Source: Methanolobus sp. ZRKC5 (GTDB taxonomy: Archaea > Halobacteriota > Methanosarcinia > Methanosarcinales > Methanosarcinaceae). From it: a stretch of DNA of 64,000 nt. This document shows, in pieces, positions 1 to 64,000 of the stretch. The DNA lies in contig NZ_CP151792.1 of NCBI RefSeq assembly GCF_038446525.1, positions 2,728,001 to 2,792,000 on the forward strand. The letters run 5' to 3'. The position numbers were made by a program, and so were the translations under genes. A model generated the notes under the pieces. That model saw nothing but the letters and a program-made list of their open reading frames with translations, made no database searches and was not told the origin of the DNA. How positions within the stretch are numbered: the stretch's first letter is position 1; each line of letters starts with the position of its first letter.

Positions 1-828
1 AAATATTTCTTTTGTCACTGCATACACTCTTTCGCAAGGGACTCTTTTCACACTTATTCTTTCATTTCTGAGGATATCCATTATTCCTAAAGGATGTCCT
101 CTTACAGCTCGTTGCATTGTTGCTGCAAAACCTTTTGCTATTGCTCCAAAATATCCTTTATCTCTATACACCACTTCACCCTTTTCAGACAGATCAACCT
201 GTGAATCGTGAAGTGATGCAGTTGTTGTCTCAAATCTTCTGATTAGTTCATAATCCTTATCAATAATTGTATGAAGTTTGTATCCAAAGTGAGATTTACC
301 ATTTTTCTTAGTCCAGGTTCCATCTTTGCTTCTTCTTGTTTTCGCATCTTTTCCTCTGAGTACATCTGCTTTTGCATGTCCTGGATCTGAGTGAATAAAA
401 GTTGCATCCTGGATCATTCCTTTTTTAATCTTCAAACCAAGAGCATCAAGCTGATTCTGCATTTCATCCCACACCGCTTTTTCTTTACCATTGTCGATAA
501 TTCTCTTCCTGAATGACCAGACAGTTGTACTGTCTGGTACATATTCAGGAAATCCCAGGAATTTCCTAAAGGATATCCTGTCAATACACTGCTTTTCAAG
601 CTCAGCATCAGAAAGACCATGCCATTGTTGCAGAACAAGCATCTTGAACATTACAATAACATCAGCTTCAGGCCGTCCGCCTGAAGCTGTTCTGTTTATG
701 TACATTGACTCCAGAATAGGGCGAAAAGGCTTCCAATCTACTAAATATTCAATTTCAGCAAGCTTATCTCCGACAGATTGGAGACGCTTATATTCTTCAT
801 TTAAGGCAAAATCAGTAAAAGAATCCAT
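1..828 (-). CDS. IS5-family transposase, C-terminus cut by window edge
   Basis: DDE transposase that would cut and paste its own insertion sequence. I translated the minus strand from the ATG at 828 down to base 1: 276 codons without a stop, leaving the window in frame. Visible signs are the N-terminal IS5 region with RPEADVIVMFKML and QWHGLSDAELE, the first catalytic Asp in QDATFIHSDPGHAKAD, the second in VVYRDKGYFG, and near the edge PCERVYAVTKEIF, which should carry the catalytic Glu. So almost the whole enzyme is present and only the tail is missing. The gene runs toward the left edge. Family assignment is firm; the exact IS name is not determined. The right end of the element must lie between 829 and roughly 885, where a foreign coding scrap begins. 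Confidence 0.9.
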   Translation of the reverse strand, partial: MDSFTDFALNEEYKRLQSVGDKLAEIEYLVDWKPFRPILESMYINRTASGGRPEADVIVMFKMLVLQQWHGLSDAELEKQCIDRISFRKFLGFPEYVPDSTTVWSFRKRIIDNGKEKAVWDEMQNQLDALGLKIKKGMIQDATFIHSDPGHAKADVLRGKDAKTRRSKDGTWTKKNGKSHFGYKLHTIIDKDYELIRRFETTTASLHDSQVDLSEKGEVVYRDKGYFGAIAKGFAATMQRAVRGHPLGIMDILRNERISVKRVPCERVYAVTKEIF

Positions 829-882
829 AATAGTAAATTTGCTTTGCTATTATTTAAATTTTATTGAATTGTATGAGTATTG

Positions 883-990
883 ATGGTAGTTTATCGAAAT
901 CCTCAGTTGTTTGTAGAACATTCAGGCTCAAAAAAGATCGTAAAAGTTCCACTTGATGCCCACGGAATCTCTATTCTAAAAAAGGAATGA
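883..990 (+). pseudogene. C-terminal scrap of an unidentified gene
   Basis: A plus-strand frame of about 35 codons ends in TGA at 988-990 and reads protein-like: VYRNPQLFVEH, then KKIVKVPLDAHGISILKKE at the end. It is too short to be a gene and begins right next to the IS5 element, so the likely reading is the 3' end of a gene split by that insertion, with the rest beyond the left edge. I do not recognise the family. A chance frame cannot be excluded. Confidence 0.3.
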
Positions 991-1022
991 TAAGAGTCCT
1001 GTTCATTTCTTTTACTTCGTTT

Positions 1023-1250
1023 TCAGGCATCTGTTGAATTTCCATCATTTGGGACATACACTATTCTGCCATCAGCCAGTCTATAAGCTGTGCCCAGTGC
1101 TTCTCCCGTTCCGCCACCAATCTTCTGTGTGTCGAGAATAATCGATTAGCGTTTTTTCCTTGCAAATTCTGAGGCTAACTCTCCAATAAGTATCATGGAG
1201 TAAACTGCTAGTAGTATCAATGTGATAACTATCGGGTACAATAGTCTATA
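1023..1250 (-). pseudogene. decayed membrane-protein scrap with an internal stop
   Basis: One minus-strand frame encodes a hydrophobic helix ending in ELASEFARKKR, then a TAA at 1146-1148. In the same frame it continues with KIGGGTGEALGTAYRLADGR and VYVPND, stopping with TGA at 1023-1025. The upper end has no start codon beyond a TTG. It looks like the remains of a gene hit by a nonsense mutation and truncated upstream; the original function is not recognisable. It lies downstream of the S-layer terminator, so it is probably not transcribed with that gene. Confidence 0.3.
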
Positions 1251-1291
1251 TCAAAAAGTAAATGAAATCAATAATTGATAAAAAAGAATAT

Positions 1292-1314
1292 GTACCTGCA
1301 GAAAAAGCAGGTAC
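1292..1314 (-). terminator. terminator of the S-layer gene
   Basis: A perfect 8-bp stem, GTACCTGC at 1292-1299 pairing with GCAGGTAC at 1307-1314 around a 7-base loop, lies about 20 bases after the S-layer stop codon. On the minus strand it is followed by a T-rich stretch (1280-1287). Confidence 0.75.
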
Positions 1315-1334
1315 TTTTTGATTCAAGTTTATTT

Positions 1335-3941
1335 TCAGTTCTTTCTTTCATTCCTGCGTATCAGCAGAGCAACACCCAGCATTGCCATTACTGATGCGAT
1401 GATACCTGGTGCCGGAATGGAGCTCTTTTCAACTTCCAGGATTGTTGTAGAGCTGCCAACCTGTATTTCATAGGTACCTGCTTCTTCCTGTGAAACACTG
1501 AAAGTAACACTGGTCTCTTCTCCTTTATCCAATGATATACTCTTCGAGTCTGCAACGGTTCCGTTAATGAGCAGATTCACATCAGTATCACCTGCTGTGG
1601 TGCCTGTGTTCATAACATCAACTGTAACTGTGGCCTCTTCTCCGGTCTTCACCAGAAGAGGTGTGACCTGCAAATTGGAGTATGAGAACTTTGCTGTCAA
1701 TTCAAGAACCTCAAGGTTTAGTTCAGCCTCAAGGTACTCATCTGATGAAGAGGTCAGCTTATGCATTCCTGTTTCCTTTACAGTGTATGTAAGCATGCCA
1801 TCAGAATCTGTGCTGCCTATGAGCTTATTGTCGTAGTAGATCTGTACATCTTCAACAGGGTCACCGCCTATAGCCGTGATCACTGAGATAGTTACTGTAT
1901 TTTGCTCAACGACTGTTTCTGGAGGTACTTCTATAACCAGTTTCCTGCTTGCATCCTCAGGTGATATTACTTCGACTTTTTTACTTGCAGACACAAATCC
2001 TTCCTTTTCAGCAGCAACGGTGAAGAAGCCTACAGTTTCCGGGGAGTAGGATATCATTCCGCCAGTCGATGTCTGTCCGATTTCCTCATTACCGAACATT
2101 ACAACGGCGTTATTAACGGCTGCGCCCCTTGAAGTAACTTCAATCTCTATTTCTGTATCCTGCTCAATTACAGCAGGCAATTCTATGGAAAGTGATTCGG
2201 ATGGTAGTGTGGATACTTCTACAAATGGATAGTAACGGACATCACCGGAATCTGCAACATTAAATGCGATATTTCCCATGATCTCGATAACATTTCCTCT
2301 TGTAAGTGATATCGAGTCTTCATTTTCTAGGACTATCTCATCTGATGAGAAGCTGGTAACTTCCATCTCTCCGAACTTTTCGTTGTCTGCTATTTCAACC
2401 ATGTCCTCTGATATCTGGAAAATACCTTCAACAAATATGGCATTTGTTTCGGTTCCTCTGAATATCTCATCAAAATGAACAACTATAACTGGTACATCAT
2501 CGGTTGTTCCAATATCTTTCTCGTAGACGTAATCGTCATCAGAGGAAACAATTCCCGTGTCAATATCATCTCCATTTTGTGCAAGATTTACCATTACACT
2601 GCTGCCGTCAAGATCGACTTCAACTATGTATAGCTCATACCCGTCTTCCAGTATCAGTGATGAACCTGAGTAAAGGGACGTCTTACTGTCATCGTCAATA
2701 AGCACCTTTGAGAGTTTACCGTCGGAAAGCAGGCTTACATCATCTGTAAATTCATTGTCCGGGTATCCGGCAAAGTATTTCTCTGCAAGGAAACCGACAA
2801 CCTGGAACTCTCCCCAGTCATCATATTCAAAGCTGACATCCAATGGTACACTTCTGTAAACAAGGTCTCCATCATCGATGCTTCTGCCGCCAAGATCCTT
2901 TATCTCAAGGGATTCGGTTCCCACACCTTCATCAATATTGTAATAGAATCCTTCGAAGTTCAGCGGTGTCCATTCGAACTCTTCATTTTCCGCAACTGTA
3001 CCCCTGAGTTCATATGTGCCTGGTTCTGACATGTCCACCATCGGTCCGAACCTCAGTGTGTTGTCATCCGCAACCAGGAACTTCAATTTACCCATAATAC
3101 TGATCGTGTCGCCTCTTCCAAGACTGATGGAATCTGTATTTTCCATTGTGATCATATCTGAGCCAAGAGCCTGGATCTCCATCTTTCCGAACTCATCACC
3201 GGATTCAACATCTACGTAGTCCTCTGATATCTGGAATGTTCCTTCAACAAACACTGCATTTGTTTCGGTTCCCTGGAAGATATTGTTGAAATGGACTGCT
3301 ATTATTGGTACATCGTCGTCAGTTCCAAGGTCAGTCTCATATACATAATCATCATCCGAAGACACAATATCCGTGTCCAGCTCCTCACCGTCTTTTTCCA
3401 GGGTTACAAGGACACTGTTCCCATTCATATCAACTTCTACTATATTCAATTCATATCCTTCTTCAAGTATCAGTGAAGACCCTGAAAAAAGAGAGATTTC
3501 TTCGTCATCATCAAGCAGGACTTTTGTGAGTTTTCCGTCAGATATCAGACTTACCCTATCTTTCGCAAATTCTGTGTCATCGGTGTAACCGGCAAAATAT
3601 CTCTCTGCCATAAATCCAATCACCTGATAGGAACCCCAGTCACCCTGCTCAAAATCAGTATCTATGGGGGTTGTTATGTATTCTAGGTCTCCATCACCTA
3701 CACTTCTGTCATTGTTACTGTCCAGTTTTATGGTGAGTGTTTCAGATCCTTCTCCAGAATCAAGGTCAAAATAGAATCCTGAATAACTCATTGCTGTCCA
3801 AGTATATTCAAGAGAGAGGTTTTCATCTGCATCCCATATACGATTTCCAGTGCTGTTGTTTGCAGCCATGGCTGTGCTTGAAAGTATAATCATAAATATT
3901 ATTGATATAACAGATAAATTCAAAATTTTTCGATTCTTCAT
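1335..3941 (-). CDS. S-layer protein with tandem DUF1608-type domains and Ig-like C-terminal part
   Basis: Major surface-lattice protein of Methanosarcinales type. The signal peptide is MKNRKILNL followed by a hydrophobic stretch ending SSTAMA. An upstream in-frame ATG exists at 3956, but the GGGGATG motif fits the ATG at 3941, which makes a standard signal peptide. Two homologous S-layer duplication domains follow, roughly residues 40-310 and 320-590, sharing WTPLNFEGFYYN / WTAMSYSGFYFD, AEKYFAGYPDN / AERYFAGYTDD and VHFDEIFRGTETNA / VHFNNIFQGTETNA. After them come two beta-sandwich (Ig/PEGA-like) repeats and a CARDB-like domain (NLQVTPLLVKTGEEATV). The tail is a PGF-CTERM-like anchor: PAPG, a hydrophobic helix, then LLIRRNERKN. 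At about 868 aa it is longer than the roughly 670-aa methanogen S-layer protein because of the extra repeats. The protein is very acidic. It stands alone with its own promoter and terminator. Confidence 0.85.
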   Translation of the reverse strand: MKNRKILNLSVISIIFMIILSSTAMAANNSTGNRIWDADENLSLEYTWTAMSYSGFYFDLDSGEGSETLTIKLDSNNDRSVGDGDLEYITTPIDTDFEQGDWGSYQVIGFMAERYFAGYTDDTEFAKDRVSLISDGKLTKVLLDDDEEISLFSGSSLILEEGYELNIVEVDMNGNSVLVTLEKDGEELDTDIVSSDDDYVYETDLGTDDDVPIIAVHFNNIFQGTETNAVFVEGTFQISEDYVDVESGDEFGKMEIQALGSDMITMENTDSISLGRGDTISIMGKLKFLVADDNTLRFGPMVDMSEPGTYELRGTVAENEEFEWTPLNFEGFYYNIDEGVGTESLEIKDLGGRSIDDGDLVYRSVPLDVSFEYDDWGEFQVVGFLAEKYFAGYPDNEFTDDVSLLSDGKLSKVLIDDDSKTSLYSGSSLILEDGYELYIVEVDLDGSSVMVNLAQNGDDIDTGIVSSDDDYVYEKDIGTTDDVPVIVVHFDEIFRGTETNAIFVEGIFQISEDMVEIADNEKFGEMEVTSFSSDEIVLENEDSISLTRGNVIEIMGNIAFNVADSGDVRYYPFVEVSTLPSESLSIELPAVIEQDTEIEIEVTSRGAAVNNAVVMFGNEEIGQTSTGGMISYSPETVGFFTVAAEKEGFVSASKKVEVISPEDASRKLVIEVPPETVVEQNTVTISVITAIGGDPVEDVQIYYDNKLIGSTDSDGMLTYTVKETGMHKLTSSSDEYLEAELNLEVLELTAKFSYSNLQVTPLLVKTGEEATVTVDVMNTGTTAGDTDVNLLINGTVADSKSISLDKGEETSVTFSVSQEEAGTYEIQVGSSTTILEVEKSSIPAPGIIASVMAMLGVALLIRRNERKN

Positions 3942-4007
3942 ATTTATCATCCCCATAGTTCTGTTTCTTTTGCATTTTTACAAAGCATTTGAATGTTAAA
4001 ATTGCAC

Positions 4008-4018
4008 TATATATTAAT
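4008..4018 (-). promoter_or_regulatory. probable TATA box of the S-layer gene
   Basis: On the minus strand the sequence ATTAATATATAG lies in an AT-rich stretch about 65-75 bases before the S-layer start, the spacing expected for an archaeal TATA box with a short 5' leader. It was assigned by eye only. Confidence 0.4.
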
Positions 4019-4127
4019 TTACTCTTAAAAAATTAAACAATTGCATCTATTGCTGACCTTTCATATTGTACATCAGCATCAGTGGTAGGTACTAATATAT
4101 GTATGCCCGGAAAAAAGATTGCCAGTT

Positions 4128-4340
4128 TCACTTTAAACTTAAAGACCAGGAATTTCCGTTCTTGGTCATGCAGATCTTGTCTTCTCTTGCTAGCCATCCT
4201 ATGGCCATAAAAGCTACCTGCGAATCAAAACCATTTTCTTTGAGATGATTCTTCAAGTTTGCCATATTCGATTCCCCACTATCGAGCAACCTGTAAATAC
4301 AACCTGCCGCTTCACCAATGTTTAAACACATTTCTTCCAT
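4128..4340 (-). CDS. small winged-helix protein (DUF2582-like)
   Basis: A 70-residue protein: EEMCLNIGEAAGCIYRLLD, a turn, then MANLKNHLKENGFDSQVAFMAIGWLAREDKI and a short beta-wing ending SLSLK. This matches the winged helix-turn-helix family known as DUF2582, which is common in methanogens and of unknown target. Length is normal for the family. It may bind DNA, but no partner is evident. It lies between the glycogen operon's distal end and the S-layer gene, on the same strand as both, with the deleted GT remnant ending just upstream at 4359; it could be a last cistron of the glycogen transcript. Confidence 0.7.
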   Translation of the reverse strand: MEEMCLNIGEAAGCIYRLLDSGESNMANLKNHLKENGFDSQVAFMAIGWLAREDKICMTKNGNSWSLSLK

Positions 4341-4358
4341 TTTATCACTTCATGTAAT

Positions 4359-4508
4359 TCAATTGTAAACATGAACCGTGTTTCTGGCAATGTTGTCCCA
4401 GCTATATTCTATTTTAACCAGATTATCTGATAACTCGGTTACATGAGGAGCCAGCCCGCCGATTTTTGCAGAATGAAGACTCTCCCATGAGAACATTGCA
4501 ATTCTCAA
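4359..4508 (-). pseudogene. internally deleted glycosyltransferase remnant (N- and C-terminus fused)
   Basis: The frame from a TTG at 4508 to TGA at 4359 gives LRIAMFSWESLHSAKIGG and LAPHVTELSDNL, which matches the first ~33 residues of the intact GT4 enzyme at 14480-15646 (RIAMFSWESLNAVKVGG, LAPHVTELSEAL). It then jumps directly to EYSWDNIARNTVHVYN, matching that enzyme's last residues (KYNWNNIAEMTVKVYS). About 330 residues between are missing. So a second copy of the transferase once stood downstream of the debranching enzyme and lost its whole middle in one deletion. The product cannot be active. The DNA similarity to the intact gene is plain to the eye on both halves. Confidence 0.85.
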
Positions 4509-4604
4509 TGATTCTGTTTTTCCACTTACTTCTATCAATAAATAAACCCAAAAACCCGATAATAAAAACGAATTGAACTTTCATAAAGATTGCGAATGAA
4601 TATC

Positions 4605-6557
4605 TTAATGTCTCTGCAAAATATTTTCGGCATAGCAACGTATTATTTCCGCCACACTCCATGCCTGTGATACACACCCACCGGGTTCGTGTGGCATATC
4701 ACCGTCAAATACCTCTGATATCGTATCGACACATGCTTCATCCATGTGTTTTTCTATCGAATGCAAAAATCCCACAAGCTTGTCTTTCAGATCAGGCATA
4801 TTCTTGTACACTTTTGCATAAGCCGTTACATAAGGACCAAGTAGCCAGGGCCATACAGTACCGTTGTGATAGACAGCATCCCTGTCTTCAGGATTCCCTC
4901 TGTAAAGGCCTGAATACCTGATATCATGTGGTGACAGTGTCCTTAGTCCATAAGGTGTCAGCAATTCTTCCGTGGTCACGTCAACAATACCTTTTTCCAT
5001 TTCATGTGAAAGCATCGTATGAGGGAGAGATACTGCTAGTATCTGGTTTGGCCTAACGGAGGCATCCTTTTCTGTGATGTTCCCTAAATCTGAAATGCAG
5101 TCATAAAGGCAATTATTTTCATCGTTCCAGAATTTTTCTCTAAAACTTTTTTTTGTGAGTGCTGCAATTTCATTATAAGCAGAAACGTCGATTCCAAGTC
5201 GTTTTCCTATTTTTATTGCATACATCAGTGCATTGTACCAGAGAGCATTAATCTCACACGCTTTTCCATTTCTTGGTGTAACTTCCCAGTTTCCTATCTT
5301 TGCATCCATCCAGGTAAGCTGTCCTGCATGTTCTATCAGGCCGTCATCATCCATTTTGATATCATAGGCAGTTCCAGATTGATAGTGATTCAGTATACTT
5401 TCGATGGTAGGCCACATTCTTTCCGCAAAGTCAATATCATCAATATAATCCAGGTATCTCCCAACGGCATGGACAAACCACAGGGATGCGTCCACAGTGT
5501 TGTATACAGGTGATTCAGATGCATTTTCCGGGAACAGATTGGGTATAAGCCCATCTTTACAGTGAGCTGCAAAAGTAGAAAGTATGGATCTTGCGTCACT
5601 AAATCTTCCAGTTGCAAGCGTAAGGCCCGAAAGTGATATCATTGTATCCCTTCCCCAGTCTGCGAACCAGTGATAACCGGCAATAATTGATCTTGATCCT
5701 GTTGATCTTCGTTCAACTACGAAAGAGTCACCTGCAATAGTGAGTTTTCGTAAGAAAACATCCTCTTTTATGGTTTTCTTTACAAGCTCTTCTTTTCGTT
5801 TTTCTTCATTCTTGAAAAGTTCCAGTACTTTTTCCATATCCCAGTCTTTATCCATCTTAGTCGATGCCAGGATGAAACAGGAAATATCAGTGTCATTTAT
5901 TTCCAGGTCGAAGTATCCCGGATTAAAGTTATCTTCAATGTGAGGATATCCTCTTGAAAGTTCCACTTCGTATTCAAAATTGTAGTACCAATGTTCATCA
6001 GCTTCGTAAGGCAGGTCAGAGCATATCTGGAATGAAGAATCTCCGCAGGTAAGTATAGTTCCTCCTGAGAATGTTTCTTGTCTGAAGGAAAGTCCTTTTG
6101 CATTGGTCATATGGTGAATAGACCTGTTATTTACAAGTGGCAGTATCCTGAAAATTCCATGTTCGCCTGAAGGATTGTTAATTTCATACTTTACGACAGT
6201 GGTGTTTTCACCATGTATCATCATAATTTGTTTTTTAATCTTCATCCCGGCTACACTATACAGAAAAGCAGGGTGAGGGTTCGAAATGAAGTTTTCAAGA
6301 TATTCGTTGCCGTGGGGATAAACAACGTCCTGATATTTATGGACTGCAAGTTTATGGATATTATCTCCAATGATCAATTCCTCATCAAGGGATGAAAGCA
6401 GTAGTTTCCTATCAACAGGAGGGTTCATTGAGGCTACCAGCAGACCGTGGTATTTACGTGTGTTCGCCCCGATAATTGTGGAGGAAGCATATCCTCCAAG
6501 GCCATTGCTAATAATCCATTCCTTGCCTGTTCCTGTTATATAGTCTGCGTAGTTCAT
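4605..6557 (-). CDS. glycogen debranching enzyme (amylo-alpha-1,6-glucosidase, archaeal type)
   Basis: Hydrolyses alpha-1,6 branch points of glycogen in the cytoplasm. The 650 residues match the archaeal/bacterial GDE layout: an N-terminal domain (about 1-260) opening with EWIISNGLGGYASSTI and GANTRKYHGLLVAS, then an (alpha/alpha)6 barrel catalytic domain containing AGYHWFADWGRDTMISLSGL, NTVDASLWFVHAVG and RPNQILAVSLPH, and near the end YHNGTVWPWLLGPY. Length is normal. It is the last intact gene of the glycogen operon, 26 bases after the GH15 gene. It probably works with the GH15 and GH57 enzymes to degrade the polymer; the enzyme's exact limit products cannot be told from sequence. Confidence 0.9.
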   Translation of the reverse strand: MNYADYITGTGKEWIISNGLGGYASSTIIGANTRKYHGLLVASMNPPVDRKLLLSSLDEELIIGDNIHKLAVHKYQDVVYPHGNEYLENFISNPHPAFLYSVAGMKIKKQIMMIHGENTTVVKYEINNPSGEHGIFRILPLVNNRSIHHMTNAKGLSFRQETFSGGTILTCGDSSFQICSDLPYEADEHWYYNFEYEVELSRGYPHIEDNFNPGYFDLEINDTDISCFILASTKMDKDWDMEKVLELFKNEEKRKEELVKKTIKEDVFLRKLTIAGDSFVVERRSTGSRSIIAGYHWFADWGRDTMISLSGLTLATGRFSDARSILSTFAAHCKDGLIPNLFPENASESPVYNTVDASLWFVHAVGRYLDYIDDIDFAERMWPTIESILNHYQSGTAYDIKMDDDGLIEHAGQLTWMDAKIGNWEVTPRNGKACEINALWYNALMYAIKIGKRLGIDVSAYNEIAALTKKSFREKFWNDENNCLYDCISDLGNITEKDASVRPNQILAVSLPHTMLSHEMEKGIVDVTTEELLTPYGLRTLSPHDIRYSGLYRGNPEDRDAVYHNGTVWPWLLGPYVTAYAKVYKNMPDLKDKLVGFLHSIEKHMDEACVDTISEVFDGDMPHEPGGCVSQAWSVAEIIRCYAENILQRH

Positions 6558-6583
6558 AGTGGCGTCACTTGCAGCAGGTAGTT

Positions 6584-8554
6584 TCAGATACTCTTATTAG
6601 ACAGTTTCTTCTGGAGTTTGTCAAGCAGGAGAATGTTGTCAAGCATCAATGCACAACTCCAGCTAAGAGGTATTGCCCATGCAGGTCTACCTGTATATTT
6701 GTTGACCTGTTCTGGAAGCATTCCTGCTCCCGTAGCACCTTTCAGTGACCATTTGATATACTTTAAGGCATCATTGGTCAATGTTTTTAGTTCTTCTTTT
6801 TCATTGTCCTTATCATCAATGACAATTGCCATCTCAAGTAATGCCTTTGACAGCCACAGGGTTGTGACTATCCAGGGATTGCCATCGATATACTTATCGT
6901 CCACATATCTCTTGATCCCAAAATGATCATTTACAGGCACCCTGAGCTGTTTCTCAATATTCTTTATTATGGACTCTATCATCTCTTTTTCTTTTTCGTC
7001 GCTTGCTGATAGCATATTAAAAGGAACGAAGGTGCCGATTATACTTGCATCAATAGCTGTGTCGACTTTTCCGTGGAGTATTCCGCGGGCAAAATAACCT
7101 TCATCAAGCCACAATTTGTCGATGGTGGTACTCTTGATAAACTCAGCTCTCTCTATCCACCTGTCTGCAAGTCCTTTCTCATTGTAATCCATCGCCATGT
7201 TTGCTGCTCCCAACAGCCCTGCATATATGGCGGCATTAGTGTAAGTGAATATTCCGGAATAAGTCTCCCATAGGCAGATGCAGGGTTCATGAAGACCCTC
7301 GGCAGTTCTTCTCATAAGGTATTCTGCAGCGGACAGCACGGTTGCCCACACACTGTCCAAAAACTCCGCTTTAATAGGTTGTTCTAGCGTACGGTAATAA
7401 GTATCAATTGCGAAGATGGTGGAACCTGTTTCGTCGATCTGGGTTGAGAAACTGAAATTTCCCCATGAAGGTGCGGTGTTCCCGTCGAGCCAGTAACGCT
7501 GGAACCATGAACCATCCTGAAGCTGGGTATTTTTGCACCACTTGAAGAAACGAGCACAATATTCAGGATATCCTGCTTCCAGTAGTGAAGTGACGATCTC
7601 TGCGCTGTCCCTGTTCCAGCAATATCCATAACCCCCACTCTTTTCAAATTCATGATCGAATTCCGGGGCAGCCACAAACGAACCTTTGCTGGAGTCATTG
7701 AGTATACTTAATGCAAGCAATGAGCGGTTAAAAGCTTTGAACAGGTCCTGCCTGAATGTTTCAAAACCAGGATATTCAGGTATTTCAAGAAGTTTTTTCT
7801 TTGATAGCCATTTGATCGATTTCTCCTGTGTCTCATTGTACATGTTCTCAACAGTTTCATTCTGCACTTCTCGCATCCGCTTGTAAAGTGCCGGTCTCCT
7901 TGAAGCTGCACCAATGAATACTGTGAACTCAGCAGGCTTTGAATCATCAATATCCAGTTTCCATCCGATAGAACAGTTCAGATTACCTATATCTTCATGA
8001 TTTCTCTGGAGCTCTCCGTCTTCCATATCGTATTTGGCATTTGTCCACCAGATGGTGTCCATGGCTTTTCCAATCTGCCACTCTTCGAACATAGGGCTGG
8101 AAGTTATCCCAACATAGTAATTCTTCCAGTACTGCCCCAGCAGACCGGAATCATAATCGCAGAATGCTGAGTTCTTTTTGTTCATTTCTCCAACCTGGAG
8201 GTTTGAGTAATAGAAGAACTTCCCGCTGAATTTTTTCTTAGAACTGATCTTGTATTTACGCACAAGCACCGGTAGGGTAGGATGAACAAAATCTGTGATG
8301 TGCATTACAAGGCCCGATTGATGGACAAGCTCAGTGCTTACTATATTTGTATTCTCTATGTATTTCTGCTCTGCTACCCATTCACGGGCATTTGACCATA
8401 TGAGATCCTTTCCATTATGTAGGCAGGCCTGTGACTCTTCGACATGTTGAGCGAAATCCCTCCCTGGAAAATAATATCCGAATATCTCGCCTTTTTTCCC
8501 GACAGTTACAAGTAACCTGTCATTGCCGAGAATTGCATTGGGTTGTCGAATCAA
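6584..8554 (-). CDS. GH15 glucoamylase-type glycoside hydrolase
   Basis: Probably releases glucose from non-reducing ends of alpha-glucan. The 656 residues show the archaeal GH15 architecture: an N-terminal beta-sandwich domain (about 1-260, opening LGNDRLLVTVGKKGEIFGYYFPG) and an (alpha/alpha)6 barrel with GYGYCWNRDSAEIV, DGSWFQRYWLDG and ETGSTIFAID, plus the second acidic motif near LHEPCICLWETYSG. There is no signal peptide, so it acts inside the cell. It starts with TTG at 8554, and TTGA overlaps the stop of the upstream V4R gene, so translation is coupled. Related family members include trehalases and dextran-type enzymes; the glycogen operon context favours glucoamylase. Confidence 0.85.
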   Translation of the reverse strand: MIRQPNAILGNDRLLVTVGKKGEIFGYYFPGRDFAQHVEESQACLHNGKDLIWSNAREWVAEQKYIENTNIVSTELVHQSGLVMHITDFVHPTLPVLVRKYKISSKKKFSGKFFYYSNLQVGEMNKKNSAFCDYDSGLLGQYWKNYYVGITSSPMFEEWQIGKAMDTIWWTNAKYDMEDGELQRNHEDIGNLNCSIGWKLDIDDSKPAEFTVFIGAASRRPALYKRMREVQNETVENMYNETQEKSIKWLSKKKLLEIPEYPGFETFRQDLFKAFNRSLLALSILNDSSKGSFVAAPEFDHEFEKSGGYGYCWNRDSAEIVTSLLEAGYPEYCARFFKWCKNTQLQDGSWFQRYWLDGNTAPSWGNFSFSTQIDETGSTIFAIDTYYRTLEQPIKAEFLDSVWATVLSAAEYLMRRTAEGLHEPCICLWETYSGIFTYTNAAIYAGLLGAANMAMDYNEKGLADRWIERAEFIKSTTIDKLWLDEGYFARGILHGKVDTAIDASIIGTFVPFNMLSASDEKEKEMIESIIKNIEKQLRVPVNDHFGIKRYVDDKYIDGNPWIVTTLWLSKALLEMAIVIDDKDNEKEELKTLTNDALKYIKWSLKGATGAGMLPEQVNKYTGRPAWAIPLSWSCALMLDNILLLDKLQKKLSNKSI

Positions 8555-9360
8555 TACGATTCTCCCCTGAGTAAATGTTCTATCTTAACGTCTTTTGGGG
8601 CAGGTGATACCTGATGTTCACAGAAACCACTGCCCATGCTTTTACATATTGTTTCGCGAACCTGAACTGTTGTATTTAATGATTCAGAAATGTACCCGGC
8701 AAGAAAACCGCTGATATATCCGCATGTAGGAACGTCACTTTCTTTGTAGTCATCAGCAATGAACGAGTCACTGATCCTTAAAGTTCCTTTCTTATCCACG
8801 GTATTCATTTCGTAGTCAAGAGTACCCCATCCTGCGGCCATAAGGAGTTCATTTAACAGGTCGAGGAAGTTGCTGTCGTTCACATCGATCATATCTCTGA
8901 GATATTTAACAACGCCTGCTCCGCTCTTGAGTCCTATTATAGTTAGTAGTCCTTCTGACTGTGGCACGTTTTCATTGATAATATTGAGGATATTCACAAA
9001 GGTCTTTGCCCTGATTATAATAGCTCTTTCTCCCAGTAGATGCAGGGGGAATTCCACCGTTTGAACGGCTCTGTTCTTTGAAAATCCCCAGTCCAGGTTA
9101 AGTACGACATCCATTTTTCCAAGTTCATCTGCAATACTTTTGATATCCATGCCCTTTTCAACTTCAGTGAACATAACGTACTTGCCTTTGGTCGGGTCTT
9201 CCGAGCTATCAAGATATGCAAATCTGATGTCAAGTTCATTATCTGCAAAAAAAGATGTTATGTCCGCTTCAGAATGCACTGTGTTCTCGTATGTGACTTT
9301 GAACCAGACTACTTCTGCTTCTTTATCAATCTTAGAGAACATGTAAAGATCTCTTACCAT
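8551..9360 (-). CDS. V4R-domain protein with N-terminal ACT-like region
   Basis: Probable small-molecule sensor within the glycogen operon. The C-terminal half (about residues 150-260) has the V4R signature: GLKSGAGVVKYLRD, LLMAAGWGTLDYEM, DVPTCGYISGFLAGYI, then RETICKSMGSGFCEH with the paired cysteines typical of the fold. The N-terminal ~110 residues look like an ACT-type domain (VVWFKVTYENTVHSEADI, DMKSIADEL-like KSIADELGKMDVV). I prefer the ATG at 9360 because GGGAGTG stands seven bases before it; an upstream in-frame ATG at 9393 has no such motif. The stop overlaps the GH15 start. V4R domains bind hydrophobic ligands or metals in other proteins; the ligand here is unknown. Confidence 0.75.
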   Translation of the reverse strand: MVRDLYMFSKIDKEAEVVWFKVTYENTVHSEADITSFFADNELDIRFAYLDSSEDPTKGKYVMFTEVEKGMDIKSIADELGKMDVVLNLDWGFSKNRAVQTVEFPLHLLGERAIIIRAKTFVNILNIINENVPQSEGLLTIIGLKSGAGVVKYLRDMIDVNDSNFLDLLNELLMAAGWGTLDYEMNTVDKKGTLRISDSFIADDYKESDVPTCGYISGFLAGYISESLNTTVQVRETICKSMGSGFCEHQVSPAPKDVKIEHLLRGESY

Positions 9361-9407
9361 GCACAACACTCCCGATAAATAATATGGCCTCATGCAATAT
9401 ATTATTA

Positions 9408-10604
9408 TTATTCTGTTTCTGTCAGTATTCTGAACACATGCGACTTAAAATCCATCAGTGCTGCCATGAAGTTAACCGCTGCATCATATGGACTGTCATG
9501 TATGCTGAAATATGAATGTACATCCCCGTCTCCAAGCCATTTTGTACTCATGTAATAATAATGGTCTGATGTCAGCAGGTGTTTCCATATTTTAATTAGT
9601 TCTGCATCCTCTGTCCTTTTAACGTATTTCTCAAGTAATTTCATTTCTTCGAAACAGCGTCTTTGCATGTCATTTCCAAGCCATGCACTGGTGTCTCGTT
9701 CTACATCTGCCCATGATATGGTGGAGAAATCACCAACATCTATCTCACCGGCAGGTTTGTAGGCATCAATTGTCTGCGATGGTGTAAGGAAACGCATTCC
9801 TCTGTCCCTCACCTCACCAGGCAGTGCCTTGAGAAAATCAAAGATCCCTGTATCTTTCCACTGATGCTCACCGAATGTCTCGTAATCCATGAATATGTTC
9901 ATGGTTTCCCCGCTTTTCCGGGATACCCAGTCTGCCCATTTAGTGGCAGTAAGCGGATATTCTTCCCACCATCTGGATGAAAAACGATATCCTATATCAT
10001 CACTTAATTTATAATTACGAAGCAGAACCGATATGTCAGCACCTTTTGCTTTGTATACATGGTCAGGAGACCTGCCATCCATAATACGTTCAATACCCTC
10101 TGTTAATATTGCATGGTAACCCATTTCCTTCGCAAAATGGGCCACACTGTTATTGTACAGCATTTCGGTATTCCTGAATATGCGTGGGGTGACACCAAGC
10201 AATTCAGACATGAGGTCACGGTGTTCTTTCACCTCATCAACGAACTCTTCCTTTGATTCAAAAAGTGAAGCAAGAGAATGGTAACATGTCTCATCCAAAA
10301 ATTCCACGCAACCAGTTTCTGCAAGATATCGGAAAGAATCGAGCACATCCTCTCCCCACTCCTGACACTGCTCAAGCAGGGTGCCTGTAACAGACATGCT
10401 AGCCCTGAAATAACCGTCAGTCTCATCCACAAGTTCAAGCAAGGTCTTGTTTGCAGGAAGATAACATTTACCTGCAACCTTATGGAATATCTCCTTGTTC
10501 ACAGCTTTATCAAAATACCTGTCAAAACCCTGTTTACTATCAGGCCAGAACCATCTGAGCCTGTATGGTTGGTGAACTTGAAAGAAAGGGCAAATAGAAT
10601 TCAT
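9408..10604 (-). CDS. GH57 glycoside hydrolase (alpha-amylase type), active-site intact
   Basis: Alpha-glucan hydrolase or transferase of family GH57. It shows the family motifs: HQPYRLRWFWPD at the N-terminus (region 1 His), FRNTEMLYNN with the expected nucleophile Glu, and IFMDYETFGEHQW with the acid/base Asp. Its 398 residues agree with the short alpha-amylase-type GH57 enzymes of archaea. No signal peptide. Its ATG overlaps the stop of the preceding GH57 paralogue (ATGA), so the two are translated together. Whether it hydrolyses or transfers glucan (branching or 4-alpha-glucanotransferase) cannot be decided by eye. Confidence 0.88.
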   Translation of the reverse strand: MNSICPFFQVHQPYRLRWFWPDSKQGFDRYFDKAVNKEIFHKVAGKCYLPANKTLLELVDETDGYFRASMSVTGTLLEQCQEWGEDVLDSFRYLAETGCVEFLDETCYHSLASLFESKEEFVDEVKEHRDLMSELLGVTPRIFRNTEMLYNNSVAHFAKEMGYHAILTEGIERIMDGRSPDHVYKAKGADISVLLRNYKLSDDIGYRFSSRWWEEYPLTATKWADWVSRKSGETMNIFMDYETFGEHQWKDTGIFDFLKALPGEVRDRGMRFLTPSQTIDAYKPAGEIDVGDFSTISWADVERDTSAWLGNDMQRRCFEEMKLLEKYVKRTEDAELIKIWKHLLTSDHYYYMSTKWLGDGDVHSYFSIHDSPYDAAVNFMAALMDFKSHVFRILTETE

Positions 10605-11731
10605 TCTCCTGCCTCCAGTACTGCACGTTCGATATCCGAAAGTATCGATAGATCGTTCACTGCTCTTTCATACCCAAGGCGTCTTTCTTCCGAGTTCATC
10701 TCCAGGAATATCTCGCTTTGTTGAAGATAGCGGTATATCCTGAGCAGCTCCTTTTTCTTTTCCAGATCCTTCACAGTTTTGAGCTGTTCTCCTATGTCTA
10801 CAAGCTCATGCATGAAGAGGTGTTGCGCATGGTTTCCCAGAAGGTTATGCATGCCATAGCGTGCTGTTGTTTTTGAATCGAGGGATGGCAACTCGGTCAT
10901 TTTGAACATATCCACAGCTTCTTCAGGCAAAAGCATTTTTATCCCATGTTTTTTAAGACACAAGGGGATATCCTTCAGGAACTTAAGTATTTCATTATTT
11001 TTCTTCAGGTGAGTGTTGATGGCATCATATTTTATGTACAGGGTTATCACATCACCATCCATGTTTGCTATCCATGATGCGAACTTGTCGGCTATCAGTG
11101 GATATCCGGGCCATGACATATCAGAGAATTTGATTTCCAGATCTTCACTCAGGTTTATGTGCCGAAGGAGTGTGGGTACATGATTGCTGTAAACATGTGT
11201 GGGGTCGTAGCCGTTCATGATGTTGTGGGAACCTTCTGATATGAAGCAGTTGAATCCCAGCTCTTTGAGGATTTTTGTTGCCCTTCGTTCAAAAAGAAGT
11301 TCGGTGTTCACGAATGTCTTTGTTTCCCTGCCAAAAAGCTCCTTTATCGTTTTTATGTCCATTTCGACCTGTTCCCTGAATTCTTTCATATCAGGGAACA
11401 TTGAACTTACTGAGTGATAATACGGTGAAGCGGCAAAAGATACTTTTTCCGGGTTCAGTTTCCTGAAACCATCAATTATTTCAGGTGCCCATTTGCATTG
11501 TTCAAGGAAAACACCGGACACGTCAAGGGTATATTTTCCTCCATTTTCTATGGATTCTGACAGAGTGTCGTTAAGTGTTTCCACATTATCTGCAAGCTTT
11601 GTGAAATTATGGAATGCCTTTTCCATGTCAAAGTATTTTTCAATATGGGCTTCACTATACCCTTCCCGTGGCCAGTACCAGCGAAGGGGCAAGGGCAGAT
11701 GTACCTCAAAACAAACGCATACGGCTTTCAT
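10601..11731 (-). CDS. GH57-like protein, probably catalytically dead paralogue
   Basis: This 376-residue protein is a clear GH57 relative of the next gene: FEVHLPLPLRWYWPRE at the N-terminus, FVNTELLFERR keeping the nucleophile-type Glu, and the same spacing throughout. The HQP of region 1 is replaced by VHLP, and the acid/base motif MDYETFGEHQ of the neighbour reads IKYDAINTHL here, so the catalytic Asp aligns with Lys. It therefore probably cannot hydrolyse glycosidic bonds and may act as a glucan-binding or regulatory partner of the active GH57 that is translationally coupled to it (inference). Its own start overlaps the mscS stop by four bases. Confidence 0.8.
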   Translation of the reverse strand: MKAVCVCFEVHLPLPLRWYWPREGYSEAHIEKYFDMEKAFHNFTKLADNVETLNDTLSESIENGGKYTLDVSGVFLEQCKWAPEIIDGFRKLNPEKVSFAASPYYHSVSSMFPDMKEFREQVEMDIKTIKELFGRETKTFVNTELLFERRATKILKELGFNCFISEGSHNIMNGYDPTHVYSNHVPTLLRHINLSEDLEIKFSDMSWPGYPLIADKFASWIANMDGDVITLYIKYDAINTHLKKNNEILKFLKDIPLCLKKHGIKMLLPEEAVDMFKMTELPSLDSKTTARYGMHNLLGNHAQHLFMHELVDIGEQLKTVKDLEKKKELLRIYRYLQQSEIFLEMNSEERRLGYERAVNDLSILSDIERAVLEAGE

Positions 11732-12615
11732 GTTTCATCCATTCCCGGGTTGATATCGGTACCCATTCCATTTTCCACGTAGTTCGTGCGGATATTCCTT
11801 GTATTAAGATCGCTGGCAAACCAGACAGTTCTCTGTGGGAAGGCTATCTCTATTCCATTCTCCTCGAGTGTCTTTTTAATTATCCAGAGCAGTTTTGTTC
11901 TCAGATCATACCATTCAGTTGCAGGAGCCCATATTCTCACTGATATGTTGACTGCGTTATCTCCAAGGGTATCTACAAATACGCTCGGGGAAGGGTGGAC
12001 CAGTGCATAAGGTTCCTGTTCAATGAGATTCTTGATTATCTCTATAGCTTCATCGGCATCGTCATTGTAGCGGATACCTACAACGTATTCGAATCTTCTT
12101 GCAAGGTTTGCAACATAGTTTGTGATGCTGGTGGTAAAAACAGTCTCATTAGGCAATCTTACATAGAGTCCGTCAAATGTGCGGATTATAGTTGATATTA
12201 TTTTTATATCTTCAACATACCCTAACTTGTTATCGATGTTTACCTGATCTCCTATCTTTATAGGACGTTCGATCATCAAAAAAATGCCGGATATAAAGTT
12301 ACCCATTATGCTCTGACTGGCAAAACCGATGACTATACCCACAACACCACCGGCAACAAGCAGGCCGGAAGTATCAATGTCGAGTAAAGGAAAAATGAAT
12401 CCTACTATTGAAATAACTATTATTCCGTAGTAGATGATCTTGAGCAGAATATTGAGGTGCTCTTTGTCCATCTTGTCTTTAAGTGTCCTTTGCAGGTATA
12501 TTGTTATACCCTTCCCTATCACAATGGCAAAAAAAAGTATGGCTATGACTGTGATAACCTGCAGGAAAGGATCATACGGCACGGAGATGTGCTGCGAAAT
12601 AGTGCTGTTGCTCAT
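11728..12615 (-). CDS. mscS: MscS-family mechanosensitive channel
   Basis: Membrane channel that opens under tension and lets solutes out during hypo-osmotic shock. There are three N-terminal transmembrane segments within residues 15-120. The pore helix and beta-domain entry read GGVVGIVIGFASQSIMGNFISGIFLMIERPIKIGDQV, split here as GFASQSIMGNF and ERPIKIGDQV, the classic MscS signature. A soluble C-terminal domain follows (FDGLYVRLPNETVF, RYNDDADEAIEII). At 295 aa it is a standard small MscS. Its gene overlaps DUF432 upstream and GH57 downstream by four bases each, so it is made together with glycogen enzymes. Confidence 0.9.
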   Translation of the reverse strand: MSNSTISQHISVPYDPFLQVITVIAILFFAIVIGKGITIYLQRTLKDKMDKEHLNILLKIIYYGIIVISIVGFIFPLLDIDTSGLLVAGGVVGIVIGFASQSIMGNFISGIFLMIERPIKIGDQVNIDNKLGYVEDIKIISTIIRTFDGLYVRLPNETVFTTSITNYVANLARRFEYVVGIRYNDDADEAIEIIKNLIEQEPYALVHPSPSVFVDTLGDNAVNISVRIWAPATEWYDLRTKLLWIIKKTLEENGIEIAFPQRTVWFASDLNTRNIRTNYVENGMGTDINPGMDET

Positions 12616-13325
12616 AGCCCGAACTCCATAATTCCTTTGGTTCCGCTGATCATGAGCTTGCGTGAGGTATAAAGCTCCATTGACCTTTTGAATCTTGAGG
12701 TCGTTGGATTTGTACTGAAATCAGTTTCAGCCAGGAGTTTATTTATGATTCTCATGGAAGCATTCATAACAATTCTCTTTTTGCCATAGTAGATTTTCAT
12801 TCCATAGGCATTGAATACGGCTTTTGTTACCTCCATCAGATGGTTGGAATCATTGATTATCTCAAGTTCTATGTAGCCTTCATGAAGTACATTTGTTTCC
12901 GGCATCTTGGTGAATACATCACTTTCCCAGTGCCGGCAGATGAGTCCAGCATTGTGGCTTCCATAAAGTGTGAATTTGACCCTGGAAAATGTAAAAATAT
13001 CAATAACTTCATAGTTTCCCGCCTTATCTGAAACGAATACTCCGATCTCCACGGGGAAAGTCAGGTATATTTTTTTCCTGTCACCTGGACGTATCAGGGC
13101 GGGACGTTTAAAATCTATAAGCAGGGACGATGTGAGTTTGTTTGGCAGATTAACAGGTTCAATAGGATTTATGAGGATGTCACCGTCATTATTAAGCAAC
13201 ACGAGTTCTGTTTCCTCTTCTCCCTCGAACATACGTCTATAGATCAGGTTGTTTCCTTGTTTTTCAACTGTAATTACAGTATCTTCAACTTCCACAGTGA
13301 ATGGTGGATGGTATGTATCGAACAT
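12612..13325 (-). CDS. DUF432 family protein
   Basis: A 237-residue soluble, beta-rich protein: FDTYHPPFTVEVEDTVITVE at the start, DIFTFSRVKFTLYGSHNAGLICRHW in the middle, and a helical end with ETDFSTNPTTSRFKRSMELY. It matches the archaeal family DUF432, which has no established function but is typically encoded beside MscS-type channels, as here (four-base overlap with mscS). A role as channel partner is inference from this adjacency. AAGGATG lies about a dozen bases before the ATG. Confidence 0.75.
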   Translation of the reverse strand: MFDTYHPPFTVEVEDTVITVEKQGNNLIYRRMFEGEEETELVLLNNDGDILINPIEPVNLPNKLTSSLLIDFKRPALIRPGDRKKIYLTFPVEIGVFVSDKAGNYEVIDIFTFSRVKFTLYGSHNAGLICRHWESDVFTKMPETNVLHEGYIELEIINDSNHLMEVTKAVFNAYGMKIYYGKKRIVMNASMRIINKLLAETDFSTNPTTSRFKRSMELYTSRKLMISGTKGIMEFGL

Positions 13326-13349
13326 TTTATATCTGCATCCTTTTTCTGA

Positions 13350-14414
13350 TTATAACCAGTTCTTTTTACGGAAGTACATGTACATAGCTAAGAATATCAA
13401 TATATTGATGGTCCATACGGCAGGATATCCCCATTTCCATCCAAGCTCAGGCATATTGGTAAAATTCATTCCGTACATACCGGCGACGAAGGTAAGCGGT
13501 ATAAAGATAGTTGCTATAATAGTAAGTGTCTTCATTACTTCATTCATCTTATTGCTTACACTTGAAAGGTATACGTCCAGTATTCCCGAGAGTACATCCC
13601 GATATGTTTCAATCGCATCTGCCACCTGTATCGTGTGGTCGTAAACATCTCTAAGGAACGCGAAGGTCGAATTCTGAAACAGGGATGATTCCGTTCTTTC
13701 AAGACCGCTGATCACTTCACGAAGTGGCCATACGGACTTGCGAAGGTATATCATCTCTTTCTTGAGGTCATGAATACGTTGGAGGATTTCAGGGGATGGG
13801 TTCTCTATCAGTTCCTCTTCCAGTTCCTCAATTACTTCTCCAAATCTTTCAATTATTATGAAGTAATTGTCAACTATGGAATCAAGAATTGTGTAGGCCA
13901 AGTAGTCAGAACCCATGGTGCGTATTCTGCCTTTGGTATTTCGAAGTCGTTCTCTTACGAACTTAAAAGTATCGCCCTCGACCTCCTGGAAGGACATAAC
14001 ATAATTCTGACCAAGTATAATGCTTACCTGCTCGGTCTTCACATCTGTATCACCATCTGCAAACCAGAGCATTTTAAGGACGACATATATGTAGGAATCG
14101 TAATCTTCCATCCTTGGTCTCTGGCTTGTATGGACGATATCCTCCATAACAAGTGGATGCAGGCCAAAGTGAGTGCCCAGCTTTTCAATGATATCCACCT
14201 GATGGATGCCATCAACGTTTATCCACGAAACAGTTGGATGATCCTTAAAAGGAAAACATTCCTCTACACTTTCAACTACTTTTTCCTGATAAGTATCCTT
14301 GTCGTAATCTATTATGGTTATCTTTGGTTTCTCAGTTCTTTCTTCACCAATGTGAACCAAGGAGCCTGGTGCCAATCCAATTTTCTTTGAAACCCTGTTT
14401 ACCAACTTTCCCAT
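13350..14414 (-). CDS. corA: CorA-family divalent cation (Mg2+) channel
   Basis: Imports Mg2+ (or Co2+/Ni2+) through a homopentameric channel. The 354 residues have the CorA plan: a cytoplasmic alpha/beta domain (residues 1-190, with TVSWINVDGIHQ and HPLVMEDIVHTSQRPRMEDY), a long stalk helix, and two C-terminal transmembrane helices with the family signature YGMNF between them (AGMYGMNFTNMPELGW). The protein ends in basic residues (FRKKNWL). It sits 24 bases before DUF432 and 66 bases after the GT4 gene, in the glycogen operon; the reason for that placement is unknown. Confidence 0.9.
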   Translation of the reverse strand: MGKLVNRVSKKIGLAPGSLVHIGEERTEKPKITIIDYDKDTYQEKVVESVEECFPFKDHPTVSWINVDGIHQVDIIEKLGTHFGLHPLVMEDIVHTSQRPRMEDYDSYIYVVLKMLWFADGDTDVKTEQVSIILGQNYVMSFQEVEGDTFKFVRERLRNTKGRIRTMGSDYLAYTILDSIVDNYFIIIERFGEVIEELEEELIENPSPEILQRIHDLKKEMIYLRKSVWPLREVISGLERTESSLFQNSTFAFLRDVYDHTIQVADAIETYRDVLSGILDVYLSSVSNKMNEVMKTLTIIATIFIPLTFVAGMYGMNFTNMPELGWKWGYPAVWTINILIFLAMYMYFRKKNWL

Positions 14415-14479
14415 TCATGCCACTCTCTTTTGTTCTTTTTATTCCAAAAAAGGCTGGAAATTGATTTTTGAAAGTACAC

Positions 14480-15646
14480 TTACATGATCATGTTGCTGTA
14501 TACTTTCACAGTCATTTCAGCTATATTGTTCCAGTTATATTTGGTACCAATCAGCTTCTTGCCTTCTTTTCCAAGCTGGTCATCAGTATAATTGTCAAAC
14601 ACATGCTTGATTCCCCACGCAATGGATTCAGGTTTCTGGTAGACTATGACTCCATCCTTGAAGTTATCTATAAGCGATATCGCATTTGTTGCAACGATAT
14701 TCTTACTTACATCCCATGCTTCAAGCAGGATTATACCAAATGGTTCATTGCGGCTTGGAACACAGATGAGGTTGCAGGCATTCATCCATTTTTTCTTAAC
14801 GGATTCATCAACATAACCTAAAAAGTGGCAACTGTCATGAATGTTCAGTTCAGATGCTATCCCTTCACACTCTGGTCTCATCTCTCCTTCACCTATAATG
14901 ACAAACTTTGCATCCCATCTGCTTGCAAGTACCTCAGGGATGGCCTGTATTAAAAGGTCAGGTCCTTTCTGGTAATTCATCCTTCCCACGAAAAGGATAA
15001 CAGGGGCGTATGGGTGTATTCCATATTCTGATTTGACCTTGCCAGGGTCCACATCCATTTGCATCTTATTTTCGTGTATTCCGTTAGGTACAATTGATAT
15101 CTTTTCATCAGGTATTTGATAAAGGTGCTGTATCTCATTTTTGAAAATAGTGGATGTGGCTATTACAAGGGATGATTCATATCCACCTTGCCATTCGCGG
15201 TGACTGATCTCCATGGCTTCCCACCAGTTGACATGTTGATTCCCGTTTCTTCCCCATTCTGTGCTGTGATAGGTGATCACAAAAGGAATATTATATTCCT
15301 CTTTCAATCTGCATACCAAGTTCACAGGATGCCAGTCATGCACGTGTGTCAGGTCAAAATCGCCAAAAGTTTCAGAGGCATCAACAAAAGCTGTATACAT
15401 GGCATCACACATGCTGTTCATCTGTTGTATTATGCCACCTTCAAGAGCGTGGTACACACGGTGATAATGCACATCATTGATTATCTCATAGGGGAGCATG
15501 TCTTTGTTTCGGGTGAATATATGGATGTCATGTCCCATCAATGCCAGAGCTTCTGATAACTCGGTCACATGAGGGGCCAGTCCTCCAACTTTCACGGCAT
15601 TAAGGCTTTCCCATGAGAACATAGCTATTCGCATTTTTTCTTTCAT
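14480..15646 (-). CDS. GT4-type glycosyltransferase (glycogen synthase-like)
   Basis: Retaining glycosyltransferase with GT-B fold; in this operon it most likely transfers glucose onto an alpha-glucan. N-terminal: RIAMFSWESLNAVKVGGLAP, with the glycine-rich KxGG loop seen in starch/glycogen synthases, and DLTHVHDWHPVNL. C-terminal: ILFVGRMNYQKGPDLL, FLGYVDESVKKKWM and the EX7E motif in NEPFGIILLEAWD. At 388 aa it has normal GT4 length. It starts at 15646 with AGTGATCC just before the ATG. A deleted duplicate of this gene lies at 4359-4508. Donor sugar is not visible in the sequence. Confidence 0.85.
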   Translation of the reverse strand: MKEKMRIAMFSWESLNAVKVGGLAPHVTELSEALALMGHDIHIFTRNKDMLPYEIINDVHYHRVYHALEGGIIQQMNSMCDAMYTAFVDASETFGDFDLTHVHDWHPVNLVCRLKEEYNIPFVITYHSTEWGRNGNQHVNWWEAMEISHREWQGGYESSLVIATSTIFKNEIQHLYQIPDEKISIVPNGIHENKMQMDVDPGKVKSEYGIHPYAPVILFVGRMNYQKGPDLLIQAIPEVLASRWDAKFVIIGEGEMRPECEGIASELNIHDSCHFLGYVDESVKKKWMNACNLICVPSRNEPFGIILLEAWDVSKNIVATNAISLIDNFKDGVIVYQKPESIAWGIKHVFDNYTDDQLGKEGKKLIGTKYNWNNIAEMTVKVYSNMIM

Positions 15647-15672
15647 TGGATCACTTCTTCTGACATGTGTTC

Positions 15673-16650
15673 CTATGCTTTCTCCAGCAGGTATTCAACA
15701 GCTATTTCCGGAGGCATTGAATTGATGTATATTTCCGTGTTCTTCTCAAAACCAGCTTCAATTGACGTTACCGGTGCTATACGGATGTTGAAATGGTAAC
15801 TCAGGTCATGTTCTATCTGGAAGAACATGTAATTGTATGCCAGTTCAGGTATTGTCCTGTCCAGAAATGAAACTGCTGTCCTGATGCAGTCTCCAAGGCT
15901 CAGGAGCATTTCATCACTAAAGGCTGATATATGATTCACATGCTTTTTTGGAAGTATCCACGTCTCATAAGGCACTCTGGAAAAATATGGCGCTATCAGG
16001 ATGAAATCAGCATTTTCATATACCTTTCTTTCTTTTCCAGTTTCCTTTTCCACGATCTTACAGTAAGGGCAGTTTTCCAGTTCTTCCATTGCCTTTCTTT
16101 CTTTCGTGATGGTGGGGGGTATTATGGGGACGGCTATTAGTTGTGTATGGGTATGTTCCAGAGATGCACCTGCTTTTTTCCCCCAGTTCTTGAATAATGA
16201 AACGTATTTGATCCCTTCCTGTGATTGATAGTGCATCACCCTATCCCTGTACACCTTCATCAGAAGAAGCATCTCTTCGTCTGAAAAAAGATGCATTCTG
16301 CTTTCATGAAGGGGGTTCTCGATAATTACTTCATGGAATCCGTACCCAGTTTTGACTTCAAATGAAGCATTATCGAATTCAGGAGCATCAGGGGATAGTG
16401 CAGGGTAGAGGTTAGGAATACATCTTACGTCCCAGTCTGTAATGCGTCGTTCATCCGTATCTTTGAGTACCTCGGCATTTTTGTAAACAGCATTTGCAGG
16501 TGGGGTCTTATCCTCATGGCCGTTACAAAAAACACAGCTATCAGATTTTATTTCCTCACCACAGGCTTTTGGTGCAGATGGTCTCTTACTCCTACCAGAT
16601 GCTATTATGCAATACTCATCAAGGAAATAGTGTTTACGAATTTCCGACAT
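15673..16650 (-). CDS. galT: galactose-1-phosphate uridylyltransferase-like nucleotidyltransferase
   Basis: HIT-superfamily enzyme that exchanges UMP between UDP-glucose and a sugar 1-phosphate. The 325 residues show the zinc cysteines CVFCNGHED and NCPYCKIVE, and the catalytic HxHxQ motif in LEHTHTQLIAVP. A second histidine motif, HDLSYHFNIRIAP, is near the end. Length fits GalT. The gene lies two bases after the glycogen synthase gene and probably shares its transcript. It could supply nucleotide sugar for the synthase, or act on another sugar 1-phosphate (ADP-type transfer is known in relatives); specificity is not readable by eye. Confidence 0.85.
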   Translation of the reverse strand: MSEIRKHYFLDEYCIIASGRSKRPSAPKACGEEIKSDSCVFCNGHEDKTPPANAVYKNAEVLKDTDERRITDWDVRCIPNLYPALSPDAPEFDNASFEVKTGYGFHEVIIENPLHESRMHLFSDEEMLLLMKVYRDRVMHYQSQEGIKYVSLFKNWGKKAGASLEHTHTQLIAVPIIPPTITKERKAMEELENCPYCKIVEKETGKERKVYENADFILIAPYFSRVPYETWILPKKHVNHISAFSDEMLLSLGDCIRTAVSFLDRTIPELAYNYMFFQIEHDLSYHFNIRIAPVTSIEAGFEKNTEIYINSMPPEIAVEYLLEKA

Positions 16651-16652
16651 TT

Positions 16653-18455
16653 TTATTCCATCCTCGTTCCTGTGAGAAGCTCATAGTATGTTTTGATGGG
16701 TTCTTCCCAGTTCATGTCTTTCGCAAGTAGATTTGCTTCCTGACAAAGGAGATTATATTTTACCTTATCATCTGTATATGTGTCAATGAAATAGTCCATG
16801 ACAAGGGCGTAATCCGCAATTGATTCGAGGTACGGAAGATTGATATTGTCCACAACGATCACTCCTCCCATTCCCATTACCAGTCTTTTTAAGGTCGTGA
16901 GTGCATCACTGAATCCGCATATTTTACTAACAATGCTTGGGGTTGCTTCTTTTCCCGCTTCAAGTCCTGTAAGCAGAAAAGGCTCATATTTTGAAGGGAA
17001 AACACCGGCAATACATCCTGCCATGAACTCATCAGGTCTCAGGTTCAGCCCACCGTCATTGTCGGATATCCACTGCGGGTACAATACTGCAGTAACATGC
17101 CGACTCCCATCAGGTATTTTAGAGCATTCCAGGCCTCTGGCCTTGATCATCTGCTGGAGACGAATTTCTTCTCCAACCAGTACTTCTTCAGGGAGGTTTA
17201 TGGGGAAGTTCTCAGGCGGATTTGTCTTTGGTCCATGGGCAGCAACAATGAAACAGACCACACGATAGTTCTCGTCAAGATGGCCGGCATCGATCTCAAC
17301 TTTAACCATCCTGTCCAGTATTACAAGGGAATCAAGCAGATCCGGATACCCTTTATTCTCGATCTCGATACGGGATATTGAAAAAATCGGTATTATCCTG
17401 TCAGCTGGTATCATCTTGCTGTCATATACATTGTATATCTTTTCAGAAAGGAATTCCTGTATTTTTTTCCTGCAGGCTGTCTTTTTATCCCAGTCTATCT
17501 CTTCGCTGTCGCTGTCTATTCCATTGCGGACAACTATTGAATCTATGCCATAGAAAAGTTTTATTTCCTTACGTGTCGAATCTCCGACTGCAGTTACAAC
17601 GTCGGAGTATGCTGATAGGGATTCGAGCTTTGTGAAATTGACTGGAACTCCGCTATCCCATGAGCTGTCATTCTCCCTTATTTTCTGAATTGAACGATGT
17701 CCCGATGACCTGCCTGGAAGTGTTGCATGGTATGTTGCGACAGTATTGACACTTATTCCAAGTTTCTTGAGGCGGGCAAGGGTATAGAAGACACCGAATT
17801 CGTGACAGTGGAGTGAAACATGGACAGCTGGCATGAGGGATGCTGCAAATTCAGATATTGCTTTGTCCTCATACTCTTCTGCGCTTTTTTCACGGAGTGT
17901 TACAAGTGTTTTTACAAATTCAGAAATTGCGTATGAAAGGTTTAGGTAATGGGTATACTCCATGCCGTTGTCCAGGTTCTCATATGCCATGGAATCCAGG
18001 TTAATAAAGTCATATGCTTCTGATTTGATGAAATTGGCAAGGCACATTTCCTGTCCTTTGTATTCTGTGCTGACCCTGCAAAAATCATTTGTCCTGAACA
18101 TAAGGTGAATTATTTTCACACCATTTACCTGTTCAGTTCCGGCAAAAACATCGATACCTTTCTTTTTTATCTCTTCAATGGTTTCGAAGATCTCACCTTC
18201 ATCTTCCATTTCTTCAAGACCGCTCATATCAGTGATTCGATTCAGTCCTTTGTTCCAGTCTGAACCGCTGTGACCATAATAAGGACCAGCAACAATTATA
18301 CTGGGTGCTGTTTTTTCATCGATGATACCTTTGCCTATCAGATTGGCAAGATTCTTTGCTTCGGCATCAATAACATTCCATATGCCCCCCATCTTATTGG
18401 ATTTTGGTCCAGCTTCTTCGCCAGCTATTATTATGCATTTGCTTTCCAGCATCAT
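16653..18455 (-). CDS. glycogen synthase-like glycosyltransferase (GT3-type)
   Basis: First gene of the operon, 600 residues, GT-B fold resembling eukaryotic/archaeal-type glycogen synthases. N-terminal: CIIIAGEEAGPKSNKMGGIW with the KMGG donor-binding loop, then VAGPYYGHS. Middle: HCHEFGVFYTLARLKKLG and VATYHATLPGRS. C-terminal: IPIFSISRIEIENKGYPDLLD, VTAVLYPQWISDNDGGLNLRPDEFMAGC and FPSKYEPFLLTGLEAGKEATPS, which carries the acidic active-site motif of this family. It elongates alpha-1,4-glucan from a nucleotide-glucose donor. GGGAGAAGGG lies before the start; two adjacent ATGs (18455 and 18452) make the exact start uncertain by one codon. Confidence 0.82.
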   Translation of the reverse strand: MMLESKCIIIAGEEAGPKSNKMGGIWNVIDAEAKNLANLIGKGIIDEKTAPSIIVAGPYYGHSGSDWNKGLNRITDMSGLEEMEDEGEIFETIEEIKKKGIDVFAGTEQVNGVKIIHLMFRTNDFCRVSTEYKGQEMCLANFIKSEAYDFINLDSMAYENLDNGMEYTHYLNLSYAISEFVKTLVTLREKSAEEYEDKAISEFAASLMPAVHVSLHCHEFGVFYTLARLKKLGISVNTVATYHATLPGRSSGHRSIQKIRENDSSWDSGVPVNFTKLESLSAYSDVVTAVGDSTRKEIKLFYGIDSIVVRNGIDSDSEEIDWDKKTACRKKIQEFLSEKIYNVYDSKMIPADRIIPIFSISRIEIENKGYPDLLDSLVILDRMVKVEIDAGHLDENYRVVCFIVAAHGPKTNPPENFPINLPEEVLVGEEIRLQQMIKARGLECSKIPDGSRHVTAVLYPQWISDNDGGLNLRPDEFMAGCIAGVFPSKYEPFLLTGLEAGKEATPSIVSKICGFSDALTTLKRLVMGMGGVIVVDNINLPYLESIADYALVMDYFIDTYTDDKVKYNLLCQEANLLAKDMNWEEPIKTYYELLTGTRME

Positions 18456-18496
18456 TCCCTTCTCCCTTAAATATCTCCATCTTAAATAGAGCCTCG

Positions 18497-18510
18497 ATTA
18501 TATATGAAAA
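18497..18510 (-). promoter_or_regulatory. probable TATA box of the glycogen operon
   Basis: On the minus strand TTTTCATATATAAT lies about 45-55 bases before the first start codon of the operon, a good match to an archaeal TATA box with a short leader. The 230-base gap up to the divergent gene at 18687 holds no other open frame I believe. Confidence 0.45.
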
Positions 18511-18686
18511 TATCTGAGAAGAGTTCCCGAATAAAATATTATGTGCCATTTGAAACTGAATTTCACAGGTCATAGAACATTGCACTTAACAATAAAGGCA
18601 AAACAGTATTTTTTTCAGAAAGGTTTTACTACTCTTATATTCATATCAAGACCTGAGGGTTAAAATAACACCTTAGCGGAATAATA

Positions 18687-19712
18687 ATGAATGACATAAT
18701 AATATGGTTTTTAATAGTTCTTTGCCTGATTCAATCTGGCATATTTTCCGGTCTGACAATAGGTCTGTTCGGTCTGAGTCGACTTCGTCTTGAGATAGAG
18801 ACAGAAGCTAAGAATGAGGATGCAAAAAAAGTACTGGAACTAAGGCGTAATTCTCACCTGCTGCTCTCTACTTTATTATGGGGTAATGTCGGCATCAATG
18901 TTCTTCTGACATTGCTGACGGATTCGGTAATGGCTGGCACCTCAGCTTTTATTTTATCTACAGTTCTCATCACAATTTTTGGTGAGATAGCTCCACAGGC
19001 TTATTTCACAAGAAATTCCTTAAGACTTGGGTCTACATTATCCCCACTTATCAAATTTTATGTACTGTTGTTGTACCCTGTTTCAAAGCCATCCTCTATG
19101 GTTCTGGATAAGTGGCTTGGAAAAGAAAAAATGGAGTTCTTCAAAGAGCGTTCACTCAGGATAATGCTCAGGAAACATATTATTTCAGAAAGTAGTGACA
19201 TCGATCGCCTTGAAGGGCTTGGAGCTTTGAATTTCTTATCCATAGATGATCTTAAAATCAAGCAGGAAGGTTCTGTAGTGGATCCTTCCAGTATAATTTC
19301 CCTGCCTACTTTTAATGGTCTTGTCATATTTCCATCATCTGATGGACCAGAGTTCGAAGAATTGCTGAAAAAAATCGCGTCGAGTTCAAAGAAATGGGTT
19401 ATAGTTTTGGATGAAACCGATAGGCCTGTGATGGCGATTGACTCCGGTTCTTTTCTGAGGGACGCGATATACAGAAAACCGGAGTTCAATCCGTACCGAT
19501 ACTGCCACCACCCTATAATTGTAAGTGATTCCAATGAACAAATTGGTGATGTACTCCATAAGTTAAAAGTATATCCGGAAGATTCAGAGGATGACGTTAT
19601 AGATAACGATCTGATACTTTACTGGAACAGGGAAGACCCTGAAAAGATGATCATAACAGGTTCAGATATACTAGGTCGCCTCCTCAGGGGGATAGTCGTA
19701 AGGGTTGAATGA
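18687..19712 (+). CDS. CNNM/DUF21-type membrane protein with degenerate CBS region
   Basis: Integral membrane protein of the CorC/HlyC (CNNM) transporter family, thought to handle Mg2+ or related ions. The first ~150 residues form the DUF21 transmembrane domain: SGIFSGLTIGLFGLSRLRLEIE, NSHLLLSTLLWGNVGINVLL and the family hallmark FGEIAPQAYFTRNSL. The rest (about 200-335) looks like a weak CBS pair (WVIVLDETDRPVMAI, PIIVSDSNEQIGDVL). At 341 aa it is shorter than bacterial CorC-like proteins and lacks their C-terminal domain. It is divergent from the glycogen operon. Confidence 0.8.
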   Translation: MNDIIIWFLIVLCLIQSGIFSGLTIGLFGLSRLRLEIETEAKNEDAKKVLELRRNSHLLLSTLLWGNVGINVLLTLLTDSVMAGTSAFILSTVLITIFGEIAPQAYFTRNSLRLGSTLSPLIKFYVLLLYPVSKPSSMVLDKWLGKEKMEFFKERSLRIMLRKHIISESSDIDRLEGLGALNFLSIDDLKIKQEGSVVDPSSIISLPTFNGLVIFPSSDGPEFEELLKKIASSSKKWVIVLDETDRPVMAIDSGSFLRDAIYRKPEFNPYRYCHHPIIVSDSNEQIGDVLHKLKVYPEDSEDDVIDNDLILYWNREDPEKMIITGSDILGRLLRGIVVRVE

Positions 19713-19800
19713 GGAAGTCTACCAAAAAAAAGAAAACGCAAAGAAATGTTGCAATTGTGGAGATGACCTTGATGAAATTGTTAGGTTCCTTCCTAAATAA
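19705..19800 (+). other. possible 31-aa zinc-knuckle peptide overlapping the DUF21 gene end
   Basis: In the +1 frame relative to the DUF21 gene, a TTG at 19705 opens a frame that reads NEEVYQKKENAKKCCNCGDD, then LDEIVRFLPK, and stops at TAA 19798-19800. The CxxC pair and the protein-like composition suggest either a tiny zinc-binding peptide or the tail of an old gene. No ribosome binding site can be defended. Weak. Confidence 0.2.
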
Positions 19801-19925
19801 AGTGTTTACAGAAGATGCTTATTGAGTCAGAGCTACCAGTTTATTATCCACACTCTATTAGATTTATGAATCAATTGGATAAAATCATTGTTATTGTTAG
19901 ACTTTCACAGAGCTAAAAACAGATA

Positions 19926-20540
19926 TCACTGAAATGATGTATAAATATTCCAGATTCCAAGGGCGATGAAATTCACAGCCATTGCTGCCAGTAAAAGTCC
20001 CATCAGCCTGGTGAAAACCAGCATTCCGGTATATCCGAGGAATTTATAAACTCTTCTGGAAAAACGGAACAATACTAATGTAATTGCAAAGGTTAGCAAT
20101 ATTGCAATCGTAACTGCAATGTTTTGCAATAATGAAGCTGCACTTCCCATGAGGACAATAACGGTTGTGATAGTGCCCGGGCCTGTTAAAAGTGGAAGGG
20201 CGATAGGGAATATCCATATATCACTGCGGTCCATCGATTTGTCAATTTCTGTATCTGTTATGCTTTCACGGGAAACCTTTGCAAGTATCATATCAAAAGC
20301 CACAGTGAAAAGTAGTATTCCACCAGCTACTCTTAGTGCGTCAATACTTATTCCGAAGAAATCCAGTATCATTTCTCCGGATATTGCAAAAAATAAAGCA
20401 ATTGCACATGCAAGAATTACGGATTTTGTGCCAAGTGCATTCTTTTCTTCCAGTGTCATATCAGTTGTCAGTGAAACGAATGTGATAACTACACCAACCG
20501 GACTGACTACTGCAAAAAGGGAACTGAATGCGTATATCAA
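19926..20540 (-). CDS. MarC family membrane protein (UPF0056)
   Basis: A 204-residue polytopic inner-membrane protein with six hydrophobic helices, matching the MarC/UPF0056 family: FAVVSPVGVVITFVSLT near the N-terminus, GGILLFTVAFDMI, then the family motif FPIALPLLTGPGTITTVIVL. The function is not established; the family was once linked to antibiotic resistance and that link was later withdrawn. Length is normal. It stands alone on the minus strand. Confidence 0.85.
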   Translation of the reverse strand: MIYAFSSLFAVVSPVGVVITFVSLTTDMTLEEKNALGTKSVILACAIALFFAISGEMILDFFGISIDALRVAGGILLFTVAFDMILAKVSRESITDTEIDKSMDRSDIWIFPIALPLLTGPGTITTVIVLMGSAASLLQNIAVTIAILLTFAITLVLFRFSRRVYKFLGYTGMLVFTRLMGLLLAAMAVNFIALGIWNIYTSFQ

Positions 20541-21070
20541 AAATGCGATGTTATCCGTCTTTGTTCCTCCTTCTTGCTCAATCCTCGTATGCTCTTTTCT
20601 GTAGATACATAAGATTTGTGGTTATTGGTATCATATAATAAGTTTGAAGGGTGTGCGCGAGTTTGTTTGTGTTATGAATTGTTTGCAGAAATTCTAATAT
20701 GTTTACTTTTATTTATATACTGGTTTACAATCCTTTTATCTATTTTGTTGCACAATTCCAAATAATGCCTACAGTATTTATATTTTCACGATACTTATAA
20801 ATACTACTAATCATAAAACGATAATTTGTCAGAGTAATATTACTCTGAAGCATTCGCGGATGTGGGTCAATTCGAATATCCATCAACTACCTCCTTCAAA
20901 CTCCACCACGTCCCACTTCCAGAGTTACCCTGGCTTTGCCAGGGTCACTTCCCTTTGGTAAAAATATTTTTAACTTTGCTTCTAATTCAGTTTGCAGCAT
21001 GTATGCTATTGAACAACACTTATTTAAGCTGTAAAAAGGTCAATATTTATTCTGACAGGACAATTGATGT
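20541..21070. other. 530-base intergenic region with a GC-rich structured island
   Basis: Most of this gap is AT-rich. From about 20829 to 20945 it becomes clearly GC-richer and holds two perfect hairpins: a 20-base palindrome, TCAGAGTAATATTACTCTGA at 20829-20848, and ACCCTGGC/GCCAGGGT at 20927-20945 with a three-base loop. On the minus strand GGAGGT stands five bases before an ATG at 20883, opening a 47-codon frame to 20740, but its composition past codon ~12 is poor. It may be a small RNA with hairpins at both ends or an operator region. No family is recognised. Confidence 0.4.
20829..20848. repeat. perfect 20-bp palindrome
   Basis: TCAGAGTAATATTACTCTGA is its own reverse complement over all 20 bases. 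It could be a dimeric repressor site or a hairpin. It lies about 290 bases before the marC start and 220 bases beyond the kinase pseudogene's stop, so it is not obviously tied to either promoter. Confidence 0.6.
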
Positions 21071-24000
21071 CTATTCCTGCTTTTTATTGTCTATTGGTAA
21101 TTCAAATGTGAAATTACTTCCTTTTCCTAATTCACTCTGAACCCATATTTTTCCACCATGTAATTCAATCAGTTCCTTGACTAATGCAAGTCCAAGTCCG
21201 GTTCCTTGATAACTTCTCGAAGTAGATGAATCTATCTGGCTAAAAGGTTTGAACAGTTTTTTCAGATCATCTGGGGAAATTCCGAGTCCGTTATCGATAA
21301 TAGAAATCAGCAGTTTAGAATCTTTAACATTTGCGAGTATGGATATATGACCTTCATCACTGGTGAACTTTATTGCATTTCCTAGCAGGTTATACATTAT
21401 CTGTTTAAACTTTGACCTGTCTGCCCGTACATTCGGGACATTTTCGCATATATCCACACTAACTTTAATCTTCTTCTTGAATGTAAGAGATTGCGTTATA
21501 ATAATAATTTCATTCATTGCGGTTGGTACATCGATCATCTCAAAATGTAGCTCCATTTTTCCTGCTTCTACTTTTGAAATGTCAAGGATATCATTTATAA
21601 GATTTAGCAAATGATGTCCGCTGTCGGAAATATGTTGCATATATTGTTCCTGCTTTGGAATCAGCTCTCCTGCAATACCATTGATCATAACATCTGAGAA
21701 GCCAATAATGGAGTTCAATGGTGTGCGTATTTCATGACTCATGTTTGCAAGGAATTCGCTCTTTGCACGACTTGCTGTCTCTGCTTCTATTTTTGCATTG
21801 ATGGCATCGGCTTCTGTTAGTACTCTGTCTGTTATGTCCCTTCCTACTGTCTGGATTGTATCTTGTTGCGTTTTGAGTAATGAAGCACTAACATCTACAT
21901 ATATCAAACTTCCATCTGAGCGAAGCATTTTGTTTTCCCTACGGCAGTAACCTTCTGTTTTGATTTTCCGAAATCTTGATTTAATGTCTTCTCTGTCTTC
22001 TGGGAATGTCAGGTCCATCATCGATCTTTGTTTTAATTCTTCCTCATTATAACCGAACATTTCACAGGCTCTGTCATTAGCTTCCAGTATTTTTCCGTTA
22101 AGGTCGTGAATCATTATGGCATCGTTAGATTTTTCAAAAAGGCTCCTGTATTTTGTCTCACTTCTAATTATTTTCTCTTCTATTTTTTTCTGCTCACTGA
22201 TATCCTTTACAATAGCCAGCCCCAAATCAGAATATCCTTCAAGAACCTTGGCATTGACCTCTGCATCAAAGGTTTCACCGTTTGCTTTTATGTACAATGG
22301 GTACATATGCACAAAGCCCTGATCTCTGAATTGCTGCATTCCTAAACTTGCTGATTCAATCTGTTCTGGAGCCAAAAGCTCTACAACATTCATGTTCTGA
22401 AGATTTTCCCGTGTGTATCCAAACATTTCACAGGCTTTCTTATTTATGTCTACTATTTGTCCATCAAGTTTATTCAGGAATATGGCATCGTTTGACTGTT
22501 CAAAAAGAGCATGGTATTTTATCTCATTGCGTTCCAGTTCTATTTCGGCTTCTTTAAGTTCTGTTATGTCTTGCAATGTACCAATCAATTTCTCAACTTT
22601 ACCATCTTCTATTACCGGACGGCCAATTGCCCTGACTCATTTATGGTTACCTTTTACTGAGATAAACTCCAGTTCATAATCATATGGTTCGCATTTTTCA
22701 ACAGCATCATTTACTGCTTTTTCAAGGATCTCTCTTGAACCCTGAGGGAAATGACCCAATCCTCCCTGAAGATTATAAACTTTATCTGTTTCATGGATCC
22801 TTGCAACTTCAGGTGTCAATGTAGTCGTACCTGATGCTACATTTAACTCCCAGCCTCCGATTTTTACAATTCTACCGACTTCATTCAGAAGAGCTTCACT
22901 TTCACGCAGCTTATTTTCAGCCATTTTGCGCTCTGTGATATCTCTGACAACGGCCTGCGCAAGATCCGGATAACCTTCAAGGATCTTGGCATTGACCTCT
23001 ACATCAATGACATATCCACCGCCTGTGATATATTTTGTATTACCTTGTATCTGATCTTCCTTTCTTAAACGTTCAACAACATCTAACCCTTTCACAATAA
23101 GTTCCGGGGTAAGGAGGTCGATAACATTCATTTTCAGGAGTTCCTCTCTTGGATAGCTGAGCATCTCACAGGCTTTATCATTTACTTCAACTATTTGTCC
23201 ATCAAGTCTATTCAGAAATATTGCATCGTTTGATTGTTCTATAAGGAACCTGTATTTTTTTTCGCTTCGGCTTATCTCTTCTTCCGCCATTTTGCGTTCT
23301 GTAATATTCACCGAGGTTCCATAAGTCAGAAAAGTGCCATCATCCTGCAGATAGGAGTTACCTGTGGAATTCATCCAGATTATCTTTCCATCACCAGTTA
23401 ACATCCTGTAATCCTCATTCAAAGAAGTGCCCGGGTTTTTAAATGTCAATTCAAGTTTATCCATCACTCTTTGGAGATCTTCCGGGTGGATATGATCAAA
23501 ATACTTATCCCAATCAGTAGCTATAGTGCCATCCGGTAGTCCCAGTATTCTGTCCACCGGTTCTGCAATATAGGTTTTCAGGGTGTTTCCTTCTTTATCA
23601 AAGACAACTTTCCATATTATTGAATCTATGGAATGGATGATTTCCTCATATTCTTCTTCTTTTTTAAGAAGCATTCCTTCTGTATTTTGACGGTCTAGGA
23701 TATTTGCTATCATATCCCCGACAATTTTCAGGACATATAGAGCATTGTCATTCCAATCCATTCTCTTATTTTTAGAATATACTCCAATAAAATTTTTAAA
23801 AGCACCATAACGCGAAAGAGGTATCATTGCAATGGACTTTATTTCAAGATCTTGTAGTATCTCTCGTATATGTGTATTTTTTTCAGGTATTTTATCAGTG
23901 TCCAAGATACTTATTATCTGTAAATTACTTAATTGTTTAAACACAATCTTTTCAGTATCCCATTTCTCATTGAGTGGTATTTTGGATACTACTCCGTCAA

Positions 24001-24618
24001 TGCACCATTCATGTGTTTTAACAATGTAACTTGTATTTTCATCAACACTGAACACAGCTACACAGTCCGCACCAACAAAATATGTCAGGTCCTTAAGGGC
24101 CTTGTTGATATCATCATCAATTTCCTTGAAGTTGCTGTTGATAAAGCGACTTGAGATTTTTGATATCAGGTTGTCTTTGCGTTTATTTTGCTCAAACTCG
24201 AGGGTTGCTTTTCTTCTATTTGTAAGATCTTCAACAATAGCATAGCATCCACAAATACGTCCATATTCACTCTTTTTTGAAAATGCCTTGAAACTCAGGA
24301 AAAGCTCTTTTCCCCACTTTGATCTGTAAGGTGTTTCTATCGAGGAGTTTTTACCAGTTCTAAGTGTTTCTCCAATAACTGAGGAAATTCCAGATTCCAA
24401 AAGAGGCGGGAAAGTAAGTATATTGATTTTTTTTGTGGCATCAGCGGAAGGTGACCCCAATATCTTCAAAAGAAAATCATTTACTGCAGTGATGTTTCCT
24501 TCCCTGTCACATGAAAGCATGCCAAGGGGTAATTCATCGACGAGGTTCTCAAAACCATCGTTGTTTTTTTTGACATATTGGATGAACCATGCCCGGAAAT
24601 AGGATCATTATTTGCCAT
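21071..24618 (-). pseudogene. multi-PAS/GAF sensor histidine kinase broken by an in-frame TGA and a frameshift
   Basis: Encodes a soluble hybrid of PAS, GAF, PAS, PAS, PAS, PAS and PAS domains, then HisKA ([20 protein letters not shown]) and HATPase ([42 protein letters not shown]). The intact gene would be about 1,180 aa. Two lesions are visible. At 22637-22639 the frame has TGA where the PAC motif of this PAS family needs Trp: FISVKGNHK, stop, [12 protein letters not shown] continues without any shift, so TGG has become TGA. At the 5' end the ATG at 24618 (MANNDPISGHGSSNMSKK) is out of frame with the rest; a nine-base instead of an eight-base A run (T run 24564-24571 on the plus strand) would join it to NNDGFENLVDELPLGML. 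Two PAS units are near repeats ([16 protein letters not shown]). Without repair no full-length kinase can be made. There is no receiver domain nearby. Confidence 0.85.
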
Positions 24619-24860
24619 TTTTATTGAGAAGACCTATTCATGATCTGGTATTGCTATATAGTACTGACCAAGTGTTTGTATATTAGCTTATTTATTATTT
24701 ATTGTCCAGTGTTGTACTTCAAGCACTAACTGTATAACAATTAGCCACACAAGAGTCAAGTTCTTATCTTAAAATGCCTTAATTATTAGTGGAGTATGGG
24801 ATGTTCACTATTTTTTAGTCCGTTCCTGTAGTTCACACTTCATTAGAATGGTGATTTAAA

Positions 24861-25712
24861 ATGGATGAGAAAAAGGATACTAAAAAGTATCTTGAAGATC
24901 AGTTCAAGGATATGAAAGGATACATTTCCAGGAACATAAAGGATCTGGAACTGGAAAAGGAATTTGATAAGCAAGTGAAGGACATCAATGAATACCTTGA
25001 CAGCAGTATGAAGAAAATAAAGTCCGGAATGAGTGATACATCCTCATCTGAACCTGTATATATGCCTTTGATAGGTGACAGTGCACCATCATTTACTGCT
25101 GAGACAACAGCTGGTGCGATAAGTTTTCCAAGGGACTACAAAGGTAAGTGGGTAATTTTTTTTAGCCATCCTGCTGATTTCACGCCAGTATGCACTACGG
25201 AGTTCATGACCTTTGCAGGTATGCAGGATGATTTCAAGACGCTAAATGCTGAACTGCTGGGGCTTTCCATTGACAGTATCTATGCTCATATTGCATGGCT
25301 TCGGACCATCAAGGAAAAAATAGAATATAAGGGCATGAAAGAAGTGGAAATTACTTTCCCGGTTATTGCTGATCTTAAGATGGATATTGCAAAGAAGTTT
25401 GGCATGGTGCAGCCAAATGCTTCAGATACACAGGCTGTAAGGGCCGTGTTTATGATCGATCCAAAAGCAAAGATAAGGGCAATTTTGTATTACCCGCTGT
25501 CTAACGGACGTAATATGGATGAGGTCAGGAGATTATTACTTGCAATGCAAAAATCGGATGCTGAAAATGTTGCAACCCCTGCCAACTGGCAACCGGGGGA
25601 TGATGTGATTATTCCACCACCGGGTTCATGTGGGACTGCTAAGGAAAGAGTGGAATCGAAAGATGAGGATACATACTGTCTTGACTGGTTCATGTGCTTC
25701 AAGAAACAATGA
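24861..25712 (+). CDS. peroxiredoxin (Prx6/AhpC-like) with N-terminal helical extension
   Basis: Reduces peroxides with a cysteine thiol. The core (about residues 70-260) shows GDSAPSFTAETTAG, the active-site motif FFSHPADFTPVCTTEF and the Prx6-type RAVFMIDPKAKIRAILYYP. A C-terminal part carries further cysteines (GSCGTAKERV, YCLDWFMCFKK) that could resolve the disulfide. Unusual is a ~65-residue N-terminal charged helical extension (KKDTKKYLEDQFKDMKGYI) not found in ordinary family members, which makes it 283 aa instead of about 215. GGTGAT precedes the ATG. It is divergent from the kinase pseudogene. Confidence 0.88.
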   Translation: MDEKKDTKKYLEDQFKDMKGYISRNIKDLELEKEFDKQVKDINEYLDSSMKKIKSGMSDTSSSEPVYMPLIGDSAPSFTAETTAGAISFPRDYKGKWVIFFSHPADFTPVCTTEFMTFAGMQDDFKTLNAELLGLSIDSIYAHIAWLRTIKEKIEYKGMKEVEITFPVIADLKMDIAKKFGMVQPNASDTQAVRAVFMIDPKAKIRAILYYPLSNGRNMDEVRRLLLAMQKSDAENVATPANWQPGDDVIIPPPGSCGTAKERVESKDEDTYCLDWFMCFKKQ

Positions 25713-25748
25713 TATGAGGGGATTATTCCGGTCATTTCTTTTTTCTTT

Positions 25749-26585
25749 CTAATATTCGAGTCGGAGACCAGAACCTACTTCTTTTAGTTTACAGACTTTA
25801 GACAAAGCGATTTTTGACATAAGGTCTGTGCAATGGCATGCATGAACTTTCCGGGCATTGAGTTTGCTGAAATAATCGACTGTTCTGTTGATCTTTGTTT
25901 CTGGTGGTTGAAGCAAATGAAAACCCCCTATAACATCGACAACTCTATTTTCACTGCAAACACTTTTAGCATACTCGATTATATTGCAAATTCCTGAATG
26001 TGAACAACCGGTGATAATGACAAGACCATTTTCAGTCTTAATAGCAATGGCAGTATCATCAGAAAGTCTGTCTTCTTCTTCTTTTCCATCGATTATGACC
26101 TTGCTTTCCAGTGGGTCGAGTTCAAAATCAAAGATTCGGGGAATCTCTCCGAGAAATACGATATTTTCAGTCAGCCACAAAGGCACACGGCTTAGTTTTA
26201 GCTTGAATACCCTTGAGAGCTTTTCTGCACCAATGATACTTCCTATCTCTTTTAGACTTGCATAGGTTTTGCTATTGAATACCAATGGATGGGCAACAAC
26301 AGTGGGTTCTGAATGCACAAGCCCTTCTATTTTTGCTTCAGTAAATATCCTTACCATGGAATCAAGTCCCCATGTGTGATCCAGATGACCGTGGGACAAA
26401 ACTATATGGTCCAGGTGAAGAAGGTCGATTTTCATTCTGTGTGCATTCTGGAGAAAGGCATCAGAGTATCCTACATCGAAAAGTATTCTTGTTCCGTTGT
26501 CTTCTATAAAGTAGGAAACACCTGGTTCACCTAAAAAATAGCGGTCAATGATTGTATTATTATCCAGAAGAACGGTGAGATTCAT
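25749..26585 (-). CDS. metallo-beta-lactamase-fold hydrolase
   Basis: A 278-residue MBL-fold enzyme. Metal-binding motifs are LSHGHLDHTWG (HxHxDH) and ITGCSHSGICNIIEYAK, then a late His in CHCTDLMSK. This layout matches the archaeal subgroup annotated as 7,8-dihydropterin-6-methyl-4-(beta-D-ribofuranosyl)aminobenzene-5'-phosphate synthase, linked to methanopterin synthesis, but members of the subgroup are often over-annotated, so I give only the fold. It converges with the peroxiredoxin gene with 36 bases between. Confidence 0.8.
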   Translation of the reverse strand: MNLTVLLDNNTIIDRYFLGEPGVSYFIEDNGTRILFDVGYSDAFLQNAHRMKIDLLHLDHIVLSHGHLDHTWGLDSMVRIFTEAKIEGLVHSEPTVVAHPLVFNSKTYASLKEIGSIIGAEKLSRVFKLKLSRVPLWLTENIVFLGEIPRIFDFELDPLESKVIIDGKEEEDRLSDDTAIAIKTENGLVIITGCSHSGICNIIEYAKSVCSENRVVDVIGGFHLLQPPETKINRTVDYFSKLNARKVHACHCTDLMSKIALSKVCKLKEVGSGLRLEY

Positions 26586-26651
26586 AAATTAAAATTATCA
26601 TTCAATGTTTAAAAGAGCTACATTGCATAGAAATAACAGGTGACTATGTTG

Positions 26652-27935
26652 TCACCTTTTTTTCTCTTCTTCAAGTGCCTTGCTTACTATTTTCATAGCA
26701 CATAGATCGCCGCACATGGAGCATGCTCCGCTTCCTGTGTTCCTGCTATCTCTTATGCTCTTTGCTTTTTCTCCGTCTATTGCAAGGGCAAATTGTGTGT
26801 CCCAATCAAGGTTTTTACGTGCATGTGCCATTTTATCATCAACAGCTCTTGCACGCTCTCTCTGTCCTTCTTTTGTAAGATCTGCTGCATGAGCTGCAAT
26901 TTTAGTAACGATGGTTCCTTCGCGGATGTCATCATTAGTTGGCAGTGCCAGATGCTCGGCTGGTGTGGTCATGCACAGGAAATCAGTTCCGTACATTCCA
27001 GCTAAAGTGCCTCCTATGGCTCCGGTTATATGGTCGTATCCGGGTGCGATATCTGTCACAAGCGGACCCAATAGGTAGAGTGGGGCATTGTTGCACAGGC
27101 TTTTCATTCCTTTCACACTGAGTTCTACTTCGTCAATAGGAACATGTCCGGGTCCTTCAACAAAACACTGTATGTCTGCTTCCCTTGTACGTTTTACAAG
27201 TTCTCCAAGTGTTATGAATTCCATAAAGGAAGGGCCGTCAGAAGCATCATGGATGCACCCTGGTCTCATGCCGTCTCCGAGGCTAATGGCCATATCATAC
27301 TCATAGGCGATTTCCATAAGGTAATCATACTCTGAATAGAATGGGTTGTCTTCTCCGTTGTGCAGCATCCACGCAAGGGTGAATGAGCCACCACGGCTGA
27401 CAATATCTGTTATTCTGTTACCCTGCTTGATCCTCTCCATGGAATCCTGGTTCACACCAGCATGTATGGTGACAAAGTCAATACCATCTTTCGCATGTTT
27501 ACGTACGGCATTGAACATGTCATCAGAGGTCATGTCCACAACAGTCTTTTTTGAAGCTGCAGCCTGATATATTGGAACAGAGCCCATAGGGATGTTCACA
27601 GCATCCATTATCTTTTTCCTGATAAGGTCCAGATCGCCGCCTGTGGACAGATCCATGAGTGCATCGGCACCGAAGGTTTCTGCAGTTTTTGCCTTCTCAA
27701 CTTCTTCATCAATATTGATGTAATCACGAGAGGTTCCGATATTAGCGTTTACCTTTGTACTTAGGTATTTACCTATACCTACGACCCTGCAGTCCCTTAC
27801 AGGGTTATTGGGGATACTGATGGTTCCCCTGGCAACACAGGAACAGATTGTTTTAGCATCAATGCCTTCATCTCTGGCAACAGCTTCCATCTGAGGTGTT
27901 ATTATGCCTTTTTTTGCATCTTCCATTAGTGTCAT
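26652..27935 (-). CDS. thiC: phosphomethylpyrimidine synthase ThiC
   Basis: Radical-SAM enzyme that rearranges 5-aminoimidazole ribotide into the HMP phosphate part of thiamine. Visible: [18 protein letters not shown] at the start, [30 protein letters not shown], the conserved [20 protein letters not shown] and [15 protein letters not shown], and a C-terminal iron-sulfur motif [14 protein letters not shown] (C-x2-C-x3-C here, against C-x2-C-x4-C in bacterial ThiC). I start it at the ATG at 27935, six bases after GGAG, instead of the in-frame ATG 18 codons earlier; this gives 427 aa. No TPP riboswitch was seen in the gap to topA. Confidence 0.92.
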
Positions 27936-28096
27936 TGTAGCTCCGGTATGCAGTGTTTTTGTATAGGTGCAGATACATTCTTGCCCCATATATATCTTTC
28001 ATACCACTTATCGAATATCTATCAATATTTTGGTTCTGTATTACTTTCACCCCGCATGCTCAATTCTTATCTAATATCAGAACATAGGGGAGCAGC

Positions 28097-30439
28097 ATGT
28101 CTATAGTCGTATTCACGGAAAAGAACAAGGCAGCTTCCCAGATAGCAGGTATACTTAGTGAAGGGAATTTCAACCGCGCTTCTGTGGAGGGTGTTTCAGT
28201 GTACGACTTTAAAATGAATGGGAAAGAATGGAGGATAATGGGTCTTGCCGGACACATCATGGGCTATGATTTTCCTGAGAAATTCAATAATTGGCGTGAA
28301 TGTGATCCTGCAATCCTGCTTGATACTGATCCTGTAAAGAACGTCACCAAGAAACCCTTCGCTGCTGCCATTTCACTTCTTGCTATCGGTGCTGAGGAAG
28401 TTGTTCTTGCCTGTGATTTTGACAGGGAAGGGGAAAATATAGGATTTGAGGCAAAGGCGATTGCTGAGAAAGTAGCTTCCTTTCCGGTTAAAAGAGCACG
28501 GTTTTCTTCATTGTCTGCAAGTGAGATAAAGAAAGCTTTTACGAATCTCGTTGAACCTGATTATAATATGGCAATGTCAGCAGAAGCACGCCAGATACTT
28601 GATCTTAAAATGGGTGCTGCGTTTACCCGTTTCATGACCCTTGCCGTCAGGGAAAGGGTTCGTACCAAAGGTGTGATATCAATTGGTCCTTGCCAGACCC
28701 CTACCTGTGGTTTTGTCTATGAAAGGGAGAAGCTTATAAAGAACTTCCAGTCAAAGGATTTCTGGAAAATAGAGGCTGTTTTCAATAAAAATGGTACGGA
28801 TTTTACAGGTGCTTACAGGGGCGGGCATATTTCTGAAAAAGCAAAGGCTGATGAAATATTTGCCCGGATAAAGAATTGTAAGAAAGGCCTTGTGGACAAA
28901 AAAACCGTAAAAAACATTCTCACAAGTCCCCCGTATCCGCTAAACACAACTGAGTTCCTGAAGCGTGCTTCCAAGTTTTTGGGCATCAGTCCTGAAAATG
29001 CCCTTGAGATAGCAGAGCAGCTATATCTTTCAGGTTTTACCAGCTATCCAAGGACAGAGACCAATAAATATGCTGATGATTTTGATTTCCGCTCAAAGCT
29101 GGTGTCTTTCTCATCCGGTATTTACCAAAAATATGCGCTTTCAATACTCTCTGCCGGTGATATTAACTGTAGGAACGGTACCAAGGATGGACATGACCAC
29201 CCACCTATCCATCCAATTAAAGCAGCTTCAAGGGATGATGTGGAGCGAAGCGTCAGGATGCCGGATGTATGGAAGGTCTATGACCTTATCGTGAGGCATT
29301 TCCTTTCAAATCTAATGAAGCCTGCTGTATTTGAGAAGACAAGGTTTGAGATACTTGTCGGTGGGGAAATATTTGATGTCACTGGCTCGGTGCTAAGGGA
29401 TTCTGGATGGCTTGATGTATATCCATTTGAGACCAAGAATGATAAACTACTGCCTGCTATTGATGAAAAGGAAGAGGTTGATGTTAAGAAAATAAAGAAC
29501 ATCAAGTCTGCGACAAATCCTCCGAAAAGACTTACCGAGGCAGAACTTCTTACTTTGATGGACAAGCATGGCATTGGTACCAAGGCAACAGCCCCCAGTC
29601 ATATTGAGACTAATAAGAAACGAGGCTATTTTGAAGTAAAAGGTAAGACGATTTCAATTCTGGATACTGGTTTTACCTTGATGGATACACTCGATACAAC
29701 TGTGGCAATACTTGTAAAACCTGAGATACGGGCTCGTATAGAATCTTTGATACAGGATGTGGAAGACGGGAAAAAGACACTTGATACTGCTCTTGATGAA
29801 GGAACCATGCTTATCAAGGAAATGTATTCCCAGCTAAACTCAAGCAAGGATGCAATCGCTACAAGAATGGCAGGCACTATCACTGATGAGCAGGTAACTA
29901 CTGATAAAAAGAATTTTGTAGGGACCTGTCCTGAGTGTGGGCGGATATTACATATGATCAAGACTGATAAAGGAAGGTTTGTGGGCTGCACTGGTTATCC
30001 ACAGTGTAAGAAGACATACCCTCTGCCAAAGGCAGGTGCACTTACAGTCCTGCGTTCTCAGGAATGTAGTAAAGGTGGAGTTGCAGTTCTTAAAGTCGGC
30101 AACAAATATAACTGGGCCGTGGGAATTGGTCCCTGCTTCACGTGTGATATGGAAAAGAAATGTTTCCCTCCTGAAGTTGTAGGTCCGTGTCCTGTTTGTG
30201 ATGGCTCGATGTTCGTCATATCTGTGAAAGATTCTCGTTTCCTTGGCTGCACCAATAGGTGTGGACATACACAGTCAGTTCCTAAATCAGGTAGACTTAC
30301 AGTTCTCAGCACTCTGTGTGAGCATTGTGGATGGCACATACTCCGTGTTAAAGAGCAAAAAAAGGATGCTTTGGAGTTCTGTGCCAATCGGCAGTGTGTC
30401 GGGAAGAAAAAGAAATCCAGTGTTGTCAAGCAAAATTGA
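28097..30439 (+). CDS. topA: DNA topoisomerase I (type IA)
   Basis: Relaxes negative supercoils by single-strand passage. The 780 residues have a Toprim domain at the N-terminus (SIVVFTEKNKAASQIAGIL, LACDFDREGENIGFE with the DxDxE-type acid cluster), a core with AMSAEARQILDLKMG, and the active-site Tyr in SGFTSYPRTETNKY. At the C-terminus there are at least three zinc ribbons: CPECGRILH, CPVCDGSMF and CEHCGWHIL. Size and order match archaeal TopA. GGGGAGCAGC directly precedes the ATG. It is divergent from thiC with a 161-base gap. Confidence 0.93.
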   Translation: MSIVVFTEKNKAASQIAGILSEGNFNRASVEGVSVYDFKMNGKEWRIMGLAGHIMGYDFPEKFNNWRECDPAILLDTDPVKNVTKKPFAAAISLLAIGAEEVVLACDFDREGENIGFEAKAIAEKVASFPVKRARFSSLSASEIKKAFTNLVEPDYNMAMSAEARQILDLKMGAAFTRFMTLAVRERVRTKGVISIGPCQTPTCGFVYEREKLIKNFQSKDFWKIEAVFNKNGTDFTGAYRGGHISEKAKADEIFARIKNCKKGLVDKKTVKNILTSPPYPLNTTEFLKRASKFLGISPENALEIAEQLYLSGFTSYPRTETNKYADDFDFRSKLVSFSSGIYQKYALSILSAGDINCRNGTKDGHDHPPIHPIKAASRDDVERSVRMPDVWKVYDLIVRHFLSNLMKPAVFEKTRFEILVGGEIFDVTGSVLRDSGWLDVYPFETKNDKLLPAIDEKEEVDVKKIKNIKSATNPPKRLTEAELLTLMDKHGIGTKATAPSHIETNKKRGYFEVKGKTISILDTGFTLMDTLDTTVAILVKPEIRARIESLIQDVEDGKKTLDTALDEGTMLIKEMYSQLNSSKDAIATRMAGTITDEQVTTDKKNFVGTCPECGRILHMIKTDKGRFVGCTGYPQCKKTYPLPKAGALTVLRSQECSKGGVAVLKVGNKYNWAVGIGPCFTCDMEKKCFPPEVVGPCPVCDGSMFVISVKDSRFLGCTNRCGHTQSVPKSGRLTVLSTLCEHCGWHILRVKEQKKDALEFCANRQCVGKKKKSSVVKQN

Positions 30440-30480
30440 TTTAATGGTAAATCAGTTTTCCTTGATTTATCTCTGAAATT

Positions 30481-30651
30481 GACAAAAGTATATATACGAT
30501 AAAATCCATTTTATGAATTAGAGACGAATTGTAGACCTGTTTCCTGATTATACTCCATTATAAATGGGTCATACAAATCTACCACCTTCAATCAATCTAC
30601 ACAACACAAAAGGTTACTTTCAATTCGTCTCAGCCTCTATATTTTGTCAAA
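30481..30651. repeat. imperfect long inverted repeat between convergent genes
   Basis: GAGACGAATTG at 30521-30531 is repeated inverted as CAATTCGTCTC at 30621-30631. Outside these, GACAAAA at 30481-30487 is mirrored by TTTTGTC at about 30642-30648, with TATATA on both inner sides. So the whole 170-base gap between topA (plus) and the nitroreductase gene (minus) can fold on itself. It could be a bidirectional terminator or a small non-autonomous element. No target duplication was found. Confidence 0.5.
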
Positions 30652-30652
30652 A

Positions 30653-31168
30653 TTATTTTCCATACTTTTCACTGTATACTATCTCACTCAGATCTTTTCT
30701 GGTGCTATTTTTTCCATGTTCCGCAGGTTTACCTATTGCAAGTACTGCCATAAGTTCCATAGTATCAGAACAATTGAGAATCAAGTTTACTTTATTTGAA
30801 TTATTAAGTATTTCTCCCAGCCAGACTGCCCCAAGTTCAAGATCACAGCATGCCAGAAGCATATTCTGTATTGATGCTCCTATGGCCTGGATATCCTTTG
30901 TCTTATTGTACATTGTATCAAGGTCCAGATAAACAGCTATCAACAACGGTGCACTTAAAATGATATTGCTGTAGTGCGTACAGGTTGCAAGTTCTTTCAT
31001 GGTTTCTTTGTTTTTAATAACAACGAATTTCCATGGCTGGTTATTGAGGCCAGATGGTGCCCATCTTCCTGATTCAAGTATGGTTTTAATATCTTCATCT
31101 TTGACCTCTTCTGATGTGAAGTTACGGATGCTTCGCCTTGATAATATAGTCTCAATTGTTCCTTTCAT
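30653..31168 (-). CDS. nitroreductase-family FMN oxidoreductase
   Basis: A 171-residue flavin enzyme of the nitroreductase fold: ILSRRSIRNFTSEEVKDEDI at the N-terminus (FMN phosphate contacts), ESGRWAPSGLNNQPWKFVVI, and the later AIGASIQNMLLACCDLELGAVWLGEI. It would use NAD(P)H or reduced deazaflavin to reduce an unknown acceptor. Length is typical of the short subfamily. It converges on topA and is divergent from the next gene. Confidence 0.88.
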   Translation of the reverse strand: MKGTIETILSRRSIRNFTSEEVKDEDIKTILESGRWAPSGLNNQPWKFVVIKNKETMKELATCTHYSNIILSAPLLIAVYLDLDTMYNKTKDIQAIGASIQNMLLACCDLELGAVWLGEILNNSNKVNLILNCSDTMELMAVLAIGKPAEHGKNSTRKDLSEIVYSEKYGK

Positions 31169-31336
31169 GTTCTAGCGACCTCTGCTACATATTTTGTGAT
31201 GTGAATACTCAAAATACTAATTTCTGGATACTTATAGGTTAGGTGTATCATAAGACTGAAGTTTATAACTCAGATTACTTGTCTCTTGACCTCAAGTTGA
31301 ATAAACCTTATCAATCAATAACATTAAGGTCATGGT

Positions 31337-32593
31337 ATGGTCAGAAGACAAAGCCTGAAAAACCGCGAGTTTGGTTATGAGCTCTCTGGTGTGGAGCACA
31401 AGCTCATATTTGATAATGATGAGATGGGCTTTGTTCGATTTGATGGCCGAAGCAGGTATCTTTTTTATCTGGATCCTTCTCCTTTTCTCCCAACACCAAA
31501 AAGGGAGTATTATATAATCACCGATGAATCTGTCCCGACACCAAACCAGAATGAGCTGATCAAAGTCACCTCCTTTGAAACAGAACGAGTTGTCAGGGGT
31601 ACATTTGCTAATCTTGTTAACATTGATGTCAGGCATGTGAAAGCGTGGAAAAAGGTCGATCCTAAAAAACTCCTTCACCGAAAGGTAATGGATCAGGAAG
31701 AGTATGTTAATTTCTTTAAGCATCCATTTCAGAGTGCAGATGAAAATCTGGATAGTATCTCTCAGTGTCTTGCAATGTGTTCAGTTTCGTCAAATGCAAT
31801 TGGTATCAATGAAAAAGGCGGTATTGATTCTGGCATAATTGCAAAGAAAAGTGGCTGGAATTCCTTTGTTTCTTTACAGAAATTAATTCCCAGGGAATTC
31901 AAAAGTGCAAAGTCTCCTTATTTTTACAGTTCTTCTGAGCTTGAAAAGAACTTGAATCCATTAGGCAGCAGGGAAGTAAATCTTTCAATACTAATGCCGA
32001 AAGAAACATTTGTACATGTGCCTATTGTTCTTGATGCAGAGATGCGTCCTAAGTCTGCTTATTCTGCTGATGTATCTTTTGAGATACCATTTGTAAGGGC
32101 TCATCTTCTGGATGCTTTAATGTTTCAACCGGAAATCTCACAAAAAGCAGAAAAATGCTTGACTGATCGAATATATGAGATGACAGAAACATTCACACAC
32201 TCAAGTAATTTTGTTTACAAGCAGGACCTTGGTGCTGCTGCTCCTAAACTAGGTTCGAGTATTGCCCGAATGAATTTTAGCAATGAAGTTTCTGTTTCCA
32301 ATGTACGTGAAGGATTTGATATATGGATGGACATGTTTGCACACGCTTCTAAATTTAAGAAATCCAATCTGTCCCCTAGCGAAATATTCCGTTTACCCAA
32401 AGAAGCGGCTCAATTGTATCTGCAACTAGAGAATACTTTTGGTATTGATGTAACAATTTCAATGGTGGATGTTGAAAAAACATCTCTGCTTACACCGTTT
32501 GAGTTATCGAATGCTCTTGCTTCATTGAGGAGTGCAGGTGCGATATATTCACCAAGGATAGATTTTATTAAATTACTAGCATTTAATTTTTGA
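31337..32593 (+). CDS. uncharacterised 418-aa archaeal protein
   Basis: I do not recognise this family. The protein is soluble, with no signal peptide or membrane helix. The N-terminal ~110 residues are beta-rich (VRFDGRSRYLFYLDPSPFLP, ITDESVPTPNQNELIKV). The middle contains SQCLAMCSVSSNAIGINEKGG, which has the feel of an MCM- or ATPase-adjacent domain but no Walker motif. The last ~90 residues look like a winged helix (LSPSEIFRLPKEAAQLYLQL, LLTPFELSNALASLRSAGA). This suggests a DNA-binding or replication-associated role, only as inference. The TnpB element lies immediately after its stop. Confidence 0.7.
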   Translation: MVRRQSLKNREFGYELSGVEHKLIFDNDEMGFVRFDGRSRYLFYLDPSPFLPTPKREYYIITDESVPTPNQNELIKVTSFETERVVRGTFANLVNIDVRHVKAWKKVDPKKLLHRKVMDQEEYVNFFKHPFQSADENLDSISQCLAMCSVSSNAIGINEKGGIDSGIIAKKSGWNSFVSLQKLIPREFKSAKSPYFYSSSELEKNLNPLGSREVNLSILMPKETFVHVPIVLDAEMRPKSAYSADVSFEIPFVRAHLLDALMFQPEISQKAEKCLTDRIYEMTETFTHSSNFVYKQDLGAAAPKLGSSIARMNFSNEVSVSNVREGFDIWMDMFAHASKFKKSNLSPSEIFRLPKEAAQLYLQLENTFGIDVTISMVDVEKTSLLTPFELSNALASLRSAGAIYSPRIDFIKLLAFNF

Positions 32594-32708
32594 GCCGAGA
32601 AGTCTCCTTCTGTAAGGTGGGAGATGAAAGGCGTACTATCCGAATACAACGTTTATATAATCTCATGATTTTACAAAAACTATATGTGTTGTTAAATCAT
32701 TGTAAGTA

Positions 32709-33830
32709 ATGATGCTTAAAGCCTATAAATACCGTTTATATCCAAATAAAGAGCAACAAGAGCTTTTTATGAAACATATTGGTGCATGTAGATTTACGTA
32801 TAATTGGGCTTTAGAAAACAAAATTAAAGCTTATGAAACAGAAAAAAAGCATCTATCTAGGTTTGATTTACAAGAAATGCTGGTTCATGACTTGAAAATG
32901 ACTAATGAATGGTTGAAGGATGTAAATTCTCAATCATTGTTAAATTCACTTATTAATCTTGAATCTGCATTTACACGGTTTTTTAGAGAAAAAAAAGGAT
33001 TTCCTAATTTCAAATCTAAAAAGAACCCTCTACAATCATTCCAGATACCACAACATTATACTGTGGATTTTGAAACAAATACTATAAAACTTCCAAAAAT
33101 AAAACAACCAATAAAAGTAAAGTTACATAGGAAGTTTGAAGGCAAACTTAAAACCGCTACTATATCCAGAACATCGACGGGAAAATTCTACATAAGTATC
33201 CTTGTAGATGATGGTAAAGAATTACCTGATAAACAACATTTCGATGATAATTCGACATTAGGTCTAGATGTAGGTATCACTCATTTTGCCATATTGTCAA
33301 ACAGTGAAAAAATAGATAACCCAAAATATCTAAAAAACAGTATGGAAAGAATGAAAATCTTACAAAGAAGATTATCTAAAAAACAAAAATGTTCAAAAAA
33401 TAAAGCAAAAGCACGTTTATCAGTCGCTAAACACCATGAGAAAATAAGCAATCAGAGAGCAGATTTTTTGCACAAAACATCTTCTAAAATTATAAGCGAG
33501 AACAAAGCAGTTGCAATAGAATCACTCAATATATCGGGTATGCTTAAAAATCATTGTCTAGCTCAATCAATTAGTGATGTTTCGTGGAGTATGTTCTTCA
33601 ACCAATTGGAATATAAAGCCGAGTGGTACGGAAAAACCTTATTAAAAATAGGTCAATTCGAGCCATCTACTAGAATATGTAATAATTGCGGATTTCATAA
33701 TAAAGAGTTGACCTTGAAAGATAGAAAATGGCAATGCCCGGACTGTAATACCAATCATGACAGAGACATTAATGCAGCTATCAACATTAAGAAATTCGCA
33801 TTACAAAATCAAAATCTAATAACCGCTTGA
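32709..33830 (+). CDS. tnpB: RNA-guided nuclease TnpB
   Basis: TnpB is the RuvC-type nuclease of IS605 elements and the ancestor of Cas12; it cuts DNA guided by an RNA from the element's right end. The 373 residues show the N-terminal KAYKYRLYPNKEQQELFMKH, the first RuvC Asp in LGLDVGITHFAILS, the Glu in VAIESLNISGM, a zinc ribbon CNNCGFHNKELT ... CPDCNTNHDRD, and the third acidic residue in DRDINAAINIKK. All three catalytic acids appear intact, so it may be an active nuclease. Two adjacent ATGs (32709, 32712) are possible starts. Base composition is more AT-rich than the neighbours. Confidence 0.92.
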   Translation: MMLKAYKYRLYPNKEQQELFMKHIGACRFTYNWALENKIKAYETEKKHLSRFDLQEMLVHDLKMTNEWLKDVNSQSLLNSLINLESAFTRFFREKKGFPNFKSKKNPLQSFQIPQHYTVDFETNTIKLPKIKQPIKVKLHRKFEGKLKTATISRTSTGKFYISILVDDGKELPDKQHFDDNSTLGLDVGITHFAILSNSEKIDNPKYLKNSMERMKILQRRLSKKQKCSKNKAKARLSVAKHHEKISNQRADFLHKTSSKIISENKAVAIESLNISGMLKNHCLAQSISDVSWSMFFNQLEYKAEWYGKTLLKIGQFEPSTRICNNCGFHNKELTLKDRKWQCPDCNTNHDRDINAAINIKKFALQNQNLITA

Positions 33831-33924
33831 CACCTTTGGAACGGGGGGAAGAGCCTGTGGACTTGTGAACGATAGTTCAAAGAATGAAGCAGGAAGCTCC
33901 ATGCGTAAGCGTGGAGTAATTCAC
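33831..33924 (+). ncRNA. probable omega-RNA (reRNA) scaffold of the TnpB element
   Basis: In IS605 elements the guide RNA overlaps the 3' end of tnpB and runs through the right end, with the guide read from flanking host DNA. Here the stretch after the tnpB stop carries a GGAACGGGGGGAAGAGCC segment and the terminal hairpin at 33897-33916, ending ATTCAC. By that model the guide would be the bases from 33925 on, which are the leader of the next gene. The 5' limit, probably inside tnpB, is not defined. Confidence 0.6.
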
Positions 33925-33948
33925 ACTGTAAGTTGGGTGTGGGGTACG

Positions 33949-34173
33949 ATGAATGAAGATATTATTGGGCTCGATAAAAAGGCAACTAGACTAGGCTATG
34001 AACTTATGGATCTTGAGGATAAATTAGATGTTATCATCGAGGGCGTGGGAAATGCGGTCAATGAAGATGAAAAAGCAGAATTGATGCATCAAAAAACTCT
34101 GGTGGAGAGTGAGATCGTAGATATTAAAGATGAAAGGCATAAACTCAATGAAAGATTGATCAATTCATTCTAA
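33949..34173 (+). CDS. small coiled-coil protein, 74 aa
   Basis: The ATG at 33949 opens MNEDIIGLDKKATRLGYEL followed by LMDLEDKLDVIIEGVGNAV and VNEDEKAELMHQKTLVESE, a strongly helical, heptad-rich, acidic protein ending LNERLINSF. An in-frame ATG at 33865 exists but lies inside the TnpB element's right end, so it is not a native start. I do not recognise the family; small methanogen proteins of this type are often uncharacterised. The IS1341 element ends 24 bases before the start and must have displaced the native promoter, so expression may now depend on the element. Confidence 0.65.
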   Translation: MNEDIIGLDKKATRLGYELMDLEDKLDVIIEGVGNAVNEDEKAELMHQKTLVESEIVDIKDERHKLNERLINSF

Positions 34174-34233
34174 TAGCAAAATATATGGGTATTACTTAAA
34201 CCCAAATTGAGAAAAATAACAAAAAAAGATTGT

Positions 34234-34251
34234 GTAGACCAAAAGGTCTAC
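34234..34251 (-). terminator. terminator overlapping the ilvC stop codon
   Basis: GTAGACC at 34234-34240 pairs with GGTCTAC at 34245-34251 around AAAA. On the minus strand the hairpin is followed by a T7 run. The ilvC stop codon TAG (34248-34250) sits inside the stem. The plus strand also has TTTT after it, so the hairpin could end transcription from the small gene at 33949 too. Confidence 0.7.
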
Positions 34252-35255
34252 TTTTCGTTTAATTCGCTGTTCAACCAGGGCATCTTGGCTCTGATCTGTT
34301 TACCTATGACTTCTAATGGGTGTTCCCTGTCCTGTCTTTCCATTGCAGTAAGGACTGGTCTGTTTGCCTTGCCTTCAAGTACGAACTCGCGAGCGAACTC
34401 TCCGTTCTGTATTCTGTCAAGAGCCTCGTACATAGCTTCCCTGGAAAGCTCGTTTATGATCTTAGGACCAACTGTCATTCCGCCGTACTCTGCTGTGTTG
34501 GATACTGAATACCACATCTTGTCAAGGCCACCCTCATGGATGAGGTCAACGATGAGTTTCAGTTCGTGGCATGTCTCAAAGTATGCCATTTCCGGCTGGT
34601 AACCTGCTTCAACAAGCACTTCAAAAGATGTCTTGATAAGTGAAGCAACTCCACCACAGAGGTCTACCTGTTCTCCGAAAAGATCGGTCTCTGTTTCCTC
34701 GCGGAATGATGTCTCATATACTCCTGCACGTGTACATCCTACTCCCATTGCGTGTGCCAGAGCCAGATTCTTTGCGTTACCGGTTGCATCCTGATAGACT
34801 GCGATAAGTCCTGGTACACCTGCTCCATCCCTGTATGTTCTTCTGACGAGGTGGCCCGGGCTTTTTGGAGCTACCATGTAGACATCGATATCCTTCTGTG
34901 GGATGATCTGGTTATAGTGAATGTTGAATCCGTGTGAGAATACGATTGCGTTGCCGGCTTCAAGTCCTGGCTCTATCTCACTGTAATATACCTGTGACTG
35001 CACTTCGTCCGGCAAGAGTATCTGAATTACATCAGCCATCTTTGCTGCATCCGCAACTGTCATGACCTTTAGTCCATCTTCTTCTGCCTGTTTCCAGCGT
35101 CTGCTACCTTCTCTTAAGCCCACGGTCACGTCAAGTCCTGAGTCATGCAGGTTCTGTGCCTGTGCATGTCCCTGGCTTCCGTAGCCCATCACTGCGATCT
35201 TCTTGCCTTTTAGTAAGTTAAGGTCTGCATCGTTATCATAATACATTTCTGCCAT
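34248..35255 (-). CDS. ilvC: ketol-acid reductoisomerase
   Basis: Converts acetolactate or acetohydroxybutyrate to the dihydroxy acid with NAD(P)H and Mg2+, in valine, leucine and isoleucine synthesis. The 335 residues show the Rossmann start [23 protein letters not shown]-type motif ([12 protein letters not shown]), [21 protein letters not shown], and the knotted C-terminal domain with [16 protein letters not shown] and [17 protein letters not shown]. Length is that of class I KARI. It is the last gene of the ilv operon, 44 bases after ilvN. It ends with TAG, an unusual choice if this organism decodes TAG as pyrrolysine. Confidence 0.95.
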
Positions 35256-35299
35256 TGTATGTACCTCTTTAATTGAAATATCTATAAGTCTCTGAATAA

Positions 35300-35785
35300 T
35301 TAAGAATTCTTCTGTCCTCTACTGAGAGCAACTTTTCCGGTCCTTACCATTTCCTTAATTCCAAAGGGTTTGAGTAACTGTTCGATGGCAGTTATCTTGC
35401 CTTCGTCACCTGTGACCTCAACGGTCATGGATTTTGAACCAACATCGATGATGCGGGCACGGAATACGTCTGCTATCTGCATTATCTCGGAGCGGTTGGT
35501 GACATCAGAGTTAACTTTAATAAGTGCCAGTTCTCTTTCAACGGAATCTTCTGATTTGAGGTCTGTGACCCTGATGACATCAATGAGTTTGTTAAGTTGC
35601 TTTGTGACCTGTTCCAGGACATCATCGTCTCCCATTACCACAATAGTCATGCGGGACATGGTGGGGTCATCAGTGACTCCTACTGTCAGGCTGTCAATAT
35701 TGTAACCTCTTCTTGAGAACATGCCTGCGACTCTTGAGAGTACTCCATATTTGTTCTCAACCAGAACTGCAAGTGTATGTCTCAT
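35300..35785 (-). CDS. ilvN: acetolactate synthase small (regulatory) subunit
   Basis: Regulatory partner of IlvB that confers feedback inhibition by valine. The 161 residues hold an N-terminal ACT domain ([34 protein letters not shown]) and the C-terminal domain of IlvN ([39 protein letters not shown]). Length is normal. Its ATG overlaps the ilvB stop by four bases (ATGA), so both subunits are translated together. Confidence 0.95.
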
Positions 35786-37479
35786 TCTTTCCTCTCCAGA
35801 TCCATTATTTCGTTAATTGCAGCACCTGCTGGCACCATAGGCGATACATTCTCTTCGCATTCCACAACAAAATCAATTACTGTGGGTCTTCCTGAAGCGA
35901 TAGCCTGTTCAATGGCCGGACGTACTTCATCACGTTTGGTGGCCCGAAGTCCAAGTGCACCATATGCCTCTGCAAGTTTTACGAAGTCAACGCTGTCTTG
36001 TATGCAGGTTGAAGAGTATCTCTTATCATGGAAAAGTTCCTGCCATTGTCTGACCATTCCAAGGTAGCCATTGTTGAAGATCGCTACTATTACAGGTACA
36101 TTTTCCTGAACTGCTGTTGCAAGTTCCTGTGAGTTCATCTGGAATGAACCGTCACCTGAAATGTCGAAGACCACTTTGTCAGGTCTTGCTATCTTGGCAC
36201 CAATGGATGCGGGGAATCCGTATCCCATGGTTCCAAGTCCTCCGGATGTGATAAAGGTCCTTGCTTCGCTGAATCTGAAGTACTGGGCAGCCCACATCTG
36301 GTGCTGTCCTACTTCGGTAACAATAATAGCATCCTTGCATGCCTCACTTATCTGCTCGACGATATACTGGGGTTTAATTCCATCACCAGTTGCAGGTTCC
36401 ACGTAGTAAAGAGGATTGTCCTTCTTCCAGTGGTCTATCCTTTTTATCCATGCTTCGGATTGTGCTGGTGATGAATACTTCAATAATTTTTGGAGTATCC
36501 ACTTCGCATCTCCTACAATTGGTACGTCAACCTTTACATTCTTCGAGATCTCTGCAGGATCGATGTCTATGTGGATTATCTTTGCATTGGATGCAAATGC
36601 TTTGAGTTTGCCTGTGACCCTGTCATCGAATCTTACTCCAACTGCGATCAAAAGGTCTGATTCCTGGATGGCATAGTTTGCATATTTGGTTCCATGCATG
36701 CCGGGCATTCCCAAAAACAGTGGATGTTCTACAGGGAATCCGCCCATTCCTGTAAGGGTTGTTGTTACAGGGGCGTTGATCTTCTCTGCAAATTCAAAAA
36801 GCTCTTTGCTTGCATCTGAACTAATGACTCCGCCACCTGCATAAATAACAGGGTTTTTTGACATTTCTATCTTAGAAGCTGCCTTTTTTATCTGCTGGAG
36901 GTTACCTTGATACGTGGGTTTGTATCCTCGCAGTTCTACTTTATCAGGGTAGTAGAAATCAATTTCCTGAACAGTGATATCCTTTGGAAGGTCAATGAGT
37001 ACCGGTCCCTGTCTGCCTGTGGATGCGATATGAAATGCTTCTTTGATAATTCTTGGAAGATCATTTGCATCCTGTACAAGGTAATTATGCTTGGTAATTG
37101 GCATTGTGATGCCGGTAATGTTTGCTTCCTGGAAAGCATCATTTCCAAGCAGGGAACTTGGTACCTGTCCGGTGAAGATTACCATTGGTATGGAGTCCAT
37201 GTATGCATTTGCAATGCCTGTTACAAGGTTTGTTGCACCGGGTCCTGAAGTTGCAAGGCAGACGCCTGTCTTTCCAGTTGCCCTTGCATATCCTTCTGCT
37301 GCGTGGGCGGCAGCCTGTTCGTGGCGGACTAGTATATGACGGATATCCGCATCATAAAGTTCATCGTATATAGGGAGCAGTACGCCTCCCGGATACCCGA
37401 AGATGGTATCAACACCTTCTCTGTACAGGCACTCGATGAAGGCTCTTGCACCTGTCATTTTTTCCGTCGATTCAGTCAT
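35782..37479 (-). CDS. ilvB: acetolactate synthase large (catalytic) subunit
   Basis: Thiamine-diphosphate enzyme joining pyruvate with pyruvate or 2-oxobutyrate. The 565 residues have the N-terminal ThDP domain ([23 protein letters not shown] in parts: [13 protein letters not shown], the catalytic Glu in [20 protein letters not shown]), the central FAD-binding domain, and the C-terminal ThDP motif [15 protein letters not shown] ... [15 protein letters not shown]. Complete and normal length. It is followed by ilvN with a four-base overlap and preceded by the LeuA/CimA-type gene 84 bases upstream; together they form one operon. Confidence 0.95.
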
Positions 37480-37563
37480 ATAAAACCTCTAAATTTTAAA
37501 TCAAATAGTTAAGTTAAATCTGCATGTAAACTGATAGTATCTATCTTATAATTTTCTGATATT

Positions 37564-39042
37564 TCAGATGAGACGGTTTATTCCATTAAGGACTGCTTCC
37601 ACAGAAGCCATGACTATGTCTGTGCGTGATCCTCTGGATGTGACCATTTTCCCATTCTTTGAGAGTTTTACCAACACCTCTACAAGAGCATCAGTTCCTC
37701 CGCTGATGGCATCGACATGGTATTCTTCAAGCTGCACATCGGCAATTCCTGATATACCCTTCTTGATGCTTTCAAGTGTTGCATCAACAGGTCCGTCTCC
37801 AATGCCTGCTTCTACTACTTCCTTTCCGTCCACCTTCATTTTTACAGAAGCAGTTGGAGTTACCTTGTTACCTGACACTACTGTGAATTCTTCGAGGACT
37901 ACCCTTACATCTCTCTGAATATTGAGCACAGTGTCGGTAATTGCCTGCAGGTCTGCATCTGTGACCTTCTTACCGTGGTCTCCCAGTTCCTTGACGCGGT
38001 TAAGTATCTCATGCAGCTGGGCATCATCGACTTCAAATCCCATTTCTTTGACTGCCAGTGTTACTGAACTCTTGCCTGCATGCTTGCCAAGTACGATCTT
38101 TCTTTCCCTGCCAAGCACTTCGGGTTTTATTGGTTCATACGTACTTGTGTCTGCCAGCAGGCCATGTACGTGGATGCCAGCCTCATGGGTGAACGCATTA
38201 CCGCCGATAAGTGCCTTGTTTGGTGCTACGGGTAGCCCTGTGAGTCTGCTTACAAGCCTTGAGGTCTTGAAGATCTCTTTCGTATTGATCCTTGTCTTAC
38301 ATTTGTAGAGCCATTCGATGCTCATCACGACTTCCTCGAGGGCTGTGTTACCAGATCTTTCACCAATACCGTTGATAGTAACATGGGCCTGCTGTGCGCC
38401 CGACTTCAGGGCTGCTATGGTGTTAGCTGTTCCAAGACCAAAGTCATTATGACAGTGAATGCTCACAGGTGCTTTAACTGCAGAGCAGATGTCGCTAAAA
38501 ATGACTTCCGTTCTTTCAGGAACAAGCAATCCGACGGTATCACAGAAGCATAATCTGTCGGCTCCTGCTTCCACTCCGTCATTGTATAATGACTTAAGGA
38601 ACTCAACATCAGCCCTGGAAGCGTCTTCTCCGCTAAGCTCAACAATAAGGCCGTGTTCCTTTGCGTATTCTGTTACGTCCACAGCCATCTGCCTTACGGT
38701 TTCCCTGTCTTTCTTAAGCTTCACATTGATATGAAGGTCTGAAACCGGAGCTACAAGATGGATAGAATCTACATCGCATGCCAGTGCATAATCAACATCT
38801 GGTTTCATTATCCTGCAGTAGCTGCATATCTCCGCGTTTAATCCTTCAGCAACCACGGCTCTTATGGATTCGCGTTCACCTTCAGAGGTGATGGCCGAGC
38901 CTGCCTCTATAACGTCTACACCAAGCTCATCCAGCTTTGTAGCAATGGCTACTTTATCTTCGCTGCTAAGTGCTACACCTGGTGTCTGTTCACCATCTCT
39001 AAGAGTTGTGTCTAAAAACCGGATATTTTCGAATAATACAAT
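37564..39042 (-). CDS. isopropylmalate/citramalate synthase family enzyme without a normal start codon
   Basis: Claisen-type condensing enzyme (LeuA or CimA): the catalytic HMGL-like barrel includes [16 protein letters not shown] (metal Asp and catalytic Arg), the [13 protein letters not shown] metal site and [16 protein letters not shown]-terminal LeuA-type regulatory domain follows ([33 protein letters not shown]). The first ATG (38856) would remove the essential DTTLRDGEQ segment, so the true N-terminus is upstream. The frame is open only back to a TGA at 39046-39048 and contains no ATG, GTG or TTG, just ATT at 39042. One extra A in the AAAA run near 39026-39029 would put a TTG at 39041 in frame. 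Position at the head of ilvBNC suggests citramalate synthase (isoleucine branch), but isopropylmalate synthase is equally possible. Confidence 0.85.
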
Positions 39043-39097
39043 CCCTCACAATATTTGTCTGCTACTTAGTAGCAGCCTAAGTGGATACACTGAAGTG

Positions 39098-39113
39098 CTA
39101 TATATGTATAACG
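39098..39113 (-). promoter_or_regulatory. probable TATA box of the LeuA/CimA-ilvBNC operon
   Basis: On the minus strand GTTATACATATATAGC lies about 55-70 bases before the coding start region, a good archaeal TATA box candidate. It is the only such sequence close upstream. By eye only. Confidence 0.45.
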
Positions 39114-39558
39114 ATTAATCTATCACGATTCGTCATGAGGATGCCAAATTATTATCCTGAAACTCAGTTCATAGTATAATGTATTTTTTTTGAATAATTG
39201 GGGATGAATTTACATAAGGGAAGTGAAAACTGTCAAACCTGGGATGTTAATCAGGCGATCTGATTGTATAAAGTTCACTTTTATATCGGTGAGTATGGTG
39301 CTATCAGGCCTTAAGCGCATGAATGCTTCCCTCAGGACCATGCCGCCAAGAACATACTTTTAGGGCTGTAATACGCTTCTATTCAAATAATGTGCTCATC
39401 TGCCTCTAATTTTAAGCTTACCAAGAGGTGGTTGAATGGGTTCGTTGTTGAGTTCAGTTTAATGCTACAAAATACATTCTTTCTATAACAGCAGCAATGG
39501 ACTGCGCCGCCTTCGGCGTGGTGGTTGTACTGTTTTGATAACCCATCAAAAAAAGTAA
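39114..39558. other. intergenic region with a gene scrap and a GC-rich hairpin
   Basis: A minus-strand frame at 39210-39341 (43 codons from an ATG, with protein-like text continuing to an upstream stop) reads MVLREAFMRLRPDSTILTDI, then KVNFIQSDRLINIPG. It may be the remnant of a lost gene; the family is not recognised. Further on, CGCCG/CGGCG at 39505-39518 forms a small GC-rich hairpin in otherwise AT-rich sequence. I see nothing else here. Confidence 0.3.
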
Positions 39559-39574
39559 GGGGAAATCCTTCCCT
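39559..39574 (-). terminator. terminator of the M42 peptidase gene
   Basis: GGGGAA at 39559-39564 pairs with TTCCCT at 39569-39574 directly after the stop codon (39577-39579). On the minus strand it is followed by a T7 run. A clear intrinsic-type terminator. Confidence 0.7.
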
Positions 39575-39576
39575 GC

Positions 39577-40632
39577 TTAGAAATAATCATTGACACTGAG
39601 TACTGCCTTTGCTACAAGGTCAGAGCAGTGTTGCAGGTCTGCAAGGTCCAGGACTTCCACTGGTGAGTGTATGTATCTTGTTGCAACACTAAGAACGGTG
39701 GATGGTATTCCCTCTCTTGTAAGGTGGATGGCTGTTGCATCGGTTGTACCGCCGTCTCCGACATCTGTCTGGTATGGGATATCGTTCTTCTCTGCTGTTT
39801 CCACAATCCATTTAACGACCTGTGGTGCTGCTATTAAGCCTCTGCCTGATGCATCAGCTATAGTGATAGCTCCACCTTTGCCAATGTCCAGTGCAGACTC
39901 ATTCTTAGTCATGCCAGGGTGGTCTCCCGGGATAGTTGTGTCTATTGCTATGGCAATATCCGGGTTGAGTGCGAATGCGGATGTGCGTGCGCCTTTGAGG
40001 CCAACTTCTTCCTGTACGGTGCCAACAACATAGACGGTTGCTTTGATGTCCATTTCTGCTATCTGCTTCATGGCATCGATTACTATGGCACAGCCTGCCC
40101 TGTTGTCAAATGCTTTTCCGGTTATCTTGCCATTTGCAAGTTTCTTAACCTCGCGGTCCATGGAAACAGGAGTGCCTACGATAATTCCCATATTCATGGC
40201 ATCTTCCTTGTCCTTTGCACCAACATCGATGAACATGTCCTCTACCTTTGGAGGCTTTTTCCTGTCATCTTCTTTCATGACATGTGGTGGTTTTGAACCA
40301 ATAACTCCGGAGATGGGTCCCTTAGTTGTATGAACAACAACTCTCTGGCTGTGCAGTGTTGGGTCATACCATCCACCGATCTTCACGAACTTGAGGAATC
40401 CATTGTCATCCACGTATTTGACCATCAGTCCGATCTCATCCATGTGTGCTGCAAGCATTATGGAAGGTCCTTCACCTTTCTTGATAGCTATGAGGTTGCC
40501 CATCTTGTCTACTCTCATCTCATCCACATATGGTTTGAGCTCTTCTTCAAGGATGGCCCTGATGTTCCCTTCGCTACCGGATATGCCATGGGCATTTGAT
40601 AATTTAGTGATTAATTCTTCCATGATGATCAT
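39577..40632 (-). CDS. M42-family glutamyl aminopeptidase / endoglucanase-type metallopeptidase
   Basis: Large cytoplasmic aminopeptidase, probably a dodecameric TET-like complex. The 351 residues carry the M42 metal ligands: AAHMDEIGLMV (His and Asp), GKAFDNRAGCAIV (bridging Asp), VGTVQEEVGLKGA (catalytic and ligand Glu) and the last His in RYIHSPVEVLDLADL. Normal length. Two ATGs are possible, 40632 and 40623; neither has a strong ribosome binding site, so the start is uncertain by three codons. It stands alone with its own terminator, 95 bases after the PEF-CTERM gene's start region on the same strand. Confidence 0.9.
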   Translation of the reverse strand: MIIMEELITKLSNAHGISGSEGNIRAILEEELKPYVDEMRVDKMGNLIAIKKGEGPSIMLAAHMDEIGLMVKYVDDNGFLKFVKIGGWYDPTLHSQRVVVHTTKGPISGVIGSKPPHVMKEDDRKKPPKVEDMFIDVGAKDKEDAMNMGIIVGTPVSMDREVKKLANGKITGKAFDNRAGCAIVIDAMKQIAEMDIKATVYVVGTVQEEVGLKGARTSAFALNPDIAIAIDTTIPGDHPGMTKNESALDIGKGGAITIADASGRGLIAAPQVVKWIVETAEKNDIPYQTDVGDGGTTDATAIHLTREGIPSTVLSVATRYIHSPVEVLDLADLQHCSDLVAKAVLSVNDYF

Positions 40633-40711
40633 CTTCTGATGTTATTCAGGGAAGTATGGGGTTAAAAGAATATAAGTGTTAGAGTAAGTAAAAGAATAAA
40701 ACAAAGTATTG

Positions 40712-40733
40712 GAGTAAGTTAGTTAACTTACTC
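40712..40733 (-). terminator. terminator overlapping the stop of the downstream PEF-CTERM gene
   Basis: GAGTAAGTT at 40712-40720 pairs with AACTTACTC at 40725-40733, with the stop codon inside the stem. On the minus strand a T-rich tail follows. The neighbouring paralogue has the same hairpin, so the terminator was duplicated with the gene. Confidence 0.65.
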
Positions 40734-41240
40734 TTCTTTGCGGCGCTGCATGAAGAATGCAAGACCGAGAATTGCAGCTACTGGAAGCGCAATAGTTGGG
40801 AATTCTGAGATTGATTCTACATATCTTGATGCTGAATCTATTTCTGTACTGGCAAGTACTGGGCCTGCACCAATGCTTATTCTGTAGATTGTTCCTACTG
40901 GTGCACTAGCATTGAGTGACACTGTTATTACGCCTACATCTGTGTATGATGTTGCAAGCGGTACTGTTACATTAGCAGGTGTAGTTATGTTTATATCAGT
41001 TGTTGCTCCTGGGCCTGATATAACAGCTACTTGTGTCGCGTATGGGAGTACAAGGCCTTGTTCTACGGAGCTGATGGCTGTCATTCTGTAACTGAGGGTT
41101 ATACTGTCGCCTGGTTTAAGTGTCAAATCACCTATGGCTGCAGTTCCTGTTGCGTCCCATATGTCTGCGGTATATGGGGTTGCAGATGCTGTTCCTACAA
41201 ACAGTGCAATCAATGCGATAAGTAATGGTAGTTTCTTCAT
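40728..41240 (-). CDS. small PEF-CTERM-type surface protein, variant motif SEF
   Basis: Secreted protein of 170 aa, anchored or processed by an archaeosortase. Signal peptide MKKLPLLIALIALFVGTASA, then a single beta-rich domain (TLKPGDSITLSYRMTAISSV, TDVGVITVSLNASAPVGTIY), a linker, and the C-terminal tripartite sorting signal: SEFPTIALPVAAILGLAFF, then MQRRKEE. The hallmark Pro of PEF is Ser here. AGGAGTGG six bases before the ATG at 41240 fixes the start; an in-frame ATG 18 codons further up has no such motif and would spoil the signal peptide. It is a tandem duplicate of the next gene. Function of the family is unknown. Confidence 0.82.
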   Translation of the reverse strand: MKKLPLLIALIALFVGTASATPYTADIWDATGTAAIGDLTLKPGDSITLSYRMTAISSVEQGLVLPYATQVAVISGPGATTDINITTPANVTVPLATSYTDVGVITVSLNASAPVGTIYRISIGAGPVLASTEIDSASRYVESISEFPTIALPVAAILGLAFFMQRRKEE

Positions 41241-41392
41241 ATTTCCACTCCTAACAACTTTTATTGTTATTGGATGCATTCTTTTTTTTTGCATATATAG
41301 TATGAAGTAACTATCTTCTGTAACAAAATGTCTTAACTACTTGTACTCGAGCAGTTAAAAACAAGTTAAAAACAAGAATAAAAAAAGTATTG

Positions 41393-41414
41393 GAGTAAGT
41401 TGATTAACTTACTC
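41393..41414 (-). terminator. terminator overlapping the stop of the upstream PEF-CTERM gene
   Basis: GAGTAAGTT at 41393-41401 pairs with AACTTACTC at 41406-41414, enclosing GATT, and on the minus strand is followed by a T7 run. It is nearly identical to the hairpin behind the sister gene. Confidence 0.7.
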
Positions 41415-41921
41415 TTCCTTGCGGCGCTGCATGAAGAATGCAAGACCAAGGATTGCAGCTACTGGGAGTGCAATTGTTGGGAATTCTGGTATTGATTCTA
41501 CGTATCTTGATGCTGAATCTATTTCTGTGCTGGCAAGTACTGGGCCTGCACCAATGCTTATTCTGTATATTGTGTGTAGTGGTGCATTAGCATTGAGTGA
41601 CACTGTTATTACGCCTACATCTGTGTATGATGTTGCAAGCGGAACTACTACATTAGCAGGTGTGGTTATTGTTATGTCACTTGCTGCTCCAGTGCCTGAT
41701 ACGACAGCTACTTGTGTCACATATGGAAGAACAAGGCCTTGTTCTACAGGACTTATATCTGTCATTCTGTAACTAAGGGTTATGCTGTCCCCTGGCTTCA
41801 GTGCAAGGTCTCCAACTGGTGCTGTTCCTGCTGCATTAAATATGTCTGCGGTGTAGGGGTTTGCAGCTGCAACACCCATCATGCTTATTGCTACTAGCAA
41901 TACCAATATAATTTTCTTCAT
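41409..41921 (-). CDS. small PEF-CTERM surface protein
   Basis: Sister of the gene at 40728-41240, also 170 aa. Signal peptide MKKIILVLLVAISMMGVAAA, the same beta-rich domain (LALKPGDSITLSYRMTDISP, TDVGVITVSLNANAPLHTIY), and a complete PEF-CTERM signal: IPEFPTIALPVAAIL, hydrophobic helix, MQRRKEE. AGGTGG stands before the ATG. The two copies differ mainly in the first 60 residues; the last ~60 are nearly identical, so the duplication is recent or kept alike by gene conversion. The archaeosortase gene at 46055-46882 is the likely processing enzyme. Confidence 0.87.
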   Translation of the reverse strand: MKKIILVLLVAISMMGVAAANPYTADIFNAAGTAPVGDLALKPGDSITLSYRMTDISPVEQGLVLPYVTQVAVVSGTGAASDITITTPANVVVPLATSYTDVGVITVSLNANAPLHTIYRISIGAGPVLASTEIDSASRYVESIPEFPTIALPVAAILGLAFFMQRRKEE

Positions 41922-42046
41922 TTTCGTACCACCTTTTTTAATTAGGATTATTACTAATTAAAGTTCCTTATTGTCTCACTCTTATTTATACATTTGTAAA
42001 AACGCTGCGATGACATTATGATCCTCATTATGAGGTGCGTGGTCTG

Positions 42047-44767
42047 TTATGTTGATACATAAAATGTCCATGTTTCCACAGCAGTATTTCCGGCCTGATC
42101 GGTGACACTCAGGCGGACATCTACCGCACCATTCTCTAATCCTACAGCATTGTAGGTAATAGAACTGTAATCTATTTCGGCATCATCAGTTACATCAACT
42201 CCATTTACCTGAAAAGCTATTTTCGTTTTATCAATGCCTGCACGATCATCTGAGTAAGAAGCCCTGATAGATGGATTGCCTGTATTCACTGTTTCGCCAT
42301 CATCGGGGCTTAAACTTTTAATGGTCGGGTCGACCCTGTCAATGATGAATGTCTCTTCTTCATACAAGCTTAGGGAATCCACTGTTTTTGCAGTAGTTTT
42401 AACCCGTGCTGTGCCATCACGTATACTATAATCCAGATCCTTATCCTCTGTTGTGGCTGTGTATGTATATTCATTATCTGATGAACCTTCAAAGGTCACA
42501 TCCAGTTTATAGCCATATCTATCTTGTACTATCACAGTTGGTTCTTCCTTAAGGGCCGTAGAGGAAGTAATGGTAATTTCTACATCATCTGATGTTTTTT
42601 CAGGATTGATGTCTATTGTTAGTTCTTCCAGTGATTCATCGGTGTATAAGCTTCCAAATGTATAGGCTGTATTATTGGCATAGTCCTTTGCAGTGACTTC
42701 TATATTGTAATTATCCTGCAATTTTACAGTGTATTTAGTAGTCCATATTATGTTGTCTGTTGTTGCAAGCTTTAAGGACTCAGAATTGCCAAATGTCCAT
42801 GGTATTATCTTACATTCCATTTCCATCAAAGGCTTGCTTGATGTCACAGTTAGGTATGTGGTATCACTGGTGGGGTTTGGCGTGATGTCGAGTTCGATTG
42901 TTGGTGCAGTGATGTCAACTTTTGTACTTGTGTCGGATACTGCATGTTCCATTTCTTCATTCAGGGCGTTGTCAACTGCTTTTGATCTGAAGTAATATGT
43001 TTCACCTTGTTTTCCTTCAAACTCTGCGGAAATTGCTGTAGTTTTACTAATCCACCTATTCCAGTTCGTGCCGTCTGTGCTGTAATCTATGTCATAGTAA
43101 TAAATACCTGAACCTTCATCGGTTCCGTTCCAACTTACTGTAAATTTATTATTGCCAACACTTGGGACTAAGGTGAGCACTTTGGATATCGGAAGGTCAA
43201 ATTCTACAGTGTTATCATCTTTGACGTATGGGGATAAAGCTGACAGTGGCATGAAACTTACTTCATCAATAGCAAATTCAATCGTTTTAAGGTCCAAATT
43301 ACGGTTCTGTGCTAAAACAAATGAGATTGTATTTTTACCTTCCTGTATTGTAACAGGTAGCATCAGATGCTGCCATCCTTCGTCACCGTTTATTCCTTCT
43401 GACCATACTATCACATCATTGAGCAATACTCTCTTGTATTGTGACTCTTCTTTATCCGGAGTTCCCTTTGCATAGTTGTCCTTCATGTAAGCGGAAAGCA
43501 GTACATCCTGTGTTCTGTTACTGTAGATCTCCTGCTGAAGGTTATACTGGTCATAACCCCATTGTCCCATGTTTCCTTCAAAGGTGCTATTGATCACAAA
43601 TGCCTTGGATGAATTGATTCCAGACTCGTTCAGGTAATGTCCTGTTACTGATGTCTCGTTGCTTGAAATAAATGTCCATCCTTCATCCGTTTCCATATCT
43701 GGGTTACTAAGTTGTATGAAATCGATGGTTGCAGAATTTGTAGTTTCAACGACCTCAGTACTTATCATCTGAGTCACCCAGAGATGTGCTGATCTGTATG
43801 CGAAATTTCCAACTTCATCTTTGTACAGGGCAAACTCAAGTTTCTGTCTTTCCTGCTTGAATTTTGTTGGGGTTAGCACAAGTTCCTGTTCCCACTTATC
43901 TTCGTGTCTAAGGGTTACTTCAATCTCATCCAGTACGATGCCATCCAGTTTTGCTTGTAGTATGTAGTTCACATCAGCATGTTCGTAGTTTTCTATACCT
44001 GCTATTATGTGGAGGGGATTTGATGTGGAAATATTCTCAGGATAGTTCTCAGCTTTTCCATCCGGGCCAAGGATGTAAAGTGCTGTGAATGTTTCTTTTT
44101 CCCGGGTTGCCTTTGCATAGGCGAACATGGCGCCTGCAATAATTATGGAAAGCACCATTGCGATCATAAGGGCTTTTGTGATCTCCGGGGCTATTTTTTT
44201 TGTATTGAGCTCAGTTGGAGTCGCACGGTTCTTTTTACGCACTGAAGATATCTTTTTTCTATTGCTTGCAGAGAATCTTTTATCAATTTCTGTGTTTTGA
44301 TGCTTAGTCTCTTCAACTTCTGCATGGATCTCCTCATCTGAATTCAGTGACTGGATAAAGGCACTGTATGAAAAGCTGAATTGTTCATCTTCAGGAAGGC
44401 GTTTTCTGGAAAGATATGTCAGAAGTACAAAGATAACTGTAAGAATCACAAGTGATATTGTTATTGAATTTGGTCTGAATTTCCATTCTGTAAGGCTGAC
44501 GATAAAACCATCGAAGACCATTATCATAATACTGAAACCAACGCTCAGGGTGAATCGCTCTATTTCGGATATCTCTTTGTTACTCGGGAACAGGGCTGAC
44601 ATGAAGGCATATCCTGGTATGAAAAATATGATCAATAAAGCAAAGAGTATCCTTATTAGTGCTATCTCGTTAAATGGGGGGAAGAGGATGAATATGATTG
44701 ATAGTAACGATGCTACTAATAATAGTTTAAGATCCTGGGTATATGTGTATTTATTGGGGCCGAGCAT
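42047..44767 (-). CDS. DUF1616 membrane protein with large Ig-like ectodomain
   Basis: A 906-residue surface protein. The first ~125 residues are four hydrophobic helices with FIPGYAFMSALFPSNKEISEIERFTLSVG-type text (GYAFMSALFP, EIERFTLSVGFSI), the DUF1616 signature. A charged cytoplasmic loop follows (about 130-195), then another helix near 200 and a long extracellular part. The ectodomain includes a DUF1616-type domain (ETFTALYILGPDGKAENYPE), a carbohydrate-binding-like jelly roll with NPDMETDEGWTFISSNETS, a fibronectin III-like unit (DYSTDGTNWNRWISKT) and Ig-like repeats to the C-terminus (GNTAVETWTFYVST). No sorting signal at its end. It probably displays binding modules at the cell surface; the ligand is unknown. 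Confidence 0.8.
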   Translation of the reverse strand: MLGPNKYTYTQDLKLLLVASLLSIIFILFPPFNEIALIRILFALLIIFFIPGYAFMSALFPSNKEISEIERFTLSVGFSIMIMVFDGFIVSLTEWKFRPNSITISLVILTVIFVLLTYLSRKRLPEDEQFSFSYSAFIQSLNSDEEIHAEVEETKHQNTEIDKRFSASNRKKISSVRKKNRATPTELNTKKIAPEITKALMIAMVLSIIIAGAMFAYAKATREKETFTALYILGPDGKAENYPENISTSNPLHIIAGIENYEHADVNYILQAKLDGIVLDEIEVTLRHEDKWEQELVLTPTKFKQERQKLEFALYKDEVGNFAYRSAHLWVTQMISTEVVETTNSATIDFIQLSNPDMETDEGWTFISSNETSVTGHYLNESGINSSKAFVINSTFEGNMGQWGYDQYNLQQEIYSNRTQDVLLSAYMKDNYAKGTPDKEESQYKRVLLNDVIVWSEGINGDEGWQHLMLPVTIQEGKNTISFVLAQNRNLDLKTIEFAIDEVSFMPLSALSPYVKDDNTVEFDLPISKVLTLVPSVGNNKFTVSWNGTDEGSGIYYYDIDYSTDGTNWNRWISKTTAISAEFEGKQGETYYFRSKAVDNALNEEMEHAVSDTSTKVDITAPTIELDITPNPTSDTTYLTVTSSKPLMEMECKIIPWTFGNSESLKLATTDNIIWTTKYTVKLQDNYNIEVTAKDYANNTAYTFGSLYTDESLEELTIDINPEKTSDDVEITITSSTALKEEPTVIVQDRYGYKLDVTFEGSSDNEYTYTATTEDKDLDYSIRDGTARVKTTAKTVDSLSLYEEETFIIDRVDPTIKSLSPDDGETVNTGNPSIRASYSDDRAGIDKTKIAFQVNGVDVTDDAEIDYSSITYNAVGLENGAVDVRLSVTDQAGNTAVETWTFYVST

Positions 44768-44929
44768 CTGGTCACGAGTTCCTTGTGGGTGATTAATATA
44801 TAATGAATTATTTATGAATTTAGTGTAATTATTTGCTAAAATATATAAGTATAGGGTTCTATTATATTACAGCTTCTTAATACAGGTACATTTCAAATAA
44901 ACTAAAGTAAAATACAAAGAGGGTTCTCT

Positions 44930-45790
44930 ATTAAAAATAAGGTATGGATATATTTTCTGTTTTTCATAGTCTTTCTGCCCATAGTCTCTCTGATATTCTA
45001 TCTTGGAGGTTCCATGGCTGGGTTAGTAAGCTTGCTTGTTATTTATGTGTTAAGCAGGCAAATCTATCTTTCAGCTTCCAAATTAATCATGAGGTGGTAC
45101 GGATGTGAATATATGTCTCCCACAGAATATTCAGATTTACACTATATATTGAATGAACTTTCAGAAAAGTTTTCTATAGAATGCCCAAAGAGTCATATAT
45201 TTGATTCATCGACTCCAATTGTCTTTACAGTAGGTTCCAAAAAAAAATATGACATTGTAATGTCCTATGGACTTCTGGAACTTTTAAATAATGATGAATT
45301 GGAGGCTATGCTCGCACGTGAGATGGCACGTATCTCCGAGGGAAATGTGTCCCATAACACTTTTGTGGCCTTTGTTGCAGGTATCATTGCTTCTTTCTCC
45401 ACGGTCGCCATGTGGATGTCCATGCTTGGAGGTTTCGGGCAGGAGGGAGATCCTGTACCCAAGTTCATACGGTTTGTCGCAATGGGTCTGGTAATGCTCC
45501 CTGCTGCTCTGATCGTATACATTGGATCGGTGGATTCAACTTTACATTCAGATATAGTGGCTGTCAGGACACTGGGAAGCAAACAGTATCTTGCTTCAGC
45601 CCTGAAAAGGGTGTATAACGACATTAATCTGAATTCTGTTGAATATTTCAATCCCGGTCATGTTCATCTTTTTGCAATGAATCCTGTTAAGGTGAATTCA
45701 CTTTATGATATCCATCTATCTTTATTTGAGGCAAAACTGGATCTTCGGCAGCGCTTAAAGGCCGTTGACGGAGTAGATATACTGAATTGA
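44930..45790 (+). CDS. HtpX/M48-like membrane protein without zinc ligands
   Basis: Related to the HtpX membrane metalloprotease: N-terminal helix VWIYFLFFIVFLPIVSLIFY, LGGSMAGLVSLLVIYVLSRQ, then YMSPTEYSDLHYILNELSE and VMSYGLLELLNNDELEAML. The zinc motif HExxH should follow, but the sequence reads AREMARISEGNV, so both His are Arg; the third ligand (E of ExxAD) is also absent in STLHSDIVAV. It is therefore probably not a protease. The first TM helix lies upstream of the first ATG (45014, with GGAGGT just before it). The open frame runs back to about 44921 and offers only ATT at 44930, six bases after AGAGGG. Start is ambiguous: 44930 by homology, 45014 by codon. It is followed after nine bases by a two-helix protein. 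Confidence 0.7.
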   Translation: MKNKVWIYFLFFIVFLPIVSLIFYLGGSMAGLVSLLVIYVLSRQIYLSASKLIMRWYGCEYMSPTEYSDLHYILNELSEKFSIECPKSHIFDSSTPIVFTVGSKKKYDIVMSYGLLELLNNDELEAMLAREMARISEGNVSHNTFVAFVAGIIASFSTVAMWMSMLGGFGQEGDPVPKFIRFVAMGLVMLPAALIVYIGSVDSTLHSDIVAVRTLGSKQYLASALKRVYNDINLNSVEYFNPGHVHLFAMNPVKVNSLYDIHLSLFEAKLDLRQRLKAVDGVDILN

Positions 45791-45799
45791 GGTACTATC

Positions 45800-46036
45800 A
45801 TGTTCTCTGAGATAAATTATCTTTACACAAGTCTTGCGGACTGGCAAAAAGCACTGATGTTCAGCTTTATTTCCTACGCTGTGGTTCTTTTTGGTATCAT
45901 TGTAGCCATTACATTTATACTGAAGGATTTCAAGTTCCTTCTTGTATTCGGTATCACTTTTGTATATATGGGTGGCCTGACAGTTACTATTTTTGTAACC
46001 AGGCGAATATTCAAAAAAAGGTTGATAGAACGCTGA
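45800..46036 (+). CDS. small two-helix membrane protein
   Basis: A 78-residue protein with two transmembrane segments (ALMFSFISYAVVLFGIIVAI and FLLVFGITFVYMGGLTVTIF) and a basic end (TRRIFKKRLIER). No family recognised. It starts nine bases after the HtpX-like pseudoprotease gene, so the two are one operon and may form a complex (inference). It converges on the archaeosortase gene, with 18 bases between the stops. Confidence 0.65.
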   Translation: MFSEINYLYTSLADWQKALMFSFISYAVVLFGIIVAITFILKDFKFLLVFGITFVYMGGLTVTIFVTRRIFKKRLIER

Positions 46037-46054
46037 TCGTTCTTCATATGTTTT

Positions 46055-46882
46055 TCATTTCTTCTTGTTCATGATGTACATTATACCGCCTGCGGTCAGG
46101 GCGAAGATAATCCATCCTATATGTGTGTGGACAATCATCATCACATCCATACCATAAAGGTACGCTGTAATGTATAGTATTATTACCCTAACAAGATTTG
46201 CAAGGTATGCGACCAATACTGCCAGTCCAAGAAGCCTTAAAGATTGACTGATATCCATTCTTTCAATCCTTGAATATCCTGCAACTATGCCTATGAGCAA
46301 GAACATAGAGTAAAGGCCTGAGCATGGTCCGCCAATGACAATAGTCATGGGTTCGGCTCCGTATAGGATTACAGTCTCAGTTGATATAATTTCTACAGGG
46401 ATGCCAAAGTATTTTATGATGGAAACTGTTGGCATAAGCACAAAATAATGGTCGAAGATATGCAGGAAATCAATCTTTAAGAGGCCAAAGGCTGAATAGA
46501 ATATCAGGTACAAGGCTGTGAAAATAGAAGAAATGTAGAACCCGAATTCTCCAAGCTGCTTTATGTCTTTCTTATTCGTTCCCATTGCAATAAGTGATGC
46601 TCCTACAAAGAATACTATTGAGTCGAGAGTGCCTATGTTGCTCTTGTTGATAAAGTTATATACGAGGTCGGCAGCTACGATGAACCCACCTATCAGGAAG
46701 TAGTTCCTAGAACTTTTTATGCCTTCAGTTCCTGTTATTTCTATTCTGGATATCAGTAGTGCTGCCAGAACAAAGAGTATGATTCCCATAATTGTGGATC
46801 CTTCACTGAGCTCGACTGTAGCTCCTGTGAAGAGTGCAAGTACTATTAGAATAATTATTATGTTTTTGTTTTCATTTTTCAT
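46055..46882 (-). CDS. archaeosortase (exosortase/archaeosortase family, PEF-CTERM type)
   Basis: Membrane cysteine transpeptidase-like enzyme that processes C-terminal sorting signals of surface proteins. The 275 residues form about eight transmembrane helices. The catalytic signature is intact: the Cys in VIGGPCSGLYSMFLL, the Arg in YLANLVRVIILYIT and the His in VHTHIGWIIFALTAG. Two PEF-CTERM substrates lie 4-5 kb away in the same strand orientation, so this is most likely the ArtC-type (PEF) enzyme; the assignment of the subtype is by context. The outer ISH3 element sits 294 bases before its start, in or beyond its promoter region. Confidence 0.85.
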   Translation of the reverse strand: MKNENKNIIIILIVLALFTGATVELSEGSTIMGIILFVLAALLISRIEITGTEGIKSSRNYFLIGGFIVAADLVYNFINKSNIGTLDSIVFFVGASLIAMGTNKKDIKQLGEFGFYISSIFTALYLIFYSAFGLLKIDFLHIFDHYFVLMPTVSIIKYFGIPVEIISTETVILYGAEPMTIVIGGPCSGLYSMFLLIGIVAGYSRIERMDISQSLRLLGLAVLVAYLANLVRVIILYITAYLYGMDVMMIVHTHIGWIIFALTAGGIMYIMNKKK

Positions 46883-48953
46883 TTTTTACCCTTCATTTAT
46901 GTAGTTATTTCTCTGGTCCTTAAATAAATATAACTTTACTGATGAGTGTGAATGAAAATATTTTTGTTAGGATAAAGTTGAGATTATTTTTTGGGGTGTA
47001 TAAAAACTTGTATTTCATATATCTCAATGGTTTAAATAACTATCAGGATGTTAAATCAATAAAACTATTTTATATAATTCTCTCTTCTATATGCATGAAG
47101 AAGCTGTGCTTCTCAGTTTTTGATTCTGCAAGAGTCATCATTTAAGTTTTGTTTTACTGATATTACCATATAAGTACAGTAGTTCGCTAATTTTGACTAC
47201 TTAACCTCACCAATGCTCTGCGATAGTATTAATATGCAGCGAAAACGCCGCTCGATGTCATTTATAGCATTCAATTCAAGGACCAATCCTAGAGTTGAAT
47301 TGAGACCAAAACAATGTATTGAAACTGTTCTAAACCTCTTACTAATCATATCAACATCAAGATCAATGGTTCACTTGACCGTAAAGACCTGTTTTGCACT
47401 GCCATATGCATGGCAGTGGACAATAGTCCAGTTCATTCCACATCAAAATATTACCAAGAGATTCCTTGTGAAACATCTTTAAGACATCATCTTAAAAAAA
47501 TAAATCTTGGGCTCTGTAGAAAACCTACTTCCAATTTTATTTTGACATCATAATTTAAAAAGGATAAATCCCCTGAGTATTACTTGCGACAGAAACACAA
47601 AAGGGGATGATTGTGTTTTGCCTAATAAGTACTTAAAGTTTGTTGATACAGCGCTAGCTGTATCAGGAAACTCACATCTTCAGATTTATAGTTGTAAATA
47701 TTCTAAAAGAAAATACACTCAACACCAGCTATTGACATTGATTTTGTTGAAAGAATACATCAATGAGGATTATCGGGATATAGTTGAAATTGTAGAATTA
47801 ATGGATAAAGTCAAAGAGAGAATTAGACTTAAACAGGTAACACATTTCACTACTCTTCATAAATTCATTACAAGATTGAATTCAATCTATTTTAGTGGAT
47901 TGTTGCAGCAAACACTAAAACTGTTTTATTCTCATGGAGAGATGATAGAAATTACTGCTATTGATTCAAGTGGGTTTACTAGTGGCCATTGTAGCTACTA
48001 TTATTCATGGAGGACAGGAAAGAAGCGTAGATCATTCTTGAAAACTAGTATTTCCATCGATACTGGAAAATTCATCATTACTGGTTTTAAGATACCAGGT
48101 AAACCTGTGCATGATGCAAAGCATGCGATGAAATTACTGAAATAATGCCATAAAACTCGCAAATCGAAGTACTACGTGATGGATAAAAGATACGATTCAG
48201 AAGACATACATTTGCTAGCAAAAGATAACCTCCAAGCAATAGCTATGATTCTGCTAAGACAGAGAAAAAGAAAGAAAATCAAAGGAAAATACCGTAGAAA
48301 AATGGTATGTGAATTTGATGAGGAATTGTATCATAACAGGAATCTGGTAGAAACGATGTTTTCTGTTCTGAAAAGAAAATACGGGAAAGAAATCAGAGCA
48401 AAAGTGTGACAAGAAGTTACAATATGAATTGCTTAACAGCTATTCCTTCCATTCGGGATAATCCTACTGTGGGATGCATAGAATGGTAACATCATTGTGT
48501 TAAGCTCACAGGACAATGTGGAAAGCAAGGAATTCCAATCCTTGACTATCTGCTAGGATAAGGAAACTATGAAGAGTATAATGCAAATCATCGTAAGGGT
48601 CGTTATGATTGATAAGCGAAATGGAATGATACGCTTAGACCAAAAGGTATGGAATCAGGCCATAATGGTTTTTTGCACATTATGGAGAATGGACACAGAT
48701 TCCCGGCCTATAGATGGCTTCTAAGGTTTCCGTGATTATTCATATTATAGAACTTGGTAAGTCCCATGTGCTCCTGTAAAAAAAAAAAAAAGGTAGTTAA
48801 TTCGTGAGAATGAACAATAGCACAGGGGATAAAGGAAACGGTAGAAAGCAAATGGCAGTCTGTAATGGAGTGCATAGAGGTTCAAAATTTGCCTTGTCCC
48901 GAAAGGGAGCAGACTTACCGTAGGTGTTCTATTACATGAAAGGAGGCAAACTT

Positions 48954-50468
48954 ATGAATGCAAGATACTCGACTACACCATCAGGTGAGAGGCTTGCAGA
49001 CAATTCAATCCCATTCAAGTGGGAGGACATCGACTGGAAAACAGTCGAAGGGAACGTTAATGAGCTGCAAGCCCGAATTGTAAAAGCGGTTAGACAAAAG
49101 AAGTGGCATTTAGTTAAACGACTACAATACCTGCTTACCAATTCTTTTCATGCCAAATTATTGGCAGTAAAGAAAGTAACACAGAACAAAGGTAAAAGAA
49201 CAGCTGGAATCGATGGAGAAAAATGGACAACATCCAAATCTAAGATGAAAGCCGTTCTAGAACTGTCTGGTAAGAGCTACAAAGCTAAACCATTGAGAAG
49301 AATCTATATTGAGAAACAAGGAAAGAAGAAAAAACGACCATTAAGCATTCCTACAATGTACGATAGAGCAATGCAGGCATTATATGCTTTTGCTTTAAGC
49401 CCAATAGCAGAAACCACAGCAGACAGAACATCATTTGGATTCCGTAAATATCGAAGTTCAAAAGATGCAGAAGCTCAATTGTTCGCATGTCTGAGTAAAA
49501 GAAACTCTGCTCAATGGATTTTGGAAGGCGACATAAAAGGATGCTTTGATCATATAAATCACGAATGGCTCTTGAACAATATTCCTATGGACCGGTCAAT
49601 ACTAAAGCAATTCCTTAAAGCTGGTTTTGTGTATAATAGACATCTGAATCCCACCAAAGCAGGTACTGCTCAAGGTGGAATAATATCTCCAGTACTGGCA
49701 AACATCACATTGGACGGTATGAAAAATGCAATAGCATGCAAATATCATACAAACAGGAAGGGAACTATTAACAAAAAAAGTTATAATTCCCATAAAGTCA
49801 ATTTTGTGAGATACGCAGATGACTTTATCGTCACTGCTGATTCAGAGGAAGTGGCTAAAGATATTGCTGAGGTTATCAGACTATTCTTGAAAGATAGGGG
49901 TTTAGAACTATCTCGTGAGAAAACTCTTGTTTCACACATAGACGATGGATTTGACTTCTTGGGATGGAATTTCCGGAAATATAATGGTAAACTTCTAACC
50001 AAGCCCTCGAACAAATCTATTGAGAATATCACAAAAAGCATTAGCAACGTGATTAAGAAAGGTAAAGCTCGGTCTCAGAGTTCTCTCATTAAGGAACTCA
50101 ACCCTATTATCACTGGATGGAGCGAATATCACCGTTCAGTTGTCTCTAAAAATACGTTCAGTAAGCTTGATTCCAGATTATGGGATATGCTATGGACGTG
50201 GGCTAAAAGGCGGCATCCAGATAAATCACACCACTGGATAGTAGATAGATATTGGCATAGGGTAGGGTCAAGGAAATGGGTATTCTCCACAGAAGGGCTT
50301 AAACTCAAATCTTTTGCACATACAAAGATTGTAAGACATCCACGCATAAAAATGGATAAGAACCCATATGTAGACAAAGAATACTTTAAATGGAGAATAA
50401 GCTATCTGAGAAAACAGAAACTAGTGGCGTCGAAGCAAAATATCATGGAAAGTCTAACAACTGCCTGA
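48954..50468 (+). CDS. ltrA: group II intron reverse transcriptase/maturase
   Basis: Intron-encoded protein that helps splicing and copies the intron into new DNA sites. Residues about 60-360 are the reverse transcriptase: KGKRTAGIDGEKW, KKRPLSIPTMYDRAMQ, EGDIKGCFDHINH, GTAQGGIISPVLANI, and the catalytic VRYADDFIVTA. The maturase (X) domain follows (LIKELNPIITGWSEYHRSVV, LDSRLWDMLWTWAKRRHPDK). The protein stops at ESLTTA without an HNH endonuclease domain. I start at 48954, seven bases after AGGAGG, instead of the in-frame ATG at 48924. All key RT motifs look intact, so it could be active. Confidence 0.92.
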   Translation: MNARYSTTPSGERLADNSIPFKWEDIDWKTVEGNVNELQARIVKAVRQKKWHLVKRLQYLLTNSFHAKLLAVKKVTQNKGKRTAGIDGEKWTTSKSKMKAVLELSGKSYKAKPLRRIYIEKQGKKKKRPLSIPTMYDRAMQALYAFALSPIAETTADRTSFGFRKYRSSKDAEAQLFACLSKRNSAQWILEGDIKGCFDHINHEWLLNNIPMDRSILKQFLKAGFVYNRHLNPTKAGTAQGGIISPVLANITLDGMKNAIACKYHTNRKGTINKKSYNSHKVNFVRYADDFIVTADSEEVAKDIAEVIRLFLKDRGLELSREKTLVSHIDDGFDFLGWNFRKYNGKLLTKPSNKSIENITKSISNVIKKGKARSQSSLIKELNPIITGWSEYHRSVVSKNTFSKLDSRLWDMLWTWAKRRHPDKSHHWIVDRYWHRVGSRKWVFSTEGLKLKSFAHTKIVRHPRIKMDKNPYVDKEYFKWRISYLRKQKLVASKQNIMESLTTA

Positions 50469-50492
50469 TACTTAAAGGGTTATAGAATGCTT

Positions 50493-50526
50493 GAGCCGTA
50501 TGAAGAGAAATTTTCACGTACGGTTC
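50493..50526 (+). ncRNA. group II intron domain V
   Basis: A 34-base hairpin beginning GAGCCGTATGAAGAGAAA and ending CACGTACGGTTC, the conserved catalytic domain V of group II introns. Stem GAGCCGTA/TACGGTTC closes it. It lies 25 bases after the maturase stop and is followed by domain VI. Confidence 0.88.
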
Positions 50527-51735
50527 TTAGAAGAGGGAGGGCGAGTAATCGCTCTTTCTTATTCGACAAGTACTGGAATCAAGCAAAAGAGATCAAATTC
50601 AAGTTATTAGTGCATAACCTTGACAGGTATGTCAAGGTTGTACTTATTATGCAAATGAGGATTTCTACAGAGCTAAATCTTGAAGAGCTTATCCAGGTAA
50701 ATAGAAGTATTCTACTTCAAGGTCCAATAAGTGATATGAGACCTGAGAAAAAGTATGAATTCGCTATCGATTTTACCAATGACCCTTATTACGGAATAAT
50801 AGACTCGTCCAATGAAAACTATGTGATAAGCATTCAGGCTAAAAAGTCAACAAACTCTTTTTATTCGTATGTTTCCCTGTCTATCATAAACAAGAACGAA
50901 AGATACACTATCGCTGTCCTTCCTGTTGAGAGGAACAAAACAAAAGTTGATTATCTCACCTATTTCACAGATATAACTAAGTATCTAAACTTCAGCATCA
51001 AGGTCCTTTGTTTATATAGGGAGTTCTATTCAGTTAATGTGTTTGAATTCTTACAGAACAAAGAAATTCCTCATATCACACATGTAGTACGAAAGGGAAA
51101 AGAGATCAAGCAATTACTTATTGGGAGAAAGGTGAGATATGCTAAATATGAGATGAAGAATGCTCAGAAGAAAGAAGTTCGGTTAGATATTGTTATTGAC
51201 GTCAAGTATCTGAAAGGTAAAAGGGATAAAAATGGATGTAAGAGCCTTGTTTTTGTAGTTTATGGTATTAAGTGGGATCCCAGAAAGGTTAGCACAGTCT
51301 ACAGAAAACTGTTTGCTATCGAATCATCGTACAGGATGCGAAATATCGTAAAACCAAAAACGTCAACAAGAAACGTTACTTTCAGGTACTTCTTTACGTT
51401 AATATCGTTCCTGCTAAAAAATGCATGGCTCTGCCTCCATAAAAAGCATTTCACAGTAGTAAAACCAGGTCCAATAACTATCGATGAAGACAAATTTAGG
51501 TTTGATAGGTTTATCCTGTTTGTTGGGGGATGGCTTAGAAGAAAGTTGAAGATTCAGTTAGTTGTGCAGTGTTTGAGGTAGAATAATTGCGATAAAAGCA
51601 AAGGGGAGAGAAAATTAGCGAACTACTGAAGTAGGAATATCTTTAAAAAGATAAATATCTATTACTATACTACTATATGGGATTTTGTTCTCATTGTTTG
51701 TGAAAATGTCTTAATAATTATTGATAGCAATTACT

Positions 51736-53187
51736 ATGTCTCTTAGGAAAAAAGCTTATAGTGGTATTTGGTGGGTAATTATATCTACTATATTTTCAAA
51801 ACTAATAAATTTACTAACAAACATATCTTTAGCAAGGCTTCTTGACCCTTCTCATTTTGGAATCGTTGCATTAGCTCTAGTTTTCATCAATTTTTTTGAA
51901 ACATTTCGTGATTTGGGCATAGGTTCAGCATTAATTCACAGATCAGATAATAATTCAATTGCACAAAATACTGCATTTTTCATTTTTCCTTTTGCAGCAG
52001 TATTTTTCTATATATTATGTTATTTAATTTCTCCATATGTAGCTCTTTTTTTTAAGAGTGATGGATTAGACCTTATTATAAAAGTATTGTCATTATCTCT
52101 TATTTTATGGTCTTTTGGAAATTTGCCAACAACTTTACTAGCAAAAGAACTTGAGTTTAAAAAATTGCTTTATCCTCAGATAGTCCCAAAATTGGGATAT
52201 GCACTTGTATCTATTGTATTGGCAATTCAAGGTTTTGGAGTTTGGAGCCTTGTTATTGGAAGAATTAGCCTGGAAATATTAAGTTTAATAATTGTTTGGC
52301 ATGTTATTGATTGGAGGCCAAAATTAGAATTTGATAAAAAAACTGCCGTAGAACTTTTAAAGTATGGTAAATATGTACTGGGTACGTCGTTGATTGCTTT
52401 TTTATCATCTGTGTTCGATGTTGTAGTAATAGGAAGGGAATTAGGGGCTGAAACATTAGGTTTTTATTCAATAGCACTAACAGTAGCAAGCTTTTTCACA
52501 ATACAAATATCTCATGTAATTTATCAAGTGGTGTTCCCTGTTTTTTCCAAACTTCAGCATGATATGGATAAAATGAAATCAGTATTTTTAAACTCTCTGA
52601 AATATCTCTCATTTTTCATTTTTCCTTCTGCAGCTGGAATAATTGTAGTCTCAAACCAATTTATTAATGTTTTTTATGGTAGTAAATGGCTTCCTGCTGT
52701 TCCTCTTATTCAAATATTGTGTATTTATGGTTCGGCTCAATCAATTTCGAAGGTAACATCTTCTGTATATTTGGCAAGTGGTACTCCTCATAAATCTACG
52801 ATGATAAATATTTTACATTTGTTTTTTATTATGATTTTAATATATCCACTTACTATTGCATACGGTGTTGTTGGGACGAGTTTGGCTGTAACAATTTCTT
52901 CAACGATATCTTTATTTTTTAGTTTGAATCAAGTTAAAAAAATACTATTATGTTCATACGCAACTATATTTAAGGTTTTAGTTTACCCTTTTGTGGGATC
53001 TATAGCAATGTTCATTTTTGTTATTTTAATACAAGAACTAATTTATTTGTATAGTGATATTTTTATTTTCATTGTGTCTATGATTAGCGGTATATCTTTT
53101 TATTTATTGTTTCTATTATGTGTGCAGTTTAAGGAAATTAAAACGATTGCTAATTATGTTTCAAATTATTTAATATTGAAGAGTTAG
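51736..53187 (+). CDS. polysaccharide flippase (Wzx-like, MOP superfamily)
   Basis: Flips lipid-linked oligosaccharide across the membrane. The 483 residues form about 12-14 hydrophobic helices and show the family opening LRKKAYSGIWWVIISTIFSK and RLLDPSHFGIVALALVF, and the later FDVVVIGRELGAETLGFYSI. No other domain. The ATG at 51736 is chosen over an in-frame TTG at 51721. It is the first gene of the polysaccharide cluster, 107 bases after the ISH3 element. The cluster is noticeably AT-rich, which fits acquisition by transfer. Confidence 0.87.
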   Translation: MSLRKKAYSGIWWVIISTIFSKLINLLTNISLARLLDPSHFGIVALALVFINFFETFRDLGIGSALIHRSDNNSIAQNTAFFIFPFAAVFFYILCYLISPYVALFFKSDGLDLIIKVLSLSLILWSFGNLPTTLLAKELEFKKLLYPQIVPKLGYALVSIVLAIQGFGVWSLVIGRISLEILSLIIVWHVIDWRPKLEFDKKTAVELLKYGKYVLGTSLIAFLSSVFDVVVIGRELGAETLGFYSIALTVASFFTIQISHVIYQVVFPVFSKLQHDMDKMKSVFLNSLKYLSFFIFPSAAGIIVVSNQFINVFYGSKWLPAVPLIQILCIYGSAQSISKVTSSVYLASGTPHKSTMINILHLFFIMILIYPLTIAYGVVGTSLAVTISSTISLFFSLNQVKKILLCSYATIFKVLVYPFVGSIAMFIFVILIQELIYLYSDIFIFIVSMISGISFYLLFLLCVQFKEIKTIANYVSNYLILKS

Positions 53188-53254
53188 CAATGTTTAAATA
53201 TGTAGGATAATATATTATTATTTAATATACTTCATCAGATTGGGGGTAAGAAAA

Positions 53255-54055
53255 ATGACTCGTGACTTTACTTTAGATGCATATTTACAACTGCTAGAAT
53301 GTATCAAAGAAACTAACTATTCGTGTAAAAATGTCCGTGACTATACTTATAAATCTTCTGGTAAATGTATTATATTGCGTCATGATGTAGATCGTGATAT
53401 TAAAAGGGCTTTGGATATGGCTGAATTGGAGTATAATTGCGATATTTCATCGACTTATTATTTCAGGCATACTAAGGATGTTTTTGTGCCAGAAGCCATG
53501 AAAAAGGTTGAGGATATGGGTCATGAGGTTGGTTTTCATTATGAGGTACTAGATAAATCACACGGTGACTATGGCAAAGGTATCGCTATTTTTGAAAATG
53601 AATTAAATGAATTCAGGAAATTTGTTGTTGTGGATACTATTTGTATGCATGGTAATCCCTTTGCTCATTGGTCGAATAAAGATATTTGGAATGAATATGA
53701 TTTCGAATCCTATGGTCTCATAGCTGAGCCTTATCTATCGCTAGATTACTCAAAAATATTTTACATGACTGATACTGGTAGGAGTTGGGGAAACATTGCA
53801 AGCAGGGTCAAAGATGTTGTGGATTCTTCGTTTAATTCTCAAGTATTAAATGAATTCGGACCGGTGAACTCTACAACTGATTTGATAAAGTTGATTAAAT
53901 CGCAAAAAGTATCTCAAATATGTATATTGTCTCATCCCAATAGGTGGTGTAATGATATTAAAGGGTGGTCAAAAGAGCTAGTTACGCAAAAGATTAAAAA
54001 TGTTGGTAAAAGATTAATCGTGCAATATCGACAGATAAATACATTTAATCAATAA
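53255..54055 (+). CDS. polysaccharide deacetylase-like (NodB-fold) protein
   Basis: A 266-residue hydrolase-like protein in the NodB fold: CIILRHDVDRDIKRALDMAE gives the metal-binding HDVD, SSTYYFRHTKDVF and EVGFHYEVLDKSHGDYGKG continue the barrel, and HGNPFAHW and CILSHPNRW supply later His. No signal peptide, so it acts on an intracellular sugar intermediate or a lipid-linked glycan. GGGGGT precedes the ATG at 53255; an upstream in-frame TTG at 53240 is less likely. Such proteins recur in surface glycan clusters, but the substrate is unknown. Confidence 0.75.
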   Translation: MTRDFTLDAYLQLLECIKETNYSCKNVRDYTYKSSGKCIILRHDVDRDIKRALDMAELEYNCDISSTYYFRHTKDVFVPEAMKKVEDMGHEVGFHYEVLDKSHGDYGKGIAIFENELNEFRKFVVVDTICMHGNPFAHWSNKDIWNEYDFESYGLIAEPYLSLDYSKIFYMTDTGRSWGNIASRVKDVVDSSFNSQVLNEFGPVNSTTDLIKLIKSQKVSQICILSHPNRWCNDIKGWSKELVTQKIKNVGKRLIVQYRQINTFNQ

Positions 54056-54067
54056 TGACTTCTAATA

Positions 54068-54781
54068 ATGGGTATTATGTTTGAAAACAATTATTTATTT
54101 GATTTTCATATACACACAAAATATTCTCCCGATTCATATAGTGATCCTGTTAAAATTATTAAAATGGCTAAAAGGAGAAATTTATCGGGATTTGCAATTA
54201 CTGATCATAATACTATCAAAGGAGGGCTTATAACCAAAAAAATGTTGGGTAATGATGAAGAACTTACTGTGATAGTTGGGTCTGAAATTCAGACTGACAA
54301 AGGTGAAGTGATAGGATTATTTTTATCAGAAGAGATTGGAACATTTAATTTTCATGAAGTGTGTGATTCCATAAGGGATCAGGATGGGGTTATTTTACTT
54401 CCCCATCCATACAGAAATAAACTTGCGAATCCAGAAGATCTTATTAATAATGTTGATATAATAGAAAGTGTCAATGCAAGAAATTCCAAAGAGTTAAACT
54501 CAAAATCAATCAACTTGGCAAGAATGTTTAATTATCCTGTTGTTGCAGGAAGCGATGCTCATATTCCTTATGAGGTTGGTCAAGTAAAGACATTGTTACC
54601 AAAGGATATGTTCATTTTAGAGGAAGATGATATTAAAAGTAAAATAACAAAAAACCAATTGATTATCGATGGCTCTGAGTCATCTTTTGTACCAAAAACG
54701 TATAGTAAGGTTCTTGGTAAGTACAAAAAAGGAGGATTTAATTCGTTAATTAAATCATCTGCTAAATATTTAATTAGATAA
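54068..54781 (+). CDS. PHP-domain metal-dependent phosphoesterase
   Basis: A 237-residue PHP-fold enzyme. Metal motifs: FDFHIHTKYSPDS near the N-terminus, TDHNTIKGG, LLPHPYRNK and the last Asp-x-His in VAGSDAHIPYEVGQ. PHP enzymes hydrolyse phosphoesters (histidinol phosphate, DNA ends, nucleotide sugars); nothing here decides which. It lies between the deacetylase-like gene and an ATP-grasp gene, with the same AT-rich composition, in one transcription unit. Confidence 0.82.
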   Translation: MGIMFENNYLFDFHIHTKYSPDSYSDPVKIIKMAKRRNLSGFAITDHNTIKGGLITKKMLGNDEELTVIVGSEIQTDKGEVIGLFLSEEIGTFNFHEVCDSIRDQDGVILLPHPYRNKLANPEDLINNVDIIESVNARNSKELNSKSINLARMFNYPVVAGSDAHIPYEVGQVKTLLPKDMFILEEDDIKSKITKNQLIIDGSESSFVPKTYSKVLGKYKKGGFNSLIKSSAKYLIR

Positions 54782-54795
54782 ATGTAGTGAATACC

Positions 54796-55944
54796 ATGAG
54801 TGCAATAGTAACAAATGCAGCTAGTTCTAAATGCTTAGTTGTAACTAGAAGTTTGGGCAAAAGAGATATTGATGTAACTACACTAGGCTATAATCGCTTT
54901 TGTCCTACTTTTTATTCAAAATATTCTAATAACTATTTGATGGTTCCTTCTCCTAAAAACTTTCCAGCAGAGTACATTAAACAACTTGTGAAGGTAGTTA
55001 ATAGTGGTAAAATAGATGTCTTGATGCCTGTTAATAGTGTTGATACTTTATTAATTTCAAAGTTTAAGTACAAATTTACACCTTATATCAAAGTACCCTT
55101 CAGTGATTATGATCAAATGCTTCAGTTACACGATAAGGTACAATTATCAAAGATCGCCGGTGATTTGGGTCTTCCTGTTCCAATTTCATACGAAATTAGC
55201 TCTATGGATGAACTCAAAAATGTCGCTTCATCTGCAGAATATCCACTTGTTATTAAGCTAAGAAACACTACTAGTAGCGTTGGAATAAGCTATGCTCATA
55301 CGCCTGAAGAATTCGTTTTTAACTTCAAAGAAACAATCGAAAAATTCAATCTGACTCCTAATCAATATCCTTTAGTGCAGGAATATATACCTGGTGATGG
55401 TTATGGTGTATCAAGCTTGTACAATCAGGGAGATTTGAGAGCTTTCTTCGTTCACAAAAGACTAAGAGAATATCCTGTTACTGGTGGTCCAAGTACTCTA
55501 AGGACAAGTGTAAGACATTCTAAAATGGAAAAAATATCTCGTGAATTACTAGAACACATGGGGTGGCATGGACTTGCAATGGTTGAGTTTAAATTGGATT
55601 CTAGAACTAATAAGCCTTATTTGATTGAAGTAAACCCTCGTTTTTGGGGGTCAATAAATCAAGCGGTTTCAAGTGGAGTAGATTTTCCTAATTTGCTATA
55701 TGATATGGCAGTTGAAGGGGATGTTCAGCCTGTTTTTAAGTACAAAGAGGGTGTCAAAACAAGATCTCTTTTCAATGATCTCCGGTCTTTTCCAGGTTAC
55801 TTTAGGAAATCAAAGAGTCGTACTGAGCTCATAAAGGATTTTATTAAATTCAAAGAACATGATTTGTATTATGATGTCTTGTCAACTGAAGATGTTTTAC
55901 CATCTTTGTTTTTCTCTTGCAGAGGTTTATTAAATAGGTTCTAA
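54796..55944 (+). CDS. ATP-grasp ligase of a surface glycan cluster
   Basis: Enzyme that activates a carboxylate with ATP and joins it to an amine or thiol. The 382 residues have the three-part ATP-grasp form: a pre-grasp domain (CLVVTRSLGKRDIDVTTLGY), DKVQLSKIAGDLGLPVPISY, the ATP-binding loop PLVIKLRNTTSSVGISYAHT, VQEYIPGDGYGVSSLY, and the magnesium site AMVEFKLDSRTNKPYLIEVNPRFWGS (EVNPRFWGS). It resembles CarB/PylC-like ligases found in polysaccharide loci, which may add an amino acid or carbamoyl to a sugar. A GTG at 54787 in frame is an alternative start. Confidence 0.82.
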   Translation: MSAIVTNAASSKCLVVTRSLGKRDIDVTTLGYNRFCPTFYSKYSNNYLMVPSPKNFPAEYIKQLVKVVNSGKIDVLMPVNSVDTLLISKFKYKFTPYIKVPFSDYDQMLQLHDKVQLSKIAGDLGLPVPISYEISSMDELKNVASSAEYPLVIKLRNTTSSVGISYAHTPEEFVFNFKETIEKFNLTPNQYPLVQEYIPGDGYGVSSLYNQGDLRAFFVHKRLREYPVTGGPSTLRTSVRHSKMEKISRELLEHMGWHGLAMVEFKLDSRTNKPYLIEVNPRFWGSINQAVSSGVDFPNLLYDMAVEGDVQPVFKYKEGVKTRSLFNDLRSFPGYFRKSKSRTELIKDFIKFKEHDLYYDVLSTEDVLPSLFFSCRGLLNRF

Positions 55945-55966
55945 AAGTACAAGTGGATTGAGAAAA

Positions 55967-57157
55967 ATGAAATCAAAAAATGAAATGAATGTTTTAGTTA
56001 TATTTAATTCACTTCTAGGAGTAATTGGGGGAGGAAGTCGTCATATTGTGGAGGTAGTTGATTGCTGGATAAATTCCCATAACGTAGATTATCTAATCTC
56101 AAATGCGGGTTATGGCGTAGCAAAAGACCATCTTTCACATAATAGTTCTTCTAGGAAAAAAATAGTGACTTATTTTGTACCATTTGATAATTTTCGTTTT
56201 TTTTTTATTGCCTACGTTTCAAGGACTATTGTTTCTTCAATACTATCTCTCAAATTAAAAAGAAAATACGATATAGTTATTGCACCAAACTATTTACCTC
56301 AAAATATGATTCCTGCAATTTTTTTTAAACGCAAAAATTCTAAACTGGTTGTGTATTTTCATACCACGCCTCCATATTTAAGAAAAAAATATCTTGATAA
56401 AATGAGTTATATGCGACGAAAAGTTTCATATTTGAATTGGACCCTTTGTGTATCGTTGGCAAAAAAATATTTTGATTTGATGTATGTATTTAACAATGAT
56501 ACTAAGCAATATATGATTTCTAAAGGAATACCTGAAAATAAAATATGTTTGATGTACAATGCCATTCCTTATAGTTCCATTCTTTCTATAGAAAGCACCA
56601 GTAAAGAATATGATGCTGTATTTCTCGGAAGAATCGTTTCAAATAAGGGTATTTTTGATTTAGTCAAGATCTGGTCTTCTGTAATTAAGAAATATCCTAC
56701 AGCTAGGTTGTGTATTTTAGGCAATGGTCCTGACTTTAATAAGCTTAAATTGGAAATTGATAAAAATAATTTGGGGAATCACATTGTTCTTAAGGGACAG
56801 GTTGAAGGGGAGATCAAATATAGATTAATGAAAAAGTCAAGGGTTTTTCTTTACCCTAGTTACTACGAAGCACAGCCAATTGTCATATATGAAGCTCTTG
56901 CATGTGGATTACCAATTGTTGCATATAATCTGGATACATATAATGAATTTTATGGTGATTTCATTCAAAAAGTACCGATTTATGATGCTGAATCAATGGC
57001 TATGATTGTTATTGATATTCTTTCCAATCCACTAAATTACGCCAATCTTGCAAAGAAAGGAATGGCTTATGTAGCTAAAAATGATTGGACAAAAATTGCT
57101 CAATTGCAAGAAAATGAGATGAACAAGTTATTTATGCATGAAAATCAGTTAGAATGA
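55967..57157 (+). CDS. GT4 glycosyltransferase
   Basis: Retaining sugar transferase with GT-B fold, 396 residues. N-terminal half: VLVIFNSLLGVIGGGSRHIV, with the glycine-rich loop, and DIVIAPNYLPQNMIPAIF. C-terminal half: AVFLGRIVSNKGIFDLVKIW, LCILGNGPDFNKLKLEID and the EX7E region YPSYYEAQPIVIYEALACGL. It would add one sugar to the growing lipid-linked glycan; donor and acceptor are unknown. An in-frame TTG at 55958 is a poorer start. Confidence 0.85.
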   Translation: MKSKNEMNVLVIFNSLLGVIGGGSRHIVEVVDCWINSHNVDYLISNAGYGVAKDHLSHNSSSRKKIVTYFVPFDNFRFFFIAYVSRTIVSSILSLKLKRKYDIVIAPNYLPQNMIPAIFFKRKNSKLVVYFHTTPPYLRKKYLDKMSYMRRKVSYLNWTLCVSLAKKYFDLMYVFNNDTKQYMISKGIPENKICLMYNAIPYSSILSIESTSKEYDAVFLGRIVSNKGIFDLVKIWSSVIKKYPTARLCILGNGPDFNKLKLEIDKNNLGNHIVLKGQVEGEIKYRLMKKSRVFLYPSYYEAQPIVIYEALACGLPIVAYNLDTYNEFYGDFIQKVPIYDAESMAMIVIDILSNPLNYANLAKKGMAYVAKNDWTKIAQLQENEMNKLFMHENQLE

Positions 57158-57201
57158 ATAACTCTTTCATGATTAGCTAAATTTAAGTAGGGATCTAGAA
57201 T

Positions 57202-58260
57202 ATGAGGTTGATGATTGGTGTATCTCATCCAAAGCATGTGTTAATATTCAAAAACCTAGTGCAATCTTTAATTGCAGAAGGCAATGATGTTTTGGTAGTT
57301 GCGGTTGACAAAGATATAACTCTTTACTTGCTTTCAAAATTCAATATTCCTTATATTGTTATTGGAAAAAATCAAAAAGGACTGCTCAGAAAACTTTTAT
57401 ATATTCCTTGGTGGGTATATCTAACTTTCAAGTCTGCAAAAAGGTTTAAACCTGATATTTTTGTGGGTCGTGCAATTCCACATATCGCTTATGTTAGCTG
57501 GCTCTTCAAAAAACCTTTTATTATCTTTGAAGATACTGAGATAGCAACTGCTGTTCATAAAATAACTTTTCCATTTGCTAAAATGATTGTAACACCTTCC
57601 TCTTATCAAGACAATCTGGGCGAAAAACATGTTAAATTCAAAGGTTTTTTCGAGCAATGCTATCTTCATACCTCTTACTTTGAACCAGATTCTTCTGTGT
57701 TACAGGAGCTCAACATTAAAGAAAATGAATGCATTATTCTTGTAAGGTTTGTTTCATGGAATGCGAGTCATGATATAAATGATTCTGGTTTTTCTAATAA
57801 GATTGATCTGATTAATTCATTAATCAATTATGGTAAAGTAATCATTTCGTCTGAAGACAAATTACCCACTGAACTAGAGACTTATTGCTTTAATCTTCCA
57901 TATGAAAAAATGCATCACTTGATGTTTTATTCTACTTTATTTTTGGGTGAAAGTGCTACTATGGGAGCTGAATGTGCAATGCTTGGTGTTCCCTCTATAT
58001 TTGTATCTACTTCAAGGAGAGGTTACACTGACATATTGGAATCTCAATATGGTTTGCTATATAATTTTTCTGGAGGTTCTGAATCTCAGAAATTTGCATT
58101 AGAAAAGGCAATTTCGATTTTGTCTGATTATCAAAATTCAGTGGAATGGAAAAATAAAATGAAGTATATGGTAGATGATACTATTGATGTCAATAAATTT
58201 ATGGTTCAATTAATTCAAGATGTTTTTAGGGAAAGTTTTAATGATTGTTCACATAAATAA
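57202..58260 (+). CDS. DUF354 family protein (GT-B/epimerase-like)
   Basis: A 352-residue protein of the archaeal DUF354 family, whose fold resembles UDP-GlcNAc 2-epimerase. Signature pieces: GVSHPKHVLIFKNLVQSLIA, DIFVGRAIPHIAYVSWLF, IIFEDTEIATAVHKITFP, and at the C-terminus FLGESATMGAECAMLGVPSI, the nucleotide-sugar site of such enzymes. Function not established; it probably acts as a glycosyltransferase or epimerase on a nucleotide sugar. It sits in the middle of the cluster, 45 bases after the GT4 gene. Confidence 0.82.
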   Translation: MRLMIGVSHPKHVLIFKNLVQSLIAEGNDVLVVAVDKDITLYLLSKFNIPYIVIGKNQKGLLRKLLYIPWWVYLTFKSAKRFKPDIFVGRAIPHIAYVSWLFKKPFIIFEDTEIATAVHKITFPFAKMIVTPSSYQDNLGEKHVKFKGFFEQCYLHTSYFEPDSSVLQELNIKENECIILVRFVSWNASHDINDSGFSNKIDLINSLINYGKVIISSEDKLPTELETYCFNLPYEKMHHLMFYSTLFLGESATMGAECAMLGVPSIFVSTSRRGYTDILESQYGLLYNFSGGSESQKFALEKAISILSDYQNSVEWKNKMKYMVDDTIDVNKFMVQLIQDVFRESFNDCSHK

Positions 58261-58283
58261 GATAAATCGATTTAGGAGCCCAC

Positions 58284-58949
58284 ATGACTACTGTATCTAT
58301 TCATCAACCTAATTATTTACCATACCTTGGTTTCTTTGATAAAATGGCTAATTCAGACATTTTTGTTATTCATGATGATGTTCAATTTAATCGTCGTGAT
58401 TTTCAACATAGGAATAAAATCAGAACATTTGATGGCTGGAAATGGTTAAGTATTCCTGTGAAAAAAAAAACAGGATATATTTTTGACATTGACATAAATA
58501 ATGATAAACAGAATAATTCGGCCAGTTGGAGTGAAATTCATTACAGAGAAATATATGCAAATTATTCACATTGTCCATTTTTCTCAGAATATGAAGATGA
58601 ATTATTTTCAATCTATAATACTAAACATGAAAAACTAATTGATTTTAATATGTCGTTAATTAAATTTTTAATTGAGGCATTTGATATTGATGTCGAATTG
58701 GTATTTGCAAGTAAATTTGGATTCAAATCATCATCTTCTGAAAAAATAATTGAACTTGTGAGTGCTTTAGGTGGGGATTGCTATATTTCTGGAATAGGAG
58801 GTTATAATTACCTTGACACATCTATATTTGGAAATATCGAAGTTGTTTTCCAGAATTTCAATCATCCTATTTATCCTCAGCGTTTTGAAGGCTTTGAATC
58901 TAATATGTCTTCAATAGATGCGCTTTTCAATGTAGGTATAATTCCTTAA
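58284..58949 (+). CDS. WbqC family protein
   Basis: A 221-residue protein of the WbqC-like family found in O-antigen and other surface glycan loci: VSIHQPNYLPYLGFFDKMAN, IHDDVQFNRRDFQHRNKIRT and the late GGDCYISGIGGYNYLDTSIF. Its reaction is not established; family members lie beside genes for modified amino sugars. No membrane segment. It is followed after 13 bases by a PIG-L deacetylase, so the two probably act in the same sugar-modification step (inference). Confidence 0.88.
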   Translation: MTTVSIHQPNYLPYLGFFDKMANSDIFVIHDDVQFNRRDFQHRNKIRTFDGWKWLSIPVKKKTGYIFDIDINNDKQNNSASWSEIHYREIYANYSHCPFFSEYEDELFSIYNTKHEKLIDFNMSLIKFLIEAFDIDVELVFASKFGFKSSSSEKIIELVSALGGDCYISGIGGYNYLDTSIFGNIEVVFQNFNHPIYPQRFEGFESNMSSIDALFNVGIIP

Positions 58950-58962
58950 GGAGAATCAATAA

Positions 58963-59613
58963 ATGAACAAAAAAAGAAATGTATTGGCAGTTGGAGCTCA
59001 TGCAGATGATGTCGAAATAGGGTGCGGTGGAGCTGTAGCAAAACACATAGAAGCAGGAGATAAGGTGGTTATTTTAATAATGGCTGAATCCTCATATACT
59101 TCTTATGATGGAGCAGAATTGAGGTCTTCTTTTGAAGCTGAACAAGAAGCCAAGGATGCAGCTGAAATATTAGGTGCTGACTTGTTAAATCTTGGATTTG
59201 AAACAAAGAATGTACCTTATTCTGGTGAATCTGTTGAAGCCATCAATAAAGTAATTGATGATTATTCAATAGATGTAGTATATACTCATTGGTATCACGA
59301 TACTCACCAAGATCATGTTCGTACAACTCAATCTGTAATATCTGCTGCAAGGTATGTAAAAAATATTTATATGTATGAGCCTGAGTATCCATCCGGTAGA
59401 TCTTATTTAGGTTTCAGAAATCAATATTATATTGATGTAACTTCTACATTTGATAAAAAAATTCAATCGCTAAAAAAGCATCAAAGTCAGGTAGCTAAGT
59501 ATGGGGAGGATTCGTTCTTGAATGCTATCCGTGCAAGGGCAGAACATAGGGGATATGAAATACAGACAAAGTATGCAGAATGTTTTGAAATTTTAAGGAT
59601 GATGGGATTTTAA
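58963..59613 (+). CDS. PIG-L family N-deacetylase
   Basis: Zinc-dependent enzyme that removes acetyl from N-acetyl sugars. The 216 residues show the metal motif VGAHADDVEIGCGGAVAKHI (AHxDD), a central TSYDGAELRSSFEAEQEAKD, the THWYHDTHQDH His-rich motif, and the end EHRGYEIQTKYAECFEIL. Length is standard. AAGGAG precedes the ATG. Cytoplasmic, probably acting on the same sugar as the WbqC protein just before it. Confidence 0.9.
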   Translation: MNKKRNVLAVGAHADDVEIGCGGAVAKHIEAGDKVVILIMAESSYTSYDGAELRSSFEAEQEAKDAAEILGADLLNLGFETKNVPYSGESVEAINKVIDDYSIDVVYTHWYHDTHQDHVRTTQSVISAARYVKNIYMYEPEYPSGRSYLGFRNQYYIDVTSTFDKKIQSLKKHQSQVAKYGEDSFLNAIRARAEHRGYEIQTKYAECFEILRMMGF

Positions 59614-59655
59614 CAAAAGTCACCACATTTAATAAAATATGGAAATAAATGGTTT

Positions 59656-60780
59656 ATGTCTCTTAATAAAAATGACTTGTGGGTTATTGTCACTCCCTAT
59701 TGGCTACCTGTTCTTGGCGGTGTGACCAGTTGTGTCGTAAATTTAACTCGACAACTGGAATCATTTGATGGTTCCGAAGTTGAAGTTATTTCACTTGAGG
59801 GTGAATCAGATTCGAGTAGTATACATATATATGGCAGTAGGAATAAAATCATTTTTTTAATGGATGCTTTTTGGAAAATTAAAAGATTGAAACCACAAAT
59901 ATTACATTCTCATTCTTGGTGGTATACATATTTGCCTTGCCTTGTGTATAAATTTCTGCATCCTTCGGTAGTTTTGATTCATACATTCCATACTGATCCT
60001 TTAATTTCCAAAAGATTGTCTTTGTCATCAAAGATAAAGAATTGGTTATTTACATCTGCTTTGAATCAATCCAATGCTATTACATTTGTTTCAAAAGATA
60101 CATTAGACAAATACAATCTTTTAGGCAAATTTAAGAAGCCTACTAAAGTTATTCGCAACGGTACATCAATTCCACATATCACTTCTCAGGAGATAGAAGC
60201 GTTTAAATCTAAGCATTTACAAAACAGTAGTTATCCCGTTGTTTCTTGGGTAGGTCTTTTTGTACACAAATTTAAAGTAGAAGGTTTGATTCTTTTAATT
60301 GAAGCCTTTAGAATAGTGTGCAACAAGTATTGTGATGCTAAATTGATTGTTGTAGGCGATGGTCCCTTTAGAGACAATGTTGAAAAGCAAATTCAATTAT
60401 TTGGATTACAAGACAATGTTATTATGACGGGCATGTTAAAAAATGTTTATCCATGTTTTGTTTTAAGCGATATTTACGCTCATATTTCGTTTCAAGAAGC
60501 CTGCCCTCTTACTATTCTTGAGGCAATGTCTGTAGGTACTCCTGTAGTTTCATTGAAAGTAGGTGGCATTCCTGAAATAGTAACTGATGGTGAAAATGGT
60601 TCTCTTGTCGATGATAATGCTAATATGATTGCAAATGGGATTATCAGCTTATATGAAAATAAAGATATGGCAAATAATTATAAACTGAAAGCATACGAAT
60701 CAATTAATAAAGAGTTTAATTGGGAATATGTTGCTAAACAATATAGCGAATTAGTTGATTTATTACGAACTAATACCTAA
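59656..60780 (+). CDS. GT4 glycosyltransferase
   Basis: GT-B fold sugar transferase, 374 residues: LWVIVTPYWLPVLGGVTSCV at the N-terminus, LKPQILHSHSWWYTYLP, then VSWVGLFVHKFKVEGLILLI, KLIVVGDGPFRDNVEKQIQ and the EX7E box FQEACPLTILEAMSVGTPVV, with PEIVTDGENGSLV. A typical family-4 member that transfers a hexose to a lipid carrier glycan. Specificity not readable. The 115 bases that follow, up to the next gene, hold nothing I recognise. Confidence 0.88.
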   Translation: MSLNKNDLWVIVTPYWLPVLGGVTSCVVNLTRQLESFDGSEVEVISLEGESDSSSIHIYGSRNKIIFLMDAFWKIKRLKPQILHSHSWWYTYLPCLVYKFLHPSVVLIHTFHTDPLISKRLSLSSKIKNWLFTSALNQSNAITFVSKDTLDKYNLLGKFKKPTKVIRNGTSIPHITSQEIEAFKSKHLQNSSYPVVSWVGLFVHKFKVEGLILLIEAFRIVCNKYCDAKLIVVGDGPFRDNVEKQIQLFGLQDNVIMTGMLKNVYPCFVLSDIYAHISFQEACPLTILEAMSVGTPVVSLKVGGIPEIVTDGENGSLVDDNANMIANGIISLYENKDMANNYKLKAYESINKEFNWEYVAKQYSELVDLLRTNT

Positions 60781-60895
60781 ATGATTATGGAAAACTTTGA
60801 GTTGTATATGGTTGATTATATGCATAAATTATGAAGAATTAAATTATACTATAGATTGAAAGCGATGCATTAAATAGGTTAAATCATTTATTATT

Positions 60896-61792
60896 ATGTT
60901 AACTATGTTAGAAAAATACATCTTAAATACCGCATGTAAAAATGAAGCAGATAATTTGATACAGCTTATAGATTCAGTATTATCACAAACAATAACGCCA
61001 CTTATGTGGGTTATTGTTGATGATGGAAGTACTGACGACAGTAGAATAATCATCCAGAAAGCATCTGCTGATCATGAGTGGATTCACTATGTTTTTCTAG
61101 ATGATGCTTATAAAAGAGACTTAGGTCAACATTTGGCTCAAGTTGTACAAGATGGTATTGATTATGCCATTTCTGATTGTGAAAGCAAAAATGTTACTTA
61201 TCACTTCATTGGAAATTTAGATGCTGATCTGACATTACCAAAAACATTTTTTGAAAATTTATTGTATGAATTTGAAAAAGATTCTTCTTTAGGTATTGCA
61301 AGTGGTGGACTTCAACTTAAAAGAGGGGATAGTTTTGTCTACATTGACCATCTACCAAACGATGAACCTTCTGGTGGACACATGTTGATTAGAAAATCAT
61401 GCTTTGAAGATTGTAATGGCATACCTATTTCCAAATCGTTTGATAGTGTATTGAAAGCAAAAGCAAGGATTAAAGGATGGAGTACAAAAAGGTTTGAAGA
61501 TAATATAGCAACTGAAAAACGAGATGTTTTCAATGCTGAAGGGTACTGGAATGGATATGTAAAGTACGGAGAAAGCAGTTATTATTTAAATTTCCATCCA
61601 ATTCATGTTTTTAGTAAGAGTGTCATATGTACTTTTATTTATCCATATTATATTGGTTTTGCTTTCTTATTAGGCTACCTGAAGAGTTTTATTTTGTTTA
61701 AAGAAAAAATAAAGGATGAGGAAATAAAGAAGTATTTTTGGAACAAGTGGAAGTTAGCTTATGCTAGAAGGATAAGAAGGTTAAAAGCATGA
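60896..61792 (+). CDS. GT2 glycosyltransferase
   Basis: Inverting sugar transferase with GT-A fold, 298 residues: ILNTACKNEADNLIQLIDSV, the donor motif VIVDDGSTDDSRIIIQ, and the DxD in IGNLDADLTLPKTFFENL, then GGHMLIRKSCFEDCNG. Two hydrophobic segments near the end (SVICTFIYPYYIGFAFLLGY) suggest membrane association. ATGs at 60896 and 60905 are both possible. Its stop overlaps the next gene by four bases (ATGA), so it is translated with the polytopic protein. Confidence 0.87.
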   Translation: MLTMLEKYILNTACKNEADNLIQLIDSVLSQTITPLMWVIVDDGSTDDSRIIIQKASADHEWIHYVFLDDAYKRDLGQHLAQVVQDGIDYAISDCESKNVTYHFIGNLDADLTLPKTFFENLLYEFEKDSSLGIASGGLQLKRGDSFVYIDHLPNDEPSGGHMLIRKSCFEDCNGIPISKSFDSVLKAKARIKGWSTKRFEDNIATEKRDVFNAEGYWNGYVKYGESSYYLNFHPIHVFSKSVICTFIYPYYIGFAFLLGYLKSFILFKEKIKDEEIKKYFWNKWKLAYARRIRRLKA

Positions 61793-63312
61793 TAATGTCA
61801 AAGTCGCAAAAAATTCTATTATTATTTTTGATTGTAGTTTTGAACATAGTTATTCGGCTTCAGGCAATTTCATTGGAAATAGGTATTGATTCATTTTTCA
61901 TCCATTTGATGACAAATTCTCTTTCCGAATTTGGATCTGCTAAATGGTGGCTTCATCCATTGTCAGTCCCTGGATTATACCCGTATTCCTATACAAGTAC
62001 TCTTCAATATCTGTTATCTGGTGTTCATCAGATGACAGATATGAGCATGAATAGTGTTATTTTACTATATGGGATGTCTGTTGGCTTACTTGGAATCTTT
62101 TCAGGTTACCTCATCGGCTTTGCTATTGATCCAGATGACGATTTATACAAAATATTATGTGCGTTTGCCTTTTCTTTTGCTCCGTCTGTAGTTGGTTATT
62201 CGACTTGGACAATACCTACTAGAGGTCTATTAATAGTATTTGGCCCACTCTTTTTTTATATGTTAGTAAAATCTCTTATAAGCAAGAAATATATCTTTCT
62301 AACATTAGTTATTTGTCTATTTCTTTTTGTAACACATCATTTATTTTATTTCCTTCTACCTCCTCTTTTAGGTTATGCTTTACTAAGAATTCTTAATTTG
62401 TACAGTAAATACAAAGGTGCAGTATTTATTGACGAGAGGTTTCATGCAGTTATTTATTTATTTGGTTTCATATTAATGTTTTCGATTCCTTTTGTCACAG
62501 GAAAGTTTGTTGAACAATCCCGATATATGTTTTTTGATGTTCATTATATTCGATATATCGGTGTCCCAATTATTTTTGTATTTGGTGGTATAGTTTCTTT
62601 GATTTTTAAACCAAATAAAAAGTTCACTGAAAAATTTTTATTACTATCGCTTGTGTTACTTACTTTCTTTATCTTTCAATTGACTTATATGAAAATGTTT
62701 GCTCCTGTTATTGCTATTCCTTTTGCAATACTTGGGCTAAATAATGCTTATAAGACAATTCCTAAAAAAAAGTATTCGGCCATATTGCTTGCTTTTTTCT
62801 TAATAAGCAGTACCATTTTTGTAGGATATTTCCAGTTCTTGCACGAATATAGTTTTTCTAGAAGGCAAATGGATGAGAACACGTATATCACTGGAACATG
62901 GATGAAAAATTATTGTAATGGATCAGCAATTTCAAACGATGATTTGTTAGGAATGAGGTTATTTACAGTTTCAGAACACGTACATTTTTTAGTTATGTCT
63001 TCAGTTATTGATCATATCTACGGGTTTATAGGCTCAAATGTTTCAGAGTTCAAGCGTTTCCCGTTAACTTCTGATAATTTTTGGCTTAATGGGTATGAAG
63101 GTCCTGATCCTGGTAATTATTTATGGGCAGATCTGAACAGAATGCAGAAAAATCCTATTGATTATAACATAAGTTATGTAGCTGAGAATGACCGTGCTTA
63201 TGGACAAATTGTTTGGTCTCATAGCCCTAGAGCTTCCGATCTTATTGCTTACTCAGAAAATAACGCTGATAATATATATAGTAGTGGAGAAATTTCAATT
63301 TGGTACCTTTAA
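61789..63312 (+). CDS. polytopic membrane protein, possible GT-C glycosyltransferase or polymerase
   Basis: A 507-residue protein with about 11-12 transmembrane helices and a soluble C-terminal part of ~130 residues. The N-terminus LLFLIVVLNIVIRLQAISLE is followed by an extracytoplasmic loop EIGIDSFFIHLMTNSLSEFG, where an acidic residue close to the first helix is reminiscent of GT-C enzymes. The later text is hydrophobic with few motifs; RLFTVSEHVHFLVMSSVIDH is in the C-terminal part. It could be a polymerase, a lipid-linked sugar transferase or an oligosaccharyltransferase relative. I do not recognise the exact family. Confidence 0.6.
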   Translation: MIMSKSQKILLLFLIVVLNIVIRLQAISLEIGIDSFFIHLMTNSLSEFGSAKWWLHPLSVPGLYPYSYTSTLQYLLSGVHQMTDMSMNSVILLYGMSVGLLGIFSGYLIGFAIDPDDDLYKILCAFAFSFAPSVVGYSTWTIPTRGLLIVFGPLFFYMLVKSLISKKYIFLTLVICLFLFVTHHLFYFLLPPLLGYALLRILNLYSKYKGAVFIDERFHAVIYLFGFILMFSIPFVTGKFVEQSRYMFFDVHYIRYIGVPIIFVFGGIVSLIFKPNKKFTEKFLLLSLVLLTFFIFQLTYMKMFAPVIAIPFAILGLNNAYKTIPKKKYSAILLAFFLISSTIFVGYFQFLHEYSFSRRQMDENTYITGTWMKNYCNGSAISNDDLLGMRLFTVSEHVHFLVMSSVIDHIYGFIGSNVSEFKRFPLTSDNFWLNGYEGPDPGNYLWADLNRMQKNPIDYNISYVAENDRAYGQIVWSHSPRASDLIAYSENNADNIYSSGEISIWYL

Positions 63313-63418
63313 GGTAGGCTTCCTATTAAAAGTAACATTTGTTATTGCTTTTTAGTAAAGATGCTAAAATATAAATGAATTAATGGTGACATTATTTATT
63401 ATTGTTCAATGGTGGAGT

Positions 63419-64000
63419 ATGAATTACTTAAATATCTATGTAAAAAAATTAAGACGTAACATTTGTAGATATGTGCTTCGTTTCAACCTTAAAAGAAAGT
63501 CTCCACATTCTCTTAAAACAGGTTTCAACGGTAAGAACATTATAATACCTTTTCCAATGACTATCACAATTGATGATGTAGGCAGAAAAAAAAGCTGGAG
63601 GATGGACAATTCTGATCATATCTTAGATGATTATCTTAATCTTATTTTCATAGGGAAAAGTGTAGGTACTCGTTTAATGTGTGCATTTATGATTGCTCAA
63701 TTTGATAAAAATAATAGCTGTGCTAAATATCCATCAACAACTATTGATGGAGATAATTGGGATAACGGTACAGAATTTACTTTTCAAGATCAAATAATGG
63801 ATGTAGTTAAAAACAACAGTGCTTTTATTGAATATGGTTTGCATGGTGTTGACCATCGTATGTACTGGGATTCTGAATTGGTTCCAGATGGTCTGGGAGG
63901 TCCAAACAAAGATGCATTTGCACACTATGGTGAATGGTATGATGCAGGTGGATTAAAACCATGGAATAAAAAAGCTGTGAAGGAACATCTTAAGTGCTTT
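63419..64000 (+). CDS. polysaccharide deacetylase-like protein, C-terminus cut by window edge
   Basis: The ATG at 63419, right after GGTGGAG, opens 194 codons without a stop to the window edge. The start is LNIYVKKLRRNICRYVLRF, then NIIIPFPMTITIDDVG, whose DD matches the metal Asp of NodB-type enzymes, and later FIEYGLHGVDHRMYWDSEL, with HGxDH as the likely metal His. So it is a second deacetylase-fold protein of the cluster, different from the one at 53255. The 3' part lies beyond the window. Confidence 0.6.
   Translation, partial: MNYLNIYVKKLRRNICRYVLRFNLKRKSPHSLKTGFNGKNIIIPFPMTITIDDVGRKKSWRMDNSDHILDDYLNLIFIGKSVGTRLMCAFMIAQFDKNNSCAKYPSTTIDGDNWDNGTEFTFQDQIMDVVKNNSAFIEYGLHGVDHRMYWDSELVPDGLGGPNKDAFAHYGEWYDAGGLKPWNKKAVKEHLKCF

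Follow-up and report, generated by a model that had tools for sequence, protein, structure and literature searches.

A stretch of 64,000 nucleotides (the window; bases 2728001–2792000 of the forward strand of the single-contig, 3.05-Mb genome of Methanolobus sp. ZRKC5) contains a locus in which two proteins bearing the PEF-CTERM sorting signal lie together with an archaeosortase, a DUF1616 protein with a large ectodomain, a relative of the membrane protease HtpX devoid of zinc ligands, and a small two-helix protein. Archaeosortases are known as single enzymes. The locus raises the question of whether these proteins act together and what a protease homolog without its metal site does beside a sorting enzyme. 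Our answer, to which we assign a probability of about 0.6, is that the locus specifies four membrane proteins that form a conserved module for PEF-CTERM sorting, together with a resident PEF-CTERM substrate.

Components of the locus

All the components that the initial annotation of the window had named were confirmed at the positions given there, and profile matches identified their families apart from that of the two-helix protein. The two PEF-CTERM proteins, each of 170 aa and encoded on the reverse strand, occupy positions 40728–41240 (copy a) and 41409–41921 (copy b) and score 31.6 and 38.5 bits, respectively, against TIGR03024 (cut-off, 23 bits). They are duplicates, as had been claimed, with 137 of 170 residues identical (81%). 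The start of copy a lies at 41240 instead of 41294, and its sorting signal reads SEFP, replacing PEFP. Homologs of copy b adjoin the DUF1616 gene in most relatives. The archaeosortase C (ArtC; 46055–46882, reverse strand, 275 aa) scores 344.9 bits against TIGR03762 (cut-off, 100 bits), and its closest named relatives are those of Methanolobus species and one related MAG. Its catalytic residues Cys187, Arg232, and His252 are intact and invariant in an alignment of 18 members. These features, and proteins with PEFP, a hydrophobic helix, and a basic tail, are those of the described archaeosortase C/PEF-CTERM system; the published account, however, comprises the enzyme and the signal, whereas HtpX-like, two-helix, and DUF1616 partners are also present here. 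Archaeosortase A, which acts on the PGF-CTERM proteins of Haloferax in lipid anchoring, belongs to the same transpeptidase superfamily and likewise recognizes a tripartite C-terminal signal, although both enzyme and signal differ from ArtC and PEF-CTERM. By analogy with archaeosortase A, ArtC should be the transpeptidase of the module, cutting at PEF and transferring the protein to a membrane acceptor. Just to the right of the locus lie ORFs resembling an insertion sequence, an intron, and a polysaccharide flippase.

The DUF1616 protein (42047–44767, reverse strand, 906 aa) matches PF07760 with 193 bits (gathering score, 31.6 bits) and carries Big_7/OmpL47-like repeats. It consists of an N-terminal helix bundle, one more transmembrane (TM) helix, an Ig/CARDB-like ectodomain, and a long repeat-bearing ectodomain. 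The AlphaFold model of residues 1–345, whose pTM of 0.48 is below that of the HtpX-small fusion model described later, displays the helix bundle followed by a linker of low confidence, a single helix, and an Ig-like domain (residues 226–337). A fold search with the ectodomain part found many Ig-type domains at similar Z, from which we read no function, and no significant match to a protein of solved structure came from a sequence search with DUF1616.

The other two genes are on the forward strand. The HtpX-like protein (44930–45790; 286 aa from the likely start) matches Peptidase_M48 (PF01435) with 36.6 bits (cut-off, 20.3 bits), but its best score against the HtpX equivalog models is 93.7 bits, below their cut-off of 369. 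The two-helix membrane protein (45800–46036, 78 aa) has a conserved TFxxKDF loop; profile searches assigned it to no family above cut-off. The HtpX-like gene probably starts at ATT 44930 and not at ATG 45014. Coding conservation for the first helix begins at this ATT, which lies behind a likely ribosome-binding site, GAGGG (44919–44923, forward strand), with a spacing kept in the Methanolobus and Methanococcoides-like loci. In most species with these loci, no ATG, GTG, or TTG occurs at a usable distance before the first helix; instead, six bases separate GAGGG from an ATT, replaced in a few by ATC or ATA, which occupies the place that Met has in housekeeping HtpX. Several species have an in-frame TGA overlapping GAGGG, and an upstream start is therefore impossible there. 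Between ATT and ATG 45014, the window differs from other Methanolobus species by substitutions of the coding type (pN/pS about 0.4). Among the ten papers that a literature search listed, there was no direct precedent for AUU starts in archaea. The ATG 45014 start, which is that of standard annotation, would remove TM1 of the HtpX-like protein in Methanolobus.

Conservation of the gene set

The initial annotation had named a gene-neighborhood comparison of archaeosortase homologs as the check that could overturn it. ArtC (TIGR03762) and the HtpX-like protein were searched for in 120 genomes of the order, and ArtC in 393 genomes of the phylum and in named genome contigs; up to 20 kb around the matches was inspected, and removal of duplicate ArtC proteins left 71 distinct ones. 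The archaeosortase homologs do co-occur with both families: the HtpX-like gene and DUF1616 were each found within 10 kb of 52 of the 71 distinct ArtC genes, many of which are on short contigs. For 44 of the ArtC loci the contig extends at least 5 kb in either direction; among these, the HtpX-like gene lay within 10 kb in 36, and the two-helix and DUF1616 genes in 37 each. The chance-neighbor rate is estimated at ~1–2%, because a 3-Mb genome has two or three M48 genes. The association was observed in Methanolobus, Methanococcoides, Methanosarcina, ANME-2, Methanoperedens, Argoarchaeum, and ANME-1 (Methanophagales), and the set is kept between distant families while the gene order is rearranged.

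Presence and absence follow the same pattern. Among 46 sampled genomes of the window's family, 18 possess both ArtC and the HtpX-like protein and 25 neither, with ArtC only in one and the HtpX-like protein only in two (Fisher p = 1.2e-9, relatedness ignored). In addition, the HtpX-like and two-helix proteins are joined into one chain in 13 loci (Methanosarcina-type, Argoarchaeum, and several of the ANME-1 type), and one ANME-2-type contig encodes a fusion of the two-helix protein with DUF1616. The HtpX-small-DUF1616 set of group f3 is placed away from ArtC, and one genome of the window's family has this set together on a contig other than that of ArtC. The claim that the set acts together is strongly supported by a neighborhood kept in several family-level groups, by co-presence and co-absence, and by gene fusions, and the genes almost certainly constitute a conserved functional module.

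Not every ArtC locus has the full set. Two group f10 loci and the second copy in Methanoperedens have no partner near ArtC, and the ArtC loci of Methanoperedens nitroreducens have DUF1616 only, with no HtpX-like gene. In one Methanolobus, ArtC is accompanied by DUF1616 and PEF, and the HtpX-like module gene was not found in the genome. Because some ArtC loci have no HtpX-like gene, the HtpX-like protein is not strictly required. Conversely, two genomes have an HtpX-like gene without ArtC.

Loss of the zinc site in the HtpX-like protein

As the initial annotation had stated, the HtpX-like protein of the window lacks the zinc ligands: REMAR stands at the HExxH site and DSTLHSD in the third-ligand region (SREFxAD), so that neither HExxH nor the third Glu of an active enzyme is present. 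In a tree of 54 sequences, calculated with the zinc-site columns excluded, the module proteins were split from housekeeping HtpX with a support of 100/100. All zinc ligands are present in 19 of the 51 module proteins, including all seven Methanosarcina-type and most ANME-1-type members, and the site is incomplete in the other 32, including all 13 Methanolobus-type sequences of the tree. The distribution demands a minimum of six changes between intact and lost sites (bootstrap range, 6–7), and well-supported branches make five of these unavoidable. The meeting of two long branches leaves individual placements less certain than the change count. Since housekeeping HtpX is intact, the changes are most simply read as losses. 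The replacements differ among lineages: RExxR in Methanolobus, CExxK in a sister group, RExxH in the Methanococcoides type, HExxR or HExxL in ANME-2, YExxH in group f3, and HNxxQ or YNxxQ in Methanoperedens, where the third-ligand segment is absent.

The zinc-less gene is under purifying selection, the Ka/Ks values (Nei-Gojobori) of zinc-less pairs being 0.15–0.35 and that of one zinc-intact pair 0.17. A loop between TM3 and TM4, GFGQxxDPAP (GFGQEGDPVP in the window), is about equally conserved in the zinc-less and intact groups, while the catalytic columns scatter, and DPAP is absent from housekeeping HtpX in the alignment. The natural HtpX-small fusion of the Methanosarcina type, modeled as one chain, adopts the Ste24/HtpX fold with a mean pLDDT of 88 and a pTM of 0.86, the latter being no test of an interface, and a fold search with the model ranks Ste24/HtpX structures among its best matches. 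The protein thus resembles HtpX (the M48B membrane protease) and Ste24/ZMPSTE24 in fold, in the four HtpX-type TM segments, and in the M48 profile match, but differs from them in forming a separate clade, in the repeated loss of zinc, in the DPAP loop, and in being tied to the two-helix protein by position and fusion and to ArtC by position. Inactive homologs of membrane proteases, such as iRhom and Derlin, are thought to bind substrates. They have likewise retained a membrane protease fold without catalysis, although the fold is that of rhomboid and not M48, and they have no homology to the HtpX-like protein. We consider it very probable that the present role of the window protein is non-catalytic. 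Members devoid of zinc ligands persist, so peptide cleavage cannot be the task that all lineages share.

A role in proteolysis was nevertheless weighed. HtpX has its M48 active site on the cytoplasmic side, which is also where the sorting signal ends with its basic tail, and HExxH and Glu are intact in the 19 members mentioned above; the protein might hence be a clean-up protease for the C-terminal helix left after cutting, the zinc-less copies being relics before loss. Relics, however, would hardly be expected to survive the diversification of a genus, and the 32 zinc-less members, from several genera, remain in the locus with constrained Ka/Ks in the tested pairs and with the loop retained, which makes this explanation rather unlikely. 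Degradation of the leftover helix may be an additional activity of the zinc-intact proteins of Methanosarcina and most ANME-1.

Membrane metalloprotease proteins of the BlaR1 type signal across the membrane, and in HtpX topology the TM3-TM4 loop is outside and the M48 domain inside. A sensor of unprocessed PEF-CTERM proteins or of membrane stress would accordingly have its best conserved loop outside, the fold search did match BlaR1 (VIA Z 9.9, 155 aligned, rmsd 4.7), and the conserved near-cognate start suggests regulated expression. The match, however, reflects the shared gluzincin fold, the loss of zinc removes the known signaling output of BlaR1, and no regulator gene was seen in the module; we regard such a sensor as improbable. 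It is very unlikely that the zinc-less protein is still an enzyme acting through another metal or chemistry: the general base Glu131 is kept in 72% of the zinc-less members, but the Methanoperedens members have lost it as well as the third-ligand segment, and the letters at the lost site vary by lineage with no new shared motif.

A membrane module for PEF-CTERM sorting

In the four-protein module that we favor, the HtpX-like and two-helix proteins would build one membrane subunit. The DUF1616 protein would bind this subunit and present its Ig-type ectodomain outside, where it may guide the exported substrate. Together, these proteins would keep either the substrate's C-terminal helix or the substrate itself, once exported, beside ArtC, or the subunit would link ArtC to DUF1616; this holding or hand-off role specifically is a tentative assignment, somewhat short of even odds. 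The retention of the protease despite at least five losses of the zinc site suggests that methanogenic and methane-oxidizing archaea have a working sorting machine that includes a non-cutting protease. That the genes are neighbors merely through a shared cell-surface island, with no joint action, is most improbable: surface and polysaccharide genes often cluster, and the ORFs flanking the locus on the right would fit such an island, but the fusions, the sets retained in distant families despite rearrangement, and the joint absence of the partners without ArtC rule out an island alone, and HtpX-small-DUF1616 stay together even where the locus is split from ArtC.

The initial annotation had taken the locus for an assembly line dedicated to a coat of surface protein, which was overstated. 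Instead of one enzyme set for one coat protein, the host genome has 14 PEF-CTERM matches dispersed on the chromosome and one ArtC. Because of these numbers, the module looks like a general unit for processing and sorting PEF-CTERM proteins, not one built for a single coat. The statement that no joint role of these proteins had been described was borne out in the literature searched, a body that did not extend to the 2012 founding paper on archaeosortases: within it, archaeosortase and HtpX were never paired as partners, and no partner proteins of ArtC were named. The three partners are specific targets for deletion or pull-down in Methanosarcina, for which genetics is available, and a membrane protease that keeps its position but has lost catalysis independently in several lineages offers a clear natural experiment on the conversion of a protease into a scaffold. 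The chances are evenly balanced, in our estimate, for the broader proposal that PEF-CTERM sorting is performed by a multi-subunit membrane machine, in which a recruited M48 protease has been made catalytically dead at least five times independently and DUF1616 is a general archaeosortase accessory.

The module gives DUF1616 its first functional context; in the literature searched, DUF1616 was mentioned only in a glycoproteomics list (PMC8241124). In group f9, which has a lower-scoring ArtC subfamily, two small genes near ArtC each encode a part of DUF1616 (seven loci), with no HtpX-like gene nearby. Because it accompanies this subfamily without HtpX, DUF1616 may be the oldest partner of ArtC. 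DUF1616 also recurs beside two other archaeosortase subfamilies. Short DUF1616 proteins of 300 aa were considered as archaeosortase partners as well; in the window's family, none was seen near any archaeosortase. In Methanoperedens-type genomes, 13 such proteins have a weak archaeosortase match no more than 8 kb away.

Divergence and start of the HtpX-like gene

In the comparison of the window with L077, a locus from another species, synonymous divergence was 0.33 for the HtpX-like gene (44930–45790, forward strand; 44930–46036 region) and 0.11 for the adjoining small gene (45800–46036, forward strand). These values are far lower than those of the flanking ArtC (46055–46882, reverse strand; 0.89) and DUF1616 (42047–44767, reverse strand; 0.92) genes in the same species pair, and either recombination or RNA-level constraint could account for them.

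At 44919–44932, GAGGG precedes a likely ATT (AUU) start codon of the HtpX-like gene, an arrangement that is conserved and common to Methanolobus and Methanococcoides-type loci. AUU start codons are rare for archaea, and this one possibly has a regulatory role. In one Methanosarcinaceae MAG, the HtpX-like gene is broken into two ORFs (L122, 8598–9479, and L141, 2573–3454, the same contig seen twice).

Sortases, their substrates and DUF1616

PEF-CTERM copy a (40728–41240) carries the sorting signal SEFP in place of PEFP. Four genomes (G111, G113, G089, and G045) encode PEF-CTERM proteins without a full-scoring ArtC; these proteins may be served by another archaeosortase. An archaeal ArtC within a MAG labelled Ruminiclostridium (L183) probably represents a misbinned contig.

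In group f9 (L115–L118, L120, L137, and L138), DUF1616 is divided between two small genes that lie close to a second ArtC subfamily, one for the membrane half and one for the ectodomain half. Methanoperedens-type genomes possess short 300-aa DUF1616 genes at most 8 kb from other archaeosortase-like genes (genome and contig: G096 C207, G104 C61, G094 C195, G012 C200, G048 C68, G072 C45, G074 C13 and C55, G064 C97 and C143, G056 C8, G084 C54, and G007 C29).

Right flank

Directly right of the locus (47618–53187) are ORFs whose translations, judged by eye, resemble transposases, group II intron reverse transcriptases, and polysaccharide flippases.
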